In this document: in pieces, positions 1 through 50,873 of the stretch | How the letters are laid out: every line of letters starts with the position of its first letter | Numbering within the stretch: position 1 is the stretch's first letter | Source of the DNA: a bacterium | Lineage (GTDB): Bacteria > Patescibacteriota > 4484-211 > GCA-002791395 | Assembly (NCBI GenBank): GCA_027002475.1 | Contig: JALWZS010000030.1 | Location: 1-50,873 of the forward strand | DNA length: 50,873 nucleotides | Direction: 5' to 3' | Made by a program: the position numbers and the translations under genes | Notes under the pieces: generated by a model | What the model saw: the letters and a program-made list of their open reading frames with translations, nothing else | What the model was told of the DNA's origin: nothing | Database searches by the model: none

Positions 1-266
1 GTGCCACGCGCGCCATTGCTGCTGGCACGCGCACGCGCAACTCTACCCTTTAAGAGGGCAGCACAAAAGTAGCGACTGACATCGCACCCTTTATGCTACC
101 CTCTTGGTTGGATTGTAAAAGTCCTATTAGCTCCTGCTAAAATATATGCAGATTATGCTATAGGATATACTCTTTGTCGAGAGGTAATAACTAAATTTTC
201 GCCGTACTGAGCCTAACTCGCCCAACTGGTAGTTCGCTGAATTGTGAGGATTTAACTACCGCGTGC
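1..266. other. intergenic region upstream of mutL
   Basis: I find no gene here. No open reading frame with recognisable content is present on either strand. The only structure I can point to is a 7-base inverted repeat next to the mutL promoter (228-260, listed separately). The first 60 bases are GC-rich and contain short repeats of CACGCGC. Confidence 0.5.
228..260 (+). promoter_or_regulatory. inverted repeat overlapping the mutL promoter
   Basis: GGTAGTT (228-234) and AACTACC (254-260) form a perfect 7-base inverted repeat spaced by 19 bases. It lies just before the -10-like TACAAT at 267-272 and brackets the expected -35 position. It could be an operator or a short RNA hairpin. No regulator is identified and chance is not excluded. 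Confidence 0.3.
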
Positions 267-272
267 TACAAT
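267..272 (+). promoter_or_regulatory. -10 element of mutL (leaderless type)
   Basis: TACAAT ends 6 bases before the GTG start codon at 279. With normal sigma-70 geometry the transcript would begin at or next to the start codon, leaving no room for a Shine-Dalgarno sequence. Confidence 0.6.
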
Positions 273-278
273 TCGCTC

Positions 279-2075
279 GTGAGTGTTATTTCAAGACTTC
301 CTGAACAAGTTATTAACCAAATTGCTGCAGGCGAGGTGGTTGAGCGACCTGCATCTGTAGTTAAAGAATTGGTTGAAAACTCAATTGATGCTGGCGCCAC
401 AAGTATAAAAATCTTTATTGAGCAAGGCGGAAAAGCTTTAATTCGAGTTGTAGATAATGGAAGTGGTATATTAAAAGACGATTTGGCGAATGCAACAAAA
501 AGACATTGGACATCCAAAATCTCGTCAGTAGAAGATTTGCACAAGATTGAGAGTATGGGGTTTAGGGGCGAGGCTTTGGCAAGCATTGCTTCTGTTAGTA
601 AGTTTTCCATGCGGTCACGTACAAGTGAAAATGATCATGGGTGGGAGTTAACTGGCGGAACTAACGAGTTAAAGCCTGTTGGAATGCCTGTTGGTACTGA
701 GGTTATAGTAAAAGATCTCTTTTACAATGTACCTGCAAGGCGAAACTTTTTAAAGTCAGATAGGACCGAAGGTGCGCGAATTACCGCCCTTGTTCACCAA
801 TTGGCTCTAGCAAACCCCAACATTGCTTTTAGCTTAGAAAAAGATGGAAGAAGCGCATTTAAAACAAGTGGTGATGGAAATGCCCAAAGCGTTATTGAGC
901 TGGTTCTTGGCAAAGGTTTGCATGGTAGGCTCTTAGAAGTCTTTAATGAACATCCGCAAATAAAAGTGACTGGCTTTATTGGTCGCCCTGGAACCGGCAC
1001 TCCCGGTAAACCAAAGCAGCTTGTGTTTATTAATCATAGGGTTGTTGAGAGTGATGTAGTTCGGGCTGCAGTTCACAAAGGGTACGATTCACTTCTGGGG
1101 AGGCATGAAAAACCACAGTTTGCTCTTTTTATTGAAATCGCCCCACATCTTGTTGACTTTAATGTTCATCCACAGAAAAAAGAGGTTAGGCTTCTTAACT
1201 CGAATGTTATTTTTCAATTAGTTCATCAGGCAGTAGTTAGCGCATTATCTAGTTATGACCCATTTGTTGGTTCGAGTTCTAATGAGAATTACGCTTTAGA
1301 ACCATTGCAGCAGTTTGAACCTAGTTCTGAAAAAATAAGTGCTAGTCAAGATTGGTTGGCGAGCAGGACGGCGCCAGCCGAAGGCAAGTCCTATCCAAGG
1401 GTGGGTACATCTACTACCAGGGGTTTATGGGGCAATGTCGAGCGAGTTGATGAGTCGGGCACGGACGTCGTTGATACAACACAAGCGCGCGGTAAGGTCT
1501 TTCAGTTACTTAACCTTTTTATTGTAGAGGAGTTGGAAGATGCCATTATGATGTATGATCAGCATGCGCTTCATGAGCGTATATTATATGAGCAGTTTTC
1601 TAGTGCGTGGTTAAATGAGCGAGACAAGAATGCAACACAGGCATTGCTTGTTCCTGAAGTGATCTCGTTGTCTGAAGAAGAACGCCTAGTTTTTGGAGAA
1701 GGGCTAGAGACTTTATCTAAAATAGGGTTTGGTTTTGATATGACTGATGAAGGCGTAAAGATAAAAAGAGTTCCATCTGTTGTATCTGGTTCTAATCTAG
1801 AAAAACTAATTCGTGAGTACATAAAAGATATTTTGTCTGCTGATGAGTTTGATATTAGCCCAGCGGTCTCCGGGATTGACTTACAAACGCATAGGCGACT
1901 TGCATATATGGCGTGTAGAAGCGCAATTAAGTCGGGCGACAGGTTAACTGAGCTTGAGATTAGGCGCTTGCTTGATGATTACAAAAAAACAACCGTTCGT
2001 TTTACATGCCCGCATGGCAGACCTGTGCAGGTTAAAATCACGCGCTTGGAAATGGAGAAGTGGTTTAAACGATAG
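279..2075 (+). CDS. mutL: DNA mismatch repair protein MutL (endonuclease type)
   Basis: MutL couples mismatch recognition by MutS to strand incision. The 598-residue protein has the N-terminal GHKL ATPase (ELVENSIDAG near residue 30, DNGSGI near 60, GFRGEAL near 95), a linker, and a C-terminal dimerisation/endonuclease domain. The metal-binding endonuclease motif DQHA(x)2E(x)4E is intact (DQHALHERILYE, from residue 427), and so is the later CPHGRP element (about residue 577). It should therefore nick DNA itself, unlike E. coli MutL. The GTG start follows a -10-like TACAAT by 6 bases, and the N-terminus SVISRLPEQVINQIAAGEVV matches the family start. mutS is not in the window. It converges on rnhB. 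Confidence 0.96.
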   Translation: MSVISRLPEQVINQIAAGEVVERPASVVKELVENSIDAGATSIKIFIEQGGKALIRVVDNGSGILKDDLANATKRHWTSKISSVEDLHKIESMGFRGEALASIASVSKFSMRSRTSENDHGWELTGGTNELKPVGMPVGTEVIVKDLFYNVPARRNFLKSDRTEGARITALVHQLALANPNIAFSLEKDGRSAFKTSGDGNAQSVIELVLGKGLHGRLLEVFNEHPQIKVTGFIGRPGTGTPGKPKQLVFINHRVVESDVVRAAVHKGYDSLLGRHEKPQFALFIEIAPHLVDFNVHPQKKEVRLLNSNVIFQLVHQAVVSALSSYDPFVGSSSNENYALEPLQQFEPSSEKISASQDWLASRTAPAEGKSYPRVGTSTTRGLWGNVERVDESGTDVVDTTQARGKVFQLLNLFIVEELEDAIMMYDQHALHERILYEQFSSAWLNERDKNATQALLVPEVISLSEEERLVFGEGLETLSKIGFGFDMTDEGVKIKRVPSVVSGSNLEKLIREYIKDILSADEFDISPAVSGIDLQTHRRLAYMACRSAIKSGDRLTELEIRRLLDDYKKTTVRFTCPHGRPVQVKITRLEMEKWFKR

Positions 2076-2095
2076 GGGGTATTTATACTCTCAAG

Positions 2096-2131
2096 ATTGC
2101 CACGGAATTTATATAATAAATTTTTCGCAAT
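2096..2131. terminator. AT-rich hairpin between convergent mutL and rnhB
   Basis: AATTTAT (2106-2112) and ATAAATT (2116-2122) pair around a 3-base loop and are followed by T-rich sequence. An outer ATTGC/GCAAT pair (2096-2100, 2127-2131) extends the structure. The position between two convergent stop codons suits a two-way terminator, but the stem is AT-only, so strength is doubtful. Confidence 0.4.
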
Positions 2132-2176
2132 GACGCTAAAAATTGCAGTACGATGAGTGGATTGTCCGGCTTGTTT

Positions 2177-2818
2177 CTAGATGTATTTTCTTAAAAATGT
2201 TTTTCTATGCCTATCGGAAAGACCAAATTCTTTAAGGGTCTCTAAGTGTTTTTTAGTTCCATACCCAACATTATTCTCCCAATCATATGGTTTGTACTGT
2301 TCTTTTTGGGAAAGCTTATACATATAGTTATCTCGTGTGACTTTGGCAAGTATGCTTGCCGCTGCAATTGTAAAGCTTTTTTGATCTCCTTTTATTATCT
2401 CTTTGTAGTGAAAATCTGCGTTTTTTATAAATAAGTTTTTGTCACTTATTATTGCGTCAATCTTTATTGTCTTTGATATTTTTTCTAGTGCACTTAGTCC
2501 TGCTCTGTGAACTGCTTGTCGAATTCCATTTTTGTCTATCTCTGCCGCGCTTATAAATGATGTGGAGTGTGCAACGGCTAGATCCTGTATTACTGTAGCA
2601 AGTCTTTCTCTTTTGGTTTTAGAGATAGTTTTAGAATCGCGGACTTCACTTAACTGTTTGAAACCATTAGTTGTGTCAAAGTTTCTTAAAAACACCACGG
2701 CTCCTACGCATACCGGACCTGCGACTGCTCCACGTCCGACCTCATCTAGCCCGACCACGTATTTGGCTCCACGAGACCAAAAGGGGCGTTCGTGTTCGAG
2801 TGTTGGAGGGACTTGCAT
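2177..2818 (-). CDS. rnhB: ribonuclease HII
   Basis: RNase HII removes ribonucleotides misincorporated into DNA and RNA from RNA:DNA hybrids. The N-terminal GLDEVGRGAVAGP carries the first catalytic Asp-Glu pair. Further conserved segments are GDQKSFTIAAASILAKVTRD and the C-terminal GLSDRHRKTF. I place the start at the ATG at 2818 (213 residues, MQVPPTLEHERPF) because a -10-like TACAAT (complement of 2825-2830) ends exactly 6 bases upstream. An in-frame extension reaches 2935 but would overlap the divergent gene at 2884 and has no family similarity. It is divergent from the PAP2-like gene, with 65 bases between starts. Confidence 0.93.
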   Translation of the reverse strand: MQVPPTLEHERPFWSRGAKYVVGLDEVGRGAVAGPVCVGAVVFLRNFDTTNGFKQLSEVRDSKTISKTKRERLATVIQDLAVAHSTSFISAAEIDKNGIRQAVHRAGLSALEKISKTIKIDAIISDKNLFIKNADFHYKEIIKGDQKSFTIAAASILAKVTRDNYMYKLSQKEQYKPYDWENNVGYGTKKHLETLKEFGLSDRHRKTFLRKYI

Positions 2819-2824
2819 TGTGTT

Positions 2825-2830
2825 ATTGTA
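2825..2830 (-). promoter_or_regulatory. -10 element of rnhB (leaderless type)
   Basis: On the reverse strand this reads TACAAT, then 6 bases, then the ATG of rnhB. It decides the start codon in favour of 2818 over the longer frame. Confidence 0.6.
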
Positions 2831-2848
2831 ACAAGCTTGTGTGCGTTT

Positions 2849-2877
2849 TTTACAGATATGTTTGGCACCTGTAAACT
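2849..2877 (+). promoter_or_regulatory. promoter of the PAP2-like gene (leaderless type)
   Basis: TTTACA (2849-2854), a 17-base spacer and TAAACT (2872-2877) form a good sigma-70-like promoter. The -10 ends 6 bases before the ATG at 2884. Confidence 0.6.
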
Positions 2878-2883
2878 TAAGAC

Positions 2884-3501
2884 ATGGAGCAGCAAGGGGA
2901 GCACAATAAAAGTGCGAATCTAAGGAGGTTGGCAATTATTATTTCTAGAGTCTTCGGGCCACTTTCAAGTTTGCCGTTGGGACTGGTTTATTTAAGTGTG
3001 TTTAAAACGGGATTAGATGTTGATGTCCGTTTTAAGGTTGGGGGCACATTGTTATTTGGGTTATATTTGTTGCCACTACTAGTAGCTCTATTCTTTTTAT
3101 ACTCAAAAAGGGTATCAGATATAGATATCACAGACAGAAAAGAGCGCAGGTTGTTGTTGGTTCTTGTCTCTTTTGTCTTGTGGTTAACCTTGCTGATTGT
3201 GTTAACAATGCCAGTTACGGTTTTACTTTTAAAGATATTATTGTTTAGCTGTTTGTCATTTACATCTATTGCCGTACTGACTTTTTGGGACAAGGTTAGC
3301 CTGCACGTATCTAGCATTACGACGCTATCTTTTGTTCTTGTTATGATCTTTGGCTTGTATGGTGCAATCTCGTTTTTGCTGATTCCTATTATTATGTGGG
3401 CAAGGGTGTATCTTGGCAAACACAATAGTCATCAGGTTCTTGTTGGGGCGTTGGTACCGGTTTTGCTTTTCTTGACAGAGTATTTGGTAATGCTAGAATA
3501 A
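2884..3501 (+). CDS. PAP2-like integral membrane protein
   Basis: A 205-residue polytopic membrane protein with about five or six hydrophobic segments after a short polar N-terminus. The C-terminal half contains KVSLHVSSITTLS and WARVYLGKHNSHQVLVG. These resemble the second (Ser-x-His) and third (Arg...His) active-site motifs of type-2 phosphatidic acid phosphatases as found in the small PAP2 proteins of Bacteroidetes and CPR bacteria. SDIDITDRKERR, between membrane segments, also recurs in that group. If correct it would dephosphorylate a lipid phosphate such as undecaprenyl pyrophosphate or phosphatidate. Motif 1 is poorly conserved, so activity is uncertain. Confidence 0.65.
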   Translation: MEQQGEHNKSANLRRLAIIISRVFGPLSSLPLGLVYLSVFKTGLDVDVRFKVGGTLLFGLYLLPLLVALFFLYSKRVSDIDITDRKERRLLLVLVSFVLWLTLLIVLTMPVTVLLLKILLFSCLSFTSIAVLTFWDKVSLHVSSITTLSFVLVMIFGLYGAISFLLIPIIMWARVYLGKHNSHQVLVGALVPVLLFLTEYLVMLE

Positions 3502-3505
3502 TGAT

Positions 3506-3745
3506 GTGAGGGGCAGTAAACCAATGAAAAGCAGTAATGCTCTTATTTTTTCTGAAAACTCGTTGCTTACCGTGTCACATTTGCTCGATGAATTGGAATC
3601 TGTTCCGGTTCGTGGGGATGCAGAAAAGATGGTTTTGCAGGTTTTGGGAGAGAGTGTCGCTCATTCAAATGGATTGCTTGGCAGCGTGGAAGAGAATGAT
3701 ATTGAAGAGATCTTGGCAGGTATTGAGGACGACTTTTATGAGTAA
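3506..3745 (+). CDS. small acidic hypothetical protein
   Basis: An unrecognised protein of 79 residues, strongly acidic towards the C-terminus (EENDIEEILAGIEDDFYE), with no membrane segment. It begins just after the PAP2-like gene. Two starts are plausible. GTG at 3506 has TAGAAT (3494-3499) ending 6 bases upstream, the spacing seen at other genes here. ATG at 3524 is preceded by a GAGGGG Shine-Dalgarno-like run about 9 bases upstream. An overlapping frame at 3537-3779 gives a Cys/Trp-rich product and looks like a shadow. I know of no function. Confidence 0.6.
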   Translation: MRGSKPMKSSNALIFSENSLLTVSHLLDELESVPVRGDAEKMVLQVLGESVAHSNGLLGSVEENDIEEILAGIEDDFYE

Positions 3746-3804
3746 GCGCTCATATCCTTTTTATTCTAGATCATTTTAGATTAGGTGGTGCCCTCGTTTT
3801 CGGT

Positions 3805-3810
3805 TAAAAT
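3805..3810 (+). promoter_or_regulatory. -10 element of the M50 protease gene
   Basis: TAAAAT is followed by 6 bases and ATG at 3817. It also directly abuts an earlier in-frame ATG at 3811, which would lie upstream of the expected transcription start. Confidence 0.5.
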
Positions 3811-3816
3811 ATGCTT

Positions 3817-4434
3817 ATGCGTTTTTCTGATATTGAAATAACACAATTAACTAAAGCATGGCTTGCGATTAGTCTTGCTTTTGCAATAGTTTGGCGACAT
3901 ATGTCGCTTCCGTTTTGGCAAATATATTTGCTTGCAGCACTAACTGTTGCAATTGCTTTTATTACCCATGAGCTTGCACACAAATACGTAGCACAGCGAT
4001 TTGGTTGTTGGGCTGAGTTTAGGAGTTTTGATATGGGGTTAGTCTTAGCGGTTTTGGCTAGCTTGCTACTTGGTATGATATTTGTTGCTCCTGGTGCTGT
4101 TGTCATTAGTGGGGTGGTTACTACCGAAGAAAACGGAAAAATTGCAGCGGCGGGACCTGTTACAAATCTTGTTGTCTCTGCTTTGTTTTGGTTTTTATTG
4201 CAAAGCGCCCCCTTGGTAGATCTTTCGTTTCTGCCTGTTGGTCTTGTTGGTTTTATGTACATGTTTTTTCAAATAGGATTTAGCGTTAGTGCATGGCTGG
4301 CTCTTTTTAATCTAATTCCGTTTGGACCGTTAGATGGTGTTAAGGTTCTCAGGTGGTCGCAGAGTATTTGGTTGGCGTTGATTTTAATTTCGGGAGCGAT
4401 GGTGTTTCTCCTTCCGGGACTAGCAGGCGCTTGA
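3817..4434 (+). CDS. M50-family intramembrane metalloprotease (site-2 protease)
   Basis: Polytopic membrane protein of about 205 residues. The zinc motif HELAH lies in the second hydrophobic segment (ITHELAHKYVAQRFG, near residue 50). The family's NPxxD region appears as AAAGPVTNL, and LIPFGPLDGVKV carries the third metal ligand Asp. This is the compact Rip3/SpoIVFB-like form without PDZ or CBS domains. Such proteases cut transmembrane segments of regulators such as anti-sigma factors; no target is visible nearby. I prefer ATG at 3817 to the in-frame ATG at 3811 because of the -10 spacing. lon follows 33 bases downstream. Confidence 0.88.
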   Translation: MRFSDIEITQLTKAWLAISLAFAIVWRHMSLPFWQIYLLAALTVAIAFITHELAHKYVAQRFGCWAEFRSFDMGLVLAVLASLLLGMIFVAPGAVVISGVVTTEENGKIAAAGPVTNLVVSALFWFLLQSAPLVDLSFLPVGLVGFMYMFFQIGFSVSAWLALFNLIPFGPLDGVKVLRWSQSIWLALILISGAMVFLLPGLAGA

Positions 4435-4452
4435 CGCGGGTGCTAGTTGTGA

Positions 4453-4458
4453 TATGAT
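4453..4458 (+). promoter_or_regulatory. -10 element of lon
   Basis: TATGAT ends 9 bases before the lon ATG (4468), giving a leader of about 2-3 bases at most. Confidence 0.45.
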
Positions 4459-4467
4459 TTTTAAACA

Positions 4468-6939
4468 ATGGGTTTGTTTGATCGCAATACTGACAACAAA
4501 AAAAATAAGGGTGCGGCTAGCAGCGCTGTGCGTGGATCGTCAGCGGTGGGGGTTCCAGAGACTCTACCTGTGATTGCTTTGAAGAATACGGTTATATACC
4601 CTCATACCGTAGTGCCTGTATTTTTTGAAGACGAGAACTCGTTAAAGGCGCTTGAGCGCGCGCAGTCTCAAGAAGGTGCCATTGCTGCATTTACTTTAAC
4701 AGAGGAGTCTAGGTTAGCTTTAAGTATGGGTGGAGACGAATCTGCCTCTGATGTTAAGGGTGTATCTAAAACCAAAGATGATTCTCGCTCAAGTGTAGAG
4801 CCTCAGGATTTGTATGGTGTTGGGACCATGTGCCGAATTCATAGGGTTATGCCCGTTACAGGGCGGCATGGCGCAATGGTGGTTTTGCAAGGGGTTGCCA
4901 AAGTGCGAGCGATCGACTTCTGGCGTGACGACTCATTTTTAACTGTTACTCCTATGTTGGAGGAAGATGTTGTAGAAAATAGTAAATCTGTTCAGGCGCT
5001 TATGAGAAATGCGCTTCTTACCGCACAGAAAATTATCGCGAATACTCCCTATATGCCTCAAGAGCTGCAAATCGCGCTGGAGGATCTTACCGATCCGTTA
5101 AAGTTTGTGTACTTACTGGCAACGTTAGTGAGGTTTGATGTCTCGGAAAAGCAAATAATCTTAGAGGAAAGATCTGTGGAGGAGAAGCTCAAAAAAACAG
5201 CTGCTATCCTTTCGCGAGAGCTAGAGCAAATAGAGCTAGGGGGCAAGATAGTGTCAAATGTAAAAAAAGAATTTGGCAAGATGAATCGAGAGGCATTTTT
5301 GCGCCAACAGCTTCGCGAAATACAAAAAGAGTTGGGTGAGGAAAGTGAGGGGCAGCGAGATGCGCGTGAGTATATGGATCGTCTAAACAAAGGCGAGTAT
5401 CCGGATTATGTGAGAAAGGAGTTGGAGCGTGAAATTTCTAGGGTAAGCACGATGCACCCGCAATCGTCTGAGTATCATGTGCTTCGCACCTACATAGATT
5501 TAGTACTTGATTTACCGTGGGGTAAACCAAAGGAAAAAGAATTAGACATAAGCTCGGTTGTTGAAACCCTTGATAAAGATCACTTTGGATTAAAGGATGT
5601 TAAGTTGCGCATAGCGGAATATATGGCTGCACGCAAGCTTAATAAGGAGCATAAAGGACCAATCCTTTGTTTTGTTGGGCCTCCTGGTGTTGGTAAAACT
5701 TCGCTTGGTAAATCTATCGCAAATGCTTTGGGTAGGGAGTTTGTGAGGATTAGCCTTGGCGGGATGCACGACGAGTCGGAGATTCGTGGGCACAGAAGGA
5801 CTTATGTAGGGGCTATGCCAGGCAAAATCATTCAAGGTATTCGTAGGGCTGGAACTCGTAACCCTGTATTTATGTTAGACGAGATTGACAAGATCGGTTC
5901 TGACTTTAAGGGGGATCCTGCCTCGGCATTGCTTGAGGTGCTAGACCCTGAACAAAACAATACTTTTCATGACCACTACCTTGATTTAGATTTTGATTTA
6001 TCGGATGTAATGTTTATCGCAACCGCCAACGTGATGGATACAATACAACCCGCGTTAAGGGATAGGATGGAGGTCATTGAAATTTCAGGCTATGTAAATG
6101 AAGAAAAGATAGAGATTGCAAAGAGTTTCTTATGGCCTAAGGTTCTTAAGGCCCATGGTTTAACAAAGAGTAAAGTGAAAGTGTCAGACGATACTTTAAG
6201 GCTTATTCTTGAGGAATATACTAGAGAGTCGGGGGTGCGTGGTTTTGAAAGGGAGCTTTCTAAGATTGCTCGTAAGGCCGCATACGATTTTGTAACAGGA
6301 AAGTCTAAGACCTTAACCATTAATAAAAAGCGTGTTCGAGAATACCTTGGTCCTCGCAAGGTGTATTCTGAGGTTGCCGCAAGGACGGCAAAGCCTGGTG
6401 TTGCTACTGGACTTGCATATACCCAAGCGGGGGGCGAAATCCTTTTTGTGGAAGCCGTTAGTGTTCCGGGCGGCAGAAGGCTTATGCTTACGGGTTCTCT
6501 GGGGGATGTTATGAAAGAGTCCGCAAAGGCGTCGTTAAGTGTTGTAAAGGCTCGTGCTAAGGCTTTGGGGATAGACGAAAGCTTCTTTAAGAAAAACGAT
6601 ATACATGTACATGTGCCTGCAGGCGCTGTGCCTAAGGACGGACCTAGTGCAGGAGTTACCATTGCAACGGCCATCGTGTCTCTCGCGTTAGGATTGCCTG
6701 TTAGAAATGATGTTGCTATGACGGGGGAGATTACCTTGACGGGCGACGTGTTGCCGATTGGTGGTGTAAAAGAAAAGGTTTTGTCGGCAAAAAGGGCTGG
6801 TATAAAAACGGTCTTGCTTCCGGAGAAGAATAAGCCTGATGTTGAGGAAATAGATAAAGAGCTGCTCGATGGGCTAGAGTTTTTGTATGTGAAGGATGTT
6901 GATGATGTTTTAACGGCGTCGATACGCCGCGACCGATAG
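4468..6939 (+). CDS. lon: ATP-dependent protease Lon
   Basis: Cytosolic AAA+ serine protease that degrades damaged and regulatory proteins. The 823-residue protein is full length. After a poorly conserved polar N-terminus comes the LON substrate domain (LPVIALKNTVIYPHTVVPVF). The AAA+ module has Walker A GPPGVGKTS (about residue 404) and Walker B FMLDEID. The C-terminal protease domain has the catalytic Ser in PKDGPSAGV (about 727) and the Lys in GGVKEK (about 768). The LON domain has an acidic, Ser-rich insertion near residues 90-112. No heat-shock operator is evident. It ends before the candidate RNA at 7066. Confidence 0.97.
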   Translation: MGLFDRNTDNKKNKGAASSAVRGSSAVGVPETLPVIALKNTVIYPHTVVPVFFEDENSLKALERAQSQEGAIAAFTLTEESRLALSMGGDESASDVKGVSKTKDDSRSSVEPQDLYGVGTMCRIHRVMPVTGRHGAMVVLQGVAKVRAIDFWRDDSFLTVTPMLEEDVVENSKSVQALMRNALLTAQKIIANTPYMPQELQIALEDLTDPLKFVYLLATLVRFDVSEKQIILEERSVEEKLKKTAAILSRELEQIELGGKIVSNVKKEFGKMNREAFLRQQLREIQKELGEESEGQRDAREYMDRLNKGEYPDYVRKELEREISRVSTMHPQSSEYHVLRTYIDLVLDLPWGKPKEKELDISSVVETLDKDHFGLKDVKLRIAEYMAARKLNKEHKGPILCFVGPPGVGKTSLGKSIANALGREFVRISLGGMHDESEIRGHRRTYVGAMPGKIIQGIRRAGTRNPVFMLDEIDKIGSDFKGDPASALLEVLDPEQNNTFHDHYLDLDFDLSDVMFIATANVMDTIQPALRDRMEVIEISGYVNEEKIEIAKSFLWPKVLKAHGLTKSKVKVSDDTLRLILEEYTRESGVRGFERELSKIARKAAYDFVTGKSKTLTINKKRVREYLGPRKVYSEVAARTAKPGVATGLAYTQAGGEILFVEAVSVPGGRRLMLTGSLGDVMKESAKASLSVVKARAKALGIDESFFKKNDIHVHVPAGAVPKDGPSAGVTIATAIVSLALGLPVRNDVAMTGEITLTGDVLPIGGVKEKVLSAKRAGIKTVLLPEKNKPDVEEIDKELLDGLEFLYVKDVDDVLTASIRRDR

Positions 6940-7031
6940 GGTGCGGGAAATCCACTAGCGAGAACGACTACTAGTTATAGTCTTTGCGGCGAGCAAAAGC
7001 AGGTAAATGCACAGACTTATCAACACAACGC

Positions 7032-7059
7032 TTGACAGGGTTGACTTCTTTGATATAAT
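7032..7059 (+). promoter_or_regulatory. near-perfect sigma-70 promoter of a candidate small RNA
   Basis: TTGACA (7032-7037), a 16-base spacer and TATAAT (7054-7059): both boxes match consensus. No start codon with a convincing reading frame follows, so the promoter appears to serve the RNA at 7066-7168. Confidence 0.75.
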
Positions 7060-7065
7060 CTATCT

Positions 7066-7168
7066 AGAACATTGAGATACGCCTAGTTCCCAGTGTTTGG
7101 CTTAGAAGGATTAAGTCTCTGACTAGATTCTTTTCTTGGCTGAGCACTTGGAACTGGGCGTATTTTTT
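7066..7168 (+). ncRNA. candidate small structured RNA (rod-like hairpin)
   Basis: Predicted transcript of about 103 bases between lon and the convergent kinase gene. The expected start is 7 bases after a consensus -10. The ends pair over 19 positions: 7077-7095 with 7145-7163, one wobble and one mismatch. The 3' arm runs straight into six Ts (7163-7168), so the outer stem doubles as an intrinsic terminator. Inside, AAGGATTAAGTC can pair loosely with GACTAGATTCTTTTC around a TCT loop, leaving internal loops near 7096-7101 and 7135-7143. A rod with a central bubble recalls 6S RNA, but the length is short for 6S and I see no diagnostic sequence. It lacks the SRP RNA apical motif. Identity unknown. 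Confidence 0.65.
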
Positions 7169-7200
7169 AGTCCTCACACTCCTAAGGACTTGGGAAAAGG

Positions 7201-9372
7201 TTATTCTTTTATCGGAAGTGTAACAGTAAATGTTGTGCCTTTGTGTACTTGGGATTTAACTTGGATTTTTCCTTTTAACGACTCTACAATCGATTTTGTA
7301 ATGAACAAACCAAGACCTGTGCCCCCTGCTGTTGGGATTTCTACCAATGTTTGTTCTGTTCTAAAGAATTTCGTAAAGAGTTTGGGCATGTCTTCTTTTC
7401 TAATGCCAATGCCGGTATCTTTTACTTTTATAATGACTGAGTCGTCTTTCTGGTCAACGCAAACTGTGACGCCTCCTTCTTGAGTATATTTAATGGCGTT
7501 ACTGATTAGGTTTAATAAGATTTCGTCTAGTTTATCCTTGTCGCTATACATCGTAAGTTTGGTTAACTTCGTTTTTAGTTTTAGAGAAAGTCCTTTTTCT
7601 TTTGCCTTTACCTCTAGCTCCTCAACTAAGTCCTTGACTGTTTCAATTAAGTCAAACTCGGTGTAATCAAACTGTAGGCGCCCATCTTCAATACGTGAGA
7701 CGTCAAGCATGTCGTTTATTATCTGTAGGAGGCGTTCGTTGGATTGAAATGCACGATCTAGTGCCTCTGCTTGCTCTTTGTTGATTGGTCCTTTCTTGCC
7801 TTGCATAACAAGCCAAAGGTAACTTTTAATTATTGAGGCTGGTGTTCTAAGTTCATGTGACGAGATATCAATGATGTAGTCTTTCATTTTATCTACTTGT
7901 TTGAGTTTGTTGTAAGCGTCTTGTAGCTCTTTGGTTGCTTCTTCGACGCGTTGTTTGAGTTCGTCGTTAAATTGAAGTTCCCTTTCGTATAGGACCACAT
8001 TTTCTAGAGCGTTTGATAGGTGATAGCGTAGGGTATCAAGCATGTCTATCTCTTGTGTTGAGTATGCACCATTGTTAGCTTTGTGAGAAAGTAGCAATAA
8101 ACTCGGTTGAGAACTTTTTCTTGGAATAGGGAGACATACCGCAATATTAAGCTTTTGTAGCAAGTTATATATCTCACTAAGTCTAGACCGTTCTTCTATT
8201 GATTCGTCTGAAACACGTTCTTTTAATTCATCGATTATGTATATTGTTGGGTCTTTTATTAATAGGTCAATTAACTGCTTTGTTTCTTTTCTATGAGACT
8301 TTTTAATCAGCTTGCCAACTATTTCTAATTTCGAGTTTTCAGTCTCGGTATAGGCTATAGATACTTTTTCGACGTAGAGCATGTTTTTTAGATTTGAAGT
8401 TAGTGTTTTGCACAAACCTTCAATGTTGAGCGATTGGGTTATTTCTTCTTGTAGTTTTTTAAATTGCCTAGAAAGTGGCGGTTTTTTAAAAACATGAATG
8501 TCTACAAATTCGTGTAGTGGTCTGTTTGTATTATCGTTAATAAATACGGTTAGAATCGCCGCTATGGTTGCTGTAATGATGTAGCCAGGAAGGTTGATCG
8601 GTTCATGAAAGTACATGCTGTAGGCAGCAACTAGGATTAAGTACAGTCCAAGAAGTAGTAACGTCCTAACCACTCGTGTAATCGCTTCTTCTAAGACCAC
8701 TCGTGTGTCCATAAAGCGATATTTCAACATGGCATATGAGATGGTTAGGGGATAAGCGATTATCAGGTAGTTTCCAATAGGTTCCATTGGGATGTTGTAC
8801 CAAAGAGGAAAGTTGGTTAGTCCGCAGATTTGACCTATTAATAAGCCTGCGACAACAATTCTTAGGCGTTGCCGATTGATACCGGTTACTTTTTGGGAGT
8901 TAATTAAAATTCGAATTAGTCCGAAACTACTTAGTCCAAAGAAATGTATAAGTGCGAAAATAATGTAAACCGACCCTGGAACTGGCCAGTATGGGAAGAG
9001 TAATCGCGGCTCGACTCCTTGTATCATTAAGCTCGTTGGCGTAAGTAATACAAAGAGTATGGTTTGAACAATAATTATCTTAACGAGATTTTTAAATCGA
9101 TTTAGTTCGTTAAGAAAGGTTAGTATCCATATAACAAAACTTGTTGGGATCAATACTGAGCCAACTGTTAAAACTCGTATCCAGAAAAGCGCAACGGATG
9201 GATCTGCTGCCATTTGCCATTGCCAATAGCCAAATGCCCATATTGCGACAGAGAAGTTAAAGTAAGCTAATCGTCGGTGTTGTGTGCTTCTGAAGCGATA
9301 TAGTAAAAGCGTGACCCCAAGAAGGAGGGCTCCAATAAAGTTTATAAAGCTAATTATTGCGTAGCTTTGCAT
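7201..9372 (-). CDS. membrane sensor histidine kinase (7TM-GAF-HisKA-HATPase)
   Basis: A 723-residue sensor kinase. The N-terminal third has about nine hydrophobic segments (7TM-type sensor region plus an extra pair near residues 235-285). A GAF-like domain follows (about 320-460), then a coiled coil (ELKQRVEEATKELQDAYNKL). The HisKA dimerisation domain has the phospho-acceptor in SSHELRTP (His near 506). The ATPase has N-box NLISNAIKYT, G1 DTGIGI, F box FTKFFR and G2 GGTGLGL. No response regulator is encoded in this window, so its partner is elsewhere. The start is 10 bases after the methyltransferase stop, indicating co-transcription with the methyltransferase and probably the sortase. Confidence 0.92.
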   Translation of the reverse strand: MQSYAIISFINFIGALLLGVTLLLYRFRSTQHRRLAYFNFSVAIWAFGYWQWQMAADPSVALFWIRVLTVGSVLIPTSFVIWILTFLNELNRFKNLVKIIIVQTILFVLLTPTSLMIQGVEPRLLFPYWPVPGSVYIIFALIHFFGLSSFGLIRILINSQKVTGINRQRLRIVVAGLLIGQICGLTNFPLWYNIPMEPIGNYLIIAYPLTISYAMLKYRFMDTRVVLEEAITRVVRTLLLLGLYLILVAAYSMYFHEPINLPGYIITATIAAILTVFINDNTNRPLHEFVDIHVFKKPPLSRQFKKLQEEITQSLNIEGLCKTLTSNLKNMLYVEKVSIAYTETENSKLEIVGKLIKKSHRKETKQLIDLLIKDPTIYIIDELKERVSDESIEERSRLSEIYNLLQKLNIAVCLPIPRKSSQPSLLLLSHKANNGAYSTQEIDMLDTLRYHLSNALENVVLYERELQFNDELKQRVEEATKELQDAYNKLKQVDKMKDYIIDISSHELRTPASIIKSYLWLVMQGKKGPINKEQAEALDRAFQSNERLLQIINDMLDVSRIEDGRLQFDYTEFDLIETVKDLVEELEVKAKEKGLSLKLKTKLTKLTMYSDKDKLDEILLNLISNAIKYTQEGGVTVCVDQKDDSVIIKVKDTGIGIRKEDMPKLFTKFFRTEQTLVEIPTAGGTGLGLFITKSIVESLKGKIQVKSQVHKGTTFTVTLPIKE

Positions 9373-9382
9373 AATTTATTCA

Positions 9383-10228
9383 TTACTTTTGTGCAATCCA
9401 GCCGTTAAATACTCCAAGTTGTACTTGTTGAATATTGTTGAATCCACCGATTCTTAGTATATCTGCAACTTGCTTTTGGGTTCGGTACTTCATGTTTGGC
9501 CATTTAAGGACTTTGTGGGCAAATGCCTTTTGTTTGGGAGATGAGATTGTAGCGCCTATATAGTAACCGTTGGGTTTAAGTCTAGAGTAAATAAGTTTTG
9601 TCTCGTTTATTAACCAGTCATCTTCGACGTACTCACTTATTCCTACCGACTCAAATATTGAGACAGAATTTTCATTAGTGTTAGTGAGCACATCTGTTGA
9701 TATTTCGGATTTAAATTCTGCTATACCGGTTAGGTTGTTATCGTTTGCCGTTTTCTTAGCTCGTTCTATGGCTCTGGGGTCACTGTCAACAAAAACTATG
9801 CGAATGTCCTTGTGGCGTGTGGCGTCTATGTTGGGAAGTAGGTAGGTATACAAAAACCCACTACCAGATCCTAAACTAAATATAGAGATCGTATCGTCGC
9901 GTTCTAAACTGTCTTTAGTTACCTCAATTAGTGCTTGCCTAATCCAGTTAAAACGGAATCGTAATGACTGTGCAGCGGCAGCACTTTGCCACCTATGGTC
10001 CCATACAGTATATTTAGGATTATCTTTTTTGTAATCGTATATTGGGTGGAGTGCATTGTCTGTTGACTTTTCGACAACAACTTTTTTAAAAACATCTCGT
10101 CCTACTGGGCTTGTCGCAAGAAATAGTAAAGTTCCAAAAGGAACTGGCAATCTTGCTGCCTTTTCTACCCAAGGGTCTGAGGGTTCGCATATGAAGTCCT
10201 TTTGCATGCATTTGAATTTCGTTGTCAT
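9383..10228 (-). CDS. class I SAM-dependent methyltransferase
   Basis: A 281-residue protein with a Rossmann methyltransferase core. Motif I is IFSLGSGSGFLYTYLL (about residues 115-130), with the acidic ribose-binding end of strand beta-2 in IVFVDSDPRAIERAKK. A later hydrophobic strand-turn (LKPNGYYIGATISS) matches the post-motif region. The N-terminal 100 residues, which include KYTVWDHRWQSAAAAQSLRF, are not familiar to me, and the substrate is unknown. Position between a sortase and a membrane kinase suggests an envelope or signalling role, but that is inference. On the reverse strand TATACT (complement of 10239-10244) lies 10 bases before the ATG, so an internal promoter is possible. Confidence 0.8.
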   Translation of the reverse strand: MTTKFKCMQKDFICEPSDPWVEKAARLPVPFGTLLFLATSPVGRDVFKKVVVEKSTDNALHPIYDYKKDNPKYTVWDHRWQSAAAAQSLRFRFNWIRQALIEVTKDSLERDDTISIFSLGSGSGFLYTYLLPNIDATRHKDIRIVFVDSDPRAIERAKKTANDNNLTGIAEFKSEISTDVLTNTNENSVSIFESVGISEYVEDDWLINETKLIYSRLKPNGYYIGATISSPKQKAFAHKVLKWPNMKYRTQKQVADILRIGGFNNIQQVQLGVFNGWIAQK

Positions 10229-10260
10229 ATTAGGAATAAGTATACACTATACAGGATAAA

Positions 10261-10998
10261 TTATTCATCATATACGCCAATTAGTTTTCCTGTTACAAGG
10301 AGTCTATTGATTGGTTGGCCGGGAGGGTCGCATGTTTGCAAGGTAATGCTTGAAAAAGTGTGGGACTTCGTTAGAACAGAGGTATCAAACTTACTAACAA
10401 TTGTTTTGTCAATGACTAGATAGTCATAACGCTTATCATTGTAAAAGATGCTAATTGTATCGCGACTAACCTTAAGCTCGTGTAATTTGGTGAAAACGGC
10501 CGCATAGCGTGCGATATTGCGTTCGTCTGCTGTGGAGTGAGCGAAGAAATAAGAGTTAACGATTTCTTCTGAAGGCTTTGGGGTACCTAGCGCGTGTGCA
10601 ACTCCAGCGTTTAAAGCCTTGTTGTATTCTGCCTTGTTGTTGACTGTAACATCCCATACGATTGGGCTGTTCACGCTAATTTTTGGAATCATGATTGTGC
10701 CGCTTTTATTTACTGGCTGAGATGGGAGTGGTGGTCCAATAAGTGTAAATGTTCCAAGTACTTTAGGATGGCGAGGTGTGGGAGTAGGGCTTGGCGTAGC
10801 TATAAGATTGGCTTTATGGTTGCGCGTTTCGTTTGTTGTGTTTTTTGGGGTTAGGCTTTGCGTAGGTGTGGCTTTTTTAATGGTGTTATATCCTAGCACT
10901 GAGTCGTAGCCTGGCGAAAAAGATGTCCTTGGCATAGTCGCACCTGCGATAAGGAATAGAATGATTAAATTGGTAATAAGAAAAAGACTTCTTTTCAT
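10261..10998 (-). CDS. sortase-family transpeptidase
   Basis: A 245-residue membrane-anchored sortase. An N-terminal hydrophobic segment (residues 4-22) acts as signal anchor. A Pro/Thr-rich linker (TPSPTPTPRHP, about 68-78) leads to the catalytic beta-barrel. The catalytic His lies in YFFAHSTADE, the Cys in SITLQTCDPPG and the Arg in INRLLVTGKL, so the triad is complete. TLQTCDPPG is typical of class D/E/F-like sortases. It should join LPxTG-like surface proteins to an envelope acceptor. No sorting-signal substrate is encoded in this window. Orientation and close spacing suggest co-transcription with the methyltransferase and kinase downstream. Confidence 0.9.
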   Translation of the reverse strand: MKRSLFLITNLIILFLIAGATMPRTSFSPGYDSVLGYNTIKKATPTQSLTPKNTTNETRNHKANLIATPSPTPTPRHPKVLGTFTLIGPPLPSQPVNKSGTIMIPKISVNSPIVWDVTVNNKAEYNKALNAGVAHALGTPKPSEEIVNSYFFAHSTADERNIARYAAVFTKLHELKVSRDTISIFYNDKRYDYLVIDKTIVSKFDTSVLTKSHTFSSITLQTCDPPGQPINRLLVTGKLIGVYDE

Positions 10999-11032
10999 CG
11001 GTTACGTTAATAATGATACGTAAGCATAGTGA

Positions 11033-11038
11033 TATAAT
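11033..11038 (+). promoter_or_regulatory. -10 element of the tRNA pair
   Basis: TATAAT lies 15 bases before the 5' end of the tRNA at 11054. It probably drives that gene and perhaps the next tRNA. Confidence 0.5.
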
Positions 11039-11053
11039 CAATCCTAAGCATAG

Positions 11054-11128
11054 GGGCGAGTAGCTCAGTGGTAGAGCGCGAAGCTTATACCTTCGTGGTC
11101 GTAGGTTCGATCCCTACCTCGCCCACCA
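11054..11128 (+). tRNA. tRNA-Ile (anticodon UAU)
   Basis: 75-base cloverleaf with encoded CCA. The acceptor GGGCGAG/CTCGCCC is fully paired, with D stem GCTC/GAGC, anticodon stem CGAAG/CTTCG, T stem GTAGG/CCTAC, T loop TTCGATC and discriminator A. The seven-base anticodon loop is CTTATAC, so the anticodon is UAU, which reads the Ile codon AUA directly. Most bacteria instead use a CAU tRNA modified to lysidine. A second tRNA-Ile (GAU) is in the rRNA locus. Confidence 0.9.
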
Positions 11129-11154
11129 TCCTCCTTCGCTAAAGCTATGGAGGA
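11129..11154 (+). repeat. CTTCGCTAAAGC hairpin, copy 1 (behind tRNA-Ile UAU)
   Basis: TCCTCC (11129-11134) pairs with GGAGGA (11149-11154) around TTCGCTAAAGCTAT. It begins immediately after the tRNA CCA. The loop core matches the other copies while the stem differs. There is no T tract, so it is not a standard terminator. Confidence 0.75.
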
Positions 11155-11184
11155 AATATCGAAATGTGTCTACCTACACGTTTT

Positions 11185-11262
11185 GGGCCTGTAGCTCAGC
11201 CCGGCTAGAGCGCTGGTATCGCACACCAGAGGTCAGGGGTTCAAATCCCCTCAGGTCCACCA
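11185..11262 (+). tRNA. tRNA-Ala (anticodon CGC)
   Basis: 78-base cloverleaf with encoded CCA. Acceptor is GGGCCTG/CAGGTCC (one G-U), anticodon stem CTGGT/ACCAG, loop ATCGCAC giving anticodon CGC (codon GCG), T loop TTCAAAT. No hairpin element follows this gene. Confidence 0.92.
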
Positions 11263-11358
11263 AACGCTAGCCCAACTCTTTCATTAAATATAGTTGAATT
11301 TCTTCTTAGATTAAACGGTGTACAGGTAAAAACAACGGGTGAGAGTAACTCACTGACT

Positions 11359-12231
11359 TTATAGTTCCTTAAGTGTTTCGTTTGCCTTATCGGCGGAGTT
11401 TACGTAAGCTAAGTACTTTTCGGTGGTTGCAAGGCGCCTGTGTCCTGCCATTTTAGAGATAGTAACTAGACTTGTGCCTTGCTTTATGTGGTGAGCAATC
11501 CACGTGTGGCGCAAATCGTTGACCTTGGCATTTTCGATGCCTGCCTTTTCGTAGTATCTATCGATACTTGCACGAATATTTCTGACTAGCAATGGATTGC
11601 CGGTTCTGGTTACAAACAAGTGGTCGTCTTCGGTTTCTGGGCGAGTTTTTAGGTATTCTTTCAACGCGGCAATAGCTGCCTTGTTTAATGGAATTGTTCT
11701 TTCTAGGGTTGTCCTGGACTCGGGAATATAAAGCGTTCCTTCTTCATCGCTTTCAATTTTAAGTTGATTTAGTCGTATATCTGCAAGTTCACCAATTCTA
11801 ATTCCGGTTTGTAATAATAGCTCAATTATTGCATATGTCCTAGGATCTTCTCGTGCTGCGTCGCGTAATGCTCGGTACTCGGTTTTGCTTAAAATCCTTG
11901 GGGGAGGAGTTTCAAACTTAGGGTGAGAGATTAGTGTTGATGGGTCTTCAACGATCAAGTCGTTTAACTTTAGAAACCTGAAAAAGGTCTTAATTGAGTT
12001 TAATTTTCTAGAAATACTCTTTTTTGTATAGGCTTTGTTGTCGAGGTCTCCTAAAAACGACTTAATATCATCAGTTGTTATCTGGTGAACATGCGTCTTG
12101 CCATAGTTTGAATTAATATGGTCAAGAAGCTGCTGAATGTCTTTTTTGTATGCAATTATTGTCGATTGGGCTCTGTCTTTTTCTGACAAATGCTCGACAA
12201 ACTTACGGTGTGCCTCATCAAATTGAATCAT
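11359..12231 (-). CDS. tyrosine recombinase (XerC/XerD-like)
   Basis: A 290-residue site-specific recombinase with an N-terminal SAM-like DNA-binding domain (AYKKDIQQLLDHI) and a C-terminal catalytic domain. Catalytic residues: Arg in TGIRIGEL, Arg in NDLRH, His in AGHRRLATT, Tyr in TEKYLAYV. The usual first His of HxLRH is replaced by Asn. The start is ATG 12231 because TTGACA-N17-TAGGAT lies upstream with 7 bases from the -10 to this codon; the frame extends to 12273 but that ATG is inside the promoter. It may be the chromosome-dimer resolvase, since reduced genomes often have a single Xer, or a mobile-element integrase next to tRNAs. I see no attachment-site duplication, which favours the former. 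Confidence 0.88.
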   Translation of the reverse strand: MIQFDEAHRKFVEHLSEKDRAQSTIIAYKKDIQQLLDHINSNYGKTHVHQITTDDIKSFLGDLDNKAYTKKSISRKLNSIKTFFRFLKLNDLIVEDPSTLISHPKFETPPPRILSKTEYRALRDAAREDPRTYAIIELLLQTGIRIGELADIRLNQLKIESDEEGTLYIPESRTTLERTIPLNKAAIAALKEYLKTRPETEDDHLFVTRTGNPLLVRNIRASIDRYYEKAGIENAKVNDLRHTWIAHHIKQGTSLVTISKMAGHRRLATTEKYLAYVNSADKANETLKEL

Positions 12232-12238
12232 ATGCTGT

Positions 12239-12267
12239 ATCCTAACACTGACAGGAATTCTTGTCAA
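12239..12267 (-). promoter_or_regulatory. promoter of the tyrosine recombinase gene
   Basis: On the reverse strand: TTGACA (12267-12262), 17 bases, TAGGAT (12244-12239), then 7 bases to the ATG at 12231. The -35 matches consensus and the spacing is ideal. The promoter fixes the start codon and implies a leaderless transcript. Confidence 0.7.
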
Positions 12268-12337
12268 TAGCATTAGATATAGGTCTATTGCCTTCTTGCT
12301 CTATACGAAGCACTATATTTACTGATAATATACTTAT

Positions 12338-12715
12338 ATGGTCAAAATTAAACGTAGAAAAACAATGAAAGGGCTTATTGCTTTGGTTGTTGTTTTGGTT
12401 GGTTTGTGGGTTTCGGTTAGTTCCGTGCTAAATCTGTGGAAAACCCAGAAACAGCTAAGTGACTTACAGGGAGAAGTTATGGCGTTGCGAGATGAAGATA
12501 AAAAACTAAGGGAAAGTGAACAATACAAAGAGAGTTCGCTTTACATTGAGAAAGAAGCTCGAGACAAACTAAATTTGATAAAACCAGGTGAGAAAATCAT
12601 TGATATATCTGGAGATATGGAAGTGGCAAAAAATAGTTTAAAGGAAAAGGAAAGTAAAACACAGTTATCGGCTAGGGAGCTATGGGTGTTGTTATTGTCT
12701 GGTGGTTTGAATTAA
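12338..12715 (+). CDS. septum formation initiator, FtsB/DivIC family
   Basis: A 125-residue bitopic membrane protein. It has a basic N-terminus (KIKRRK), a transmembrane helix at about residues 11-30, a coiled coil (LWKTQKQLSDLQGEVMALRD onwards) and the family's hallmark EKEARDKLNLIKPGEKI at about 72-88. FtsB/DivIC links the divisome core to septal peptidoglycan synthesis. Its sequence after residue 90 is family-atypical, with a hydrophobic end (ARELWVLLLSGGLN). The -10-like TAATAT ends 6 bases before the ATG. An internal ATG at codon 10 is possible but would cut the basic anchor. Confidence 0.85.
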   Translation: MVKIKRRKTMKGLIALVVVLVGLWVSVSSVLNLWKTQKQLSDLQGEVMALRDEDKKLRESEQYKESSLYIEKEARDKLNLIKPGEKIIDISGDMEVAKNSLKEKESKTQLSARELWVLLLSGGLN

Positions 12716-12746
12716 TCCTATCTCTTTGATAACATACGATATACAG

Positions 12747-12822
12747 CGCGGGTGGTAGGTCCAGTTGATCTTCCAAGGCTCATAACCTTGGTAACCGGGT
12801 GCAACTCCCGGACCCGCAACCA
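12747..12822 (+). tRNA. initiator tRNA-fMet (anticodon CAU)
   Basis: 76 bases with encoded CCA. Initiator hallmarks are the unpaired C1 opposite A72 (CGCGGGT...ACCCGCA, then ACCA) and the CTCATAA loop with GC pairs below it. The anticodon stem is CAAGG/CCTTG, so only two of the usual three GC pairs are kept. The T arm is CCGGG-TGCAACT-CCCGG, with G in place of the near-universal U55. The D stem has only three pairs, and the variable loop has four bases. Confidence 0.88.
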
Positions 12823-12849
12823 TCCTCTTTTGCCAAAGCTGTTGGGGAT
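12822..12849 (+). repeat. CTTCGCTAAAGC hairpin, copy 2 (behind tRNA-fMet)
   Basis: ATCCTC (12822-12827) pairs with GGGGAT (12844-12849; one G-U) around TTTTGCCAAAGCTGTT. It overlaps the last A of the tRNA CCA. This is the most divergent copy in the core (GCCAAAGC). Confidence 0.65.
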
Positions 12850-12864
12850 TAGCATGTGTTTTGT

Positions 12865-12941
12865 GGCTGGGTAGCTCAGTTGGTTAGAGCGGAGGACTCA
12901 TAAGCCTCAGGTCGTGGGTTCAAATCCCACCCCAGCTACCA
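12865..12941 (+). tRNA. elongator tRNA-Met (anticodon CAU)
   Basis: 77 bases with encoded CCA. Acceptor GGCTGGG/CCCAGCT has a G1-U72 wobble like the Bacillus elongator tRNA-Met. The anticodon loop is CTCATAA, with an A-G mismatch closing the stem. A CAU anticodon could also mark a lysidine-type tRNA-Ile2, but a UAU tRNA-Ile is encoded 1.8 kb upstream, so Met is preferred. Confidence 0.85.
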
Positions 12942-12953
12942 GCTTGTACGTGA

Positions 12954-12959
12954 TAAAAT
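12954..12959 (+). promoter_or_regulatory. -10 element of ftsH (leaderless type)
   Basis: TAAAAT ends 6 bases before the GTG at 12966, only 12 bases after the upstream tRNA-Met ends. Confidence 0.55.
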
Positions 12960-12965
12960 TACTGC

Positions 12966-14834
12966 GTGAAACCTCTAGGTAAAAATAAAAAAATCCCAGG
13001 GAAAAAGAATAGTTGGGTACGTCTAACTGTAATTCTTGGTACTTACCTTGTTATTACTGTGGCGATTGCCTATGCAATAGGAATGTTCTCAGATGGTGTA
13101 ACAGGAGATTGGTTCGGTGGGAACGTTAAAGATATCCCATTAAGCCAAGTGGTCACGGACGTTAAGAATAATAAGGTGGATACAATAGAGGTGAGTGGCG
13201 ATGAGCTAACTGTAATATATAAAGACGGTACAAAAGCGAAGTCTCAAAAAGAATATTCTTCGATATATGAGATTCTAAACAACGCAGGGGTTACAGATCT
13301 TAGTTCTTTAGACACCAGGATTGAAGTAAAAACATCGTTTTTTGATGGTGCATGGGGGGCAATCCTTGTTAATGCGCTGCCGATTATCATAATGATTGTG
13401 TTCTTTTTATTCATTTTCCGTCAAGCAGGAAGAGGTGGCGGTGGGATTTTTGACTTTGGGAAGTCTAATGCGAGGCTTTTCTCAAAAGATCAACCAAAGG
13501 TAACCTTTAAGGACGCGGCGGGCGTTGATGAAGCAATTCATGAGCTAGAGGAGGTAGTTGATTTCTTACGCAATCCAGGTAAATACAGGAAGCTTGGCGC
13601 AAGGATACCAAAAGGAATTTTGTTAATTGGTCCTGCTGGAACGGGTAAAACGCTTTTGGCTCGTGCAGTAGCTAATGAAGCAAAGGTCCCATTCTTTAGC
13701 ATGGCAGGGTCGGAATTTATGGAGATGTTAGTTGGGGTTGGTGCTTCGAGGGTTCGCGACTTGTTTAAGAGGGCTAAGGAAAACGCCCCTGCGCTTATTT
13801 TTATCGATGAGATAGATACTATTGGCAGGCAGCGCGGGCGTGCAATGGTGTCTTCCAATGGAGAACAAGAACAGACGTTAAATCAGATCTTGGTGGAGAT
13901 GGACGGATTTTCGCCAAATGACAATGTGATTGTTATTGCGGCAACAAACAGGCCTGATTTGCTAGATGCAGCATTAACTAGGCCTGGTAGGTTTGATAGA
14001 CAGGTAGTATTGCAACTCCCAGACATTAAAGGTCGAGAAGAGATACTAAAGGTTCATAGCAAAAATAAACCTTTAGCTAAGGATGTGGACTTGTCTCAAA
14101 TTGCTAAGATGACGGTTGGTTTTAGTGGTGCTGAGTTAGAGAACATGTTAAACGAGGCTGCGATACTTGCAGCAGCCACAGGCAAAAAGGAAATTACAAA
14201 TAAGGACATTCGTGAAGCCATTACCAAGGTGAAGCTAGGCGTTGAGAGAAGGCACATCCAGTCTGAAGAAGATAAGCGGATGACGGCATATCATGAGGCA
14301 GGGCACGCCATTGTTGCTAAGCGTCTACCAGATATGGACTCCGTGCATAGGATTAGTATTGTAAGTCGCGGGCTTGCGTTGGGCTTTACTGAGATAAATC
14401 CAGACGTTGATAAATCTCACCAAACGCAAAAAGATTTACTTAACAGAATAACGGCACTACTTGGTGGTCGTGCGGCAGAAGAACTTGTATTTAAAGAACG
14501 GACTGCAGGGGCGGGAAGTGATTTAGAAAGGGCTAGTTCTATTGCATACAAGATGGTTACAGAACTAGGGATGAGTAATCTTGGACCGACAGCATTTACT
14601 TATGAATCTGACCGCAAGAACCCACTGATGCCTACACAATATTCCCAAAAGACCGCTTCGCAGATAGACGATGAAGTTAAGCGAATTGTAGATGACTGCT
14701 ACGATAAGGCAAAGGGTATTATCAGCCGAGACAGAAAACTGCTAGACAAGGTTGTGGAGGTACTAATGAAGGAAGAGACCATAGAGCGAGAAGACTTCGA
14801 CAAGATAGTTGCGGAATATGACGAAAAGCAATAG
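12966..14834 (+). CDS. ftsH: ATP-dependent zinc metalloprotease FtsH
   Basis: Membrane-anchored AAA+ protease that removes misfolded and unassembled membrane proteins. It has 622 residues and two N-terminal transmembrane helices (about 20-40 and 128-150) flanking an extracytoplasmic loop. The AAA+ module has Walker A GPAGTGKT, in which the usual second Pro is Ala, pore loop SEFMEMLVGVGA, Walker B LIFIDEID, and SRH TNRPDLLDAALTRPGRFDRQ. Zinc motif HEAGH (YHEAGHAIVAKRL, about residue 440) and a downstream Asp complete the protease. GTG start as set by the -10 spacing. Its stop overlaps the start of polA, so the two are translationally coupled. Confidence 0.97.
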   Translation: MKPLGKNKKIPGKKNSWVRLTVILGTYLVITVAIAYAIGMFSDGVTGDWFGGNVKDIPLSQVVTDVKNNKVDTIEVSGDELTVIYKDGTKAKSQKEYSSIYEILNNAGVTDLSSLDTRIEVKTSFFDGAWGAILVNALPIIIMIVFFLFIFRQAGRGGGGIFDFGKSNARLFSKDQPKVTFKDAAGVDEAIHELEEVVDFLRNPGKYRKLGARIPKGILLIGPAGTGKTLLARAVANEAKVPFFSMAGSEFMEMLVGVGASRVRDLFKRAKENAPALIFIDEIDTIGRQRGRAMVSSNGEQEQTLNQILVEMDGFSPNDNVIVIAATNRPDLLDAALTRPGRFDRQVVLQLPDIKGREEILKVHSKNKPLAKDVDLSQIAKMTVGFSGAELENMLNEAAILAAATGKKEITNKDIREAITKVKLGVERRHIQSEEDKRMTAYHEAGHAIVAKRLPDMDSVHRISIVSRGLALGFTEINPDVDKSHQTQKDLLNRITALLGGRAAEELVFKERTAGAGSDLERASSIAYKMVTELGMSNLGPTAFTYESDRKNPLMPTQYSQKTASQIDDEVKRIVDDCYDKAKGIISRDRKLLDKVVEVLMKEETIEREDFDKIVAEYDEKQ

Positions 14835-17232
14835 GAAACGAGTCGCTCTAATTGACTCGAATAGTTTAATTCACAGAGCATTTCATGCGTTGCCACCACT
14901 TACAGCCCCTGATGGTAGACCAACTGGTGCTGTTTATGGTTACGTAATGATGTTACTTAATGTAATAAAAGACGTTAAGCCTGACTATATTGTTGCGGTG
15001 TGGGACACAAAAGAACCTACTTTTAGGCATAAGGAGTACTTAGAATATAAAGCGCAACGTCCTACAACAGATCCTCTTTTGATTGAGCAAATACCGATAA
15101 CACAAGAGGTTGTAAGAAGTTTGGGGATCCCTCAGCTTTCTAAAGAAGGTTTTGAAGCAGACGACATTATAGGAACCTTAGCAAATTCGATCTCTAAGGA
15201 TAAAGACATGGAGGTTGTTATTGTGACCGGTGATATGGATGCACTTCAGTTGGTTAGAGAAAATGTATTTGTTTACACTGCAAAGCGTGGATTATCAAAC
15301 ACTGTACTTTACGATGAGGAGAAGGTTAAAGAGCGATACGGCGGCTTGTCTCCTAACCAGTTGGTTGATTATAAGGCGTTAAGGGGGGACCCTTCGGATA
15401 ATATTCCAGGAGTTAAAGGCATTGGAGATAAAACTGCTACTGAGTTGTTATTAAGGTATGGAGATCTTGACAAGATTTATGCGCATATTGACGAGATTCA
15501 AGGTAGGACTGGAAAGCTTCTAGTAGAGGGGCATGAGAGTGCGTTTCTTAGTAGGAAGCTGGCAAGGATAGATGTGGATGTACCCATTGATTTCCGTTTA
15601 GAAGATGCAGTTATAACAGATTTCGACATCGACAGAGCGATTGAGGTTTTTACCTCTTTGGGTTTTAAGTCAATGATCGGTAAACTGTTGCAGCTTAAAA
15701 ATGGGGATTTGTCTGTTTCACAGCCAAAAAGAATTTCACCTGGAGACGATATAAAAAAGATATTACCTCTTGAAGAGAAAGAGTGGGAAGGTGTATCAAA
15801 AAAGGATTGGCATGTGTTTGATTACAAGATAGTTGAAAATGTATTAACTGGATACACTGGTAAAAGGTTGTCTTTTGAAAAAGTGTTTGAGCGTTGGTTT
15901 GGATTTGAGCTTGCTCCCGTTGAGACTTTTTCAGTAGAAGAAAAGCAACTTCTTGAATACGCATTAGCTTTTAAAATGAAGAAGGAGTTGGCAGGCGAAA
16001 AGCTAGAGCGACAGCGAGATTTGATTTACAACTGTGAGTTTGTGCTTGTTCCTATTTTAGAAAGGATGAAAGAGGTTGGTATAGCGGTTGACCGTAGTTT
16101 TTTGGCAGAAGAAGCCAATAAGTTCGAAGCAAGGCTTAAAGACTTACAACGTAAGATCTACGAGAGCGTTGGTTACGAATTTAATATTAATTCCCCTAAG
16201 CAGCTAGCTGAAGTTTTGTTTGACGTGTTGAAATTACCTGTCATTAAAAAGACAAAGACAAGTAGGAGCACAGATGAGAGTGTGCTTACAAAGCTTAGTG
16301 GGCTACACCCTGTTGTTGACTTGTTGCTTCAGTATCGAAGTGAATATAAGATTAAATCCACATATCTCGAGCCATTATTAGAGTTTAGCCAAAAAGATGG
16401 ACGAATCCATTCGACGTTTAAACTAGCCGCTACTGCTTCGGGGAGATTAAGCTCAAATCATCCAAATCTGCAAAACATACCAATCAATGATGAACTCGGT
16501 TTCCGTCGAGTGTTTATTGCAAGTAGTGGCAAGGTTTTGGTCGCAGCAGATTATTCGCAGATAGAGCTTAGACTTATGGCTAGTATGAGTGGTGACGAGC
16601 AATTGCTAGAGCTGTTTGCTAGCGGGGTTGATGTGCATTTAGCAACAGCTGCCCGCTTATTTAAGAAAGACATTAAAGAGATTTCGTCAGCAGAAAGAAA
16701 GATCGGGAAGACAGTTAACTTTTCCATAATGTATGGAATAAGCCCTTTTGGGCTAGCAGAGGCTTTGGGAATAGATAGGGCTGAGGCAAAAAGGTATATC
16801 AGTGACTATTATGAAACCTATCCAGACGTTAAGCGCTGGCAAGAGGAAGTTTTAGAGAAGACACGCAAACTAGGGTTTGTTGAGTCTATGTATGGGAGGA
16901 GGAGGTTGCTTCCTGACATCAATTCGACGAACGTACACAGGCGTATGGCAGCTGAACGAGTCGCAATTAATCACCCGCTACAAGGGACTCAGGCGGATAT
17001 TATCAAAAAGGCAATGGTGTCCTTAGATAAACAAATGCATGATAAAAAAATGCCTGCCGATTTATTATTGCAGATTCATGACGAGCTAGTGCTTGAGGTT
17101 CAAGAATATAGGGCTTACGAACTAGCAAGATTGTTACGAGATGTAATGGAAGATGTAGTAGAATTACAGCCAAAACTTAAAGTCGAAGTGAAGATTGGTC
17201 CCAACTGGTTAGATACTCAAACTGTTACTTAA
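14818..17232 (+). CDS. polA: DNA polymerase I
   Basis: 804 residues. The N-terminal 5'-3' exonuclease domain (VALIDSNSLIHRAFHALPPL; GDMDALQL; ALRGDPSDNIPGVKGIGDKT) is intact. The polymerase domain has motif A VAADYSQIELRLM, motif B RKIGKTVNFSIMYG (Phe at the sugar-selection site) and motif C LQIHDELVLEV. The middle is only about 110 residues, against about 190 in E. coli. It retains a remnant like the second half of the 3'-5' exonuclease (HVFDYKIVENVL...FERWFGFE) but lacks the catalytic DxE, so proofreading is predicted absent. The start is ATG 14818 inside the ftsH stop region. A TTG nine bases earlier is in frame but unlikely. The GT2 gene follows after 7 bases. Confidence 0.95.
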   Translation: MTKSNRKRVALIDSNSLIHRAFHALPPLTAPDGRPTGAVYGYVMMLLNVIKDVKPDYIVAVWDTKEPTFRHKEYLEYKAQRPTTDPLLIEQIPITQEVVRSLGIPQLSKEGFEADDIIGTLANSISKDKDMEVVIVTGDMDALQLVRENVFVYTAKRGLSNTVLYDEEKVKERYGGLSPNQLVDYKALRGDPSDNIPGVKGIGDKTATELLLRYGDLDKIYAHIDEIQGRTGKLLVEGHESAFLSRKLARIDVDVPIDFRLEDAVITDFDIDRAIEVFTSLGFKSMIGKLLQLKNGDLSVSQPKRISPGDDIKKILPLEEKEWEGVSKKDWHVFDYKIVENVLTGYTGKRLSFEKVFERWFGFELAPVETFSVEEKQLLEYALAFKMKKELAGEKLERQRDLIYNCEFVLVPILERMKEVGIAVDRSFLAEEANKFEARLKDLQRKIYESVGYEFNINSPKQLAEVLFDVLKLPVIKKTKTSRSTDESVLTKLSGLHPVVDLLLQYRSEYKIKSTYLEPLLEFSQKDGRIHSTFKLAATASGRLSSNHPNLQNIPINDELGFRRVFIASSGKVLVAADYSQIELRLMASMSGDEQLLELFASGVDVHLATAARLFKKDIKEISSAERKIGKTVNFSIMYGISPFGLAEALGIDRAEAKRYISDYYETYPDVKRWQEEVLEKTRKLGFVESMYGRRRLLPDINSTNVHRRMAAERVAINHPLQGTQADIIKKAMVSLDKQMHDKKMPADLLLQIHDELVLEVQEYRAYELARLLRDVMEDVVELQPKLKVEVKIGPNWLDTQTVT

Positions 17233-17239
17233 AATAAAC

Positions 17240-18769
17240 ATGCCAAGAAAAGAGTTCTTCGAAAAACATGACAAAAAGATCCAGCGTATCTTAGAAGTGT
17301 TTCCAGGAGTGTTTTCTTGGATAGCTTTAACGATGCCCTTTTGGTTGTCTTTTTGGGCGCCTCGTTGGGTTGCTTATATCGTGTTGGGTTTTACTGTGTA
17401 CTGGGTTTACCGCTCTGCAGAGTTAGCCTTTAATGCTGTTCGCGGCTACTCTCGACTTAAGGCATACGAACAAATTGACTGGATAAAAGCCCTTAGAGAG
17501 CTTGAGAGTCCGCCGATTCCAGTAAATGAGGTACATCACGTCATGATAATCCCGTTTGCTAAGGAGCCCCTTGGTGTACTAGACAAGACTTTAGAAAAGG
17601 TTTCACAACAAACTTTCCCAACGAAACAAATATCCATTGTTATGGCTACTGAAGGTAGGTTCCCTCAAGGAGAAAAAATTGCTAAGGAGCTTGCTTTAAA
17701 GTATGAGGATGCTTTTGCGAACTTTTGGATAACGGTTCATCCAGACATTCCGGGAGAGGTAAAAGGTAAGTCATCAAACATGGCCTTTGCGGGAAGGTTT
17801 GTAAGTAAAAAAATACGTGAGCTTGATATTCCAGTAGAAAATGTGACTATAACAAGTTGTGATTCTGACTCTAGACTGTCTACTAAATACTACGCTTGTT
17901 TGACATACACGTTCTTAACGGATGAGGATAGATACAACCACATTTATCAGGGGACGTTGATGTTTTATAACAATATTTGGGTAGTGCCATTTCCAATACG
18001 TGTAGTTAATTCTGTAGGTTCAATTTTAAACCTAGCAAGACAAATGCGGCCTGAAAAATTAATAAACGTATCAACATACACATTGAGTCTAAAACTATTG
18101 GAGGAAGCAGGATATTGGGATGTTGATGTTATTCCGGAAGATTGGCATTTATTCTTTAAAGCATTCTTTTCTAAACGAGGTGAGGTTTCTGTAGTTCCAA
18201 TATTTTTGCCAATATATGCAGATGCCGCTGAGTCAACATCATATTTTAAAACAATGAAGAGCCAGTATGAGCAGTTAAAGCGTTGGGCATGGGGAGTTAC
18301 CGATATACCGTATATTGTAAAGAAATGGTTCACAAGTCCGGATGTACCTTTTATTCGCAAGACAAGGCATGTTTTATGGGCGATGGAATTTCATCTTCTT
18401 TGGCCTGTTAATTGGTTTATTATTACTATCGGGGCGATGGTTCCTGCAATGGTAAATCCTAGGTTTGGTGAAACAGTTTTAGGGCGGAGTCTGCCTATGG
18501 TTGCAGGTAATATCTTAACACTTAGCGCTTTGTTTTTAGTTGTGATAATAATTGTTGACTGGAAAGCAAAACCAAATAGGCCAAGGGAGTTTTCTTGGGT
18601 GTATGTGCCAGTACTTGTTTTGCAATGGCTTGCAATGCCGATTACGGGTTTGTTCTTTGGCGCATTGCCTGGACTTGATGCACATACTCGTTTAATGTTA
18701 GGGAAGTATTTAGAATACAAGGTGACAGAAAAGGTGTCAGAAGATGAACGAAAGCAAAAAGGCAAATAA
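17240..18769 (+). CDS. membrane glycosyltransferase, GT2 family
   Basis: A 509-residue membrane enzyme. Two hydrophobic segments (about residues 20-60) precede the cytosolic GT2 domain, with metal-binding TSCDSDSRLS (about 212), acceptor-site PEDWHLFF (about 300) and QLKRWAWG (about 340), the Q-x-x-R-W type motif of processive or lipid-linked GT2 enzymes. At least three more membrane helices follow (about 380-470). It should transfer a sugar from a nucleotide donor to a lipid or growing glycan. Sugar and acceptor cannot be told from sequence. It overlaps the downstream GT4 gene by 26 bases, implying a shared envelope-glycan pathway. Confidence 0.85.
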   Translation: MPRKEFFEKHDKKIQRILEVFPGVFSWIALTMPFWLSFWAPRWVAYIVLGFTVYWVYRSAELAFNAVRGYSRLKAYEQIDWIKALRELESPPIPVNEVHHVMIIPFAKEPLGVLDKTLEKVSQQTFPTKQISIVMATEGRFPQGEKIAKELALKYEDAFANFWITVHPDIPGEVKGKSSNMAFAGRFVSKKIRELDIPVENVTITSCDSDSRLSTKYYACLTYTFLTDEDRYNHIYQGTLMFYNNIWVVPFPIRVVNSVGSILNLARQMRPEKLINVSTYTLSLKLLEEAGYWDVDVIPEDWHLFFKAFFSKRGEVSVVPIFLPIYADAAESTSYFKTMKSQYEQLKRWAWGVTDIPYIVKKWFTSPDVPFIRKTRHVLWAMEFHLLWPVNWFIITIGAMVPAMVNPRFGETVLGRSLPMVAGNILTLSALFLVVIIIVDWKAKPNRPREFSWVYVPVLVLQWLAMPITGLFFGALPGLDAHTRLMLGKYLEYKVTEKVSEDERKQKGK

Positions 18770-20027
18770 CAACGAAATGCTTGCAATCTTTACCGATGCG
18801 TACAGACCAAAACTTGATGGGGTTTCGGTAACACTAGAGAATATGGTTAATTATTTTGATGCAACTGGCTATCGATATCATTTATTTGCGCCTAAAACCC
18901 CAGGTGAATACGAAGACAGCGACAGCACGTTTAGGCTTTCCTCTGTTCCAATTATATTTCAGCCAGAGTTACGTTGGTCTTTTCCAATTGGTGTTCGTGC
19001 GTTTAACGCTTTACGCAAGACTCATTACTCACATGTACATTCGCACTCTCCTGGTCCTATGGGGATTATGGCATGGAGTGTTGCAAAGTTTATGGCATTG
19101 CCGCATTTCCACACATTTCATACGTATTATCCAGACTATTCGCACTATGTTTTTAATGGCAAGGTCTTGTCAAAGGAAACAGTGACTAAATTATGTGTAT
19201 TTTGGGTTAATAGGGTTGATTTTGTAATAGCGCCGAGTAGTAAGGTGAAAAACTGGCTCGTTAGCAATGGCGGGCGCACTCCGATAGTGGTGATCCCCAA
19301 CGGTATAGATACTGAAAAGTTCTCTCCGCCACAAGGGAATGATGACAGGAATTACTTAGTTAGAAAAGGGGTTGTTAAACAAGGCGATCGCGTTGTTCTT
19401 TTTGTTGGTAGGATGGGGCAGGAGAAATCAATAGATGTGTTGATTCATTACTTTGCTGATTCAATTACTCATATTCCGGACAATGTTAAGCTTGTTGTAG
19501 TTGGTGATGGTCCCGACATGAAGAAACTCAAAGGATTAGTAGATGACTTGGGGGTTGTAAGCAGGGTGATGTTTACTGGATATATAGATCCTAAAGAAAT
19601 GCCAGATGTGTATAGGGCGTCAGATGTGTTTGCGTTTATGAGTACGTCTGAGACTCAAGGTTTGGTGGTTGCAGAAGCTTTGGCAAGTGGCCTTCCAGTG
19701 CTATTAGCAAAAGACGATGCGTTTGCGGAGGTGCTCGCTGATGGAGAAAACGGGTATTGGATAGAGGGCGCCTCGCATTTTGCATTTCACCTAAATGCCC
19801 TGTTCTCAAAGGATGAGTTATTGAGGAAAATGTCTTCAAAAGCAAGGAGCGCCGCTTTACAACTTAGCATAGAAAAGCAGCTAAAGGTATTAGAAGACTA
19901 TTACCGTGAAGGTGTTGAAGCTTGGGCTAAGCGGCGCTTGTTGCGGGATATTGTTTCCTCAAAGAAGCTAAGAGATGTGTCCTTAAAATTTATTAAAGAG
20001 ATTCGCGGTATTATAGAAAAGGGATAG
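18744..20027 (+). CDS. glycosyltransferase, GT4 family (diacylglycerol glycosyltransferase-like)
   Basis: A 427-residue GT-B fold enzyme. The N-terminal AIFTDAYRPKLDGVSVTLENM and HSHSPGPMG match the glucosyl- and mannosyl-lipid synthase group (PimB, DGlcDAG synthase). The donor-binding half has VLFVGRMGQEKSIDVLI, VVVGDGPDMKKL and the E-x7-E motif in SETQGLVVAEALASGLP. A role in glycolipid synthesis is likely; the exact sugar is not known. The ATG at 18744 overlaps the GT2 gene and is preceded by AGGTG. An alternative ATG at 18777 sits closer to the usual family N-terminus. A basic C-terminal tail (WAKRRLLRDIVSSKKLR) may contact the membrane. Confidence 0.88.
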   Translation: MNESKKANNNEMLAIFTDAYRPKLDGVSVTLENMVNYFDATGYRYHLFAPKTPGEYEDSDSTFRLSSVPIIFQPELRWSFPIGVRAFNALRKTHYSHVHSHSPGPMGIMAWSVAKFMALPHFHTFHTYYPDYSHYVFNGKVLSKETVTKLCVFWVNRVDFVIAPSSKVKNWLVSNGGRTPIVVIPNGIDTEKFSPPQGNDDRNYLVRKGVVKQGDRVVLFVGRMGQEKSIDVLIHYFADSITHIPDNVKLVVVGDGPDMKKLKGLVDDLGVVSRVMFTGYIDPKEMPDVYRASDVFAFMSTSETQGLVVAEALASGLPVLLAKDDAFAEVLADGENGYWIEGASHFAFHLNALFSKDELLRKMSSKARSAALQLSIEKQLKVLEDYYREGVEAWAKRRLLRDIVSSKKLRDVSLKFIKEIRGIIEKG

Positions 20028-20033
20028 CCACAG

Positions 20034-21080
20034 ATGTTTAAACCAAACTATCAAATAACAAACAACATACTAATGGGGATTGCCTCTATTGAGGCGGCGC
20101 GGGAAGTTATAGAGAACTCTCCGTTGGTTCCATACTGGGAGCGCCAGTTTAGAGAAGATAGGGTCGTTCGCGTCGTGCATTATAGCACGGCCCTAGAGGG
20201 CAACTCCCTAAGCATAGAAGATGTAAGGAAGGTGCTTAAGGGGGAGGAGGGAGAAGTAAAGGCGTTTCAGCGAGACATTCAGGAGGTTATTAACTATAGG
20301 AATGTCGTTGCCTATATCGAAAAGATACCTACTGGTACGAAACGTATCACACTAGAACACATGAGCGATATTCATTCGTTGACTGTAGAGAATATAGTCC
20401 CGCTAGAGGAAAGGGATTCTTTCCGCACGTTGCCTTGGGGAACCAAAAACTCTAGGACAGGGGAGATTAGTTTCGTGGCGCCGCCACCTGAGGATATTGA
20501 GCGTTTAGTTTCTGACTTTTTCGAATGGGTTAATTCTAGTGATTTTGAGAGTATGCATCCGATACTAAGGGCCGGAATAGTTATTGCTGAAATAGCTAGG
20601 ATACATCCGTATACAGAGGGTAATGGTAGAACATCTAGGGCGATGGGGACATTGTCTTTATATCTAGACGGATACGATATAAAGCGCTTCTTCGCACTTG
20701 ATGAATACTACGATCAAAATGCAGAGATGTTTTATGAAGCAATACAAAGCTATCAAAAAGTGACTGATTCACTAGTTCCGTGGCTTGAGTTTTTTGTTAA
20801 GGGGTTAGATATAGAGTTAAGTAGAATTAAATCTCGTGTACTAGAGATGAGTCGGGACCATAGGATGAGGCAAGAAATAGGACAGGTCCCATTGACTGCA
20901 AGGCAAGAAGAGATTCTTAAATTTATAGAGGAGCATGGGTATATAAAAAACAAAGATTGGAGAGAGTTATTTCCTGATATTAGCGACGATACAATTCTTC
21001 GCGATCTTAAGGATCTTATGAGTAAAGGGGTGATAAAAAAGGAAGGAAAGACTAAGGCGGCAAAATATGTGCTAAGGTAA
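20034..21080 (+). CDS. Fic-domain protein (class II, self-inhibited) with C-terminal winged helix
   Basis: A 348-residue Fic protein. The N-terminal inhibitory helix carries S-T-A-L-E-G-N (about residues 51-57), matching the [S/T]xxxE[G/N] motif whose Glu blocks the ATP site in class II enzymes. The Fic core has the complete HPYTEGNGRTSR (catalytic His near 194). The last 65 residues (TARQEEILKFIEEHGYIKNKDW...DDTILRDLKDLMSKGVIKK) form a predicted winged helix. Fic enzymes usually transfer AMP to Ser, Thr or Tyr hydroxyls of proteins. The target is unknown. Its place 6 bases after GT4 and 8 before the ligase suggests chromosomal housekeeping rather than a toxin-antitoxin module; no small antitoxin gene is adjacent. 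Confidence 0.9.
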   Translation: MFKPNYQITNNILMGIASIEAAREVIENSPLVPYWERQFREDRVVRVVHYSTALEGNSLSIEDVRKVLKGEEGEVKAFQRDIQEVINYRNVVAYIEKIPTGTKRITLEHMSDIHSLTVENIVPLEERDSFRTLPWGTKNSRTGEISFVAPPPEDIERLVSDFFEWVNSSDFESMHPILRAGIVIAEIARIHPYTEGNGRTSRAMGTLSLYLDGYDIKRFFALDEYYDQNAEMFYEAIQSYQKVTDSLVPWLEFFVKGLDIELSRIKSRVLEMSRDHRMRQEIGQVPLTARQEEILKFIEEHGYIKNKDWRELFPDISDDTILRDLKDLMSKGVIKKEGKTKAAKYVLR

Positions 21081-21088
21081 TTACTACT

Positions 21089-22840
21089 ATGACATTTTTA
21101 GATTTCACCGAGTACTTAAGGCAGATAGAGCAGACCACCTCAAGAACAGAAATGACTCAAATATTATCCGACTTACTGCTTGCTCTTGACGAGTCGGAGG
21201 TAGAAAAGGCGGTTTATTTGTCTTTAGGGAGCCTAGGACCTGCATTTGATAGGGTTGAATTTAATATATCAGAAAGGCTAATGATAGAAGTTTTATCAAG
21301 CGCCTTTGGTTTGTCGAGTAGTGAAATCGAAGACGAGTATAAAAGGTTAGGTGATTTTGGAGAGCTTGTCATGAGGCATAAAGGTGGCAACGTGTCTTTT
21401 AGTGTTGCAGAGATTTTTGACAAGTTGCTTGACATCGCCAAAACGTCGGGTGCAGGGTCGCAGCGGTCAAAAGTCCTTGCATTGGCAGACTTAGTCTCTA
21501 AGCTGCCAGCGCAAGCCAACCGCTTTTTAGTGCGAATTCCTGTTAAGAAACTAAGGCTTGGTTTTTCAGACATGACGGTGCTTGATGCAATTTCTTGGGC
21601 TATCAAAGGGGATAAGTCCTTACGCGAGGAACTAGAGCGTGCATATAATGTTTCTGCTGACATTGGCCGACTAGCTCATATTGCGCTACATCAGGGAATT
21701 GAAAAAGTTGCCGAAATAAAAATAACGCCTGGCATTCCTATTCGTCCTGCTGCAGCTGCTAGAATGCCCGATGCGCAGTCTATTATTGAAAAGTTAGGTA
21801 AGTCTGCAGTTGAACCCAAGATCGATGGGTTTAGGCTTCAATGTCACTACTCTAAGGATTCATTGTTCCTTCGTTTTACGCGTGATGAAAATAAAATGTT
21901 TGATAGCACACGTAATGTACGGGTGTATTCTAGGAATTTGGAGGACATGACACACATGTTTCCAGATTTAATATCAGAAATTGAAAAGTTGGATGTTGAC
22001 TCCATTGTGTTTGAGGGGGAAGCGGTAGCCGTTGATGTAGCAACTGGTACTTTTTTACCATTTCAAGAAACAATACAACGACGTCGAAAGCATAATGTTG
22101 CAGAAAAGGCAAAGGAAATACCCCTAAAGTTGTTTGCATTTGATGTGTTGTACCTAAATGGTGAGGAACTTATAGCCTTGCCCTACCGCGACAGACGGGC
22201 AAAATTAGAGTCTGTTATCAAACCAAGCGACCGCTTGTCAGCGACTAGCGAGGTGATTGTATCTAGCGGTAAAGAGTTACAGCAGTATTTTTATGAACAG
22301 ATAGAAAAAGGGTTAGAGGGTGTGATGGTTAAGAGGCTTGATGCCCCATATGCCGCAGGGAAGCGTAACTTCAACTGGGTGAAGTTAAAAAGAGAGGAAA
22401 AGGGAACGCTTAACGATACGATAGACTGTGTTGTGATGGGATATAAGTTAGGGAAGGGGAAACGAACTAAATTTGGTATTGGAGCATTTTTGGTCGGTAT
22501 ATACGATGCTAAAAATGACATATTTAAAACCGTGTCAAATGTTGGTACAGGGCTTACCGATGATCAGTGGATAGAACTAGAAAAACGCCTCAGCACATTA
22601 AAGACTAAGCGAATTCCACCTAGGTACGACGTGCCTAAAACTTTGACTCAAGATGTATGGGTGGAGCCGAGTCTAGTTGCCGAAATACTAGCAGATGAGA
22701 TTACGGTTTCGCCCACACACACTGCTAAATACGCGTTAAGGTTCCCACGCTTAGTTAGATTCCGCGACGACAAATCGCCAGAAGAAGCCACCTCGTTAAA
22801 AGAACTAGAAGAAATGTTTCATCAACAAAAGAAGAGATGA
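21089..22840 (+). CDS. lig: ATP-dependent DNA ligase, archaeal/eukaryotic type I
   Basis: A 583-residue ligase. It has the N-terminal DNA-binding domain (about 1-210; LGFSDMTVLDAIS), the adenylation domain with active-site Lys in EPKIDGFRLQ (motif I, near 245), motif III/IIIa FEGEAVAV and FAFDVLYLNG, motif IV EGVMVKR, motif V WVKLKR, and the OB-fold ending with FPRLVRFRDDKSPEEA (motif VI). Length and DNA-binding domain match archaeal replicative ligases rather than short bacterial LigB/LigC or NAD-dependent LigA. It probably seals replication or repair nicks. Whether LigA exists elsewhere in the genome is unknown. It overlaps the next gene by four bases (ATGA), so it is in the same operon. 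Confidence 0.94.
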   Translation: MTFLDFTEYLRQIEQTTSRTEMTQILSDLLLALDESEVEKAVYLSLGSLGPAFDRVEFNISERLMIEVLSSAFGLSSSEIEDEYKRLGDFGELVMRHKGGNVSFSVAEIFDKLLDIAKTSGAGSQRSKVLALADLVSKLPAQANRFLVRIPVKKLRLGFSDMTVLDAISWAIKGDKSLREELERAYNVSADIGRLAHIALHQGIEKVAEIKITPGIPIRPAAAARMPDAQSIIEKLGKSAVEPKIDGFRLQCHYSKDSLFLRFTRDENKMFDSTRNVRVYSRNLEDMTHMFPDLISEIEKLDVDSIVFEGEAVAVDVATGTFLPFQETIQRRRKHNVAEKAKEIPLKLFAFDVLYLNGEELIALPYRDRRAKLESVIKPSDRLSATSEVIVSSGKELQQYFYEQIEKGLEGVMVKRLDAPYAAGKRNFNWVKLKREEKGTLNDTIDCVVMGYKLGKGKRTKFGIGAFLVGIYDAKNDIFKTVSNVGTGLTDDQWIELEKRLSTLKTKRIPPRYDVPKTLTQDVWVEPSLVAEILADEITVSPTHTAKYALRFPRLVRFRDDKSPEEATSLKELEEMFHQQKKR

Positions 22841-23655
22841 AAAGAAACGTAATTGTTACAGCTAGTGATTCTAAGTTCGGCGATTTTTTGATTGATCACT
22901 GGCTTAAGTCACTAGAAACAAATGTTAATCTAGAGGATATTGATGTTGTGGTCTTAGATTACGGTTTGAGCGATACGCAAAGGAAAAGACTTTCTGGCGT
23001 AAACGTTCTTAAATACGTAAGAGATGGGCATGTTGTTAACTTAAGGTATCGTGATTTAGTGACAGTTTGTGACATGGGTTACGAACAAGTCCTTTTGTGC
23101 GATAGTGGGGACTTAATATTTCAATCTGACATAAGTCATTTATTCACGCAACATAAGACCAGTGTGCGAGGTGTTGTGGAGTACGACGTGCCATATGATT
23201 CTTTGTTTTTGCATAAGTTCAAAAAAGAAGTTCAGGCAGATATCACTGCTGCTACAAAAGGTAAGGGATTGATAAACGGTGGGCTCATTCTTGCCAGCGC
23301 CAACCTTTTTAAAGAAATTGCAATTGAGTACTTGTCCATCGTTAATGACCTAAAAAGTTTTGGCCCAGATCAACTTGGGGTTACTTACTTATCTTACAAA
23401 AGGAGTTTTGCAGAGTTAGATAGGAAGTACAACTTTATTATTAATTCATTTGTCGAAGATAAGTTTGTGATAAAAAATGGGGTTTTTTATTTCGCTTCGG
23501 GGGAGGTTATTCCTGTAGTTCATAACGCAGGTCGGTATGATTTTTTTAGACCAATAAAAAACTTTGGGTTTGGCAAAGATCGCAACAAGTTAGGGCTTGC
23601 ACACATATTTATGCCTATTATCTTGCGGCTGTCAAAATTCTTTTTTCGCAAATAG
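22837..23655 (+). CDS. glycosyltransferase-like protein (GT8-like, DxD type)
   Basis: A 272-residue protein resembling GT-A enzymes of the GT8 type. Visible features are VLLCDSGDLIFQSDISHLF, a metal-binding DxD-like segment followed by the expected helix, GLINGGLILASANLF, GPDQLGVTYLS and HNAGRYDFF near the end. Together they follow the donor- and metal-site order of GT8 proteins. A short basic-hydrophobic C-terminus (ILRLSKFFFRK) may bind the membrane. Translational coupling to the ligase gene (ATGA overlap) looks like packing rather than shared function. Sugar and acceptor are unknown. Confidence 0.7.
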   Translation: MKRNVIVTASDSKFGDFLIDHWLKSLETNVNLEDIDVVVLDYGLSDTQRKRLSGVNVLKYVRDGHVVNLRYRDLVTVCDMGYEQVLLCDSGDLIFQSDISHLFTQHKTSVRGVVEYDVPYDSLFLHKFKKEVQADITAATKGKGLINGGLILASANLFKEIAIEYLSIVNDLKSFGPDQLGVTYLSYKRSFAELDRKYNFIINSFVEDKFVIKNGVFYFASGEVIPVVHNAGRYDFFRPIKNFGFGKDRNKLGLAHIFMPIILRLSKFFFRK

Positions 23656-23658
23656 TAC

Positions 23659-23686
23659 TTGCCAAAGAGTCTTGCTCGTATATTAT
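23659..23686 (+). promoter_or_regulatory. promoter of the MFS-like gene (leaderless type)
   Basis: TTGCCA (23659-23664), 16 bases, TATTAT (23681-23686), then 6 bases to the ATG at 23693. Confidence 0.6.
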
Positions 23687-23692
23687 TAGTTT

Positions 23693-24331
23693 ATGTTGCA
23701 CAAATTATTTGGGGCGTATGTGCCATCAGGAAAGAAGGTTGATCCTGTGGTTCGTGCTTTTATAATCTCCGAAACATTTTTTTGGTCTGGGCAAAACATG
23801 CTTGCTCCAATCTTTGGGATTTTCATAGTAGAACAAGTTTCAGGTGGAACTGTAGAGGCCGCAGGTATGGCAGTTACCGCTTATATGATTGCTAGGATAT
23901 TTTCTGAATTAATAGTTGGCAAAGCCTTGTCTGGTACTCATGATGGAAAGAAGTTCTGGTTTTCTATTTTTGGAATTATTGCTGTTGCGTTGTTTTACTA
24001 TTTATTCATTTTTGTTCATACAGTTATTGGGGTTTATATCTTGCAGGCTTTAATTGGTGTGGCATTTGGTATTGTTTCGCCTGCAAAATATGCGCTTTTT
24101 TCAGAGCATCTAGACAAAGGTCAAGAATCAACTGAATGGGGAGTATATGATGCTGCAATCTTTTCTGGGATGGCGTTAACAGCTATGTTGGGAGGTTTTA
24201 TCACTCAACTGTATGGCTTTGATGTATTGTTTTTACTTTCTTCCGCATTAATCCTGATTGGTGCAATTCCATTTACTGTCTTTGTGCACTTAAAGCTTTT
24301 TGCGAAAGGAAGCGTGGGGAGACGGCGATAG
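23693..24331 (+). CDS. half-size major-facilitator-like membrane protein
   Basis: A 212-residue protein with about six transmembrane segments. VRAFIISETFFWSGQNMLAPIFGIFIVEQVSGG and the following helices, with GVAFGIVSPAKYALFSEHLD between helices 4 and 5, resemble one six-helix half of an MFS transporter. Full MFS proteins have 12 helices in about 400 residues. The frame ends in a basic tail (KLFAKGSVGRRR) and a clean stop, and the next gene is unrelated. It is either a genuine half transporter acting as a dimer or a truncated descendant. Substrate unknown. Confidence 0.75.
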   Translation: MLHKLFGAYVPSGKKVDPVVRAFIISETFFWSGQNMLAPIFGIFIVEQVSGGTVEAAGMAVTAYMIARIFSELIVGKALSGTHDGKKFWFSIFGIIAVALFYYLFIFVHTVIGVYILQALIGVAFGIVSPAKYALFSEHLDKGQESTEWGVYDAAIFSGMALTAMLGGFITQLYGFDVLFLLSSALILIGAIPFTVFVHLKLFAKGSVGRRR

Positions 24332-24374
24332 TGGTAGGAGAACGTCATGTAGATGGTATTATGTGTAAACGATT

Positions 24375-25154
24375 ATGAAGGTATTAAACTTAAACATCTG
24401 GAATCAAAACTGGTATTGGGAAAAAAGGCTAAAGATTATCCAAGACATGTTGCTTGCTCGTGGATTTAATAACGAAAGCGTTAGCGTTTTGGCATTTCAC
24501 GAGGTTATGACAACGCCTGAGCACAATCAGTTGCGTGAAATAAATAAGCGGTTGGAGTTTGAAAACCTTTATGAGTTTCAGGTGAAAGAAGACGGTGATA
24601 AAGTATACTCTCTTGGCTTGCTATCTACGCTTGAGGCCGTGCGCCAGGCGTATGTCCCATTAACACAAGACGTTAAGGATAGTGACGATAACTTTCCACG
24701 GGGGATAGGTCTTTTGGAGTTTGTTCGGGGCAAGACTCCATTTATCTTTGCCATTACGCATTTTGCGATTAGTTCGCAGGCGCAACTTAGGAATGCTAAG
24801 GAGGCCATCGCTGCAATCGATGAGTTTAACGAGCAAGACTACCCTGTGATTGTTGCAGGGGACTTTAATTGTGCACCTGAAGAGGCTCCTGTTCAGCTAT
24901 TTATATCTGCAGGATATGTGGACGAATGGGCTAGGTTGCAGCCTAAGGAGTTAGCAACTTGGCCAGTACAGACAAGTCTGGTTTTAGATAATTACAAACA
25001 AAAACATGGTAGAGTGCCTAGTTGGTATATAAAGCCAAGACGCATTGATTACATTTTGTCTAAGGGAATAAAAGCTAAGTCTATAGAAAAGATAGGGAAG
25101 CAGGTTAATGGTATTTGGCACTCAGATCATTGGGGGCTTGTTGCGCGATACTAA
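24375..25154 (+). CDS. endonuclease/exonuclease/phosphatase (EEP) family hydrolase
   Basis: A 259-residue protein of the DNase I-like fold. In order: LNLNIWNQNW (Asn metal site), AFHEV (catalytic Glu), THFAIS, VAGDFNCAPEEAP (Asp-Asn), RRIDYILSKG, and SDHWGLVARY (final Asp-His pair). All catalytic residues of the family are present. Members cleave nucleic acid or dephosphorylate lipids and inositols, and the sequence does not discriminate. No signal peptide is visible, so it acts in the cytosol. TATTAT at 24357-24362 lies 12 bases before the ATG. It converges on and abuts the aldolase-like gene. Confidence 0.87.
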   Translation: MKVLNLNIWNQNWYWEKRLKIIQDMLLARGFNNESVSVLAFHEVMTTPEHNQLREINKRLEFENLYEFQVKEDGDKVYSLGLLSTLEAVRQAYVPLTQDVKDSDDNFPRGIGLLEFVRGKTPFIFAITHFAISSQAQLRNAKEAIAAIDEFNEQDYPVIVAGDFNCAPEEAPVQLFISAGYVDEWARLQPKELATWPVQTSLVLDNYKQKHGRVPSWYIKPRRIDYILSKGIKAKSIEKIGKQVNGIWHSDHWGLVARY

Positions 25155-26195
25155 TTAGGCGCGTTTTGTAATCTCGATATGCTTGAGTATTATTTTCTCG
25201 AGCTCTTCTGGGCTATTCACGCTAAATACGAGTCCGTGGTTTTTGAGGTTAAAGACCTCTGTTTGGTTTGTATTCTTAAAGATCTGTTTGGCCTCGCTAT
25301 GTATTTCCTTCCAGTACTGCAGTTCTCCGTATGGATACTCTTTTTGTGTTGACAATTGCGGATACATTACTCCTCGAGAAACTAGCTTATTTGGCGTGTG
25401 GAGGTGGATGAGGAAGCGCTTGCCAAATGATTGACTTAAGGGAATAAGTTCTACGTCAGAAGTGTGGCGTCTTTTGCCTGTCTGAGAAAGTGAATTGCTT
25501 GACGTAATGGGTGTGTGTATCAATACCATATCGTTGCTGCTAAGGGTGGTTTTGTTGGTCCTGCGGGCGCTCGCAAGGGTGTGTTGTGGGTTTTCATTGA
25601 TAATCAAGGCGCCGTCGGTTGGTGCTCTGTCGTAAAGTTGGTACTTTCTGATAATAAGCGATATTTTTTCGATAGTTTCTTTATACTTAGCGCGAATAGT
25701 CTTAAGTTTAGATATGTTTTCTGGGGAGTTTTTGTATTGGACTTTGGTTTTGTTGTGAAACGTTTCGCATTCAATGTTCGACAAAACATCTAGCGTGCTT
25801 GGGGTTAGAAATCCTCCGTCGTGAACGTCGTCTGGAAATATGTGGTTAATTTTTAGTTGCTTGTCGACTGCACAAACGAATGCGCCTCTTTTATAGTCTT
25901 TAAGGATTTTGCGCGGTGATGGAATTACTGGAAATACATTAACTTTGGCTCCGCGCAAGGCTAAATTGCCAAGCTTGGTATATAAATCGTTGTTTTTGTT
26001 TGGGTGAATTAGTAGTGGTCCAACAAGAATATAGGCGTTACGGGTTACGGCTTTTGCATTAGGTAGGAGGTGACTTTCTCTAAACTTCACACCATGTTTG
26101 AGGCGTGCATTTCTGATTGCACGAGCGATGATGGGGGTTGTAACTCTTGTTTGTCTTGTCTGCGTGTTTACCCAATGGTATTGATATTTATTCAT
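25155..26195 (-). CDS. class II aldolase/adducin-like protein
   Basis: The protein has about 346 residues. Its C-terminal half has DMVLIHTP, RFLIHLHTPNKLVSRG and FNLKNHGLVFSVNSPEELEKI. These resemble the His-x-His zinc region and the N-H-G segment of class II aldolase/adducin-fold proteins. The N-terminal half (LLPNAKAVTRNAYILVGPLLIHPNKNN; NHIFPDDVHDGGFLTPSTLDVLSNIE) is unfamiliar. Fold assignment is moderate and no substrate is proposed. On the reverse strand TACAGT ends 6 bases before the second Met, so I start at 26195 rather than 26201. It is divergent from the TrmB-type gene, with a 77-base shared promoter region. Confidence 0.6.
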   Translation of the reverse strand: MNKYQYHWVNTQTRQTRVTTPIIARAIRNARLKHGVKFRESHLLPNAKAVTRNAYILVGPLLIHPNKNNDLYTKLGNLALRGAKVNVFPVIPSPRKILKDYKRGAFVCAVDKQLKINHIFPDDVHDGGFLTPSTLDVLSNIECETFHNKTKVQYKNSPENISKLKTIRAKYKETIEKISLIIRKYQLYDRAPTDGALIINENPQHTLASARRTNKTTLSSNDMVLIHTPITSSNSLSQTGKRRHTSDVELIPLSQSFGKRFLIHLHTPNKLVSRGVMYPQLSTQKEYPYGELQYWKEIHSEAKQIFKNTNQTEVFNLKNHGLVFSVNSPEELEKIILKHIEITKRA

Positions 26196-26249
26196 GTACA
26201 TACTGTAACGAGCCCCTGTTGTTATAACGCGTGCGTGTTACAATGTGTT

Positions 26250-26255
26250 TATAAT
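26250..26255 (+). promoter_or_regulatory. -10 element of the first TrmB-type regulator
   Basis: TATAAT is followed by 17 bases and the ATG at 26273, with GGGGGT as a possible ribosome-binding site. This is one of the few genes here with a conventional short leader, unless the TTG at 26261 is used. Confidence 0.5.
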
Positions 26256-26272
26256 CTTGTTTGGGGGTTAGA

Positions 26273-27028
26273 ATGAATAATTTAAAGAACATACGGTCTT
26301 TGCTTGTGGGGTTGGGCCTTACGGAGCTTGAGAGCCAGATCTATTTGTACATTTATTCTAATGGTCCGTCGTCGGCAAAGAATATCTCAGTGGCGTTAAA
26401 AACCCTAACTCCTGCTGTTTACCGAAGTGCCAATCGGCTCGTGGCTAGAGGAATACTAAGTAGGATTGGTGAACGACCGCAAATATTTCAAGTGCTTGGT
26501 GGGGTGGCTTCGTTGAAGCTAATGATTGAGCGTGAGCGCAGTTATAAACTAGACCTACTTGACTCTCTGGAAAAAATAATGGCGGGAATTGATAGAGGAG
26601 GTAATACTCAGACTTTGGTTGAGTTAATTAGCGGTAAGGAAAAAATATATAAAAAATCCGCGAAGTTGATCAGGAAAGCGGTAAAAGAAGTCTTTATAGT
26701 ATCTATTGGCGAAAGCCTTCCAACTTATTTAATGAAGGCAGATAAAGATGCGGTTGATAGGGGAGTAGATGTTAGATTCATCGCTCACAAGCACGATACC
26801 TCAAATGAGTTAGCGTTGCGGGCATTAAAACTGAACGGTATAAAGGTGCGACATTACCCTGATTGGGGGTTTCATTTAGTTCTTATAGATTCAAACGTAA
26901 TGTTTCTTGGGGTTAATAATCCAAACAACAAAAAGGAGCGTGTCTCTATGTTTGTTCAAAATACTGCATTAACTGAGGCTATGAGGGATTACTTTTTAAA
27001 AACGTGGCAGTTAGCGTATGCGGTGTGA
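26273..27028 (+). CDS. TrmB-family transcriptional regulator
   Basis: A 252-residue protein with an N-terminal winged helix (LLVGLGLTELESQIYLYIYSNG...AVYRSANRLVARGILSRIGE), the standard TrmB DNA-binding domain, then a short coiled region and a C-terminal PLD-like/TrmB effector domain (VFIVSIGESLPTYLMKADKDAVDRGVDVRFIAHKHD). TrmB proteins are sugar- or metabolite-responsive regulators, common in archaea and in CPR bacteria. The effector and targets are unknown; the divergent aldolase-like gene is the obvious candidate. The ATG at 26273 is preferred over the in-frame TTG at 26261. Confidence 0.85.
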   Translation: MNNLKNIRSLLVGLGLTELESQIYLYIYSNGPSSAKNISVALKTLTPAVYRSANRLVARGILSRIGERPQIFQVLGGVASLKLMIERERSYKLDLLDSLEKIMAGIDRGGNTQTLVELISGKEKIYKKSAKLIRKAVKEVFIVSIGESLPTYLMKADKDAVDRGVDVRFIAHKHDTSNELALRALKLNGIKVRHYPDWGFHLVLIDSNVMFLGVNNPNNKKERVSMFVQNTALTEAMRDYFLKTWQLAYAV

Positions 27029-27094
27029 GTCTGCTGGTGGTAGTGGCGTTTTACTGCTGTGAGGAGTAAAATCCCTAAGGAAGGGGCTAAAGAT

Positions 27095-28429
27095 ATGGAA
27101 GACATAGTTTGTGACCTACATGTTCACTCAAGGTATGCAATGGCTACTAGTAAAAGCCTTGATCTTGAACATAATGAGGTGTGGGCAAGAAGGAAGGGTA
27201 TAAATGTTATTGGTACTGGTGACTTTACTCATCCTGATTGGTTTAGAGAGCTTAGTGAAAAGCTAGAAGAAGATAAAAATCACCCAGGATTATACTTTCT
27301 AAAAGGGCAAGGATTGTTGGGGGGCGATAAAAAAGTCCACTTTATGTTAACGGTTGAGACGTCGCATATGTACTATCAAGACAATGTCTATAGACGTATA
27401 CACCTTATAACGTTAGCGCCAAGCTTGGAGTCAGTTGCAAAGATCCGCGACAAACTAATCAGTCACGGTGTTGACTTAGCTGCAGATGGTAGACCGTCTA
27501 TGGAGATTAGCTTGCCTAGGTATATGGACTTGATTTTAAGTATTTGTGAGGACTGCATGGTAATTCCTGCACATATTTGGACTCCCTGGTATGGGGTTTT
27601 GGGTAGTAAGTCGGGGTTTAGGAGTTTACGCAAAGCCTTTGGTGGATTTTATGACTTTATTTACGCGATAGAAACAGGACTTTCTACGGACCCATTAATG
27701 AATTGGCCTGTTGGTGATGTTGATGGTAGAGCTATTGTCAGCTTTTCGGACGCTCATAGTCCTCAAAAGCTAGGTAGGGAGTTAACTGTGGTGCACTCAA
27801 AACTATCGTATGAAGGGATTACCCAGGCGATTAAAAAAGCATCGGGGCGCTTTGATGAGACGGACAGTGACATCTTATACACAATCGAGTATTTTCCACA
27901 GGAGGGAAAATACTACTTTGATGGACATCGCAAATGTGGTGTGTCACATGAGCCTAGAAGTAGCACAATTTGTCCAGTATGTGGTAAGGAACTGACCTTG
28001 GGGGTAGCGCATAGAATAAAGGAATTAAGTGGTTGGGTAGACGAAAATAGGCTATTTTATTCTAAAGTTAATCGTGATGGGCTTTCTTGGATACTACCTA
28101 AGACGCCTGGGAGAAAACCATATTTGAGGCTAATCCCTTTGCTTGAGATTTTATCTGATGTGTACGGAGTTGGTCTTCAAACAAAGACAGTGCTCACTAA
28201 GTATGTTCAACTTGTAGCAGATTTTGAGAGTGAACTAAACCTGTTGTTGCATGTGCCCATATCTGAGATTGAATCTTTAGCAGACGAGCGACTAGCTCAA
28301 GCAATATCGAGGGTGCGCTCTGGTGATGTAACAATAATACCGGGATTTGATGGGGAGTTTGGAAAGATATCGATTTTTAATAAGGAAGATAAGGAGTCGT
28401 CGTCTGCACAACAAAATCTTTTTGAATAG
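27095..28429 (+). CDS. endonuclease Q-like PHP-domain DNA repair nuclease
   Basis: About 444 residues. The PHP catalytic domain starts with CDLHVHSRYAMATSK and continues with GTGDFTHPDW, VIPAHIWTPWYGVLGS and SFSDAHSPQKLGRE, supplying the metal-binding His and Asp residues. A zinc-finger region follows (HRKCG...ICPVCGKEL), then a C-terminal domain. This order is that of archaeal EndoQ, which nicks 5' of uracil, hypoxanthine, xanthine and abasic sites. The protein ends in QQNLFE, which resembles a sliding-clamp-binding motif. I favour ATG 27095, preceded by AAGGAAGGGG, because family members begin just before DLHxHS. A GTG at 27059 would add 12 residues. Confidence 0.85.
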   Translation: MEDIVCDLHVHSRYAMATSKSLDLEHNEVWARRKGINVIGTGDFTHPDWFRELSEKLEEDKNHPGLYFLKGQGLLGGDKKVHFMLTVETSHMYYQDNVYRRIHLITLAPSLESVAKIRDKLISHGVDLAADGRPSMEISLPRYMDLILSICEDCMVIPAHIWTPWYGVLGSKSGFRSLRKAFGGFYDFIYAIETGLSTDPLMNWPVGDVDGRAIVSFSDAHSPQKLGRELTVVHSKLSYEGITQAIKKASGRFDETDSDILYTIEYFPQEGKYYFDGHRKCGVSHEPRSSTICPVCGKELTLGVAHRIKELSGWVDENRLFYSKVNRDGLSWILPKTPGRKPYLRLIPLLEILSDVYGVGLQTKTVLTKYVQLVADFESELNLLLHVPISEIESLADERLAQAISRVRSGDVTIIPGFDGEFGKISIFNKEDKESSSAQQNLFE

Positions 28430-28463
28430 TGAGTGTTTTGGTTTGATATTATACCTCTTGCGT

Positions 28464-28469
28464 GATAAT
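28464..28469 (+). promoter_or_regulatory. -10 element of mnmA
   Basis: GATAAT ends 8 bases before the ATG at 28478. TTGATA at 28443-28448 is a possible -35 with a short 15-base spacer. Confidence 0.45.
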
Positions 28470-28477
28470 AAGAACGC

Positions 28478-29569
28478 ATGAAAACTAAAAAAAGGGTCGC
28501 AGTTGGTCTTAGTGGAGGTGTAGATTCATCTGTAGCAGCCTTATTGCTTAAGCAAGAAGGGTATCATGTAACTGCTGTTCACATGAAACGAATTGGAACG
28601 GGTGGTGGTGGGATCGATGCTAAAAAAGATGAGGAAGATGCTAGGTTAGTGGCTAAAAAGTTAGAGATTCCTTTTGTTGTTGTAGATTTTCGAAGCGAGT
28701 ATAAAGAAAAAGTAATTAAGCGTTTCCTTGAAGAGTTTCAACAAGGGCTTACTCCTAATCCAGATATTTGGTGTAACGAATTCATGAAGTTTGGGCTATT
28801 TTTGGATTACGCTCTAGAAAAGTTAGGCGTTGAGAAAATTGCAACAGGTCATTATGCACGGATTGTTGAAAGTCGGCATGAGGGTGGTTCTACCGCAATG
28901 CAGTATGAACTGTTGGCAGGTATTGATAAAAGTAAAGACCAATCCTATTTTCTGTACAGACTGACGCAGCATCAGCTAGGACATGCCTTGTTTCCACTCG
29001 GTGAGTTGCCAAAAAATAAAGTCCGAAAGTTGGCAAAGCAGGCAGGTCTGCCAACTGCTAGCAAAAAGGATAGTGTTGGGGTTTGCTTCATTGGCGAGAT
29101 GGATATGCGTGAGTACTTGCGCAGGCACCTAGATATAATGCCCGGCTTAGTAAAAAACATGAAGGGTGAAATCGTAGGAGAGCATGAAGGGGTTCAACTT
29201 TATACTATCGGGCAACGTCATGGGTTTAACCTGACGAAGTACCAGGGGATTCCAATGTATGTTGTAGATAAAGACGTTAAGAATAATGTTTTAATAGTTG
29301 GTAGAGATTCCGATTCGGATGTGAGCAGATTTCAGGTTAGCGAATTGCACTGGATACTGCCAGAAAACAAGAGGCATATAAAAAGCGGGCAGTTGAGGGT
29401 GCGAATTCGACATCTAGGGAGGCTAGTCCCTTGCTCGGTGGAAGAACTGGATAATGGTATGTTGCTATGTAAACTAGAATCGCCGCAGCGTGGGGTGGCC
29501 AGTGGGCAACATGCAGTTTTTTATCTGGGAGACGTTGTTTTGGGCGGTGGGGTTATTGTAAGAGCGTGA
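28478..29569 (+). CDS. mnmA: tRNA-specific 2-thiouridylase MnmA
   Basis: MnmA thiolates U34 of tRNA-Lys, -Glu and -Gln. The 363-residue protein has the PP-loop SGGVDSSVAA (residues 14-23), the first catalytic Cys in TPNPDIWCNEFMKF, GHYARI, and the second catalytic Cys in VGVCFIGE. The C-terminal beta-barrel ends with GQHAVFYLGDVVLGGG. All catalytic elements are present. It ends 193 bases upstream of the 16S gene. No sulfur-relay gene is nearby. Confidence 0.96.
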   Translation: MKTKKRVAVGLSGGVDSSVAALLLKQEGYHVTAVHMKRIGTGGGGIDAKKDEEDARLVAKKLEIPFVVVDFRSEYKEKVIKRFLEEFQQGLTPNPDIWCNEFMKFGLFLDYALEKLGVEKIATGHYARIVESRHEGGSTAMQYELLAGIDKSKDQSYFLYRLTQHQLGHALFPLGELPKNKVRKLAKQAGLPTASKKDSVGVCFIGEMDMREYLRRHLDIMPGLVKNMKGEIVGEHEGVQLYTIGQRHGFNLTKYQGIPMYVVDKDVKNNVLIVGRDSDSDVSRFQVSELHWILPENKRHIKSGQLRVRIRHLGRLVPCSVEELDNGMLLCKLESPQRGVASGQHAVFYLGDVVLGGGVIVRA

Positions 29570-29579
29570 GTGGAATGGA

Positions 29580-29607
29580 TTGACAGGATAGAGTAGAATG
29601 TTAATGC
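29580..29607 (+). promoter_or_regulatory. possible 16S rRNA promoter
   Basis: TTGACA at 29580-29585 matches the -35 consensus. The best -10 at normal distance is TAATGC (29602-29607, 16-base spacer), which is weak. The promoter should lie before 29642, where the pre-16S processing stem begins. Tentative. Confidence 0.35.
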
Positions 29608-29615
29608 GAAACGAT

Positions 29616-29650
29616 TTGGAAGTTCGCGGGAACCTTTCCAATTTAATATT
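29616..29650 (+). terminator. possible terminator of mnmA
   Basis: TTGGAA (29616-29621) and TTCCAA (29636-29641), with inner GTTC/GAAC, form a hairpin followed by TTTAATATTT. If the rRNA promoter is at 29580, this hairpin would be inside the rRNA leader instead. Confidence 0.4.
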
Positions 29651-29723
29651 TAGGTAAGTATACTAAGTTCGTTGTATTTACTTCGAATTTAGTCCACTTT
29701 ATGTTTTGTGTGAAGCAACAGAT
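29642..29723 (+). other. pre-16S processing stem, 5' side
   Basis: Two blocks are complementary to blocks behind the 16S gene: 29642-29654 with 31633-31644, and 29701-29723 with 31605-31627 (23 bases with one mismatch). They would bring both ends of the pre-16S together in a long helix, as for RNase III processing in other bacteria. Confidence 0.8.
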
Positions 29724-29762
29724 CCAATTCTGTTTTTTACGTCTTAACGTAGACGGATATTT

Positions 29763-31403
<1,641 letters not shown>

Positions 31404-31604
31404 CTAGGAGTAAAGTCCTAAATGGTGACAGCTCTGGTAACTCCCGATGGTTGGTTAAGCATTCGTCTTGTAAATCCAACCCGCAGGGTTAATTACTAAA
31501 CTGGTGAACATTTAGGAGACTTGGAGGAAGTCTATAAAGTACCTCTCGCTGTTAGTAGCGTATAACTAACACAACATATGATTATCTACTTTTGTAGATA
31601 ATCC

Positions 31605-31644
31605 ATCTGTTGCTTCACACAGAACATGAGTGCCTAAATATTAA
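31605..31644 (+). other. pre-16S processing stem, 3' side
   Basis: Complementary to 29701-29723 and 29642-29654. The terminator follows 7 bases later, so the 16S precursor appears to be a self-contained transcript. Confidence 0.8.
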
Positions 31645-31651
31645 GCGTGAG

Positions 31652-31675
31652 AAACCCCGTTTATCGGGGTTTTTT
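31652..31675 (+). terminator. rho-independent terminator after 16S
   Basis: AAACCCCG (31652-31659), loop TTTAT, CGGGGTTT (31665-31672), then a run of T. A strong GC stem with U tract, located directly after the 16S processing stem. Confidence 0.85.
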
Positions 31676-31691
31676 CGTAATAAATATTGTG

Positions 31692-31697
31692 TATAAT
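31692..31697 (+). promoter_or_regulatory. -10 element for the tRNA-Ile unit
   Basis: TATAAT in the stretch between the 16S terminator and tRNA-Ile. It would restart transcription for the tRNA and possibly the M20 gene. Confidence 0.45.
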
Positions 31698-31747
31698 TAC
31701 TGCTGTACTTATTTTGCGAAAACCCTAGGTTTTTTAAATAAATATAC

Positions 31748-31764
31748 GGGCGTGTAGCTCAGCT
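31748..31764 (+). pseudogene. 5' fragment of a duplicated tRNA-Ile
   Basis: These 17 bases are identical to the first 17 bases of the intact tRNA-Ile that starts 110 bases downstream, including the preceding C. The copy then breaks into an AT-rich perfect inverted repeat (TTAATTAAATC type, 31765-31788) and unrelated sequence. No cloverleaf can be completed. Confidence 0.75.
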
Positions 31765-31857
31765 AATTAAATCTTTGATTTAATTAAAGAGCGAGCTCTA
31801 ACTCTTAGGGTTGCGACAGTTGAGAACCTAATTAACAAATTGGTAAGTATGACATTC

Positions 31858-31934
31858 GGGCGTGTAGCTCAGCTGGTTAGAGCGTTACACTGATAATGTA
31901 AAGGTCCCAGGTTCAAGTCCTGGCACGCCCACCA
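31858..31934 (+). tRNA. tRNA-Ile (anticodon GAU)
   Basis: 77 bases with encoded CCA. Acceptor GGGCGTG/CACGCCC, anticodon loop CTGATAA, T loop TTCAAGT. It occupies the classic spacer position after the 16S gene. Confidence 0.95.
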
Positions 31935-31973
31935 TTCCGCGTTCCCTCTTTAATCCTGCAGTTTGATTCTGTA

Positions 31974-31979
31974 TATTAT
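31974..31979 (+). promoter_or_regulatory. -10 element of the M20 peptidase gene (leaderless type)
   Basis: TATTAT ends 7 bases before the GTG at 31987. Confidence 0.5.
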
Positions 31980-31986
31980 GTAAGTT

Positions 31987-33147
31987 GTGAGTCTGCTTTT
32001 AGATGAATCTTTAAAAAAAGATATGCTTGCTTTTCTAGAGCGCACAGTGAATATTAATAGTGCAACGAAAGATGCTCAATCTGTCACTAAGGTGGGTGAA
32101 GTGGTGAAAGATGTGCTTAGTGGTTTAGATGTCAAATTAACTGTTAAGTCTAGAAAAGGATACGGAAAACTATTTTTATTTGAGTCCAAACAGGTAAAAA
32201 AGGGTGCGCCCAAGACTCTTTTGTGTGGGCATACAGATATTGTTATTACAAAGGACTTAAGTCGACCGTTTACTATCAAGGGAGATAGGCTTTATGGAAC
32301 GGGTATTAGCGACATGAAGGGTGGGTTGGCGGTTGCAACATTTGCTTACAAAAAACTTGTTGAAGAGGGTATCCCTAATATAGGATTACTGTTAGTCCCA
32401 GATGAAGAGGTGTCCTCGGTTGGTTATGCGTCTTTTCTAGAAACTGTTTATTCCCGTTATGATTATGGGTTGGTTTTTGAAAAAGCTGACAAAAATGAAA
32501 ATGGCAAATCCACAACAAAGCACTTTCACTTAATTAACAGGCGAAAAGGTGTGGCTAGGTATTTGTTGGATGTTGCAGGTGAATATGGTCATTCAGGGAC
32601 TGTTGATAAGAAAAAAGATAGAAAAAGTGCAATCCATGAGCTTGTTCTAATGCTAAACGATGTTATGGCGTTAGAGGATTATTCAAAAGGGACTACGATA
32701 AACGTTGGTGTTGTTGGTGGCGGTGTGAGCGCTAATACAATTGCCCCAAGCGCTAGGGCGCAAGTAGACGTTCGTTTTACCGCAAACTCCGAGGACGAGA
32801 GGGTCGACAAGGAAATCCGCAAGATTGCTAAGAAAAATTACATAAATGGATCTAAAACCGTGTTGGATAGAGATGGGTATAGACCCCCGATGGAACTAAA
32901 TGACAAATCGAAAAAGCTTTTTGACATTGCGGCAAGTGTGGCTGAGGGCATGGGGGTGTCTGTGTCTTCAGGGAGGCGAAGTGGTGCATCTGACGCGAAC
33001 GTGATGGTGCGCTTCGGTATGGGAGTGCTTGATGGCCTGGGTCCTTATGGGGAAGGAGATCATGATCCTGTTAGCTATATAACAACTGCATCTTTGTGGC
33101 AGCGTTTAGATTTCGCGGTAAGGTTTGTTGAGCAGATATATTCTTAG
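31987..33147 (+). CDS. M20-family metallopeptidase (carboxypeptidase G2-like)
   Basis: A 386-residue di-zinc peptidase. Metal and catalytic residues appear in order: LCGHTDIV (His, Asp), GTGISDMKGGLAV (Asp), VPDEEVSS (Glu-Glu), a GEYGHSG dimerisation-domain motif, and GEGDHDPVSYI near the end (His). It probably removes C-terminal residues from peptides or deacylates amino acids in the cytosol; no signal peptide is visible. GTG start, with the -10 seven bases upstream. The gene lies between tRNA-Ile and tRNA-Ala, inside what is normally the 16S-23S spacer. Confidence 0.88.
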   Translation: MSLLLDESLKKDMLAFLERTVNINSATKDAQSVTKVGEVVKDVLSGLDVKLTVKSRKGYGKLFLFESKQVKKGAPKTLLCGHTDIVITKDLSRPFTIKGDRLYGTGISDMKGGLAVATFAYKKLVEEGIPNIGLLLVPDEEVSSVGYASFLETVYSRYDYGLVFEKADKNENGKSTTKHFHLINRRKGVARYLLDVAGEYGHSGTVDKKKDRKSAIHELVLMLNDVMALEDYSKGTTINVGVVGGGVSANTIAPSARAQVDVRFTANSEDERVDKEIRKIAKKNYINGSKTVLDRDGYRPPMELNDKSKKLFDIAASVAEGMGVSVSSGRRSGASDANVMVRFGMGVLDGLGPYGEGDHDPVSYITTASLWQRLDFAVRFVEQIYS

Positions 33148-33185
33148 TGAGAGTTCTAACTGGTGTATGGAATATATTGTTGTTC

Positions 33186-33214
33186 TTGAGAGTTTAGAGG
33201 TTCTGGCTTATACT
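33186..33214 (+). promoter_or_regulatory. promoter of the epimerase gene
   Basis: TTGAGA (33186-33191), 17 bases, TATACT (33209-33214), then 8 bases to the ATG at 33223. Confidence 0.55.
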
Positions 33215-33222
33215 AAACACGC

Positions 33223-34278
33223 ATGAGTTCTAGTGATAAGACTTTTTTAATTACTGGTGGCGCTGGTTTTTTGGGGATTAACTTAGTTAGATATCTCCTT
33301 GGTAAAGGGCATGCGGTAATTTCTTTTGATGTTGCTAAGTTTGATTATCCAGAAAAGGATGACGATCGAGTGACAATTGTAAAAGGTGACATCCGTGACA
33401 AAGATGCTCTAGATAAAGCCATGGCAGGGGTTGATGTTGTAGTCCATACGGCCGCGGCGCTGCCTCTTTATTCTCCTGAAGAAATTCGATCAACCGATAT
33501 CGATGGTGTAAGGAACGTTTTGCAATCAGCTCTTGATAATGGGGTTAAAAGGGTAATTCATATATCTTCTACGGCCGTTTATGGTGTGCCAGACCATCAC
33601 CCTTTGTACGAAGACGATAAGCTCGATGGTGTTGGTCCTTATGGGCAGGCGAAGGTTGAGGCTGAAAAAATATGTGAAGAGTATAGGCAAAAAGGCTTGG
33701 TTGTGCCAATTATTCGCCCAAAGTCGTTTGTTGGTCCAGAGCGTCTTGGGGTTTTTGCGCTCCTTTATGACTGGGCTAAAGATGGAAGAAACTTCCCCAT
33801 GTTGGGGCGCGGCGATAATCGTTATCAACTTTTAGATGTTGAGGATCTTTGTGATGCTATTTATGCGGCAGCAATTTTGCCTGACGATGTTGTTAACGAC
33901 ACGTTTAATATTGGAGCTAAGGAGTTTACTACAATGAAAGAAGATTTCCAGGCAGTTCTTGATAGAGCTGGGTTTGGTAAAAAAGTGGTTGGTTTTCCAG
34001 CAACTCCTTTAATTTTTATTCTTAAGGTTTTGGAAAAGCTAAAATTATCGCCACTGTATGCTTGGGTTTACGAAACTGCGGCGAAGGACTCTTTTGTTTC
34101 GATAGAAAAAGCAGAAAAGAAGTTGGGTTTTAAGCCTAAGTACTCCAACAAGGAGGCTCTTGTTAGAAACTACGAGTGGTATTTAGAAAACTTAGACAAA
34201 TTTGAAGGGCAATCTGGTGTAACGCACAGGGTTCCGTGGAAGCAAGGGGCGTTGGGCTTGCTGAAAAAGCTTTTCTAG
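33223..34278 (+). CDS. NAD-dependent epimerase/dehydratase (extended SDR)
   Basis: A 351-residue extended short-chain dehydrogenase. It has the N-terminal cofactor motif TGGAGFLG (residues 11-18), Asp for NAD ribose in ISFDVAK, VVHTAAALPLYSP, HISSTAVYG, and catalytic YGQAK (Tyr near 142, Lys near 146). The C-terminal substrate-binding part has IRPKSFVGPERLGVF. Family members act on nucleotide sugars or related polyols; the substrate is not identifiable. It is the second protein gene inserted in the rRNA locus and ends just before the tRNA-Ala promoter. Confidence 0.87.
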   Translation: MSSSDKTFLITGGAGFLGINLVRYLLGKGHAVISFDVAKFDYPEKDDDRVTIVKGDIRDKDALDKAMAGVDVVVHTAAALPLYSPEEIRSTDIDGVRNVLQSALDNGVKRVIHISSTAVYGVPDHHPLYEDDKLDGVGPYGQAKVEAEKICEEYRQKGLVVPIIRPKSFVGPERLGVFALLYDWAKDGRNFPMLGRGDNRYQLLDVEDLCDAIYAAAILPDDVVNDTFNIGAKEFTTMKEDFQAVLDRAGFGKKVVGFPATPLIFILKVLEKLKLSPLYAWVYETAAKDSFVSIEKAEKKLGFKPKYSNKEALVRNYEWYLENLDKFEGQSGVTHRVPWKQGALGLLKKLF

Positions 34279-34296
34279 CGGTACACTTGGGCATCA

Positions 34297-34326
34297 TTGA
34301 CCCCCGTTGACTGCTGGTGCTATAAT
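34297..34326 (+). promoter_or_regulatory. promoter of the tRNA-Ala/23S/5S unit
   Basis: TTGACC (34297-34302), 18 bases, TATAAT (34321-34326). It lies between the epimerase stop and tRNA-Ala, so 23S and 5S have a promoter separate from the 16S. Confidence 0.7.
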
Positions 34327-34394
34327 TCTTTCACCATAGGAATGGCCTTGTCTGGCCCTCTTCCCAGCCAAAAGTTCGATAAAAATATATGCAT

Positions 34395-34471
34395 GGGGCT
34401 GTAGCTCAGTTGGCTAGAGCATCGCGTTTGCAACGCGGAGGTCAGGAGTTCGAGTCTCCTCAGCTCCACCA
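34395..34471 (+). tRNA. tRNA-Ala (anticodon UGC)
   Basis: 77 bases with encoded CCA. Acceptor GGGGCTG/CAGCTCC (one G-U), anticodon loop TTTGCAA, T loop TTCGAGT. It occupies the classic position before the 23S gene. Confidence 0.95.
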
Positions 34472-34498
34472 GTCTACTTCGCTAAAGCTGCGTAGACT
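34471..34498 (+). repeat. CTTCGCTAAAGC hairpin, copy 3 (behind tRNA-Ala UGC)
   Basis: AGTCTAC (34471-34477) pairs perfectly with GTAGACT (34492-34498) around TTCGCTAAAGCTGC. It shares the terminal A of the tRNA CCA. The core equals copy 1 but the stem sequence is entirely different. Confidence 0.75.
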
Positions 34499-34665
34499 GG
34501 TGCGCTCCGAAACCTTGGTGGAGGAGTGCCATTAACAGACCAGAGGGTTAAGAATATGTTTTTGGTCCAATCGGTTTGTTAATTGTGAAATAGAACATTA
34601 ACAAGTAGTGAGAAAATAAAACAAGTAAAATTAGATGTTTTTAGCGTTGCTAGAAATCATCATAA

Positions 34666-34745
34666 CTTTACTTCTTGAATGTTTTTGCGTTCTGGAGTCA
34701 CGTTGGTTTCCTTTGGAAACTTTACGTGATTGATTAATAGGAAGA
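34666..34745 (+). other. pre-23S processing stem, 5' side
   Basis: 34666-34693 is complementary to 38138-38165 (a few mismatches) and 34736-34745 to 38125-38134. With the H1 helix (34754-34765 with 38109-38120) these form a long helix bringing both ends of the 23S together. Confidence 0.75.
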
Positions 34746-35266
34746 ACATTTTAGGTTAAATAATGCGTTAAGGGCGTACAGTGGATGCCTTGGCGGAAAA
34801 TGCCGATGAAGGACGTGGCAAGTCGACGAAATGCTTCGGGGAGCTGACATGCAAGCTTTGATCCGGAGATGTCCGAATGGGGAAACCTACCAAAGTAAAC
34901 CTTTGGTGCTGCGCACTGAAATTTTGCATGTTCGCATGTGATTACTAGGTGTGTAGCGGGAACCCGGCGAACTGAATCATCTAAGTAACCGGAGGAAAGG
35001 AAAGTAACATGGATCAACTTTGTTGATTCTACGATTCCCTTAGTAGCGGCGAGCGAAACGGGACCAGCCCGCGGATGAAATTTACGATGTTTATTAGTGG
35101 AACTACTTGGAATCGGTAGGCCATAGAGAGCAAACGCCTCGTACACGAAAATAAACATCTGATTTCCGCTGTGCAATTTCTTCGGAGATTGCATATGAGT
35201 AGCATGGGACACGTGAAATCCTGTGTGAATATAGGAGGACCTCCTCCTAAGGCTAAATACATTTTC

Positions 35267-35307
<41 letters not shown>

Positions 35308-35366
35308 CACCCCGGTGAGGGGAGTGAAATAGATCCTGAAACTGTACGTCTACAAGCAGTCGACGC

Positions 35367-35537
35367 TCGTGCGTGGCACGAGCAAATTCTAAACTGCTCA
35401 AACTCGAAACGACAAACGTTTTAATAACTTGATATGCAAGCGGACACAGTCTTTGTTTGTGTTCTCTGCGCTTAAGTTTTTGTGTTTGTTTTTTGGGGTT
35501 TGTTTATTAGGATTTGCTCACGCTGCGCGTGAGCTAC
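35367..35537 (+). repeat. 23S intervening sequence 1 (helix 25), twin of IVS 2
   Basis: About 171 bases inserted between CGACGC and GGCGTG. Each end carries a 19-base hairpin, an 8-bp stem with 3-base loop: GCTCGTGC-GTG-GCACGAGC and GCTCACGC-TGC-GCGTGAGC. Just inside, AGCAAATTCTAA pairs with TTAGGATTTGCT. The interior is A/C-rich on the left (ACTCGAAACGACAAAC) and T/G-rich on the right. No reading frame for an S23-type four-helix-bundle protein is present. Likely excised or left as an rRNA break. Confidence 0.8.
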
Positions 35538-36052
35538 GGCGTGTCTTTTGGAGCATAAGCCGGTGAGCGGCTCGTGAGTTGCAAGTCTAAGAGAGTTACT
35601 CTCGGAGGCGAAGGGAAACCGAGTGGTGTTAATAGCGCCCGACAGTTTCTTCGGAAACTTTACAGCAGCTTGCGGCCGGCCCGAAACCGAGTGAGCTATC
35701 CATGGCCAGGGTGAAAGCAAGGTAACACTTGCCGGAGGCCCGAACCGGTGTACGTTGAAAAGTGCTCGGATGAGCTGTGGATAGAAGTGAAATGCCAAAC
35801 GGACTCGGATATAGCTGGTTCTCCCCGAAATGGTTTTAAGGCCAGCGTCGTCCTACTCTTTATCTGGGGTAGAGCTACTGGATGGGTGTCAGGTGGGCAA
35901 CTGTCTGCATCCAACCAAACTCCGAATACAGATAAAATTATGACGGCAAGTTAGAGTGTGAGGGCTAAGCTTCATACTCGAAAGGGAAACAACCCAGATC
36001 GTACGCTAAGGTCCCTAAATCTTATCTCAGTGGGAAAGGAAGTTTTATTGCT

Positions 36053-36117
<65 letters not shown>

Positions 36118-36194
36118 AAGTGTCCCGATTCGTCGGGACGGGCAATGAAGCGCCGAAAATTTAACGGGGCTTAAGGTAAGTACCGAAGCGACGG

Positions 36195-36338
36195 ATCTTT
36201 CGCTAGAGACTCTAGATGGTTAGCCCATCCTTCACTAAAGTTACGGAGGGTCATCCTTCACCAGGAATGGTTGGGGTGTGATAGCCGACACTATAGTGAG
36301 AATGATGGTTTGCCATCCGAAGCCTCTGGCGAAGGATG
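36195..36338 (+). other. 23S insertion in helix 45
   Basis: About 140 bases where E. coli has a hairpin of about 25. It contains a forward copy of the CTTCGCTAAAGC hairpin (about 36224-36250) and a reverse-oriented copy (36313-36339). CCATCCTTCACTA near its left can also pair with TAGTGAGAATGATGG near its right. No sequence likeness to the other two insertions. Boundaries approximate. Confidence 0.65.
36224..36250 (+). repeat. CTTCGCTAAAGC hairpin, copy 4 (inside 23S)
   Basis: CCCATCCTTCACTAAAGTTACGGAGGG: the core TTCACTAAAGTTACGG differs from copy 1 by paired changes (GCT/AGC to ACT/AGT). Confidence 0.55.
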
Positions 36339-36339
36339 G
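36313..36339 (-). repeat. CTTCGC...GGCTTCGG hairpin, copy 5 (inside 23S, reverse)
   Basis: On the reverse strand CCATCC-TTCGCCAGAGGCTTC-GGATGG: same outline (stem, TTCGC, loop, GCTTCGG) in the opposite orientation to copy 4. Confidence 0.5.
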
Positions 36340-36765
36340 TAGGGGAGCGTTCTATAGGCGTTGAAGGAGAACCGTGAGGTTCTTTGGAGCGTATAGAAGT
36401 GAGAATGCACGGCATGAGTAACGCAAGGTCGCAGAGATTGCGACCCACCGAATACCCAAGGTTTCCGCAGCACTGGACATCAGCTGCGGGTTAGGCGGTC
36501 CTAAGGCGAGGCCGAAAGGCGTAGTCGATGGACAGACGGTTAATATTCCGTCCCCCACGTGACGCTTGCAGACAGGGGACGCATTGAAACGGTTCGCTTG
36601 CGAGCTAAAGTAGGTGCCAAGAAAAGCCTGTTCTGCGCTAAGCCCACGTGGTCCGTACCGCAAACCGACACAGGTGGGTGGGGTGAGTAGCCTAAGGTGA
36701 TCGAGATAACCATTGCTAAGGAACTCGGCAAATTGCTGTCGTAACTTAGGGAGAAGGCAGCCCTT

Positions 36766-36875
36766 GCTTGTGTGTTGCACAAGCAAATTCGAAGCACGAA
36801 ACTACAAACTATACAAACGACGCGTTTGGTATTTGTACGTTTGTGTTTTGGGATTTGCTCGCGCAGCACGCGAGT
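36766..36875 (+). repeat. 23S intervening sequence 2 (helix 63), twin of IVS 1
   Basis: 110-base insertion with the same plan as IVS 1. The 19-base end hairpins are GCTTGTGT-GTT-GCACAAGC and GCTCGCGCAGCACGCGAGT. AAATTCGAA follows the first and GGGATTT precedes the second. An A/C-rich left side (GCACGAAACTACAAACTATA) faces a T/G-rich right side. It is shorter in the middle than IVS 1 and has no reading frame. Confidence 0.8.
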
Positions 36876-37075
36876 TGGGGGGCACAAACCAGGCTCTTAC
36901 GACTGTTTATCAAAAACACAGGTCTCTGCTAACCAGTAATGGGATGTATAGAGGCTGACGCCTGCCCAATGCCGGAAGGTTAAAGAAGGGGGTGGCTGGT
37001 TTACTTCGGTAAACCTTCTGCTTTCGACTGAAGCCCCGGTGAATGGCAGCAGTAACTATAACTGTTCTAAGGTAC

Positions 37076-37108
<33 letters not shown>

Positions 37109-37640
37109 GGAAAGGCGTAACGAGAAGAGCACTGTCTTCAGCAATGGGCTCGGTGAAATTGCAATACCCGTGAAGATGCGGGTTTCCCACACCAGGACAA
37201 AAAGACCCCGTGGAGCTTTACTATAGCTTGGCATTGTTATGGGGTTTAACATGTGTAGCGTAACGGGGAGACTTTGAAGGAGGGGCGCCAGCTTCTCTGG
37301 AGTCGCCAATGAAACACCCGTCTTGTTAGACTTTATAACTAACCTTAGGCCGTGAATCCGGTCTGGGGACATTGTCTGGCAGGTAGTTTATCTGGGGCGG
37401 ATGCCTGGCAAAAGATAACCCAGGTGCCCAAAGGTTCTCTTACTCCGGATGGAAATCGGAGCGCAAGTGTAAAGGCAAAAGAGAGCTTGACTGTGAGGCA
37501 GACATGCCGAACAGGAGCGAAAGCTGGGCTTAATGATCCTGCCTATCGTAGAGGTATGGAGGCAGCTTATCGGATAACAGTTACCCCGGGGATAACAGAG
37601 TGGTCGCGCCCAATAGCCCGAATTGCCGGCGCGGTTCGCT

Positions 37641-37673
<33 letters not shown>

Positions 37674-37694
37674 TAGCAGGTCCCAAGGGTTGGT

Positions 37695-37731
<37 letters not shown>

Positions 37732-38124
37732 AACCGTCGTGAGACAGGTTGGTCTCTATCCGGTGTGGGCGTAGGAAGGTTTGAGAGGACATCCCGCTAG
37801 TACGAGAGGACCGTGGGGTGCGAACCTCTAGTGTATGAGTTATCCTAGTTCTTCGAACTAAGCTAACTACTGAGTTTTGTAAGGCAAAACGTCAACAGTT
37901 GTTGGTTTAAATCGAAGGATTAGGGTATTGCTCAGTAGCTACGTTCGTTTAGGATAAGCGCTGAAGGCATATAAGCGCGAAGCCGTCCTCAAGATTAAAC
38001 CTAATCTCCGCTTCGGCGGAGTGCGATTCCCTAGGAGATTACTAGGTTAATAGGTGGCAGGTGTAAGTGCAGTAATGTATTTAGCCGAGCCATACTAATG
38101 AATCGTTTCATTATTTAACCTTGC

Positions 38125-38165
38125 TCTTCCTATTTTAAGAACGCAGAAACATTCAAGCGGTAAAG
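38125..38165 (+). other. pre-23S processing stem, 3' side
   Basis: Pairs with 34666-34693 and 34736-34745. The last part, CAAGCGGTAAA (38154-38164), is also perfectly complementary to 38311-38321 behind the 5S gene, so the two pairings exclude each other. Confidence 0.7.
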
Positions 38166-38170
38166 TGATT

Positions 38171-38304
38171 TCTTGGTGACCATGGCGGTCCGGGTACACT
38201 CATGCCTTTTTAAGGCTTAAACCATACCGAACATGAAGGTTAAGCGGACCAGCGGGAATGATACTTAGTCCATCTGGACTTGGGAAAGTACCTAGTCGCC
38301 AAGA
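38171..38304 (+). rRNA. rrf: 5S ribosomal RNA with extra hairpin
   Basis: Terminal helix TCTTGGTGAC/GTCGCCAAGA closes a 134-base molecule, against about 120 normally. CATACCGAACATGAAGGTTAAGC matches the loop C/helix III landmark. The excess is a small hairpin GCCTT-TTT-AAGGC at about 38203-38215, just before it. Ends placed by the terminal helix. Confidence 0.9.
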
Positions 38305-38310
38305 ATTCAG

Positions 38311-38326
38311 TTTACCGCTTGTTTTA
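38311..38326 (+). terminator. 3' arm of pre-5S stem and possible terminator
   Basis: TTTACCGCTTG (38311-38321) pairs with CAAGCGGTAAA (38154-38164) around the whole 5S gene and is followed by TTTT. It could be a processing stem, a weak terminator, or both. Confidence 0.45.
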
Positions 38327-38351
38327 TACTATACTTCTTTCCTCGATTGGG

Positions 38352-38357
38352 TATAAT
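38352..38357 (+). promoter_or_regulatory. -10 element of rpsA
   Basis: TATAAT lies 16 bases before the ATG at 38374. A short leader of about 9-10 bases with GGAG is expected. It overlaps the longer reading frame from TTG 38347, arguing against that start. Confidence 0.55.
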
Positions 38358-38373
38358 GAGCGCGGAGAAAAAT

Positions 38374-39438
38374 ATGGCTACAAAGAAAAAACTAACAATG
38401 GAAGATCTTTTAAATAATACGGCTGCTCTTTCTATTCAGCAATTAAGGCGTGGTGACATCGTCGAAGGTACTATTATTGAAATTAATGAACGCGAGGCAT
38501 TGGTTGATGTTGGTGCAAAGTCAGAAGGAGTAATACCTCAAGCTGAGCTAAAAGGTACTCACTACAAAGTTGGCGACAAGATATTAGTTTATGTATTAAC
38601 CCCAGAAGATCGGCGTGGTCAAATGATTGTTTCGCTAAAGCGTGCGCAGACCTACAAGAGTTGGAGCGATATGGTCGAGGCTTTTAAGGAGGGGAAAACT
38701 TTAGATTTCACAATAACAGGACATAATAGGGGCGGTCTTATTGGCGACGTTAATGGTATTGTAGGCTTTATTCCTTTTTCACATAGTGAATCTGCGTCTG
38801 ATCTTTCTTTAGATAAAGCAGAGCTGCAGTCTATGCTCGATAAAATGGTTGGTAAGACCGTAAAGACACGAATTATCGAGCTAGATAGAGAAAAAAACAG
38901 AATAATCCTTTCCGAGAAAGAAGCTGTTATTGGTGAAGCGCTAGAAAAAAGAAAAGAAAAAGCAGCAAAACTTAAAGAAGGAGATACTGTAACTGTTGAA
39001 GTTACTGCAGTTATGCCTTATGGGCTCGTTGTAACTGTTGATGGTGTTGAAGGGCTTATTCCTCGTGAAGAGGTCTCCTGGGATGATGATTCAATAGATG
39101 AGCGATTAGGTCAAACACAGATAGGCGATAAGCTTGACGCTCAGGTTATTGAGTTAAATAAAGAGTTAGGAAAAGTAAAACTTTCCATTAAGAATATCTC
39201 TAGCAATCCATGGGAAGAGTTAACTAAATCCAGCAAGGTCGGAGATGTTGTTGACGCGACAATAAGTAGGATTACAAGCTATGGCGTTTTTGCTACGCTT
39301 GGTGAAGGCATCGAAGGTATGATCCCGTTAACTTCTATTCCTGAGGACATGCAGCTTTCTGTGGGGCAGGCAATTAAGGTTAAGATTGAAGCTTTGGATA
39401 AAGACAAACGTCGATTAGATCTAGATTACGCTTCTTAA
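38374..39438 (+). CDS. rpsA: 30S ribosomal protein S1
   Basis: A 354-residue protein of four S1 RNA-binding repeats, starting near residues 22 (RGDIVEGTIIEINEREALVD), 108, 193 (EGDTVTVEVTAVMPYGLVVT) and 279 (VGDVVDATISRITSYGVFAT). The last two show the typical VGxxVxxxVxxxxxYGxxV pattern. Length matches the four-domain S1 of many non-proteobacteria. It helps mRNA bind the 30S subunit, which is of interest because many mRNAs here look leaderless. ATG 38374 has GGAG about 7 bases upstream. radA follows after 5 bases. Confidence 0.92.
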   Translation: MATKKKLTMEDLLNNTAALSIQQLRRGDIVEGTIIEINEREALVDVGAKSEGVIPQAELKGTHYKVGDKILVYVLTPEDRRGQMIVSLKRAQTYKSWSDMVEAFKEGKTLDFTITGHNRGGLIGDVNGIVGFIPFSHSESASDLSLDKAELQSMLDKMVGKTVKTRIIELDREKNRIILSEKEAVIGEALEKRKEKAAKLKEGDTVTVEVTAVMPYGLVVTVDGVEGLIPREEVSWDDDSIDERLGQTQIGDKLDAQVIELNKELGKVKLSIKNISSNPWEELTKSSKVGDVVDATISRITSYGVFATLGEGIEGMIPLTSIPEDMQLSVGQAIKVKIEALDKDKRRLDLDYAS

Positions 39439-39443
39439 GTAAC

Positions 39444-40760
39444 GTGGCTAAACAAAGTACTGTTTACGTATGTGGGGTCTGTGGGGCTAAAACTCACAAA
39501 TGGCAAGGACGATGCTTTGAGTGTGGTGCGTATAACAGTTTTGTTGAGGAAACCATCTCTACTAAATCCTCTAAGCAAATATCGCTATCTGTCTTAAAAA
39601 ACAAGAATCTTAAGGATATAACCATTGAAGCTACAAGTCGCATAAAGTTGGGTATCCCTGAAGTTGATGAACTTCTCGCGGGTGGTTTGGTCCCAGGACA
39701 AACAGTGCTGGTCGGGGGTGAGCCAGGTATTGGAAAGTCCACATTATTACTACAATTAGCTGATAAACAAAAAAGCATTTACATCGCAGGGGAGGAATCA
39801 ATGACCCAAATAAAAATTCGCGCTAAAAGATTAGGTTTAACTGGTGAAAATGTTGACGTGATTGACGAGCGCGATGTAGATACTCTAAGTGCTTACTTAG
39901 AAAAAGTTGCAGAGGAAAACGACACCCAGCCACTTGTTATAGTGGACTCTATACAGTCTGTTTTTTCGACCCATATAAAGAGCGTCGCCGGCAGTATAGC
40001 TCAAGTTCAATATTGTGCATCTGTCTTAAACGAAATCGCTAAGAAATACGCACTGCCAATGATAATTGTGGGGCAAATTACAAAGTCTGGCTACCTGGCG
40101 GGACCAAAGATGCTTGAGCACTTAGTTGATACAGTATTGTATTTTTATGGCGATAGAAAGGCGCAATTGCGTGCCTTGCGGGTGGTAAAGAACCGCTTTG
40201 GACCAGCGCAAGGGCTAGAACTCTTTATCATGACTGGCGCTGGATTAGAGTCTGCTGACCCGTACCTTGCGGAGCTTATAGCCAACCCCAACAGGAATGT
40301 TCCAGGAACAATATTTTCCGTAGTTTTAGAAGGCGCACGTCCTCTTATTGTCGAAGTTCAGGCGCTGGTAGTTCCATCTAAATTTAGTAATCCAAGACAT
40401 GTCGTTAACGGATACTCATCTAAGCGAGTTGAAATGTTGCTTGCGGTTATTGCAAAAAGGTTAGGCATAAACATTTACTCGTACGATCTTTTCCTAAACA
40501 TTAGTGGGGGAATAAGGGTTGATGACTATGCTTTAGACTTGCCAATTGTGTTAGCCATTCTTTCTGTTGTTAAAAATAAAAAGCTTCCAACAGAGGCAGT
40601 GGCATTTGGGGAGATTGGTCTCTTAGGTGAAGTAAAAAAGGTTCCTTCTGAAAACCTACGAGAAAAAGAAGCGAAAAAGCATGGTTTAGCGAAAATCATA
40701 TCTGCAGCCACGTCGCCTTTACTAAAAGAGATTGCTAAGAAGACGGATTTGATTAAGTGA
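39444..40760 (+). CDS. radA: DNA repair protein RadA
   Basis: RadA is a RecA-like helicase that promotes branch migration in recombination. The 438-residue protein has an N-terminal four-Cys zinc finger (CGVCGAKTHKWQGRCFECG), a RecA-like core with Walker A GGEPGIGKST (about 92) and Walker B PLVIVDSIQS, the RadA-specific KNRFG motif (VVKNRFGPAQGLELF, about 250), and a C-terminal Lon-protease-like domain (NISGGIRVDDYALDLPIVLAILS). GTG start, five bases after rpsA stop, so the two are co-transcribed. Confidence 0.95.
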   Translation: MAKQSTVYVCGVCGAKTHKWQGRCFECGAYNSFVEETISTKSSKQISLSVLKNKNLKDITIEATSRIKLGIPEVDELLAGGLVPGQTVLVGGEPGIGKSTLLLQLADKQKSIYIAGEESMTQIKIRAKRLGLTGENVDVIDERDVDTLSAYLEKVAEENDTQPLVIVDSIQSVFSTHIKSVAGSIAQVQYCASVLNEIAKKYALPMIIVGQITKSGYLAGPKMLEHLVDTVLYFYGDRKAQLRALRVVKNRFGPAQGLELFIMTGAGLESADPYLAELIANPNRNVPGTIFSVVLEGARPLIVEVQALVVPSKFSNPRHVVNGYSSKRVEMLLAVIAKRLGINIYSYDLFLNISGGIRVDDYALDLPIVLAILSVVKNKKLPTEAVAFGEIGLLGEVKKVPSENLREKEAKKHGLAKIISAATSPLLKEIAKKTDLIK

Positions 40761-40807
40761 GAGGGTAGTTTCAATGCTACAATTGTTGCATAAGTACAAG
40801 GACAAAC

Positions 40808-41524
40808 ATGCTTAAGAAATTAACCAATCTTCTAAAAAGTATTCCTACACCAAGCATATACTTTGTGTTTCCAGGACGAGAAAGGAAAAAGAAGAAGACA
40901 GTGAAAGATATCCGTGAAATCTACGTTCCACAAAAGCCTGCGCTGGTAGTCGATACCTCGGCCCTCATTGACGGGAGGTTAGCAGACATTGTTGCCACTG
41001 GGTTTATGTCAGGTACCTTTATTGTTCCTTCATACGTGGTTAACGAGCTGCAACAAGTAGCTGATTCTAAAAATCCTCAAAAACGAAAAAGGGGGCGAAG
41101 AGGGTTAGATGTTTTGAATGAGATAAAAAAATCGAAGTTTACCAAATTCAAAGTTATAAGAATGGGACTTAGTGCAAAAACTGTAGATGAAAGCTTAATC
41201 GTTTTAGCACGTAAGCTTAAAGGGCGTGTTATTACTACGGACTTTAACTTAAATAAAGTTGGTAAGATTGCTGGTGTTCCTATTCTTAATGTTAATGAGT
41301 TGGCCAATACAGTCAAAACCATCTATCTGCCTGGCGAGAAGTTTGAATTGCGTCTTTTGCAAGAAGGTAAAGAAAAGAAGCAGGCCGTTGGATATTTACC
41401 TGATGGAACAATGGTTGTTGTTAAGGGCGCATCTAACCTTATAGGCGAAGATGTGAAGGTTGTTGTCGAGCGCCTTTTGCAAACCAATGCAGGCAGAATG
41501 GTCTTTGCAAAGCTTGACTCTTGA
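40808..41524 (+). CDS. PIN-TRAM domain protein (YacL-like)
   Basis: A 238-residue protein. After a basic N-terminus, a PIN nuclease domain shows the acidic cluster: ALVVDTSALIDGR (Asp), YVVNELQQVAD (Glu), VDESLIVLA and VITTDFNLNKVG (Asp). A C-terminal TRAM domain follows (YLPGEKFELRLLQEGKEKKQAVGYLPDGTMVVV). This is the cytosolic part of YacL proteins, without the four N-terminal membrane helices they usually have. It is a predicted RNase. It sits next to radA as in many Gram-positive genomes. TACAAT upstream (about 40777) suggests its own promoter. Its stop codon overlaps the -35 of the next RNA promoter. Confidence 0.88.
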   Translation: MLKKLTNLLKSIPTPSIYFVFPGRERKKKKTVKDIREIYVPQKPALVVDTSALIDGRLADIVATGFMSGTFIVPSYVVNELQQVADSKNPQKRKRGRRGLDVLNEIKKSKFTKFKVIRMGLSAKTVDESLIVLARKLKGRVITTDFNLNKVGKIAGVPILNVNELANTVKTIYLPGEKFELRLLQEGKEKKQAVGYLPDGTMVVVKGASNLIGEDVKVVVERLLQTNAGRMVFAKLDS

Positions 41525-41549
41525 CAAGCAGTCCCAAAAATGCTATAAG
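41521..41549 (+). promoter_or_regulatory. promoter of candidate RNA upstream of rho
   Basis: TTGACA (41521-41526), 17 bases, TATAAG (41544-41549). The -35 overlaps the stop codon of the PIN-TRAM gene. The predicted start, 7 bases after the -10, is the first G of the closing helix of the RNA. Confidence 0.7.
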
Positions 41550-41555
41550 TATATC

Positions 41556-41623
41556 GCCAGGGTTGATTTTATGTGGAGGGGCAGTACACATAAAATCGCG
41601 TTAATTTTTATTGACGCCCTGGC
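41556..41623 (+). ncRNA. candidate structured RNA with three-way junction
   Basis: GCCAGGG (41556-41562) pairs perfectly with CCCTGGC (41617-41623), closing two hairpins. The first is a perfect 10-bp stem (41566-41575 with 41587-41596) capped by an 11-base loop, GAGGGGCAGTA. The second is a 7-bp stem (41599-41605 with 41610-41616, one G-U) with a TTTT loop. No reading frame fits. TCTACTTTATTT follows, a poor T tract. It does not match the purine, TPP, THF or hammerhead consensus that I know. It could be a small RNA or a regulatory leader, but rho has its own promoter downstream. Confidence 0.65.
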
Positions 41624-41664
41624 TCTACTTTATTTCAAAATATAATGTTTACGGATAATTTAAC

Positions 41665-41693
41665 TTGACAATAGTCACTGCACTTGTTAAAGT
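41665..41693 (+). promoter_or_regulatory. promoter of rho
   Basis: TTGACA (41665-41670), 17 bases, TAAAGT (41688-41693). It lies about 92 bases before the rho ATG, giving an unusually long leader for this window. Confidence 0.7.
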
Positions 41694-41695
41694 AT

Positions 41696-41745
41696 AAACA
41701 CTTTTCCTACTATTTCGGCTTAGACGTCGTTCTCGGAAAGTGTTT
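41696..41745 (+). promoter_or_regulatory. leader hairpin of rho
   Basis: AAACACTTTTCC (41696-41707) pairs with GGAAAGTGTTT (41735-41745), apart from one bulged or mismatched base, around a 27-base loop. There is no T tract, so it is not an intrinsic terminator. rho is autoregulated in other bacteria, so a leader role in control is plausible but unproven. Confidence 0.55.
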
Positions 41746-41785
41746 AAAGAGAATTTTAATGCGAAAAATCTAAAATAATTCACTT

Positions 41786-42979
41786 ATGGCTACTACAACA
41801 AATACAAATGATACGGTAACGCAGGCACAAGCTTCGGCTGAGCCAAAATCAGACTTTTCTCCTGAAGCAGAAACCAAAGAGGTTTCTGGAGTGTTGGAGA
41901 TACTTCAAGACTATGGTTTTTTGCGGACCGAAAACATGAAACCCGGTCCTGAGGATATTTATATCAGCATGAGCCAAATTCGTAAGTTCCGACTTCGAAA
42001 TGGTGACCAAATAAGTGGTTTAGCCCGTCCGCCCAAACAAGGTGAAAAATACTGGGGGCTTTTAAGGGTTGATAGTGTCTGGGGAGAAGATCCGGAGAAA
42101 ATGTACAATAGACCTTGGTTTGATAGATTAACGCCCATTTTCCCTGATGAGAGGTTAAAGCTTGAAACCAAGCCCGATATAATTTCAACAAGATTGCTTG
42201 ATTTAATTGCCCCTGTTGGGCGTGGACAAAGAGCAATGATTGTATCCCCGCCAAAAGCTGGAAAAACCACTTTCTTAAAAGAGATTGCTAATGGAATTAC
42301 GACTAATCATCCCGATGTTTCGCTTTTGGTTGTTTTGATAGGTGAGAGACCTGAAGAGGTTACTGATATGCGCCGCAGTGTTGAAGGGGAGGTTGTTGCG
42401 AGTAACTTTGACGAGAAACCAAGTGAGCAAGTGTCTGCATCTGCATTAGTCCTTGATATGGCGAAAAGGATGGTTGAGCTTGGTAAGGACGTTGTTATGC
42501 TTGTTGACTCAATAACTCGTCTGGCACGTGCTCACAACCTTAATGTTCCTCCTAGCGGAAGGACTCTTTCTGGTGGGTTTGATCCTGCAGCTTTATATCC
42601 ACCAAAACACTTCTTTGGTGCTGCTAGAAACATTGAAAACGGTGGCTCGTTAACGATTATTGCTACCGCACTTGTTGATACTGGTAGCAAGATGGACGAC
42701 CTCATTTACGAGGAATTTAAGGGGACTGGAAACATGGAAGTTCACTTGGACCGTAAACTAGCTGAAAGAAGGATTTATCCCGCAATAGACGTTACTCGCT
42801 CTGGCACTAGACATGAAGAGCTGTTAATTCCGCCAGCGGATTTGGAAAAAGTCGTTAAATTAAGGAGAATGCTTGATACTCTAGGAGAGGGTTCGCAAAC
42901 TACAGAATTGTTAATTGCTCGACTTCGCAAAACTAAAAGCAATAAAGACTTCTTAGCGACGATGCATGAAGTAAAATAA
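41786..42979 (+). CDS. rho: transcription termination factor Rho
   Basis: A hexameric RNA-dependent ATPase that ends transcription. The 397-residue protein has a polar N-terminus, the cold-shock-like RNA-binding domain (GVLEILQDYGFLRTENMKPGPEDIY), Walker A PPKAGKTTFLKE (about 153), Walker B VVMLVDSITRLARAHN, the Q/P-loop region SGRTLSGGFDPAALYPPKHFFG and the R-loop GTGNMEVHLDRKLAERRIYPAID. It is complete and without the large insertions seen in some CPR Rho proteins. No Shine-Dalgarno is obvious before the ATG. The M23 peptidase gene follows. Confidence 0.97.
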   Translation: MATTTNTNDTVTQAQASAEPKSDFSPEAETKEVSGVLEILQDYGFLRTENMKPGPEDIYISMSQIRKFRLRNGDQISGLARPPKQGEKYWGLLRVDSVWGEDPEKMYNRPWFDRLTPIFPDERLKLETKPDIISTRLLDLIAPVGRGQRAMIVSPPKAGKTTFLKEIANGITTNHPDVSLLVVLIGERPEEVTDMRRSVEGEVVASNFDEKPSEQVSASALVLDMAKRMVELGKDVVMLVDSITRLARAHNLNVPPSGRTLSGGFDPAALYPPKHFFGAARNIENGGSLTIIATALVDTGSKMDDLIYEEFKGTGNMEVHLDRKLAERRIYPAIDVTRSGTRHEELLIPPADLEKVVKLRRMLDTLGEGSQTTELLIARLRKTKSNKDFLATMHEVK

Positions 42980-43015
42980 TCTTAACTTCTAATTTGTGAA
43001 AAATTTCTTAATTGA

Positions 43016-43021
43016 TATAAT
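43016..43021 (+). promoter_or_regulatory. -10 element of the M23 peptidase gene (leaderless type)
   Basis: TATAAT ends 7 bases before the ATG at 43029. It decides this start over an in-frame GTG at 42996. Confidence 0.6.
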
Positions 43022-43028
43022 TAGTATC

Positions 43029-44240
43029 ATGCAAAAATCAGAAAATAAACAGGAGCAAGAACCTCCTTTACGAAGCCTGATGCGTTTTTCCATTAAACTA
43101 CTAGCTACATTCTTTATTGTTTTACTTAAACGTTTAGCGTTTTATTTAATGTCTATTACAAGGGTTTTTGTCATTCTTGGAGGTTTCATAGCAAGACGCT
43201 CACTGCTTACAAAAAAGTTCATTGTTCGGATGCTTACTTATCGAGGGGGCGTGTTTTATGAGACACCACGACTAGGTTTGGCTGCGTTGCTAACAACAAC
43301 TGCAAGTGCGATGTTTATCGTGCCGGTAGTTACCCCATTGGCAAAATCCTACTCATTAACTGCACTTGCAGGTACGGATAACTCAATGGCTACAGTATCC
43401 GAGTTTTCGGCTGGCGTCCTGACTGCACCGCCAAGTCTCTCTACCACATCAAGTGGTAAAAGTATTCGAAAAGAGATTGACACATACGTAATTCAGCCAG
43501 GTGATACTCTAAGTACGATTGCCGCAAACTTTTTAGTAAGTATTGATGGACTTAAATATGTAAATGACTTAGATTCTGACATTCTTACTCCAGGGGATGA
43601 ACTAAAGATTCCGCCAGTTGATGGTCTTTTCCATATAGTAGAAGATGGAGACACATTAGCGGCTATTGCTAAGAAGTATAACGTTCCAGAACAGGCCATA
43701 GCTGACTTTAACTCGCTAGAAGCTCCTTTTGTATTACATGGTGGGCAAGAGTTAATTATCCCAAATGCTACAGTACCTAAACCAGAACCGGTTTATGTTC
43801 CACCGACCTTAGCACAAAATACTACGCCTAATACAGGACTGCAGCTAGAAAGTCGTAGCGATGTTGCTAATGTTGGTACTGGTCAGTTTGTTATGCCAAC
43901 AAATGGAGTTATTACTCAGTACTTTTGGTGGGGGCATCAAGCCATCGATATCGCAAATCGTGCTTGTGGCGCTAATCCAATCTTTGCTGCTGATGCAGGG
44001 ACCATCGTATATGCGCAATGGTGGCCAGGTGGTGGTGGTTACTCGATTTGGATTGATCATGGTAATGGTTATATGACTCAGTATGCACATATGAGTAAGT
44101 TCGCGGTGAAGGTAGGAGATGTAGTAGGTCGCGGGCAAGTCATAGGGTATATGGGGTCTACTGGTCGTTCTACTGGCTGTCACGTACACTTTGTCGTTAA
44201 GAAAAACGGTATTCCAATTAATCCACTCTCAGTTCTTTAG
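43029..44240 (+). CDS. LysM-containing M23 family peptidase
   Basis: About 403 residues. Three hydrophobic segments in the first 110 residues anchor it. Two LysM peptidoglycan-binding repeats follow (TYVIQPGDTLSTIAANFLVS and FHIVEDGDTLAAIAKKYNVP), then a Pro-rich linker and the lysostaphin-like metallopeptidase. Its zinc motifs are GHQAIDIAN (H..D) and HVHF. Such enzymes cut peptidoglycan cross-bridges during growth or division, outside the membrane. The ATG at 43029 is chosen from the leaderless spacing; the longer GTG form overlaps the promoter. Confidence 0.92.
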   Translation: MQKSENKQEQEPPLRSLMRFSIKLLATFFIVLLKRLAFYLMSITRVFVILGGFIARRSLLTKKFIVRMLTYRGGVFYETPRLGLAALLTTTASAMFIVPVVTPLAKSYSLTALAGTDNSMATVSEFSAGVLTAPPSLSTTSSGKSIRKEIDTYVIQPGDTLSTIAANFLVSIDGLKYVNDLDSDILTPGDELKIPPVDGLFHIVEDGDTLAAIAKKYNVPEQAIADFNSLEAPFVLHGGQELIIPNATVPKPEPVYVPPTLAQNTTPNTGLQLESRSDVANVGTGQFVMPTNGVITQYFWWGHQAIDIANRACGANPIFAADAGTIVYAQWWPGGGGYSIWIDHGNGYMTQYAHMSKFAVKVGDVVGRGQVIGYMGSTGRSTGCHVHFVVKKNGIPINPLSVL

Positions 44241-44278
44241 TCTTAATTTTACTAATTCATGTACTTAACGCATTATGA

Positions 44279-45385
<1,107 letters not shown>

Positions 45386-45392
45386 TGTGATG

Positions 45393-45398
45393 TATACT
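45393..45398 (+). promoter_or_regulatory. -10 element of the DHH phosphoesterase gene
   Basis: TATACT ends 7 bases before the ATG at 45406. Confidence 0.55.
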
Positions 45399-45405
45399 CT
45401 TTAAG

Positions 45406-46452
45406 ATGGAAAAAGAGCAAAGAAATAACAGCCCGCAGGAAATATTTGAAGCGTTATCTAAGGCAAAGTCTCCAATATGTTGTGTTAGTGCAAGACCAGA
45501 TTATGATGGGTTCTGTTCTGCCCTGGTTATGAATGAGTTTATGGCCAATGAGTTTGGCGTGGATTTGAGGGTTGTATACTACAACTCTATTGCTGATAGT
45601 TTCAAGCTGGTTATAGATAAATTCACAGACCTTTCTCAAATAGAAGAGTCGGTCGATGTTGGTTCGATAGATTTTTCAAAGTATGACTTGATGCTTTATA
45701 CGGATACGAGTGATAAGGGTTTTATAGCTGACCCCAAGATAGAAAATTTCGAAATTCCCAAGGACCTAGTTTCTATAAACATTGATCACCATGCAGGGCA
45801 AAACGATTATTTTGCAGACTATAATTACGTAGAAAAAGCATCTTCTACTTGTGTTTTGTTATACGATTTGTTTAAGAAGCAAGGCTATGAAATTACACCA
45901 ACAATGGCTTCGCTGTTAGTGCTGGGGATATTAGATGATTCTTTAATCTTTCAAGTAGAAGAGGTGCGAACTAAAGATCTTACTGCAGTTGCAGAATTAA
46001 TTGACTTGATTCCTGCAAGAGATTTGTTTGATTTTGTCTATGAACTTACTTATAACCAAACTAAAATTGAGTTTTTGTATTCTAAGCTGGCGCTAAAAAA
46101 TGCTATTTTGGATGAGGAAAACGAATGTGTTTACTCTTTTATTACACAAAAAGAGATGGAAGAAGTAGGTATCTCGCTTGCTGATAAGCCATCTATCTCG
46201 CCAGTAGAGCTTTTGCGAAAGGTTGCTGTTACAGACTATGCCTTTTTGCTAAAGCAATCTGAAGATGATCCAAGGGCTTATTCGTTAAGTTTGCGCTCGC
46301 ATGATCCAGATTTTGATGTTTCGGTTATCGCTAGGGAGTTTGGTGGCGGTGGGCATAAGATGGCTGCGGGCGGCATGATATATGACGTCGGTTCTCCTCA
46401 AGAAGCAATTGGAAGAGTGATAAGTAAGGTTAATGAATTAAATCTTCGTTAG
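45406..46452 (+). CDS. DHH/DHHA1 phosphoesterase (NrnA-like)
   Basis: A 348-residue two-domain protein. The DHH domain has ARPDYDGFCSALV (motif I; the first His of the usual HxxPDxD is absent), LYTDTSDKG (motif II), SINIDHHAGQNDYF (DHH motif III) and LGILDDSLIF (motif IV, with DDS where DTG is common). The DHHA1 domain ends with REFGGGGHKMAAGG. Relatives are nano-RNases and pAp or cyclic-dinucleotide phosphatases. The motif I change leaves exact activity uncertain. The leaderless-type -10 overlaps the end of the obg region, 20 bases downstream of its stop. Confidence 0.87.
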   Translation: MEKEQRNNSPQEIFEALSKAKSPICCVSARPDYDGFCSALVMNEFMANEFGVDLRVVYYNSIADSFKLVIDKFTDLSQIEESVDVGSIDFSKYDLMLYTDTSDKGFIADPKIENFEIPKDLVSINIDHHAGQNDYFADYNYVEKASSTCVLLYDLFKKQGYEITPTMASLLVLGILDDSLIFQVEEVRTKDLTAVAELIDLIPARDLFDFVYELTYNQTKIEFLYSKLALKNAILDEENECVYSFITQKEMEEVGISLADKPSISPVELLRKVAVTDYAFLLKQSEDDPRAYSLSLRSHDPDFDVSVIAREFGGGGHKMAAGGMIYDVGSPQEAIGRVISKVNELNLR

Positions 46453-46461
46453 AGCTTAACT

Positions 46462-46854
46462 TTAGGATTTAATCTCTGGATACTTTTGGGGATTTTCTTC
46501 ATAGTACTTAATCCATGGATAGTCATCATTACATTCAACGAATTCGATAAAATAGCGTTTGTTAAATCCTCCACGCCTTGTTCTTTTTTCTTCTTGTTTC
46601 TTGGTGATTTCCTCTTTAGAGATGTTGTGTACGCTCATTAACGTATCCAATACTTCTTGTACATCAGCAATCAACTCGGTGACATCATCGTCTGGTTGTA
46701 AATAGAATTCATCTACTTCTTCTTGCAGTTTTTTAACCAGTTCTTTTTTAAACTCTTTATCGTCCAGCTGCCTATACTGTGGCTTTGCTCCGTTTTTTAT
46801 TATGCCTGGGACTATTTCATCACGAACTAGTTTATTAAATAGGAATTTTCGCAT
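46462..46854 (-). CDS. MazG-like nucleotide pyrophosphohydrolase
   Basis: A 130-residue protein beginning MRKFLFNKLVRDEIVPGIIK, close to the small house-cleaning phosphoribosyl-ATP pyrophosphatase-like family (NKLVRDKIPEII). The central EEVDEFYLQ and ELIADVQEVLDTL supply the acidic E-x-x-E and E-x-x-D metal sites of the all-alpha NTP-pyrophosphatase fold. The C-terminal GGFNKRYF also fits. Probably removes non-canonical NTPs. A start at 46878 would add eight residues; I prefer the internal Met on family grounds. It converges on the DHH gene with a 9-base gap. Confidence 0.8.
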   Translation of the reverse strand: MRKFLFNKLVRDEIVPGIIKNGAKPQYRQLDDKEFKKELVKKLQEEVDEFYLQPDDDVTELIADVQEVLDTLMSVHNISKEEITKKQEEKRTRRGGFNKRYFIEFVECNDDYPWIKYYEENPQKYPEIKS

Positions 46855-46949
46855 AACTAATGCTAGCACGTAGTGCATGGGGTTGTATAGCTAGACACAC
46901 GTATAACTTAGTTAAGAACCCGGCGCTTAACTAGGCTGTAGTGGAGCGA

Positions 46950-47699
46950 TTATTTTTGTATTTCTATAATTTGACCGGTTATATATTTTGCCTTTTCTGA
47001 GATTAGAAAATTGAATAAGTTAGCTATGTCACAAGGCTTAATGGCATGTTTTTCGTTGGCATACTCAGGGAAAAATTTTTTGTAAGTTTGCGTTATTGTG
47101 TCGCCAGGTGATATGCAATTTACCCGAATGCCTTTTTCTTTTACTTCTTGTGCTAACCCAATTGTAAAATCTTCGATAGCTTTTTTGCTTACAAAGTATG
47201 GAAGCCAACCCTTTGCTGAACTAAATGTGCCTGAGATTGTGATAATACTTGTGTTTGTGTGCATTTTCGATAGTAGCATTTTTGTAAGGAGTATTGCCGC
47301 CGTTACTCCGACGTTTAGAGTATCTATCGTGATATTGTTTTTGTAGTCTTCAAGCGCTATGTTATAAAGCGGCTTGTCGTTATAGTGGTAAATGCCTGCA
47401 GCATGTACCAAGGCATCAATGCGGGGATAGCGTTTTAGTATCGTATCAGCTGTAGTGAGAACCTCATTTGGGTGGCTTAAGTCGGTAGGAAACGTATCGA
47501 TTGCTGTAGCGTATTCGTCAGACAGTTCCCTTGTCGTTCTTTCAAGCCTAGGACCTTTTCTTGCAATAAGTCCAACTCTGTATTGCTGATCCAGCAGTGT
47601 TTTGACAAGCTCTTTTCCTATATCGGAAGTAGCGCCTGTTACCGCTGCATATTTTTGTCTATTCTGTTGCGAGGCAACGGTTGTTTGGGCACTGTTCAT
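46950..47699 (-). CDS. short-chain dehydrogenase/reductase (classical SDR)
   Basis: About 249 residues. The N-terminal cofactor site is VTGATSDIGKEL, followed by NADP-type RVGLIARKG, HAAGIYHYN (NAG-equivalent), ITISGTFSSAKGW (catalytic Ser) and YFVSKKAIEDF (catalytic Tyr and Lys). The C-terminus GQIIEIQK is typical. Substrate unknown. A GTG four codons earlier (47711) would overlap the TAAAGT -10 on the reverse strand, so I start at the ATG at 47699. It is divergent from the TrmB-type gene, with a 51-base gap. Confidence 0.88.
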   Translation of the reverse strand: MNSAQTTVASQQNRQKYAAVTGATSDIGKELVKTLLDQQYRVGLIARKGPRLERTTRELSDEYATAIDTFPTDLSHPNEVLTTADTILKRYPRIDALVHAAGIYHYNDKPLYNIALEDYKNNITIDTLNVGVTAAILLTKMLLSKMHTNTSIITISGTFSSAKGWLPYFVSKKAIEDFTIGLAQEVKEKGIRVNCISPGDTITQTYKKFFPEYANEKHAIKPCDIANLFNFLISEKAKYITGQIIEIQK

Positions 47700-47750
47700 A
47701 GTTGCTCGCACTTTACAGCAATAGCGAGGCTCTGTTAAATTGGTGTTCGT

Positions 47751-48551
47751 ATGGTGAACACAATAGATGAGGGTGACGAGTTGGTGCGTTTCTTAACAGT
47801 GTTAGGTTTCAATCCCGAGGAGGGAAAGGTGTACTTGCAGCTGCTTGAACATGGGCAGCTTACAAAATTGGAGCTATCGAGAAAGAGTGGTGTAAATCGC
47901 ACTAAGGTTTATCGTATTGTCGAGAAGTTAACATCCAAGGGGCTCGCAGAAGAGATTATAAGTAGCAACACGACGTTTGTGCGTGCAAGCGGTTTGCAAG
48001 TGTTAAAGCGTTTGGTCGAAGCTAAGCAGGGCGAGGCGCGGATTGCTAAGTCCGTATTTCCGGATATAGAGTCACTGCTCACTGGCGTTCGGGGGATTAG
48101 TGATAAACAAACAAAAGTAGTGTTTTTTAAGGGGGAGAACGGTATTCGTCAGATGGCTTGGAATGTGCTTAGTGCCGAAACGGAGCTGTTGGGGTTCACG
48201 TATAGACCATACATTGAGATTTTGGGAAAAAAGTTTTTTACTGAGTGGAAAAAGGAGTTTGGTTTAAGGGGCATTAAGTTTAGAGAGGTGTATTCGGATG
48301 AATATTTAAAAAGAGCTAAAGAGATTGGTTTGAATGAAGAGTTGAGGGTTGGTGTTAATGGACGATATATATCGGCAGACGTACTAACGATAAGTTATCA
48401 GACCGATATCTATAACGAGGTAGTTGCAATGTATAACTGGTATGACGGTGAGGTTTTTGGCGTAGAGATCCACAACAAAAAGATTGCAAATTTCCAGCGC
48501 CAACTTTTTGAGCTTGTGTGGAATAAAGCGATTCCTACTAATAAGCTATAA
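47751..48551 (+). CDS. TrmB-family transcriptional regulator (second)
   Basis: A 266-residue protein with an N-terminal winged helix (FLTVLGFNPEEGKVYLQLLE...NRTKVYRIVEKLTSKGLAEE). A C-terminal region (VVFFKGENGIRQMAWNVLSA; LLGFTYRPYIEILGKKFFTEW) resembles the sensor part of TrmB-like regulators in CPR genomes. It shares only the general fold with the regulator at 26273. The gene lies divergent from the SDR and its stop overlaps the -10 box of the next gene, so both are candidate targets. The inducer is unknown. Confidence 0.8.
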   Translation: MVNTIDEGDELVRFLTVLGFNPEEGKVYLQLLEHGQLTKLELSRKSGVNRTKVYRIVEKLTSKGLAEEIISSNTTFVRASGLQVLKRLVEAKQGEARIAKSVFPDIESLLTGVRGISDKQTKVVFFKGENGIRQMAWNVLSAETELLGFTYRPYIEILGKKFFTEWKKEFGLRGIKFREVYSDEYLKRAKEIGLNEELRVGVNGRYISADVLTISYQTDIYNEVVAMYNWYDGEVFGVEIHNKKIANFQRQLFELVWNKAIPTNKL

Positions 48552-48552
48552 T
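48547..48552 (+). promoter_or_regulatory. -10 element of the gene at 48560 (leaderless type)
   Basis: A consensus TATAAT that includes the stop codon of the upstream TrmB-type gene. It ends 7 bases before the ATG at 48560. Confidence 0.6.
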
Positions 48553-48559
48553 TTACCCA

Positions 48560-49276
48560 ATGACGGCTAATCAGAAACTTTTGTCGTTGTCTCTTTTCCA
48601 AAAGCATGGGTTACCTGTTATTCCATATATGCGCTTATCGGAAAATACGTTCGGAGAGGACGTCGCGGCGTTTATGCGTACATATCAAGTTGATCGTGTA
48701 ATGGTCCGTACAGATGGAAAAGGTCTGGCGTCGCCGGCATTTAATGATGCGATTTGGGATGGCAAAATGCAGGGCATTGCTAAAGAATTATTTAAGAATG
48801 GTTATACCGTGTTTGTTATGCATCCTGCAGATATCTACAAGAATATGTATAGCTTCAACTTATTAAGAGATGGAGAGGGCTATACCATTGAGGTTGTTGG
48901 TCATGGCTTTATTGCAACTGATCTTAATCGATATGGAATTATGCATGAGTCTTTATTCGTAAGTGATGACTTTACGGAGGTGAAGTGTGAATACTTAGTT
49001 AAGCAGGAGAAGTATAGTGCGGATAGGTTAAAAAAGATTGATGAGCTAGGGTTAGATTCAGAAGACGTAAATACAGCATATATCCTACAATACGAAGAGT
49101 ACTTGCCTTTTTATGAAAGTGATATGTTTGAAATTCTTGCAAAATATGCCAGTGGCATAAGAAACTTTATGCATGATCTTGTGTATCGCGGTGTTGATTT
49201 AGTACTATCTGGTAGCTTTATTGATATCGGGCGTGGTCAAGAGCTAGCTTTTTGGGATGCACATCCTGTTAAGTGA
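48560..49276 (+). CDS. unrecognised protein paired with a TrmB-type regulator
   Basis: I do not recognise this 238-residue protein. It is soluble, without signal peptide or membrane segment. DRVMVRTDGKGLASP and DLNRYGIMHESLF vaguely recall ATP-grasp or phosphoenolpyruvate-synthase-like nucleotide sites, but no complete motif set is present, so I assign no function. Conserved-looking polar segments are DIGRGQELAFWD near the end and QYEEYLPFYESDMFE. It has its own TATAAT box and is 8 bases behind the regulator, so it may be a product or partner of that regulator's circuit. Confidence 0.75.
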   Translation: MTANQKLLSLSLFQKHGLPVIPYMRLSENTFGEDVAAFMRTYQVDRVMVRTDGKGLASPAFNDAIWDGKMQGIAKELFKNGYTVFVMHPADIYKNMYSFNLLRDGEGYTIEVVGHGFIATDLNRYGIMHESLFVSDDFTEVKCEYLVKQEKYSADRLKKIDELGLDSEDVNTAYILQYEEYLPFYESDMFEILAKYASGIRNFMHDLVYRGVDLVLSGSFIDIGRGQELAFWDAHPVK

Positions 49277-49385
49277 TGTCTTAAGGCTTGTTCATTGGGG
49301 ATTTTGGTCGAGTGTGATACAAATGAGCTCCTCGGTGTCGATTTAAGAAGTGAACTCTTAAATAAGGTGTTGTAGGACGCAATAA

Positions 49386-50639
49386 CTAGAAATATTTTTT
49401 ATTTCTTAACTTTTCGGGTAGATAGGAATCGTCTTTTGGATACATTTCATAATCTTTGCCATAACCTAGTTCTTTCATTAAATCTGTTGGAGCGTTGCGA
49501 AGTTTTAGTGGGATTGGCAGGTTGCCGTATTTTTCTACGTCTGATTGGGCTTTTCGCAGTGCGTTGTATGCAGATCTATCTTTGTTGCAACTAGATAAGT
49601 ATGCAACTCCATGAGCAAGATTAATTGCGCACTCTGGATACCCGATAATCTCGCATGCCCTAAATACTGCATTCGCTACAACTAGGGCGGTAGGGTTGGC
49701 AATACCGATGTCTTCACTTGCAAATATAACCATTCTTCTTGCAATGAACTTAGGGTCTTCGCCTGACTCGATCATCCTAGCTAGGTAGTAAATTGCTGCA
49801 TCTTTGTCTCCTGCTCGCATCGATTTAATAAATGCACTAATGGTGTTGTAGTGCTCGTCGCCGGACTTGTCGTATGCAAGGTGCTTTTGTTGTAAGGCTT
49901 CTCTGACTATCTCTTGTGTTAGTTTGCTAGTCCCTTTTGGTGTTTTTCCTAATTGTATAGATAGTTCTAACGTGTTAAGTGCCTTTCTGGCATCGCCGCT
50001 GCTCGCTCTTGCAATTAGCTCAAGGGCGCCATCGTCGACCGTAGCTAATTTAGCACTTGCCCATTCTGGCAATCTTGCTAGTGCGTCTTTAAGTATTTTT
50101 ACTAAGTCTTCTTCACTAAGGGAGTTGAGTATTAATATTCGACTTCTTGAAATTAGAGGTGATGTGATTTCAAAACTAGGATTTTCTGTAGTCGCGCCAA
50201 TTAGAATGATTGTTCCATCTTCTACAAATGGTAAGAGTCTATCTTGTTGGGCTTTGTTAAATCTATGGATTTCATCGATGAACAGAATGGTTGGAGGGTT
50301 AGAGGGTTGTGGGTTGGAGAGTTGATTGGAGAATAAGTCAGTGCGTGCTGTATGGTTCGTTTTATTTTGTTTTGCAAGTTCAACTACCTCGCGGATTTCT
50401 TTTACTCCGGCCTCAGTGGCCGAGATTTGATAAAAGTTCGCACCAACTTCATTTGCAATAATGCGAGCAAGTGTGGTTTTCCCTGTACCTGGTGGTCCCC
50501 AAAAGATTATGGATGTAATTTCGCGATCGTCTATTAGTTTCCGTATGATTTTGCCCTCGCCGACTAAATGTTCTTGACCGATAAATTCATCTAGGCTCTT
50601 AGGACGTAATAGTTCTGCTAGTGGTCGGTCGGTGTTCAT
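49386..50639 (-). CDS. rarA: replication-associated recombination protein RarA (MgsA)
   Basis: An AAA+ clamp-loader-like ATPase acting at stalled forks. The 417-residue protein has LLRPKSLDEFIGQEHLVGEG, Walker A WGPPGTGKTTLARI (about 47), Walker B ILFIDEIHRFNKAQQD and sensor 1 IGATTENPSFEI. The C-terminal tetramerisation region has FASEDIGIANPTAL. Between Walker A and Walker B is a low-complexity stretch of about 20 residues (LFSNQLSNPQPSNPP) not typical of the family. On the reverse strand TACAAT ends 6 bases before the ATG, so the start is secure. Confidence 0.95.
   Translation of the reverse strand: MNTDRPLAELLRPKSLDEFIGQEHLVGEGKIIRKLIDDREITSIIFWGPPGTGKTTLARIIANEVGANFYQISATEAGVKEIREVVELAKQNKTNHTARTDLFSNQLSNPQPSNPPTILFIDEIHRFNKAQQDRLLPFVEDGTIILIGATTENPSFEITSPLISRSRILILNSLSEEDLVKILKDALARLPEWASAKLATVDDGALELIARASSGDARKALNTLELSIQLGKTPKGTSKLTQEIVREALQQKHLAYDKSGDEHYNTISAFIKSMRAGDKDAAIYYLARMIESGEDPKFIARRMVIFASEDIGIANPTALVVANAVFRACEIIGYPECAINLAHGVAYLSSCNKDRSAYNALRKAQSDVEKYGNLPIPLKLRNAPTDLMKELGYGKDYEMYPKDDSYLPEKLRNKKYF
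50278..50334. repeat. low-complexity GGTTGGAG-type tract inside rarA
   Basis: On the forward strand the DNA is a run of short related units (GGTTGGAGGG, TTAGAGGG, TTGTGGG, TTGGAGAG, TTGATTGGAG). It stays in frame and encodes the Ser/Asn/Pro-rich insert of RarA. It looks like a short expanded repeat or an inserted element. Confidence 0.55.
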
Positions 50640-50645
50640 ACTGTG

Positions 50646-50651
50646 ATTGTA
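50646..50651 (-). promoter_or_regulatory. -10 element of rarA (leaderless type)
   Basis: TACAAT on the reverse strand, 6 bases before the ATG at 50639. Confidence 0.6.
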
Positions 50652-50873
50652 CAGTAGTTACAAGGCTCATTACAGGCAGACAGGCGTGTATTGGCAATAG
50701 GACGTGGTATGTATAGATTTGTGCCCCATAATATTGGCGCGAGCGTTGGGTCTTTTAAGTGCGGAGCAATTTTTGGGGTAGCGGCTCTAGTGCGGGGTTG
50801 CTAGTAGGGGTTTGACTGCTGTGTCGATGGCGTAGTAATGGGCGGGATGACATTAGCGGGCGTTGTGGTGGAG
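50652..50873. other. intergenic region at the window end
   Basis: No gene, RNA or strong repeat is recognisable. The forward strand is G/T-rich. A neighbouring gene may start beyond the window. Confidence 0.4.

Follow-up and report, generated by a model that had tools for sequence, protein, structure and literature searches.

Bacterial Y RNAs such as YrlA have a stem made of their 5' and 3' ends, a conserved two-strand protein site and a variable apical part. The same general layout, with a putative protein site, was found in a rod-shaped RNA gene predicted at positions 7066-7168 (+) of the window analysed here, a stretch of 50,873 nt (50.9 kb) from a small-genome member of the Patescibacteria. 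Y RNA/YrlA is the nearest analogue of the mode of action proposed below, but the rod has no Rfam match and no adjacent Ro gene. 6S RNA (RF00013) is likewise rod-like and, as predicted for the rod, an independently transcribed small RNA, but the rod has no RF00013 match even at E 10, is about half the length of 6S RNA, and is paired in its core where an open central bubble would be expected. The bacterial small SRP RNA (RF00169) is also a hairpin of ~100 nt with a conserved two-strand module, but the rod does not match it (domain IV) and has a variable apical stem. CcnA of Caulobacter is a small RNA whose gene carries DnaA-box sequences; it is located in the origin, has a link to CtrA and works through base pairing (PMC8959179). 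No sequence relation to the rod is claimed. Comparison of the rod locus with Rfam by cmscan, which had been proposed in a preliminary description of this DNA, gave no significant match to a known family, neither at the gathering threshold nor at E 10, only sub-threshold noise, mostly from microRNA precursors.

Identity of the rod with SRP RNA was rejected, since, besides the missing RF00169 match, neither SRP RNA nor the Ffh M domain was found in the clade. SRP RNA was found in none of the 8 genomes of the class, with one sub-threshold match in 59 genomes of the phylum, and the M domain (PF02978) in none of 24 genomes, including the window's own, against 14 of 14 controls. Taken together, the SRP RNA and Ffh searches were positive in 12-14 of the 14 control genomes. 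Across the phylum Patescibacteria, the entire signal recognition particle may be absent or not recognisable.

The site lies between convergent genes for lon protease (4468-6939, +) and a 7TM histidine kinase (7201-9372, -), as described earlier and now confirmed by Pfam. Previously called near-perfect, the promoter sequence at 7032-7059 (+), TTGACA-N16-TATAAT, matches the consensus in 12 of 12 positions; it is of the extended -10 type (TG), and its predicted start is at about 7066. No other promoter in the window is perfect, and shuffled sequences (spacing 15-19) give an expectation of 0.12 per window. The predicted transcript of ~103 nt (model R2, 89.3 bits) ends in the six Ts already recognised (7163-7168), and these, with the 3' strand of the outer stem, make up a built-in intrinsic terminator (7150-7168, +). 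The segment folds at -53.6 kcal/mol, compared with a mean of -23.4 for shuffles (z -9.8; reached by none of 200), and in a 100-nt fold scan of the window the rod was the strongest structure (-51.3 kcal/mol; runner-up -41.0). The 5' strand of the outer stem (7076-7090, +) pairs with 7150-7164 and varies among species with compensatory changes. Above it stands a core module, whose 5' arm CCAGUGUUUGG (7090-7100, +) is identical in all six homologs described below, and whose 3' arm CUGAGCACUUGGA (7140-7152, +), in which a single species has an R at one site, is joined to the 5' arm by invariant G-U wobbles. The apical stem-loop (7102-7136, +) is variable in sequence and length (33-107 nt between the arms) with its pairing kept. 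The earlier picture of a rod with a built-in terminator was right in outline; the paired positions are however ~28 instead of 19, in two stacked segments, and the supposed central bubble was not recovered, as the rod is paired throughout with only one C-U mismatch and a bulge of 2-3 nt at its centre.

A DNA search of 58 genomes gave one clear homolog from the same family, plus fragments in the same order. Covariance model R1, built from four copies, added those of G007 and G006, and model R2, run on the 8 genomes of the class (Patescibacteria, CPR3/WWE3-labelled), recovered all six homologs at 72-91 bits with one locus per genome. The carriers belong to two families, f1 with the window (G000) and G001, and f2 with G003, G005, G006, and G007. 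In each of the six the rod comes immediately after lon, in the same orientation; the suggested search for a lon-adjacent RNA in relatives thus yielded a single-copy homolog in six of the eight class genomes. The assembly of G002 has no lon ortholog and in G004 the gene runs off the end of its contig, and since neither has an assembled lon 3' end, the rod is present in 6/6 testable genomes. The conserved block consists of an M50 peptidase gene (3811-4434, +; Pfam), lon and the RNA, while genes past the RNA differ between families, the convergent kinase being a neighbour only in f1.

Outside the class, R1 run over 380 genomes of the phylum gave nothing beyond palindromes of the TTAGTGCTTAGTG type and weak, AT-rich matches. 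Two matches on contigs from outside the phylum (Acidobacteria and Bacillota) were discarded as chance-expected and without rod architecture, and no rod homolog was found in viral contigs. No such RNA was seen in 700 bases beside lon of three other Patescibacteria, although the downstream side is uncertain for the two minus-strand genes among them. Genomes of family f18 (L040, L041, L042, L048-L051) contain multiple intergenic palindromes of TTAGTGCTTAGTG-like units, four of them within 14 kb in G190.

Covariation, which the preliminary description had suggested looking for in relatives, was strong. In the six-sequence alignment (A3), where 24 pairs belonging to core and outer stem were scored, 98.6% of cells were paired and nine of the 24 pairs showed double-sided changes (19 cells). 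The covariation score was reached by none of 500 shuffles, and sliding the partners lowered pairing to 28-54%. RNAalifold, run without a supplied structure, returned the same rod and apical stem, with compensatory changes in 17 of 33 pairs. G-U pairs accounted for 29 of 144 pair cells, and the opposite strand would have A-C mismatches in these positions; the plus strand is thus the functional one, in agreement with the covariance model scores (96.7 bits on the plus and 41.5 bits on the minus strand). Palindromic repeats like those of f18 show that mobile, MITE-like elements or a chance hairpin have to be considered, but the rod is single-copy, syntenic and covarying, with a conserved promoter. 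Covariation together with synteny refutes such an origin, and we regard its probability as negligible. Judging from covariation, synteny and promoter conservation, 7066-7168 is almost certainly a conserved RNA gene. A predicted promoter of its own, a predicted terminator of its own and a covarying structure, the features looked for in an independent structured small RNA gene, were all found, so that the unassigned rod RNA with promoter and terminator initially described is now supported by six homologs and their covariation.

The two families differ in how the rod appears to be transcribed and terminated. In f1, a strong predicted promoter stands immediately before the rod, which would also serve as terminator. 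In f2, the -10 is located 81-98 nt before the core, which predicts that the rod is preceded by a leader of ~60-80 nt. Those f2 copies in which termination was traced have a terminator hairpin of their own downstream of the rod; a hairpin passing directly into a T tract is thus not common to all homologs. In G006 the extended -10 is clear, with no TTGACA at normal spacing. A -10-like hexamer was found exactly 35 nt before the DnaA-box-like site (see below) in all six homologs, weak in f1: the slot holds TATAAT in G003, G005, and G006, TATAGT in G007, TATGGC in G001, and TATAGT in the window (6976-6981, +). The window hexamer stands where f2 has its functional-looking -10 (TATAAT/TATAGT), and is probably the relic of a promoter, P1. 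The earlier statement that the RNA is not a leader agrees with the absence of a same-strand gene after the rod in the window, and with the rod's own or a following terminator ending the RNA where traced.

The position of the rod, always downstream of lon, could also mean that it terminates lon mRNA and stabilises its 3' end instead of being an RNA gene, the more so as the f1 rod ends in a T tract and the window has no other terminator between lon and rod. We find this improbable, because promoter-like sequence lies between lon and the rod in 6/6 genomes, a separate terminator follows the f2 rod, and invariant arm sequences are unnecessary for a terminator; with the whole M50-lon-RNA block conserved, proximity need not mean function. 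The persistence of the rod in f2 beside a separate terminator indicates selection on the rod itself rather than on a terminator.

The core arms, CCAGUGUUUGG and CUGARCACUUGGA (11 + 13 bases), are near-invariant inside an otherwise changing rod in the six sequences. Their pairing comprises fixed U-G, U-A, U-G, and G-U steps plus the C-U mismatch, and they stayed nearly unchanged while everything around them in the rod changed and lon identity between families is only 53-58%. With the arms paired to one another and the loop sequences variable, there is no conserved unpaired seed. Near-invariance is nevertheless what would be expected of a seed, and six sequences are few, so that it could instead reflect pairing with a conserved mRNA or rRNA target by a trans-acting small RNA, one arm of which is freed from the rod. 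That the RNA works in this way is unlikely, given that a very stable rod keeps both arms paired, that the exposed loops vary, and that the arms were no more complementary to 16S, 23S, and 5S rRNA than shuffled arms. The 12 bases shared by the rod and 23S rRNA, pointed out earlier as possibly fortuitous, are indeed present (23S copy at 36068) and the match is a chance one, as none of the five homologs aligned best there. Mimicry of the GTPase-associated centre was rejected, the match to 23S H42-44 being confined to the window copy (p 0.045) and absent in the other five. As to the rRNA genes of the window, 16S (29763-31403, 1641 nt) and 23S (34758-38118, 3361 nt) are longer than usual and thus contain insertions, and genes for an M20 peptidase and an epimerase are found between them together with tRNAs.

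A 6S-like role, in which the RNA would occupy RNA polymerase, had been put forward as one possibility, and is in line with the rod shape, with a promoter suggestive of abundance and with the lack of a 6S match in the window's own genome. We consider it quite improbable: no Rfam 6S match was obtained at any threshold, the rod has half the length and no open bubble, and three carriers, G003, G005, and G006, have in addition to the rod a separate conserved 6S-like RNA with a predicted promoter of its own beside rpmB. The idea is thus left unsupported. The 6S-like loci (L077 1490-1660; L081 1792-2030; L082 1040-1292, minus strand) have near-identical ends, CCTACCGTG..CGTGA..AAGG and GTCCATACGGCAC, which resemble those of an accepted 6S RNA of the phylum, and only the G006 copy scores in Rfam 6S, weakly and below the cut-off. 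In the f1 genomes, including the window's own, no 6S RNA was detected.

A stable rod, no conserved exposed loop and an invariant, wobble-rich two-strand module at fixed depth together point to the anatomy of a protein-binding RNA. We propose that the predicted strong extended -10 promoter drives an independent rod RNA, the core of which would be the docking site of one RNA-binding protein, with the outer stem presenting and protecting the core. The RNA may then be abundant and stable and serve the protein as a decoy or scaffold, and not act via base pairing with mRNA. Docking at the core has, in our judgement, about an even chance of being the mechanism. The arguments are similarly balanced for the full proposal, that the rod is a new clade-specific structured small RNA, predicted to be independently transcribed and to carry a protein-docking core.

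The window carries a DnaA-box-like site, TTATCAACA (7017-7025, +), one mismatch from TTATCCACA and 6 nt upstream of the -35. Each of the six homologs has one copy of TTRTCCACA, allowing one mismatch, in the same orientation and 46-76 nt ahead of the core, three of the copies carrying the mismatch; at this stringency the word has only six occurrences on this strand in the 50.9 kb of the window. Its position relative to the strong promoter differs, upstream of the -35 in f1 and 35 nt after the -10 in f2. Participation of the box in a hairpin of the leader RNA was rejected, since the signal (combined p 0.012) is driven by one species. Pairs of TTATCCACA flank the -35 of dnaA in G003, G005, G006, and G007, while the reversed control pattern gave none, and in G000 such pairs lie between dnaA and dnaN, both genes recognised from translated frames. 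The same word at dnaA in these genomes makes the box a plausible DnaA box. In the dnaA promoters themselves (L089-L092, ~1501-1535) a TTATCCACA box lies on either side of the -35 TTGACA, at a spacing that is fixed across four genera, an arrangement that looks like DnaA autoregulation.

Conservation of the box could also be taken as a sign of a DNA-level replication element, made up of a DnaA box, transcription and a cruciform, which does not act as RNA. We hold this to be very improbable, as there is a single box, GC skew shows no sign change and hence no replication-origin switch in the window, TTATCCACA clusters are at dnaA on other contigs, and the conserved G-U pairs are strand-specific and favour RNA. 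For the proposed rod RNA, and with less weight than the docking itself, DnaA might tune transcription through the conserved box near the promoter; we see such control via the predicted box as a tentative possibility, which we would rather doubt than expect. A replication-coupled regulatory RNA, in which DnaA-controlled synthesis of a protein-binding RNA would tie a basic process to the replication cycle, is less likely still.

To our knowledge, candidate-phyla bacteria have few known regulators. Few non-coding RNAs have been described for CPR/Patescibacteria, and our literature searches found no survey. The rod represents an RNA family that is compact, strongly supported and absent from Rfam, and every genome of the class with an assembled site has it. 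The invariant two-strand core is a ready bait for a partner search, and the conserved DnaA-box-like site makes the link to replication directly testable.

Follow-up and report, generated by a model that had tools for sequence, protein, structure and literature searches.

A hairpin RNA with a conserved GGGCAG loop is linked to rho in Patescibacteriota

RESULTS AND DISCUSSION

Organization of the rho locus

The window, the whole stretch of 50,873 nucleotides that was analyzed, comes from a 1.09-Mb genome (G000). A gene for a PIN-domain protein (40808 to 41524; PF01850) is followed on the forward strand by the gene for the transcription termination factor Rho (41786 to 42979, forward strand; TIGR00767, 574.8 bits against a cutoff of 509.45; PF07497), and the element described here sits in the 260 bases that separate the two. 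The element is likewise preceded by a PIN gene in G001, G002, G005, and G035; the G035 locus is cut by a contig end and has the PIN gene upstream, as expected.

The 3' end of the PIN gene falls inside promoter P1 (41521 to 41549, forward strand), which is read directly as TTGACA (41521 to 41526), a spacer of 17 bases, and TATAAG (41544 to 41549). The automatic promoter scan did not list this site because it requires T as the last base of the -10 element. The promoter spacing predicts a transcription start at 41556 (41549 + 7), the first G of GCCAGGG. The original prediction had placed the start at the first base of the helix that closes a three-way junction, and its coordinates were exact, with the start a prediction from promoter spacing. 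It had also proposed a second promoter for rho, which the promoter scan located nearest to that gene (TTGACA-N17-TAAAGT, 41665 to 41693, forward strand; 10 of 12 matches).

A three-way junction in one family

The short form of the element in the window is a 68-nt three-way junction (41556 to 41623, forward strand). Folded alone, the 68 nt reached -30.2 kcal/mol compared with -14.2 ± 2.8 kcal/mol for dinucleotide shuffles (z = -5.8), and none of 200 shuffles was as good. The closing P1 helix pairs GCCAGGG (41556 to 41562) with CCCTGGC (41617 to 41623) and has the 7 bp originally proposed. P2, which we refer to as motif C (41565 to 41597), is a hairpin of 11 bp rather than 10 bp; its strands are GATTTTATGTG (41565 to 41575) and CACATAAAATC (41587 to 41597), and its apical loop is GAGGGGCAGTA (41576 to 41586), with the core GGGGCAGU. 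Folding places P3, GCGTTAAT-TTTT-ATTGACGC, at 41598 to 41617; its strands (41598 to 41605 and 41610 to 41617) form 7 to 8 bp, with one C shared with the P1 helix.

Three genomes of family f1 (the source of the window, G001, and G002) share this arrangement, and both same-family relatives keep a homologous junction. The P1 helix is GCCAGGG/CCCUGGC in the window, GCCAGAG/CUCUGGC in G001, and GUCAGAG/CUCUGAC in G002, with double compensatory changes at two of the seven pairs and none broken. The P2 stems are nearly all different among the three genomes, and the loop core GGGGCAGU is identical. A hairpin can be drawn at the position of P3 in both relatives; the P3 sequence is not conserved. The fold energy and the compensatory changes in relatives bear out the view that the structure is not random.

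The U-rich tail that follows the junction, TCTACTTTATTTC (41624 to 41640, forward strand; read directly), is a possible weak termination site. The terminator scan of the window called no intrinsic terminator after the junction, and therefore read-through into rho is possible.

The junction is confined to f1, and the P1 helix and P3 are missing elsewhere. The closing helix is absent from families f2 (G003, G005, and G006), f10, and f30, in which just the promoter and the hairpin are left. The hairpin starts about 10 to 20 nt after the promoter in f1 and f2. Thus, the three-way junction and the fit between start site and helix, which had been regarded as the defining features, are restricted to f1, and it is the loop hairpin that is conserved instead.

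Conservation of the loop hairpin across the phylum

The conserved core is an 11-bp hairpin with the loop NNGGGGCAGUR, of which the junction is a local version. An alignment of ten genomes from several families (A1) was the basis for R1, a covariance model of the hairpin. Eight of the nine P2 pairs in A1 covary with double changes, which supports the structure, and 95.6% of cells are paired, compared with 66.6% in shuffled alignments; the covariation score was reached by none of 500 shuffles. The core GGGGCAGU is invariant in the ten aligned sequences. The model matches the window at 41567 to 41595 with 33.1 bits.

A search of 379 genomes of the phylum with R1 gave a match in 51, one per genome, of which 45 were convincing, with at most one confident copy per genome. 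The matches in G066, G135, G139, G182, and G273 were not counted because they were weak, had the wrong loop, or were coding-like, and had no adjoining rho; the G023 match was left out of the count without inspection. A strong rho match was present in 98 of the 379 genomes, and all 45 genomes with a convincing hairpin were among the 98, a co-occurrence that is confounded by phylogeny. In 38 of the 45 genomes the hairpin lies immediately upstream of rho on the same strand, with one further locus cut by the contig end and six located elsewhere. The RNA family is far wider than could be seen from the single sequence on which the original prediction was based. The proposed grounds for refutation, lack of covariation or absence from relatives with a conserved rho neighborhood, were put to the test, and the prediction was not refuted.

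A looser test for the loop covered 94 rho upstream regions, with permuted words as controls. On the sense strand, 62 of the 94 genomes, representing 23 of 34 families, had a GGGCAG-loop hairpin upstream of rho, and none had one on the antisense strand. Permuted control words were found in about 1.7 families on average, and the few high-scoring permutations (GGGGCA and GGCAGG) overlap the same loops. No GGGCAG-loop hairpin was found near rho in 11 of the 34 rho-bearing families. The core is GGGGCAGU in 57 of 69 hairpins, with variants such as GGGCAGG in others, and the conserved loop can be written as GGGGCAGU(G/A). The stems have turned over completely between families, and the 8-nt loop is unchanged. 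Fixed loop nucleotides with variable stems are expected of a protein-binding or base-pairing site. The preservation of the GGGGCAGU loop on freely changing stems is therefore a sign of a putative functional recognition site.

The wider bacterial search for rho returned mainly other phyla and served solely as a negative control. No true R1 match was found in 79 rho loci of other phyla or in 49 of those genomes. The one true match among the 80 control loci was in a DTUPAT1 record that has the contig coordinates of G210. A weak match in G390 had the wrong loop and was not counted.

Many families have a U-run directly after the hairpin, and several have none; G014, f20, f80, and others combine a perfect hairpin with a U-run. 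Two tandem GGGCAG-loop hairpins are present in G303 (locus L132), G080, and G232 (loci L210 and L193), which suggests a possible multivalent binding site in these genomes. The rho upstream regions of G177, G300, and G342 (L217, L223, and L233) contain another conserved terminator-like hairpin, ACUACCGCNGA...CGAAUAGCAAUG, which precedes the GGGCAG hairpin by about 200 nt.

Promoters and gene context

The counterpart of promoter P1 is TTGACA-N17-GCTATA in five relatives from f1 and f2, TTGACG-N18-TATAAC in an f3 genome, and TTGACA-N17 in f10 and f30. A promoter of the element's own, with a constant spacing of 16 to 18 bases, is predicted from sequence in at least 13 families. Nine families (f10, f20, f30, f80, f102, f110, f129, f147, and f149) have a TATRGG box directly before the -35 element, often repeated before the -10 element of the same promoters. 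This box is a probable binding site for some regulator. Between the hairpin and rho, 38 of 64 genomes have a promoter-like site (score of at least 9), compared with a shuffle expectation of 32%, and such sites are present in most families except f39.

The hairpin in f39 starts about 20 to 40 nt past the upstream stop codon, leaving no room for a promoter, and most f39 genomes have no promoter-like site between the hairpin and rho. This arrangement agrees better with a cis-acting element in the rho mRNA, and the f39 hairpin seems to lie inside the rho transcript.

Six genomes keep the RNA with its loop intact where rho is not adjoining (four of five genomes in f80 and both in f102). In f80 the RNA precedes rplJ-rplL; in G181 and G191, rho lies on the other strand at a distance of about 6 kb. 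The f102 copies are far from rho, and in G201 no codirectional gene follows the RNA, the next gene being convergent and ilvA-like. These copies, in two families, favor an independent small RNA, as had been suggested for the window, whereas the f39 arrangement points to a role in cis. In four f80 loci (L169, L171, L172, and L173), the rpl cluster is locally rearranged, with rho placed behind rplK-rplA. The joint loss of hairpin and rho in G007 was considered as a natural experiment and set aside as uninformative, the neighboring PIN gene being missing too.

Long forms and motif A

In nine families (f20, f61, f80, f102, f110, f119, f129, f147, and f149), a predicted transcript of about 120 to 300 nt has the hairpin at its 3' end. 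This predicted long form has its own promoter and one or two copies of a second hairpin, motif A, followed by motif C. Motif A has invariant CC/GG pairs and a tandem U.G/G.U step within a long variable stem, and 17 of its 24 pairs have compensatory changes. Because the short forms of f10 and f30 share the TATRGG promoter box with the long forms, both seem to be versions of one transcription unit.

The window also contains a standalone motif A small RNA gene (7032 to 7168, forward strand), placed between lon and a convergent histidine kinase gene on the opposite strand. It was identified with the covariance model of motif A (R2; 50.2 bits, E = 3.7e-11), which describes a covarying family present in 34 of the 379 genomes and without a match in Rfam. 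The gene consists of a perfect TTGACA-N16-TATAAT promoter (7032 to 7059; 12 of 12 matches), an 87-nt rod hairpin with an invariant GUYUGG/CUGRGC step (7077 to 7163; fold z = -8.7), and a terminator-type run of six U residues (7163 to 7168). Standalone motif A is also found in G001, G003, G005, and G007, and it lies near lon in the last three. Thus, as predicted from these arrangements, motif A and motif C are separate RNAs in the lineage of f1 and f2 and are fused elsewhere. Motif A was also evaluated by eye as an antiterminator of the motif C stem; the pairing was good in f80 alone and not in f20.

Comparison with known RNAs

The statement that the structure could not be matched to a known riboswitch or ribozyme agrees with the Rfam search, which found none. 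Rfam 15, at gathering and permissive thresholds, identified only rRNA, tRNA, and tmRNA in the window and its relatives, and matches within the element region were at chance level (E = 0.77 and 5.6). The strong consensus promoter and the rod-like motif A hairpin of the long form resemble 6S RNA, but no large central bubble is predicted here, and the conserved loop belongs to a separate hairpin at the 3' end. A divergent 6S RNA was rejected on the absence of RF00013 matches (none in 12 genomes at E ≤ 1, with the control positive in 6 of 14).

Sponge RNAs of the CsrB/RsmZ type, which end in a terminator, likewise have varying stems and a fixed loop, and some lineages here have tandem hairpins. 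However, there is usually a single loop in the RNA described here. RNAs that bind CsrA/RsmA have ANGGA in hairpin loops, whereas the loop here is NNGGGGCAGUR, and GGGGCAGU is not a CsrA GGA site. The structured RNA before rplJ in f80 recalls the ribosomal protein L10 leader, but this position is limited to four f80 genomes, and in other families the RNA stands ahead of rho or of other genes. The L10 leader model had no match in the window or in the scanned rho-side loci, a set that left out the f80 loci.

One report (PMC6582626) describes control of rho at the RNA level in the enterobacteria Escherichia coli and Salmonella, through premature termination in the rho leader (attenuation) and through a separate small RNA, SraL, that pairs with the leader. 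The RNA described here is likewise placed for RNA-level control immediately upstream of rho, and one proposed outcome, a Rho set point, is similar to that in PMC6582626. It differs in its structured hairpin, whose G-rich loop is invariant, in having a predicted promoter of its own and frequently a putative terminator, and in occurring also at sites distant from rho; homology was not seen. A search of the open-access literature found no description of this RNA. Neither Rfam nor the open literature searched contains the element, which therefore represents a new RNA family in a setting in which RNA control of rho is already known.

To our knowledge, hardly any work has been done on the regulatory RNAs of these bacteria, which have small genomes and are mostly uncultivated. 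An RNA that occurs in single copy, is conserved in some 20 families, has an invariant loop, and is tied to rho offers a concrete handle on how the level of Rho is set. Should its partner turn out to be Rho, this would be a regulatory RNA dedicated to binding Rho. Further parts that can be tested are the promoter box and the motif A module.

Proposed function and alternative explanations

The interpretation that we favor, with moderate confidence, is that the element is transcribed as a separate small RNA, docks a trans-acting partner through its loop, and keeps the expression or activity of Rho in balance. The RNA would be transcribed from its own sigma-70-type promoter (41521 to 41549), starting at about 41556, and the main job of the three-way junction would be to present the P2 loop, GGGGCAGU(G/A), to the partner. 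In many related families a U-run would end the RNA after the hairpin, before the second promoter that would make the rho mRNA. The loop is considered the thing recognized because it is invariant, the stems are free to change, and the lineage-specific scaffolds all present it. The partner is more likely to be a protein, possibly one tied to transcription termination, because no RNA partner was found in rRNA: complementarity of the loop to rRNA is negligible, with no ACTGCCCC in 16S, 23S, or 5S rRNA and a single ACTGCCC in 16S rRNA. The link with rho suggests control of the level or activity of Rho. The structure, its covariation, the invariance of the loop, the linkage to rho, and the presence of copies away from rho are established here; we infer transcription, termination, the partner, and the effect on Rho. 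Pairing of the loop with ACTGC in the spacer of the downstream promoter, which can be drawn in G000, G001, and G006, was rejected; it is not conserved in G002, G003, and G005.

A cis-acting rho leader is a possible but more tentative explanation. Transcripts from promoter P1, or in f39 those of the upstream gene, would carry the hairpin in the 5' leader of rho, where a factor that binds the loop, or Rho itself, would choose between premature termination and read-through into rho. The same-strand linkage to rho (in 38 of the 45 confident genomes and across 23 of 34 families), the terminator-like U-run in many families, the f39 hairpin in an apparent operon leader without its own promoter, and the autoregulation of E. 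coli rho by leader attenuation (as cited in PMC6582626) are all consistent with such a leader. However, an attenuator would be bypassed by the second promoter that follows the hairpin in most families other than f39, f80 and f102 keep the RNA and its intact loop away from rho, and a conserved antiterminator pairing was looked for and not found. One RNA may act both as a small RNA and as a cis attenuator.

It is also conceivable, but unlikely, that the loop hairpin is dedicated to binding Rho itself, exerting control in cis beside rho and titrating Rho in trans in f80 and f102. Among the 379 genomes sampled, none of the species without rho has the RNA, as judged from convincing R1 matches. Many members of the phylum seem to lack rho, given that 98 of the 379 have a strong match.

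The hairpin might instead serve simply as an intrinsic terminator for transcripts of the upstream gene or of promoter P1, with its loop conserved by descent only. The perfect hairpins with U-runs in G014, f20, f80, and others have the form expected of such a terminator. Yet descent would have had to leave 8 nt of loop invariant through complete turnover of the stems between families, when control loops were not conserved; the U-run is absent in several families, and the f1 and f2 hairpins follow a promoter within about 10 to 20 nt. We consider this explanation quite improbable. A chance structure in AT-rich intergenic DNA, or a small coding sequence in the 61-aa open frame that overlaps the element (41460 to 41645), can be dismissed almost entirely, because covariation across genomes refutes a chance structure already at odds with the fold z of -5.8, one-base indels between the f1 genomes leave no reading frame across the RNA, and copies occur in unrelated contexts. 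Even taken together, these uninteresting alternatives have little probability.

One further feature of the window lies between the element and rho. Transcripts from the second rho promoter also seem to start at the base of a stem (AAACACUUUUCC...GGAAAGUGUUU, 41694 to 41745), and an apparent weaker counterpart of this stem is present in G001.
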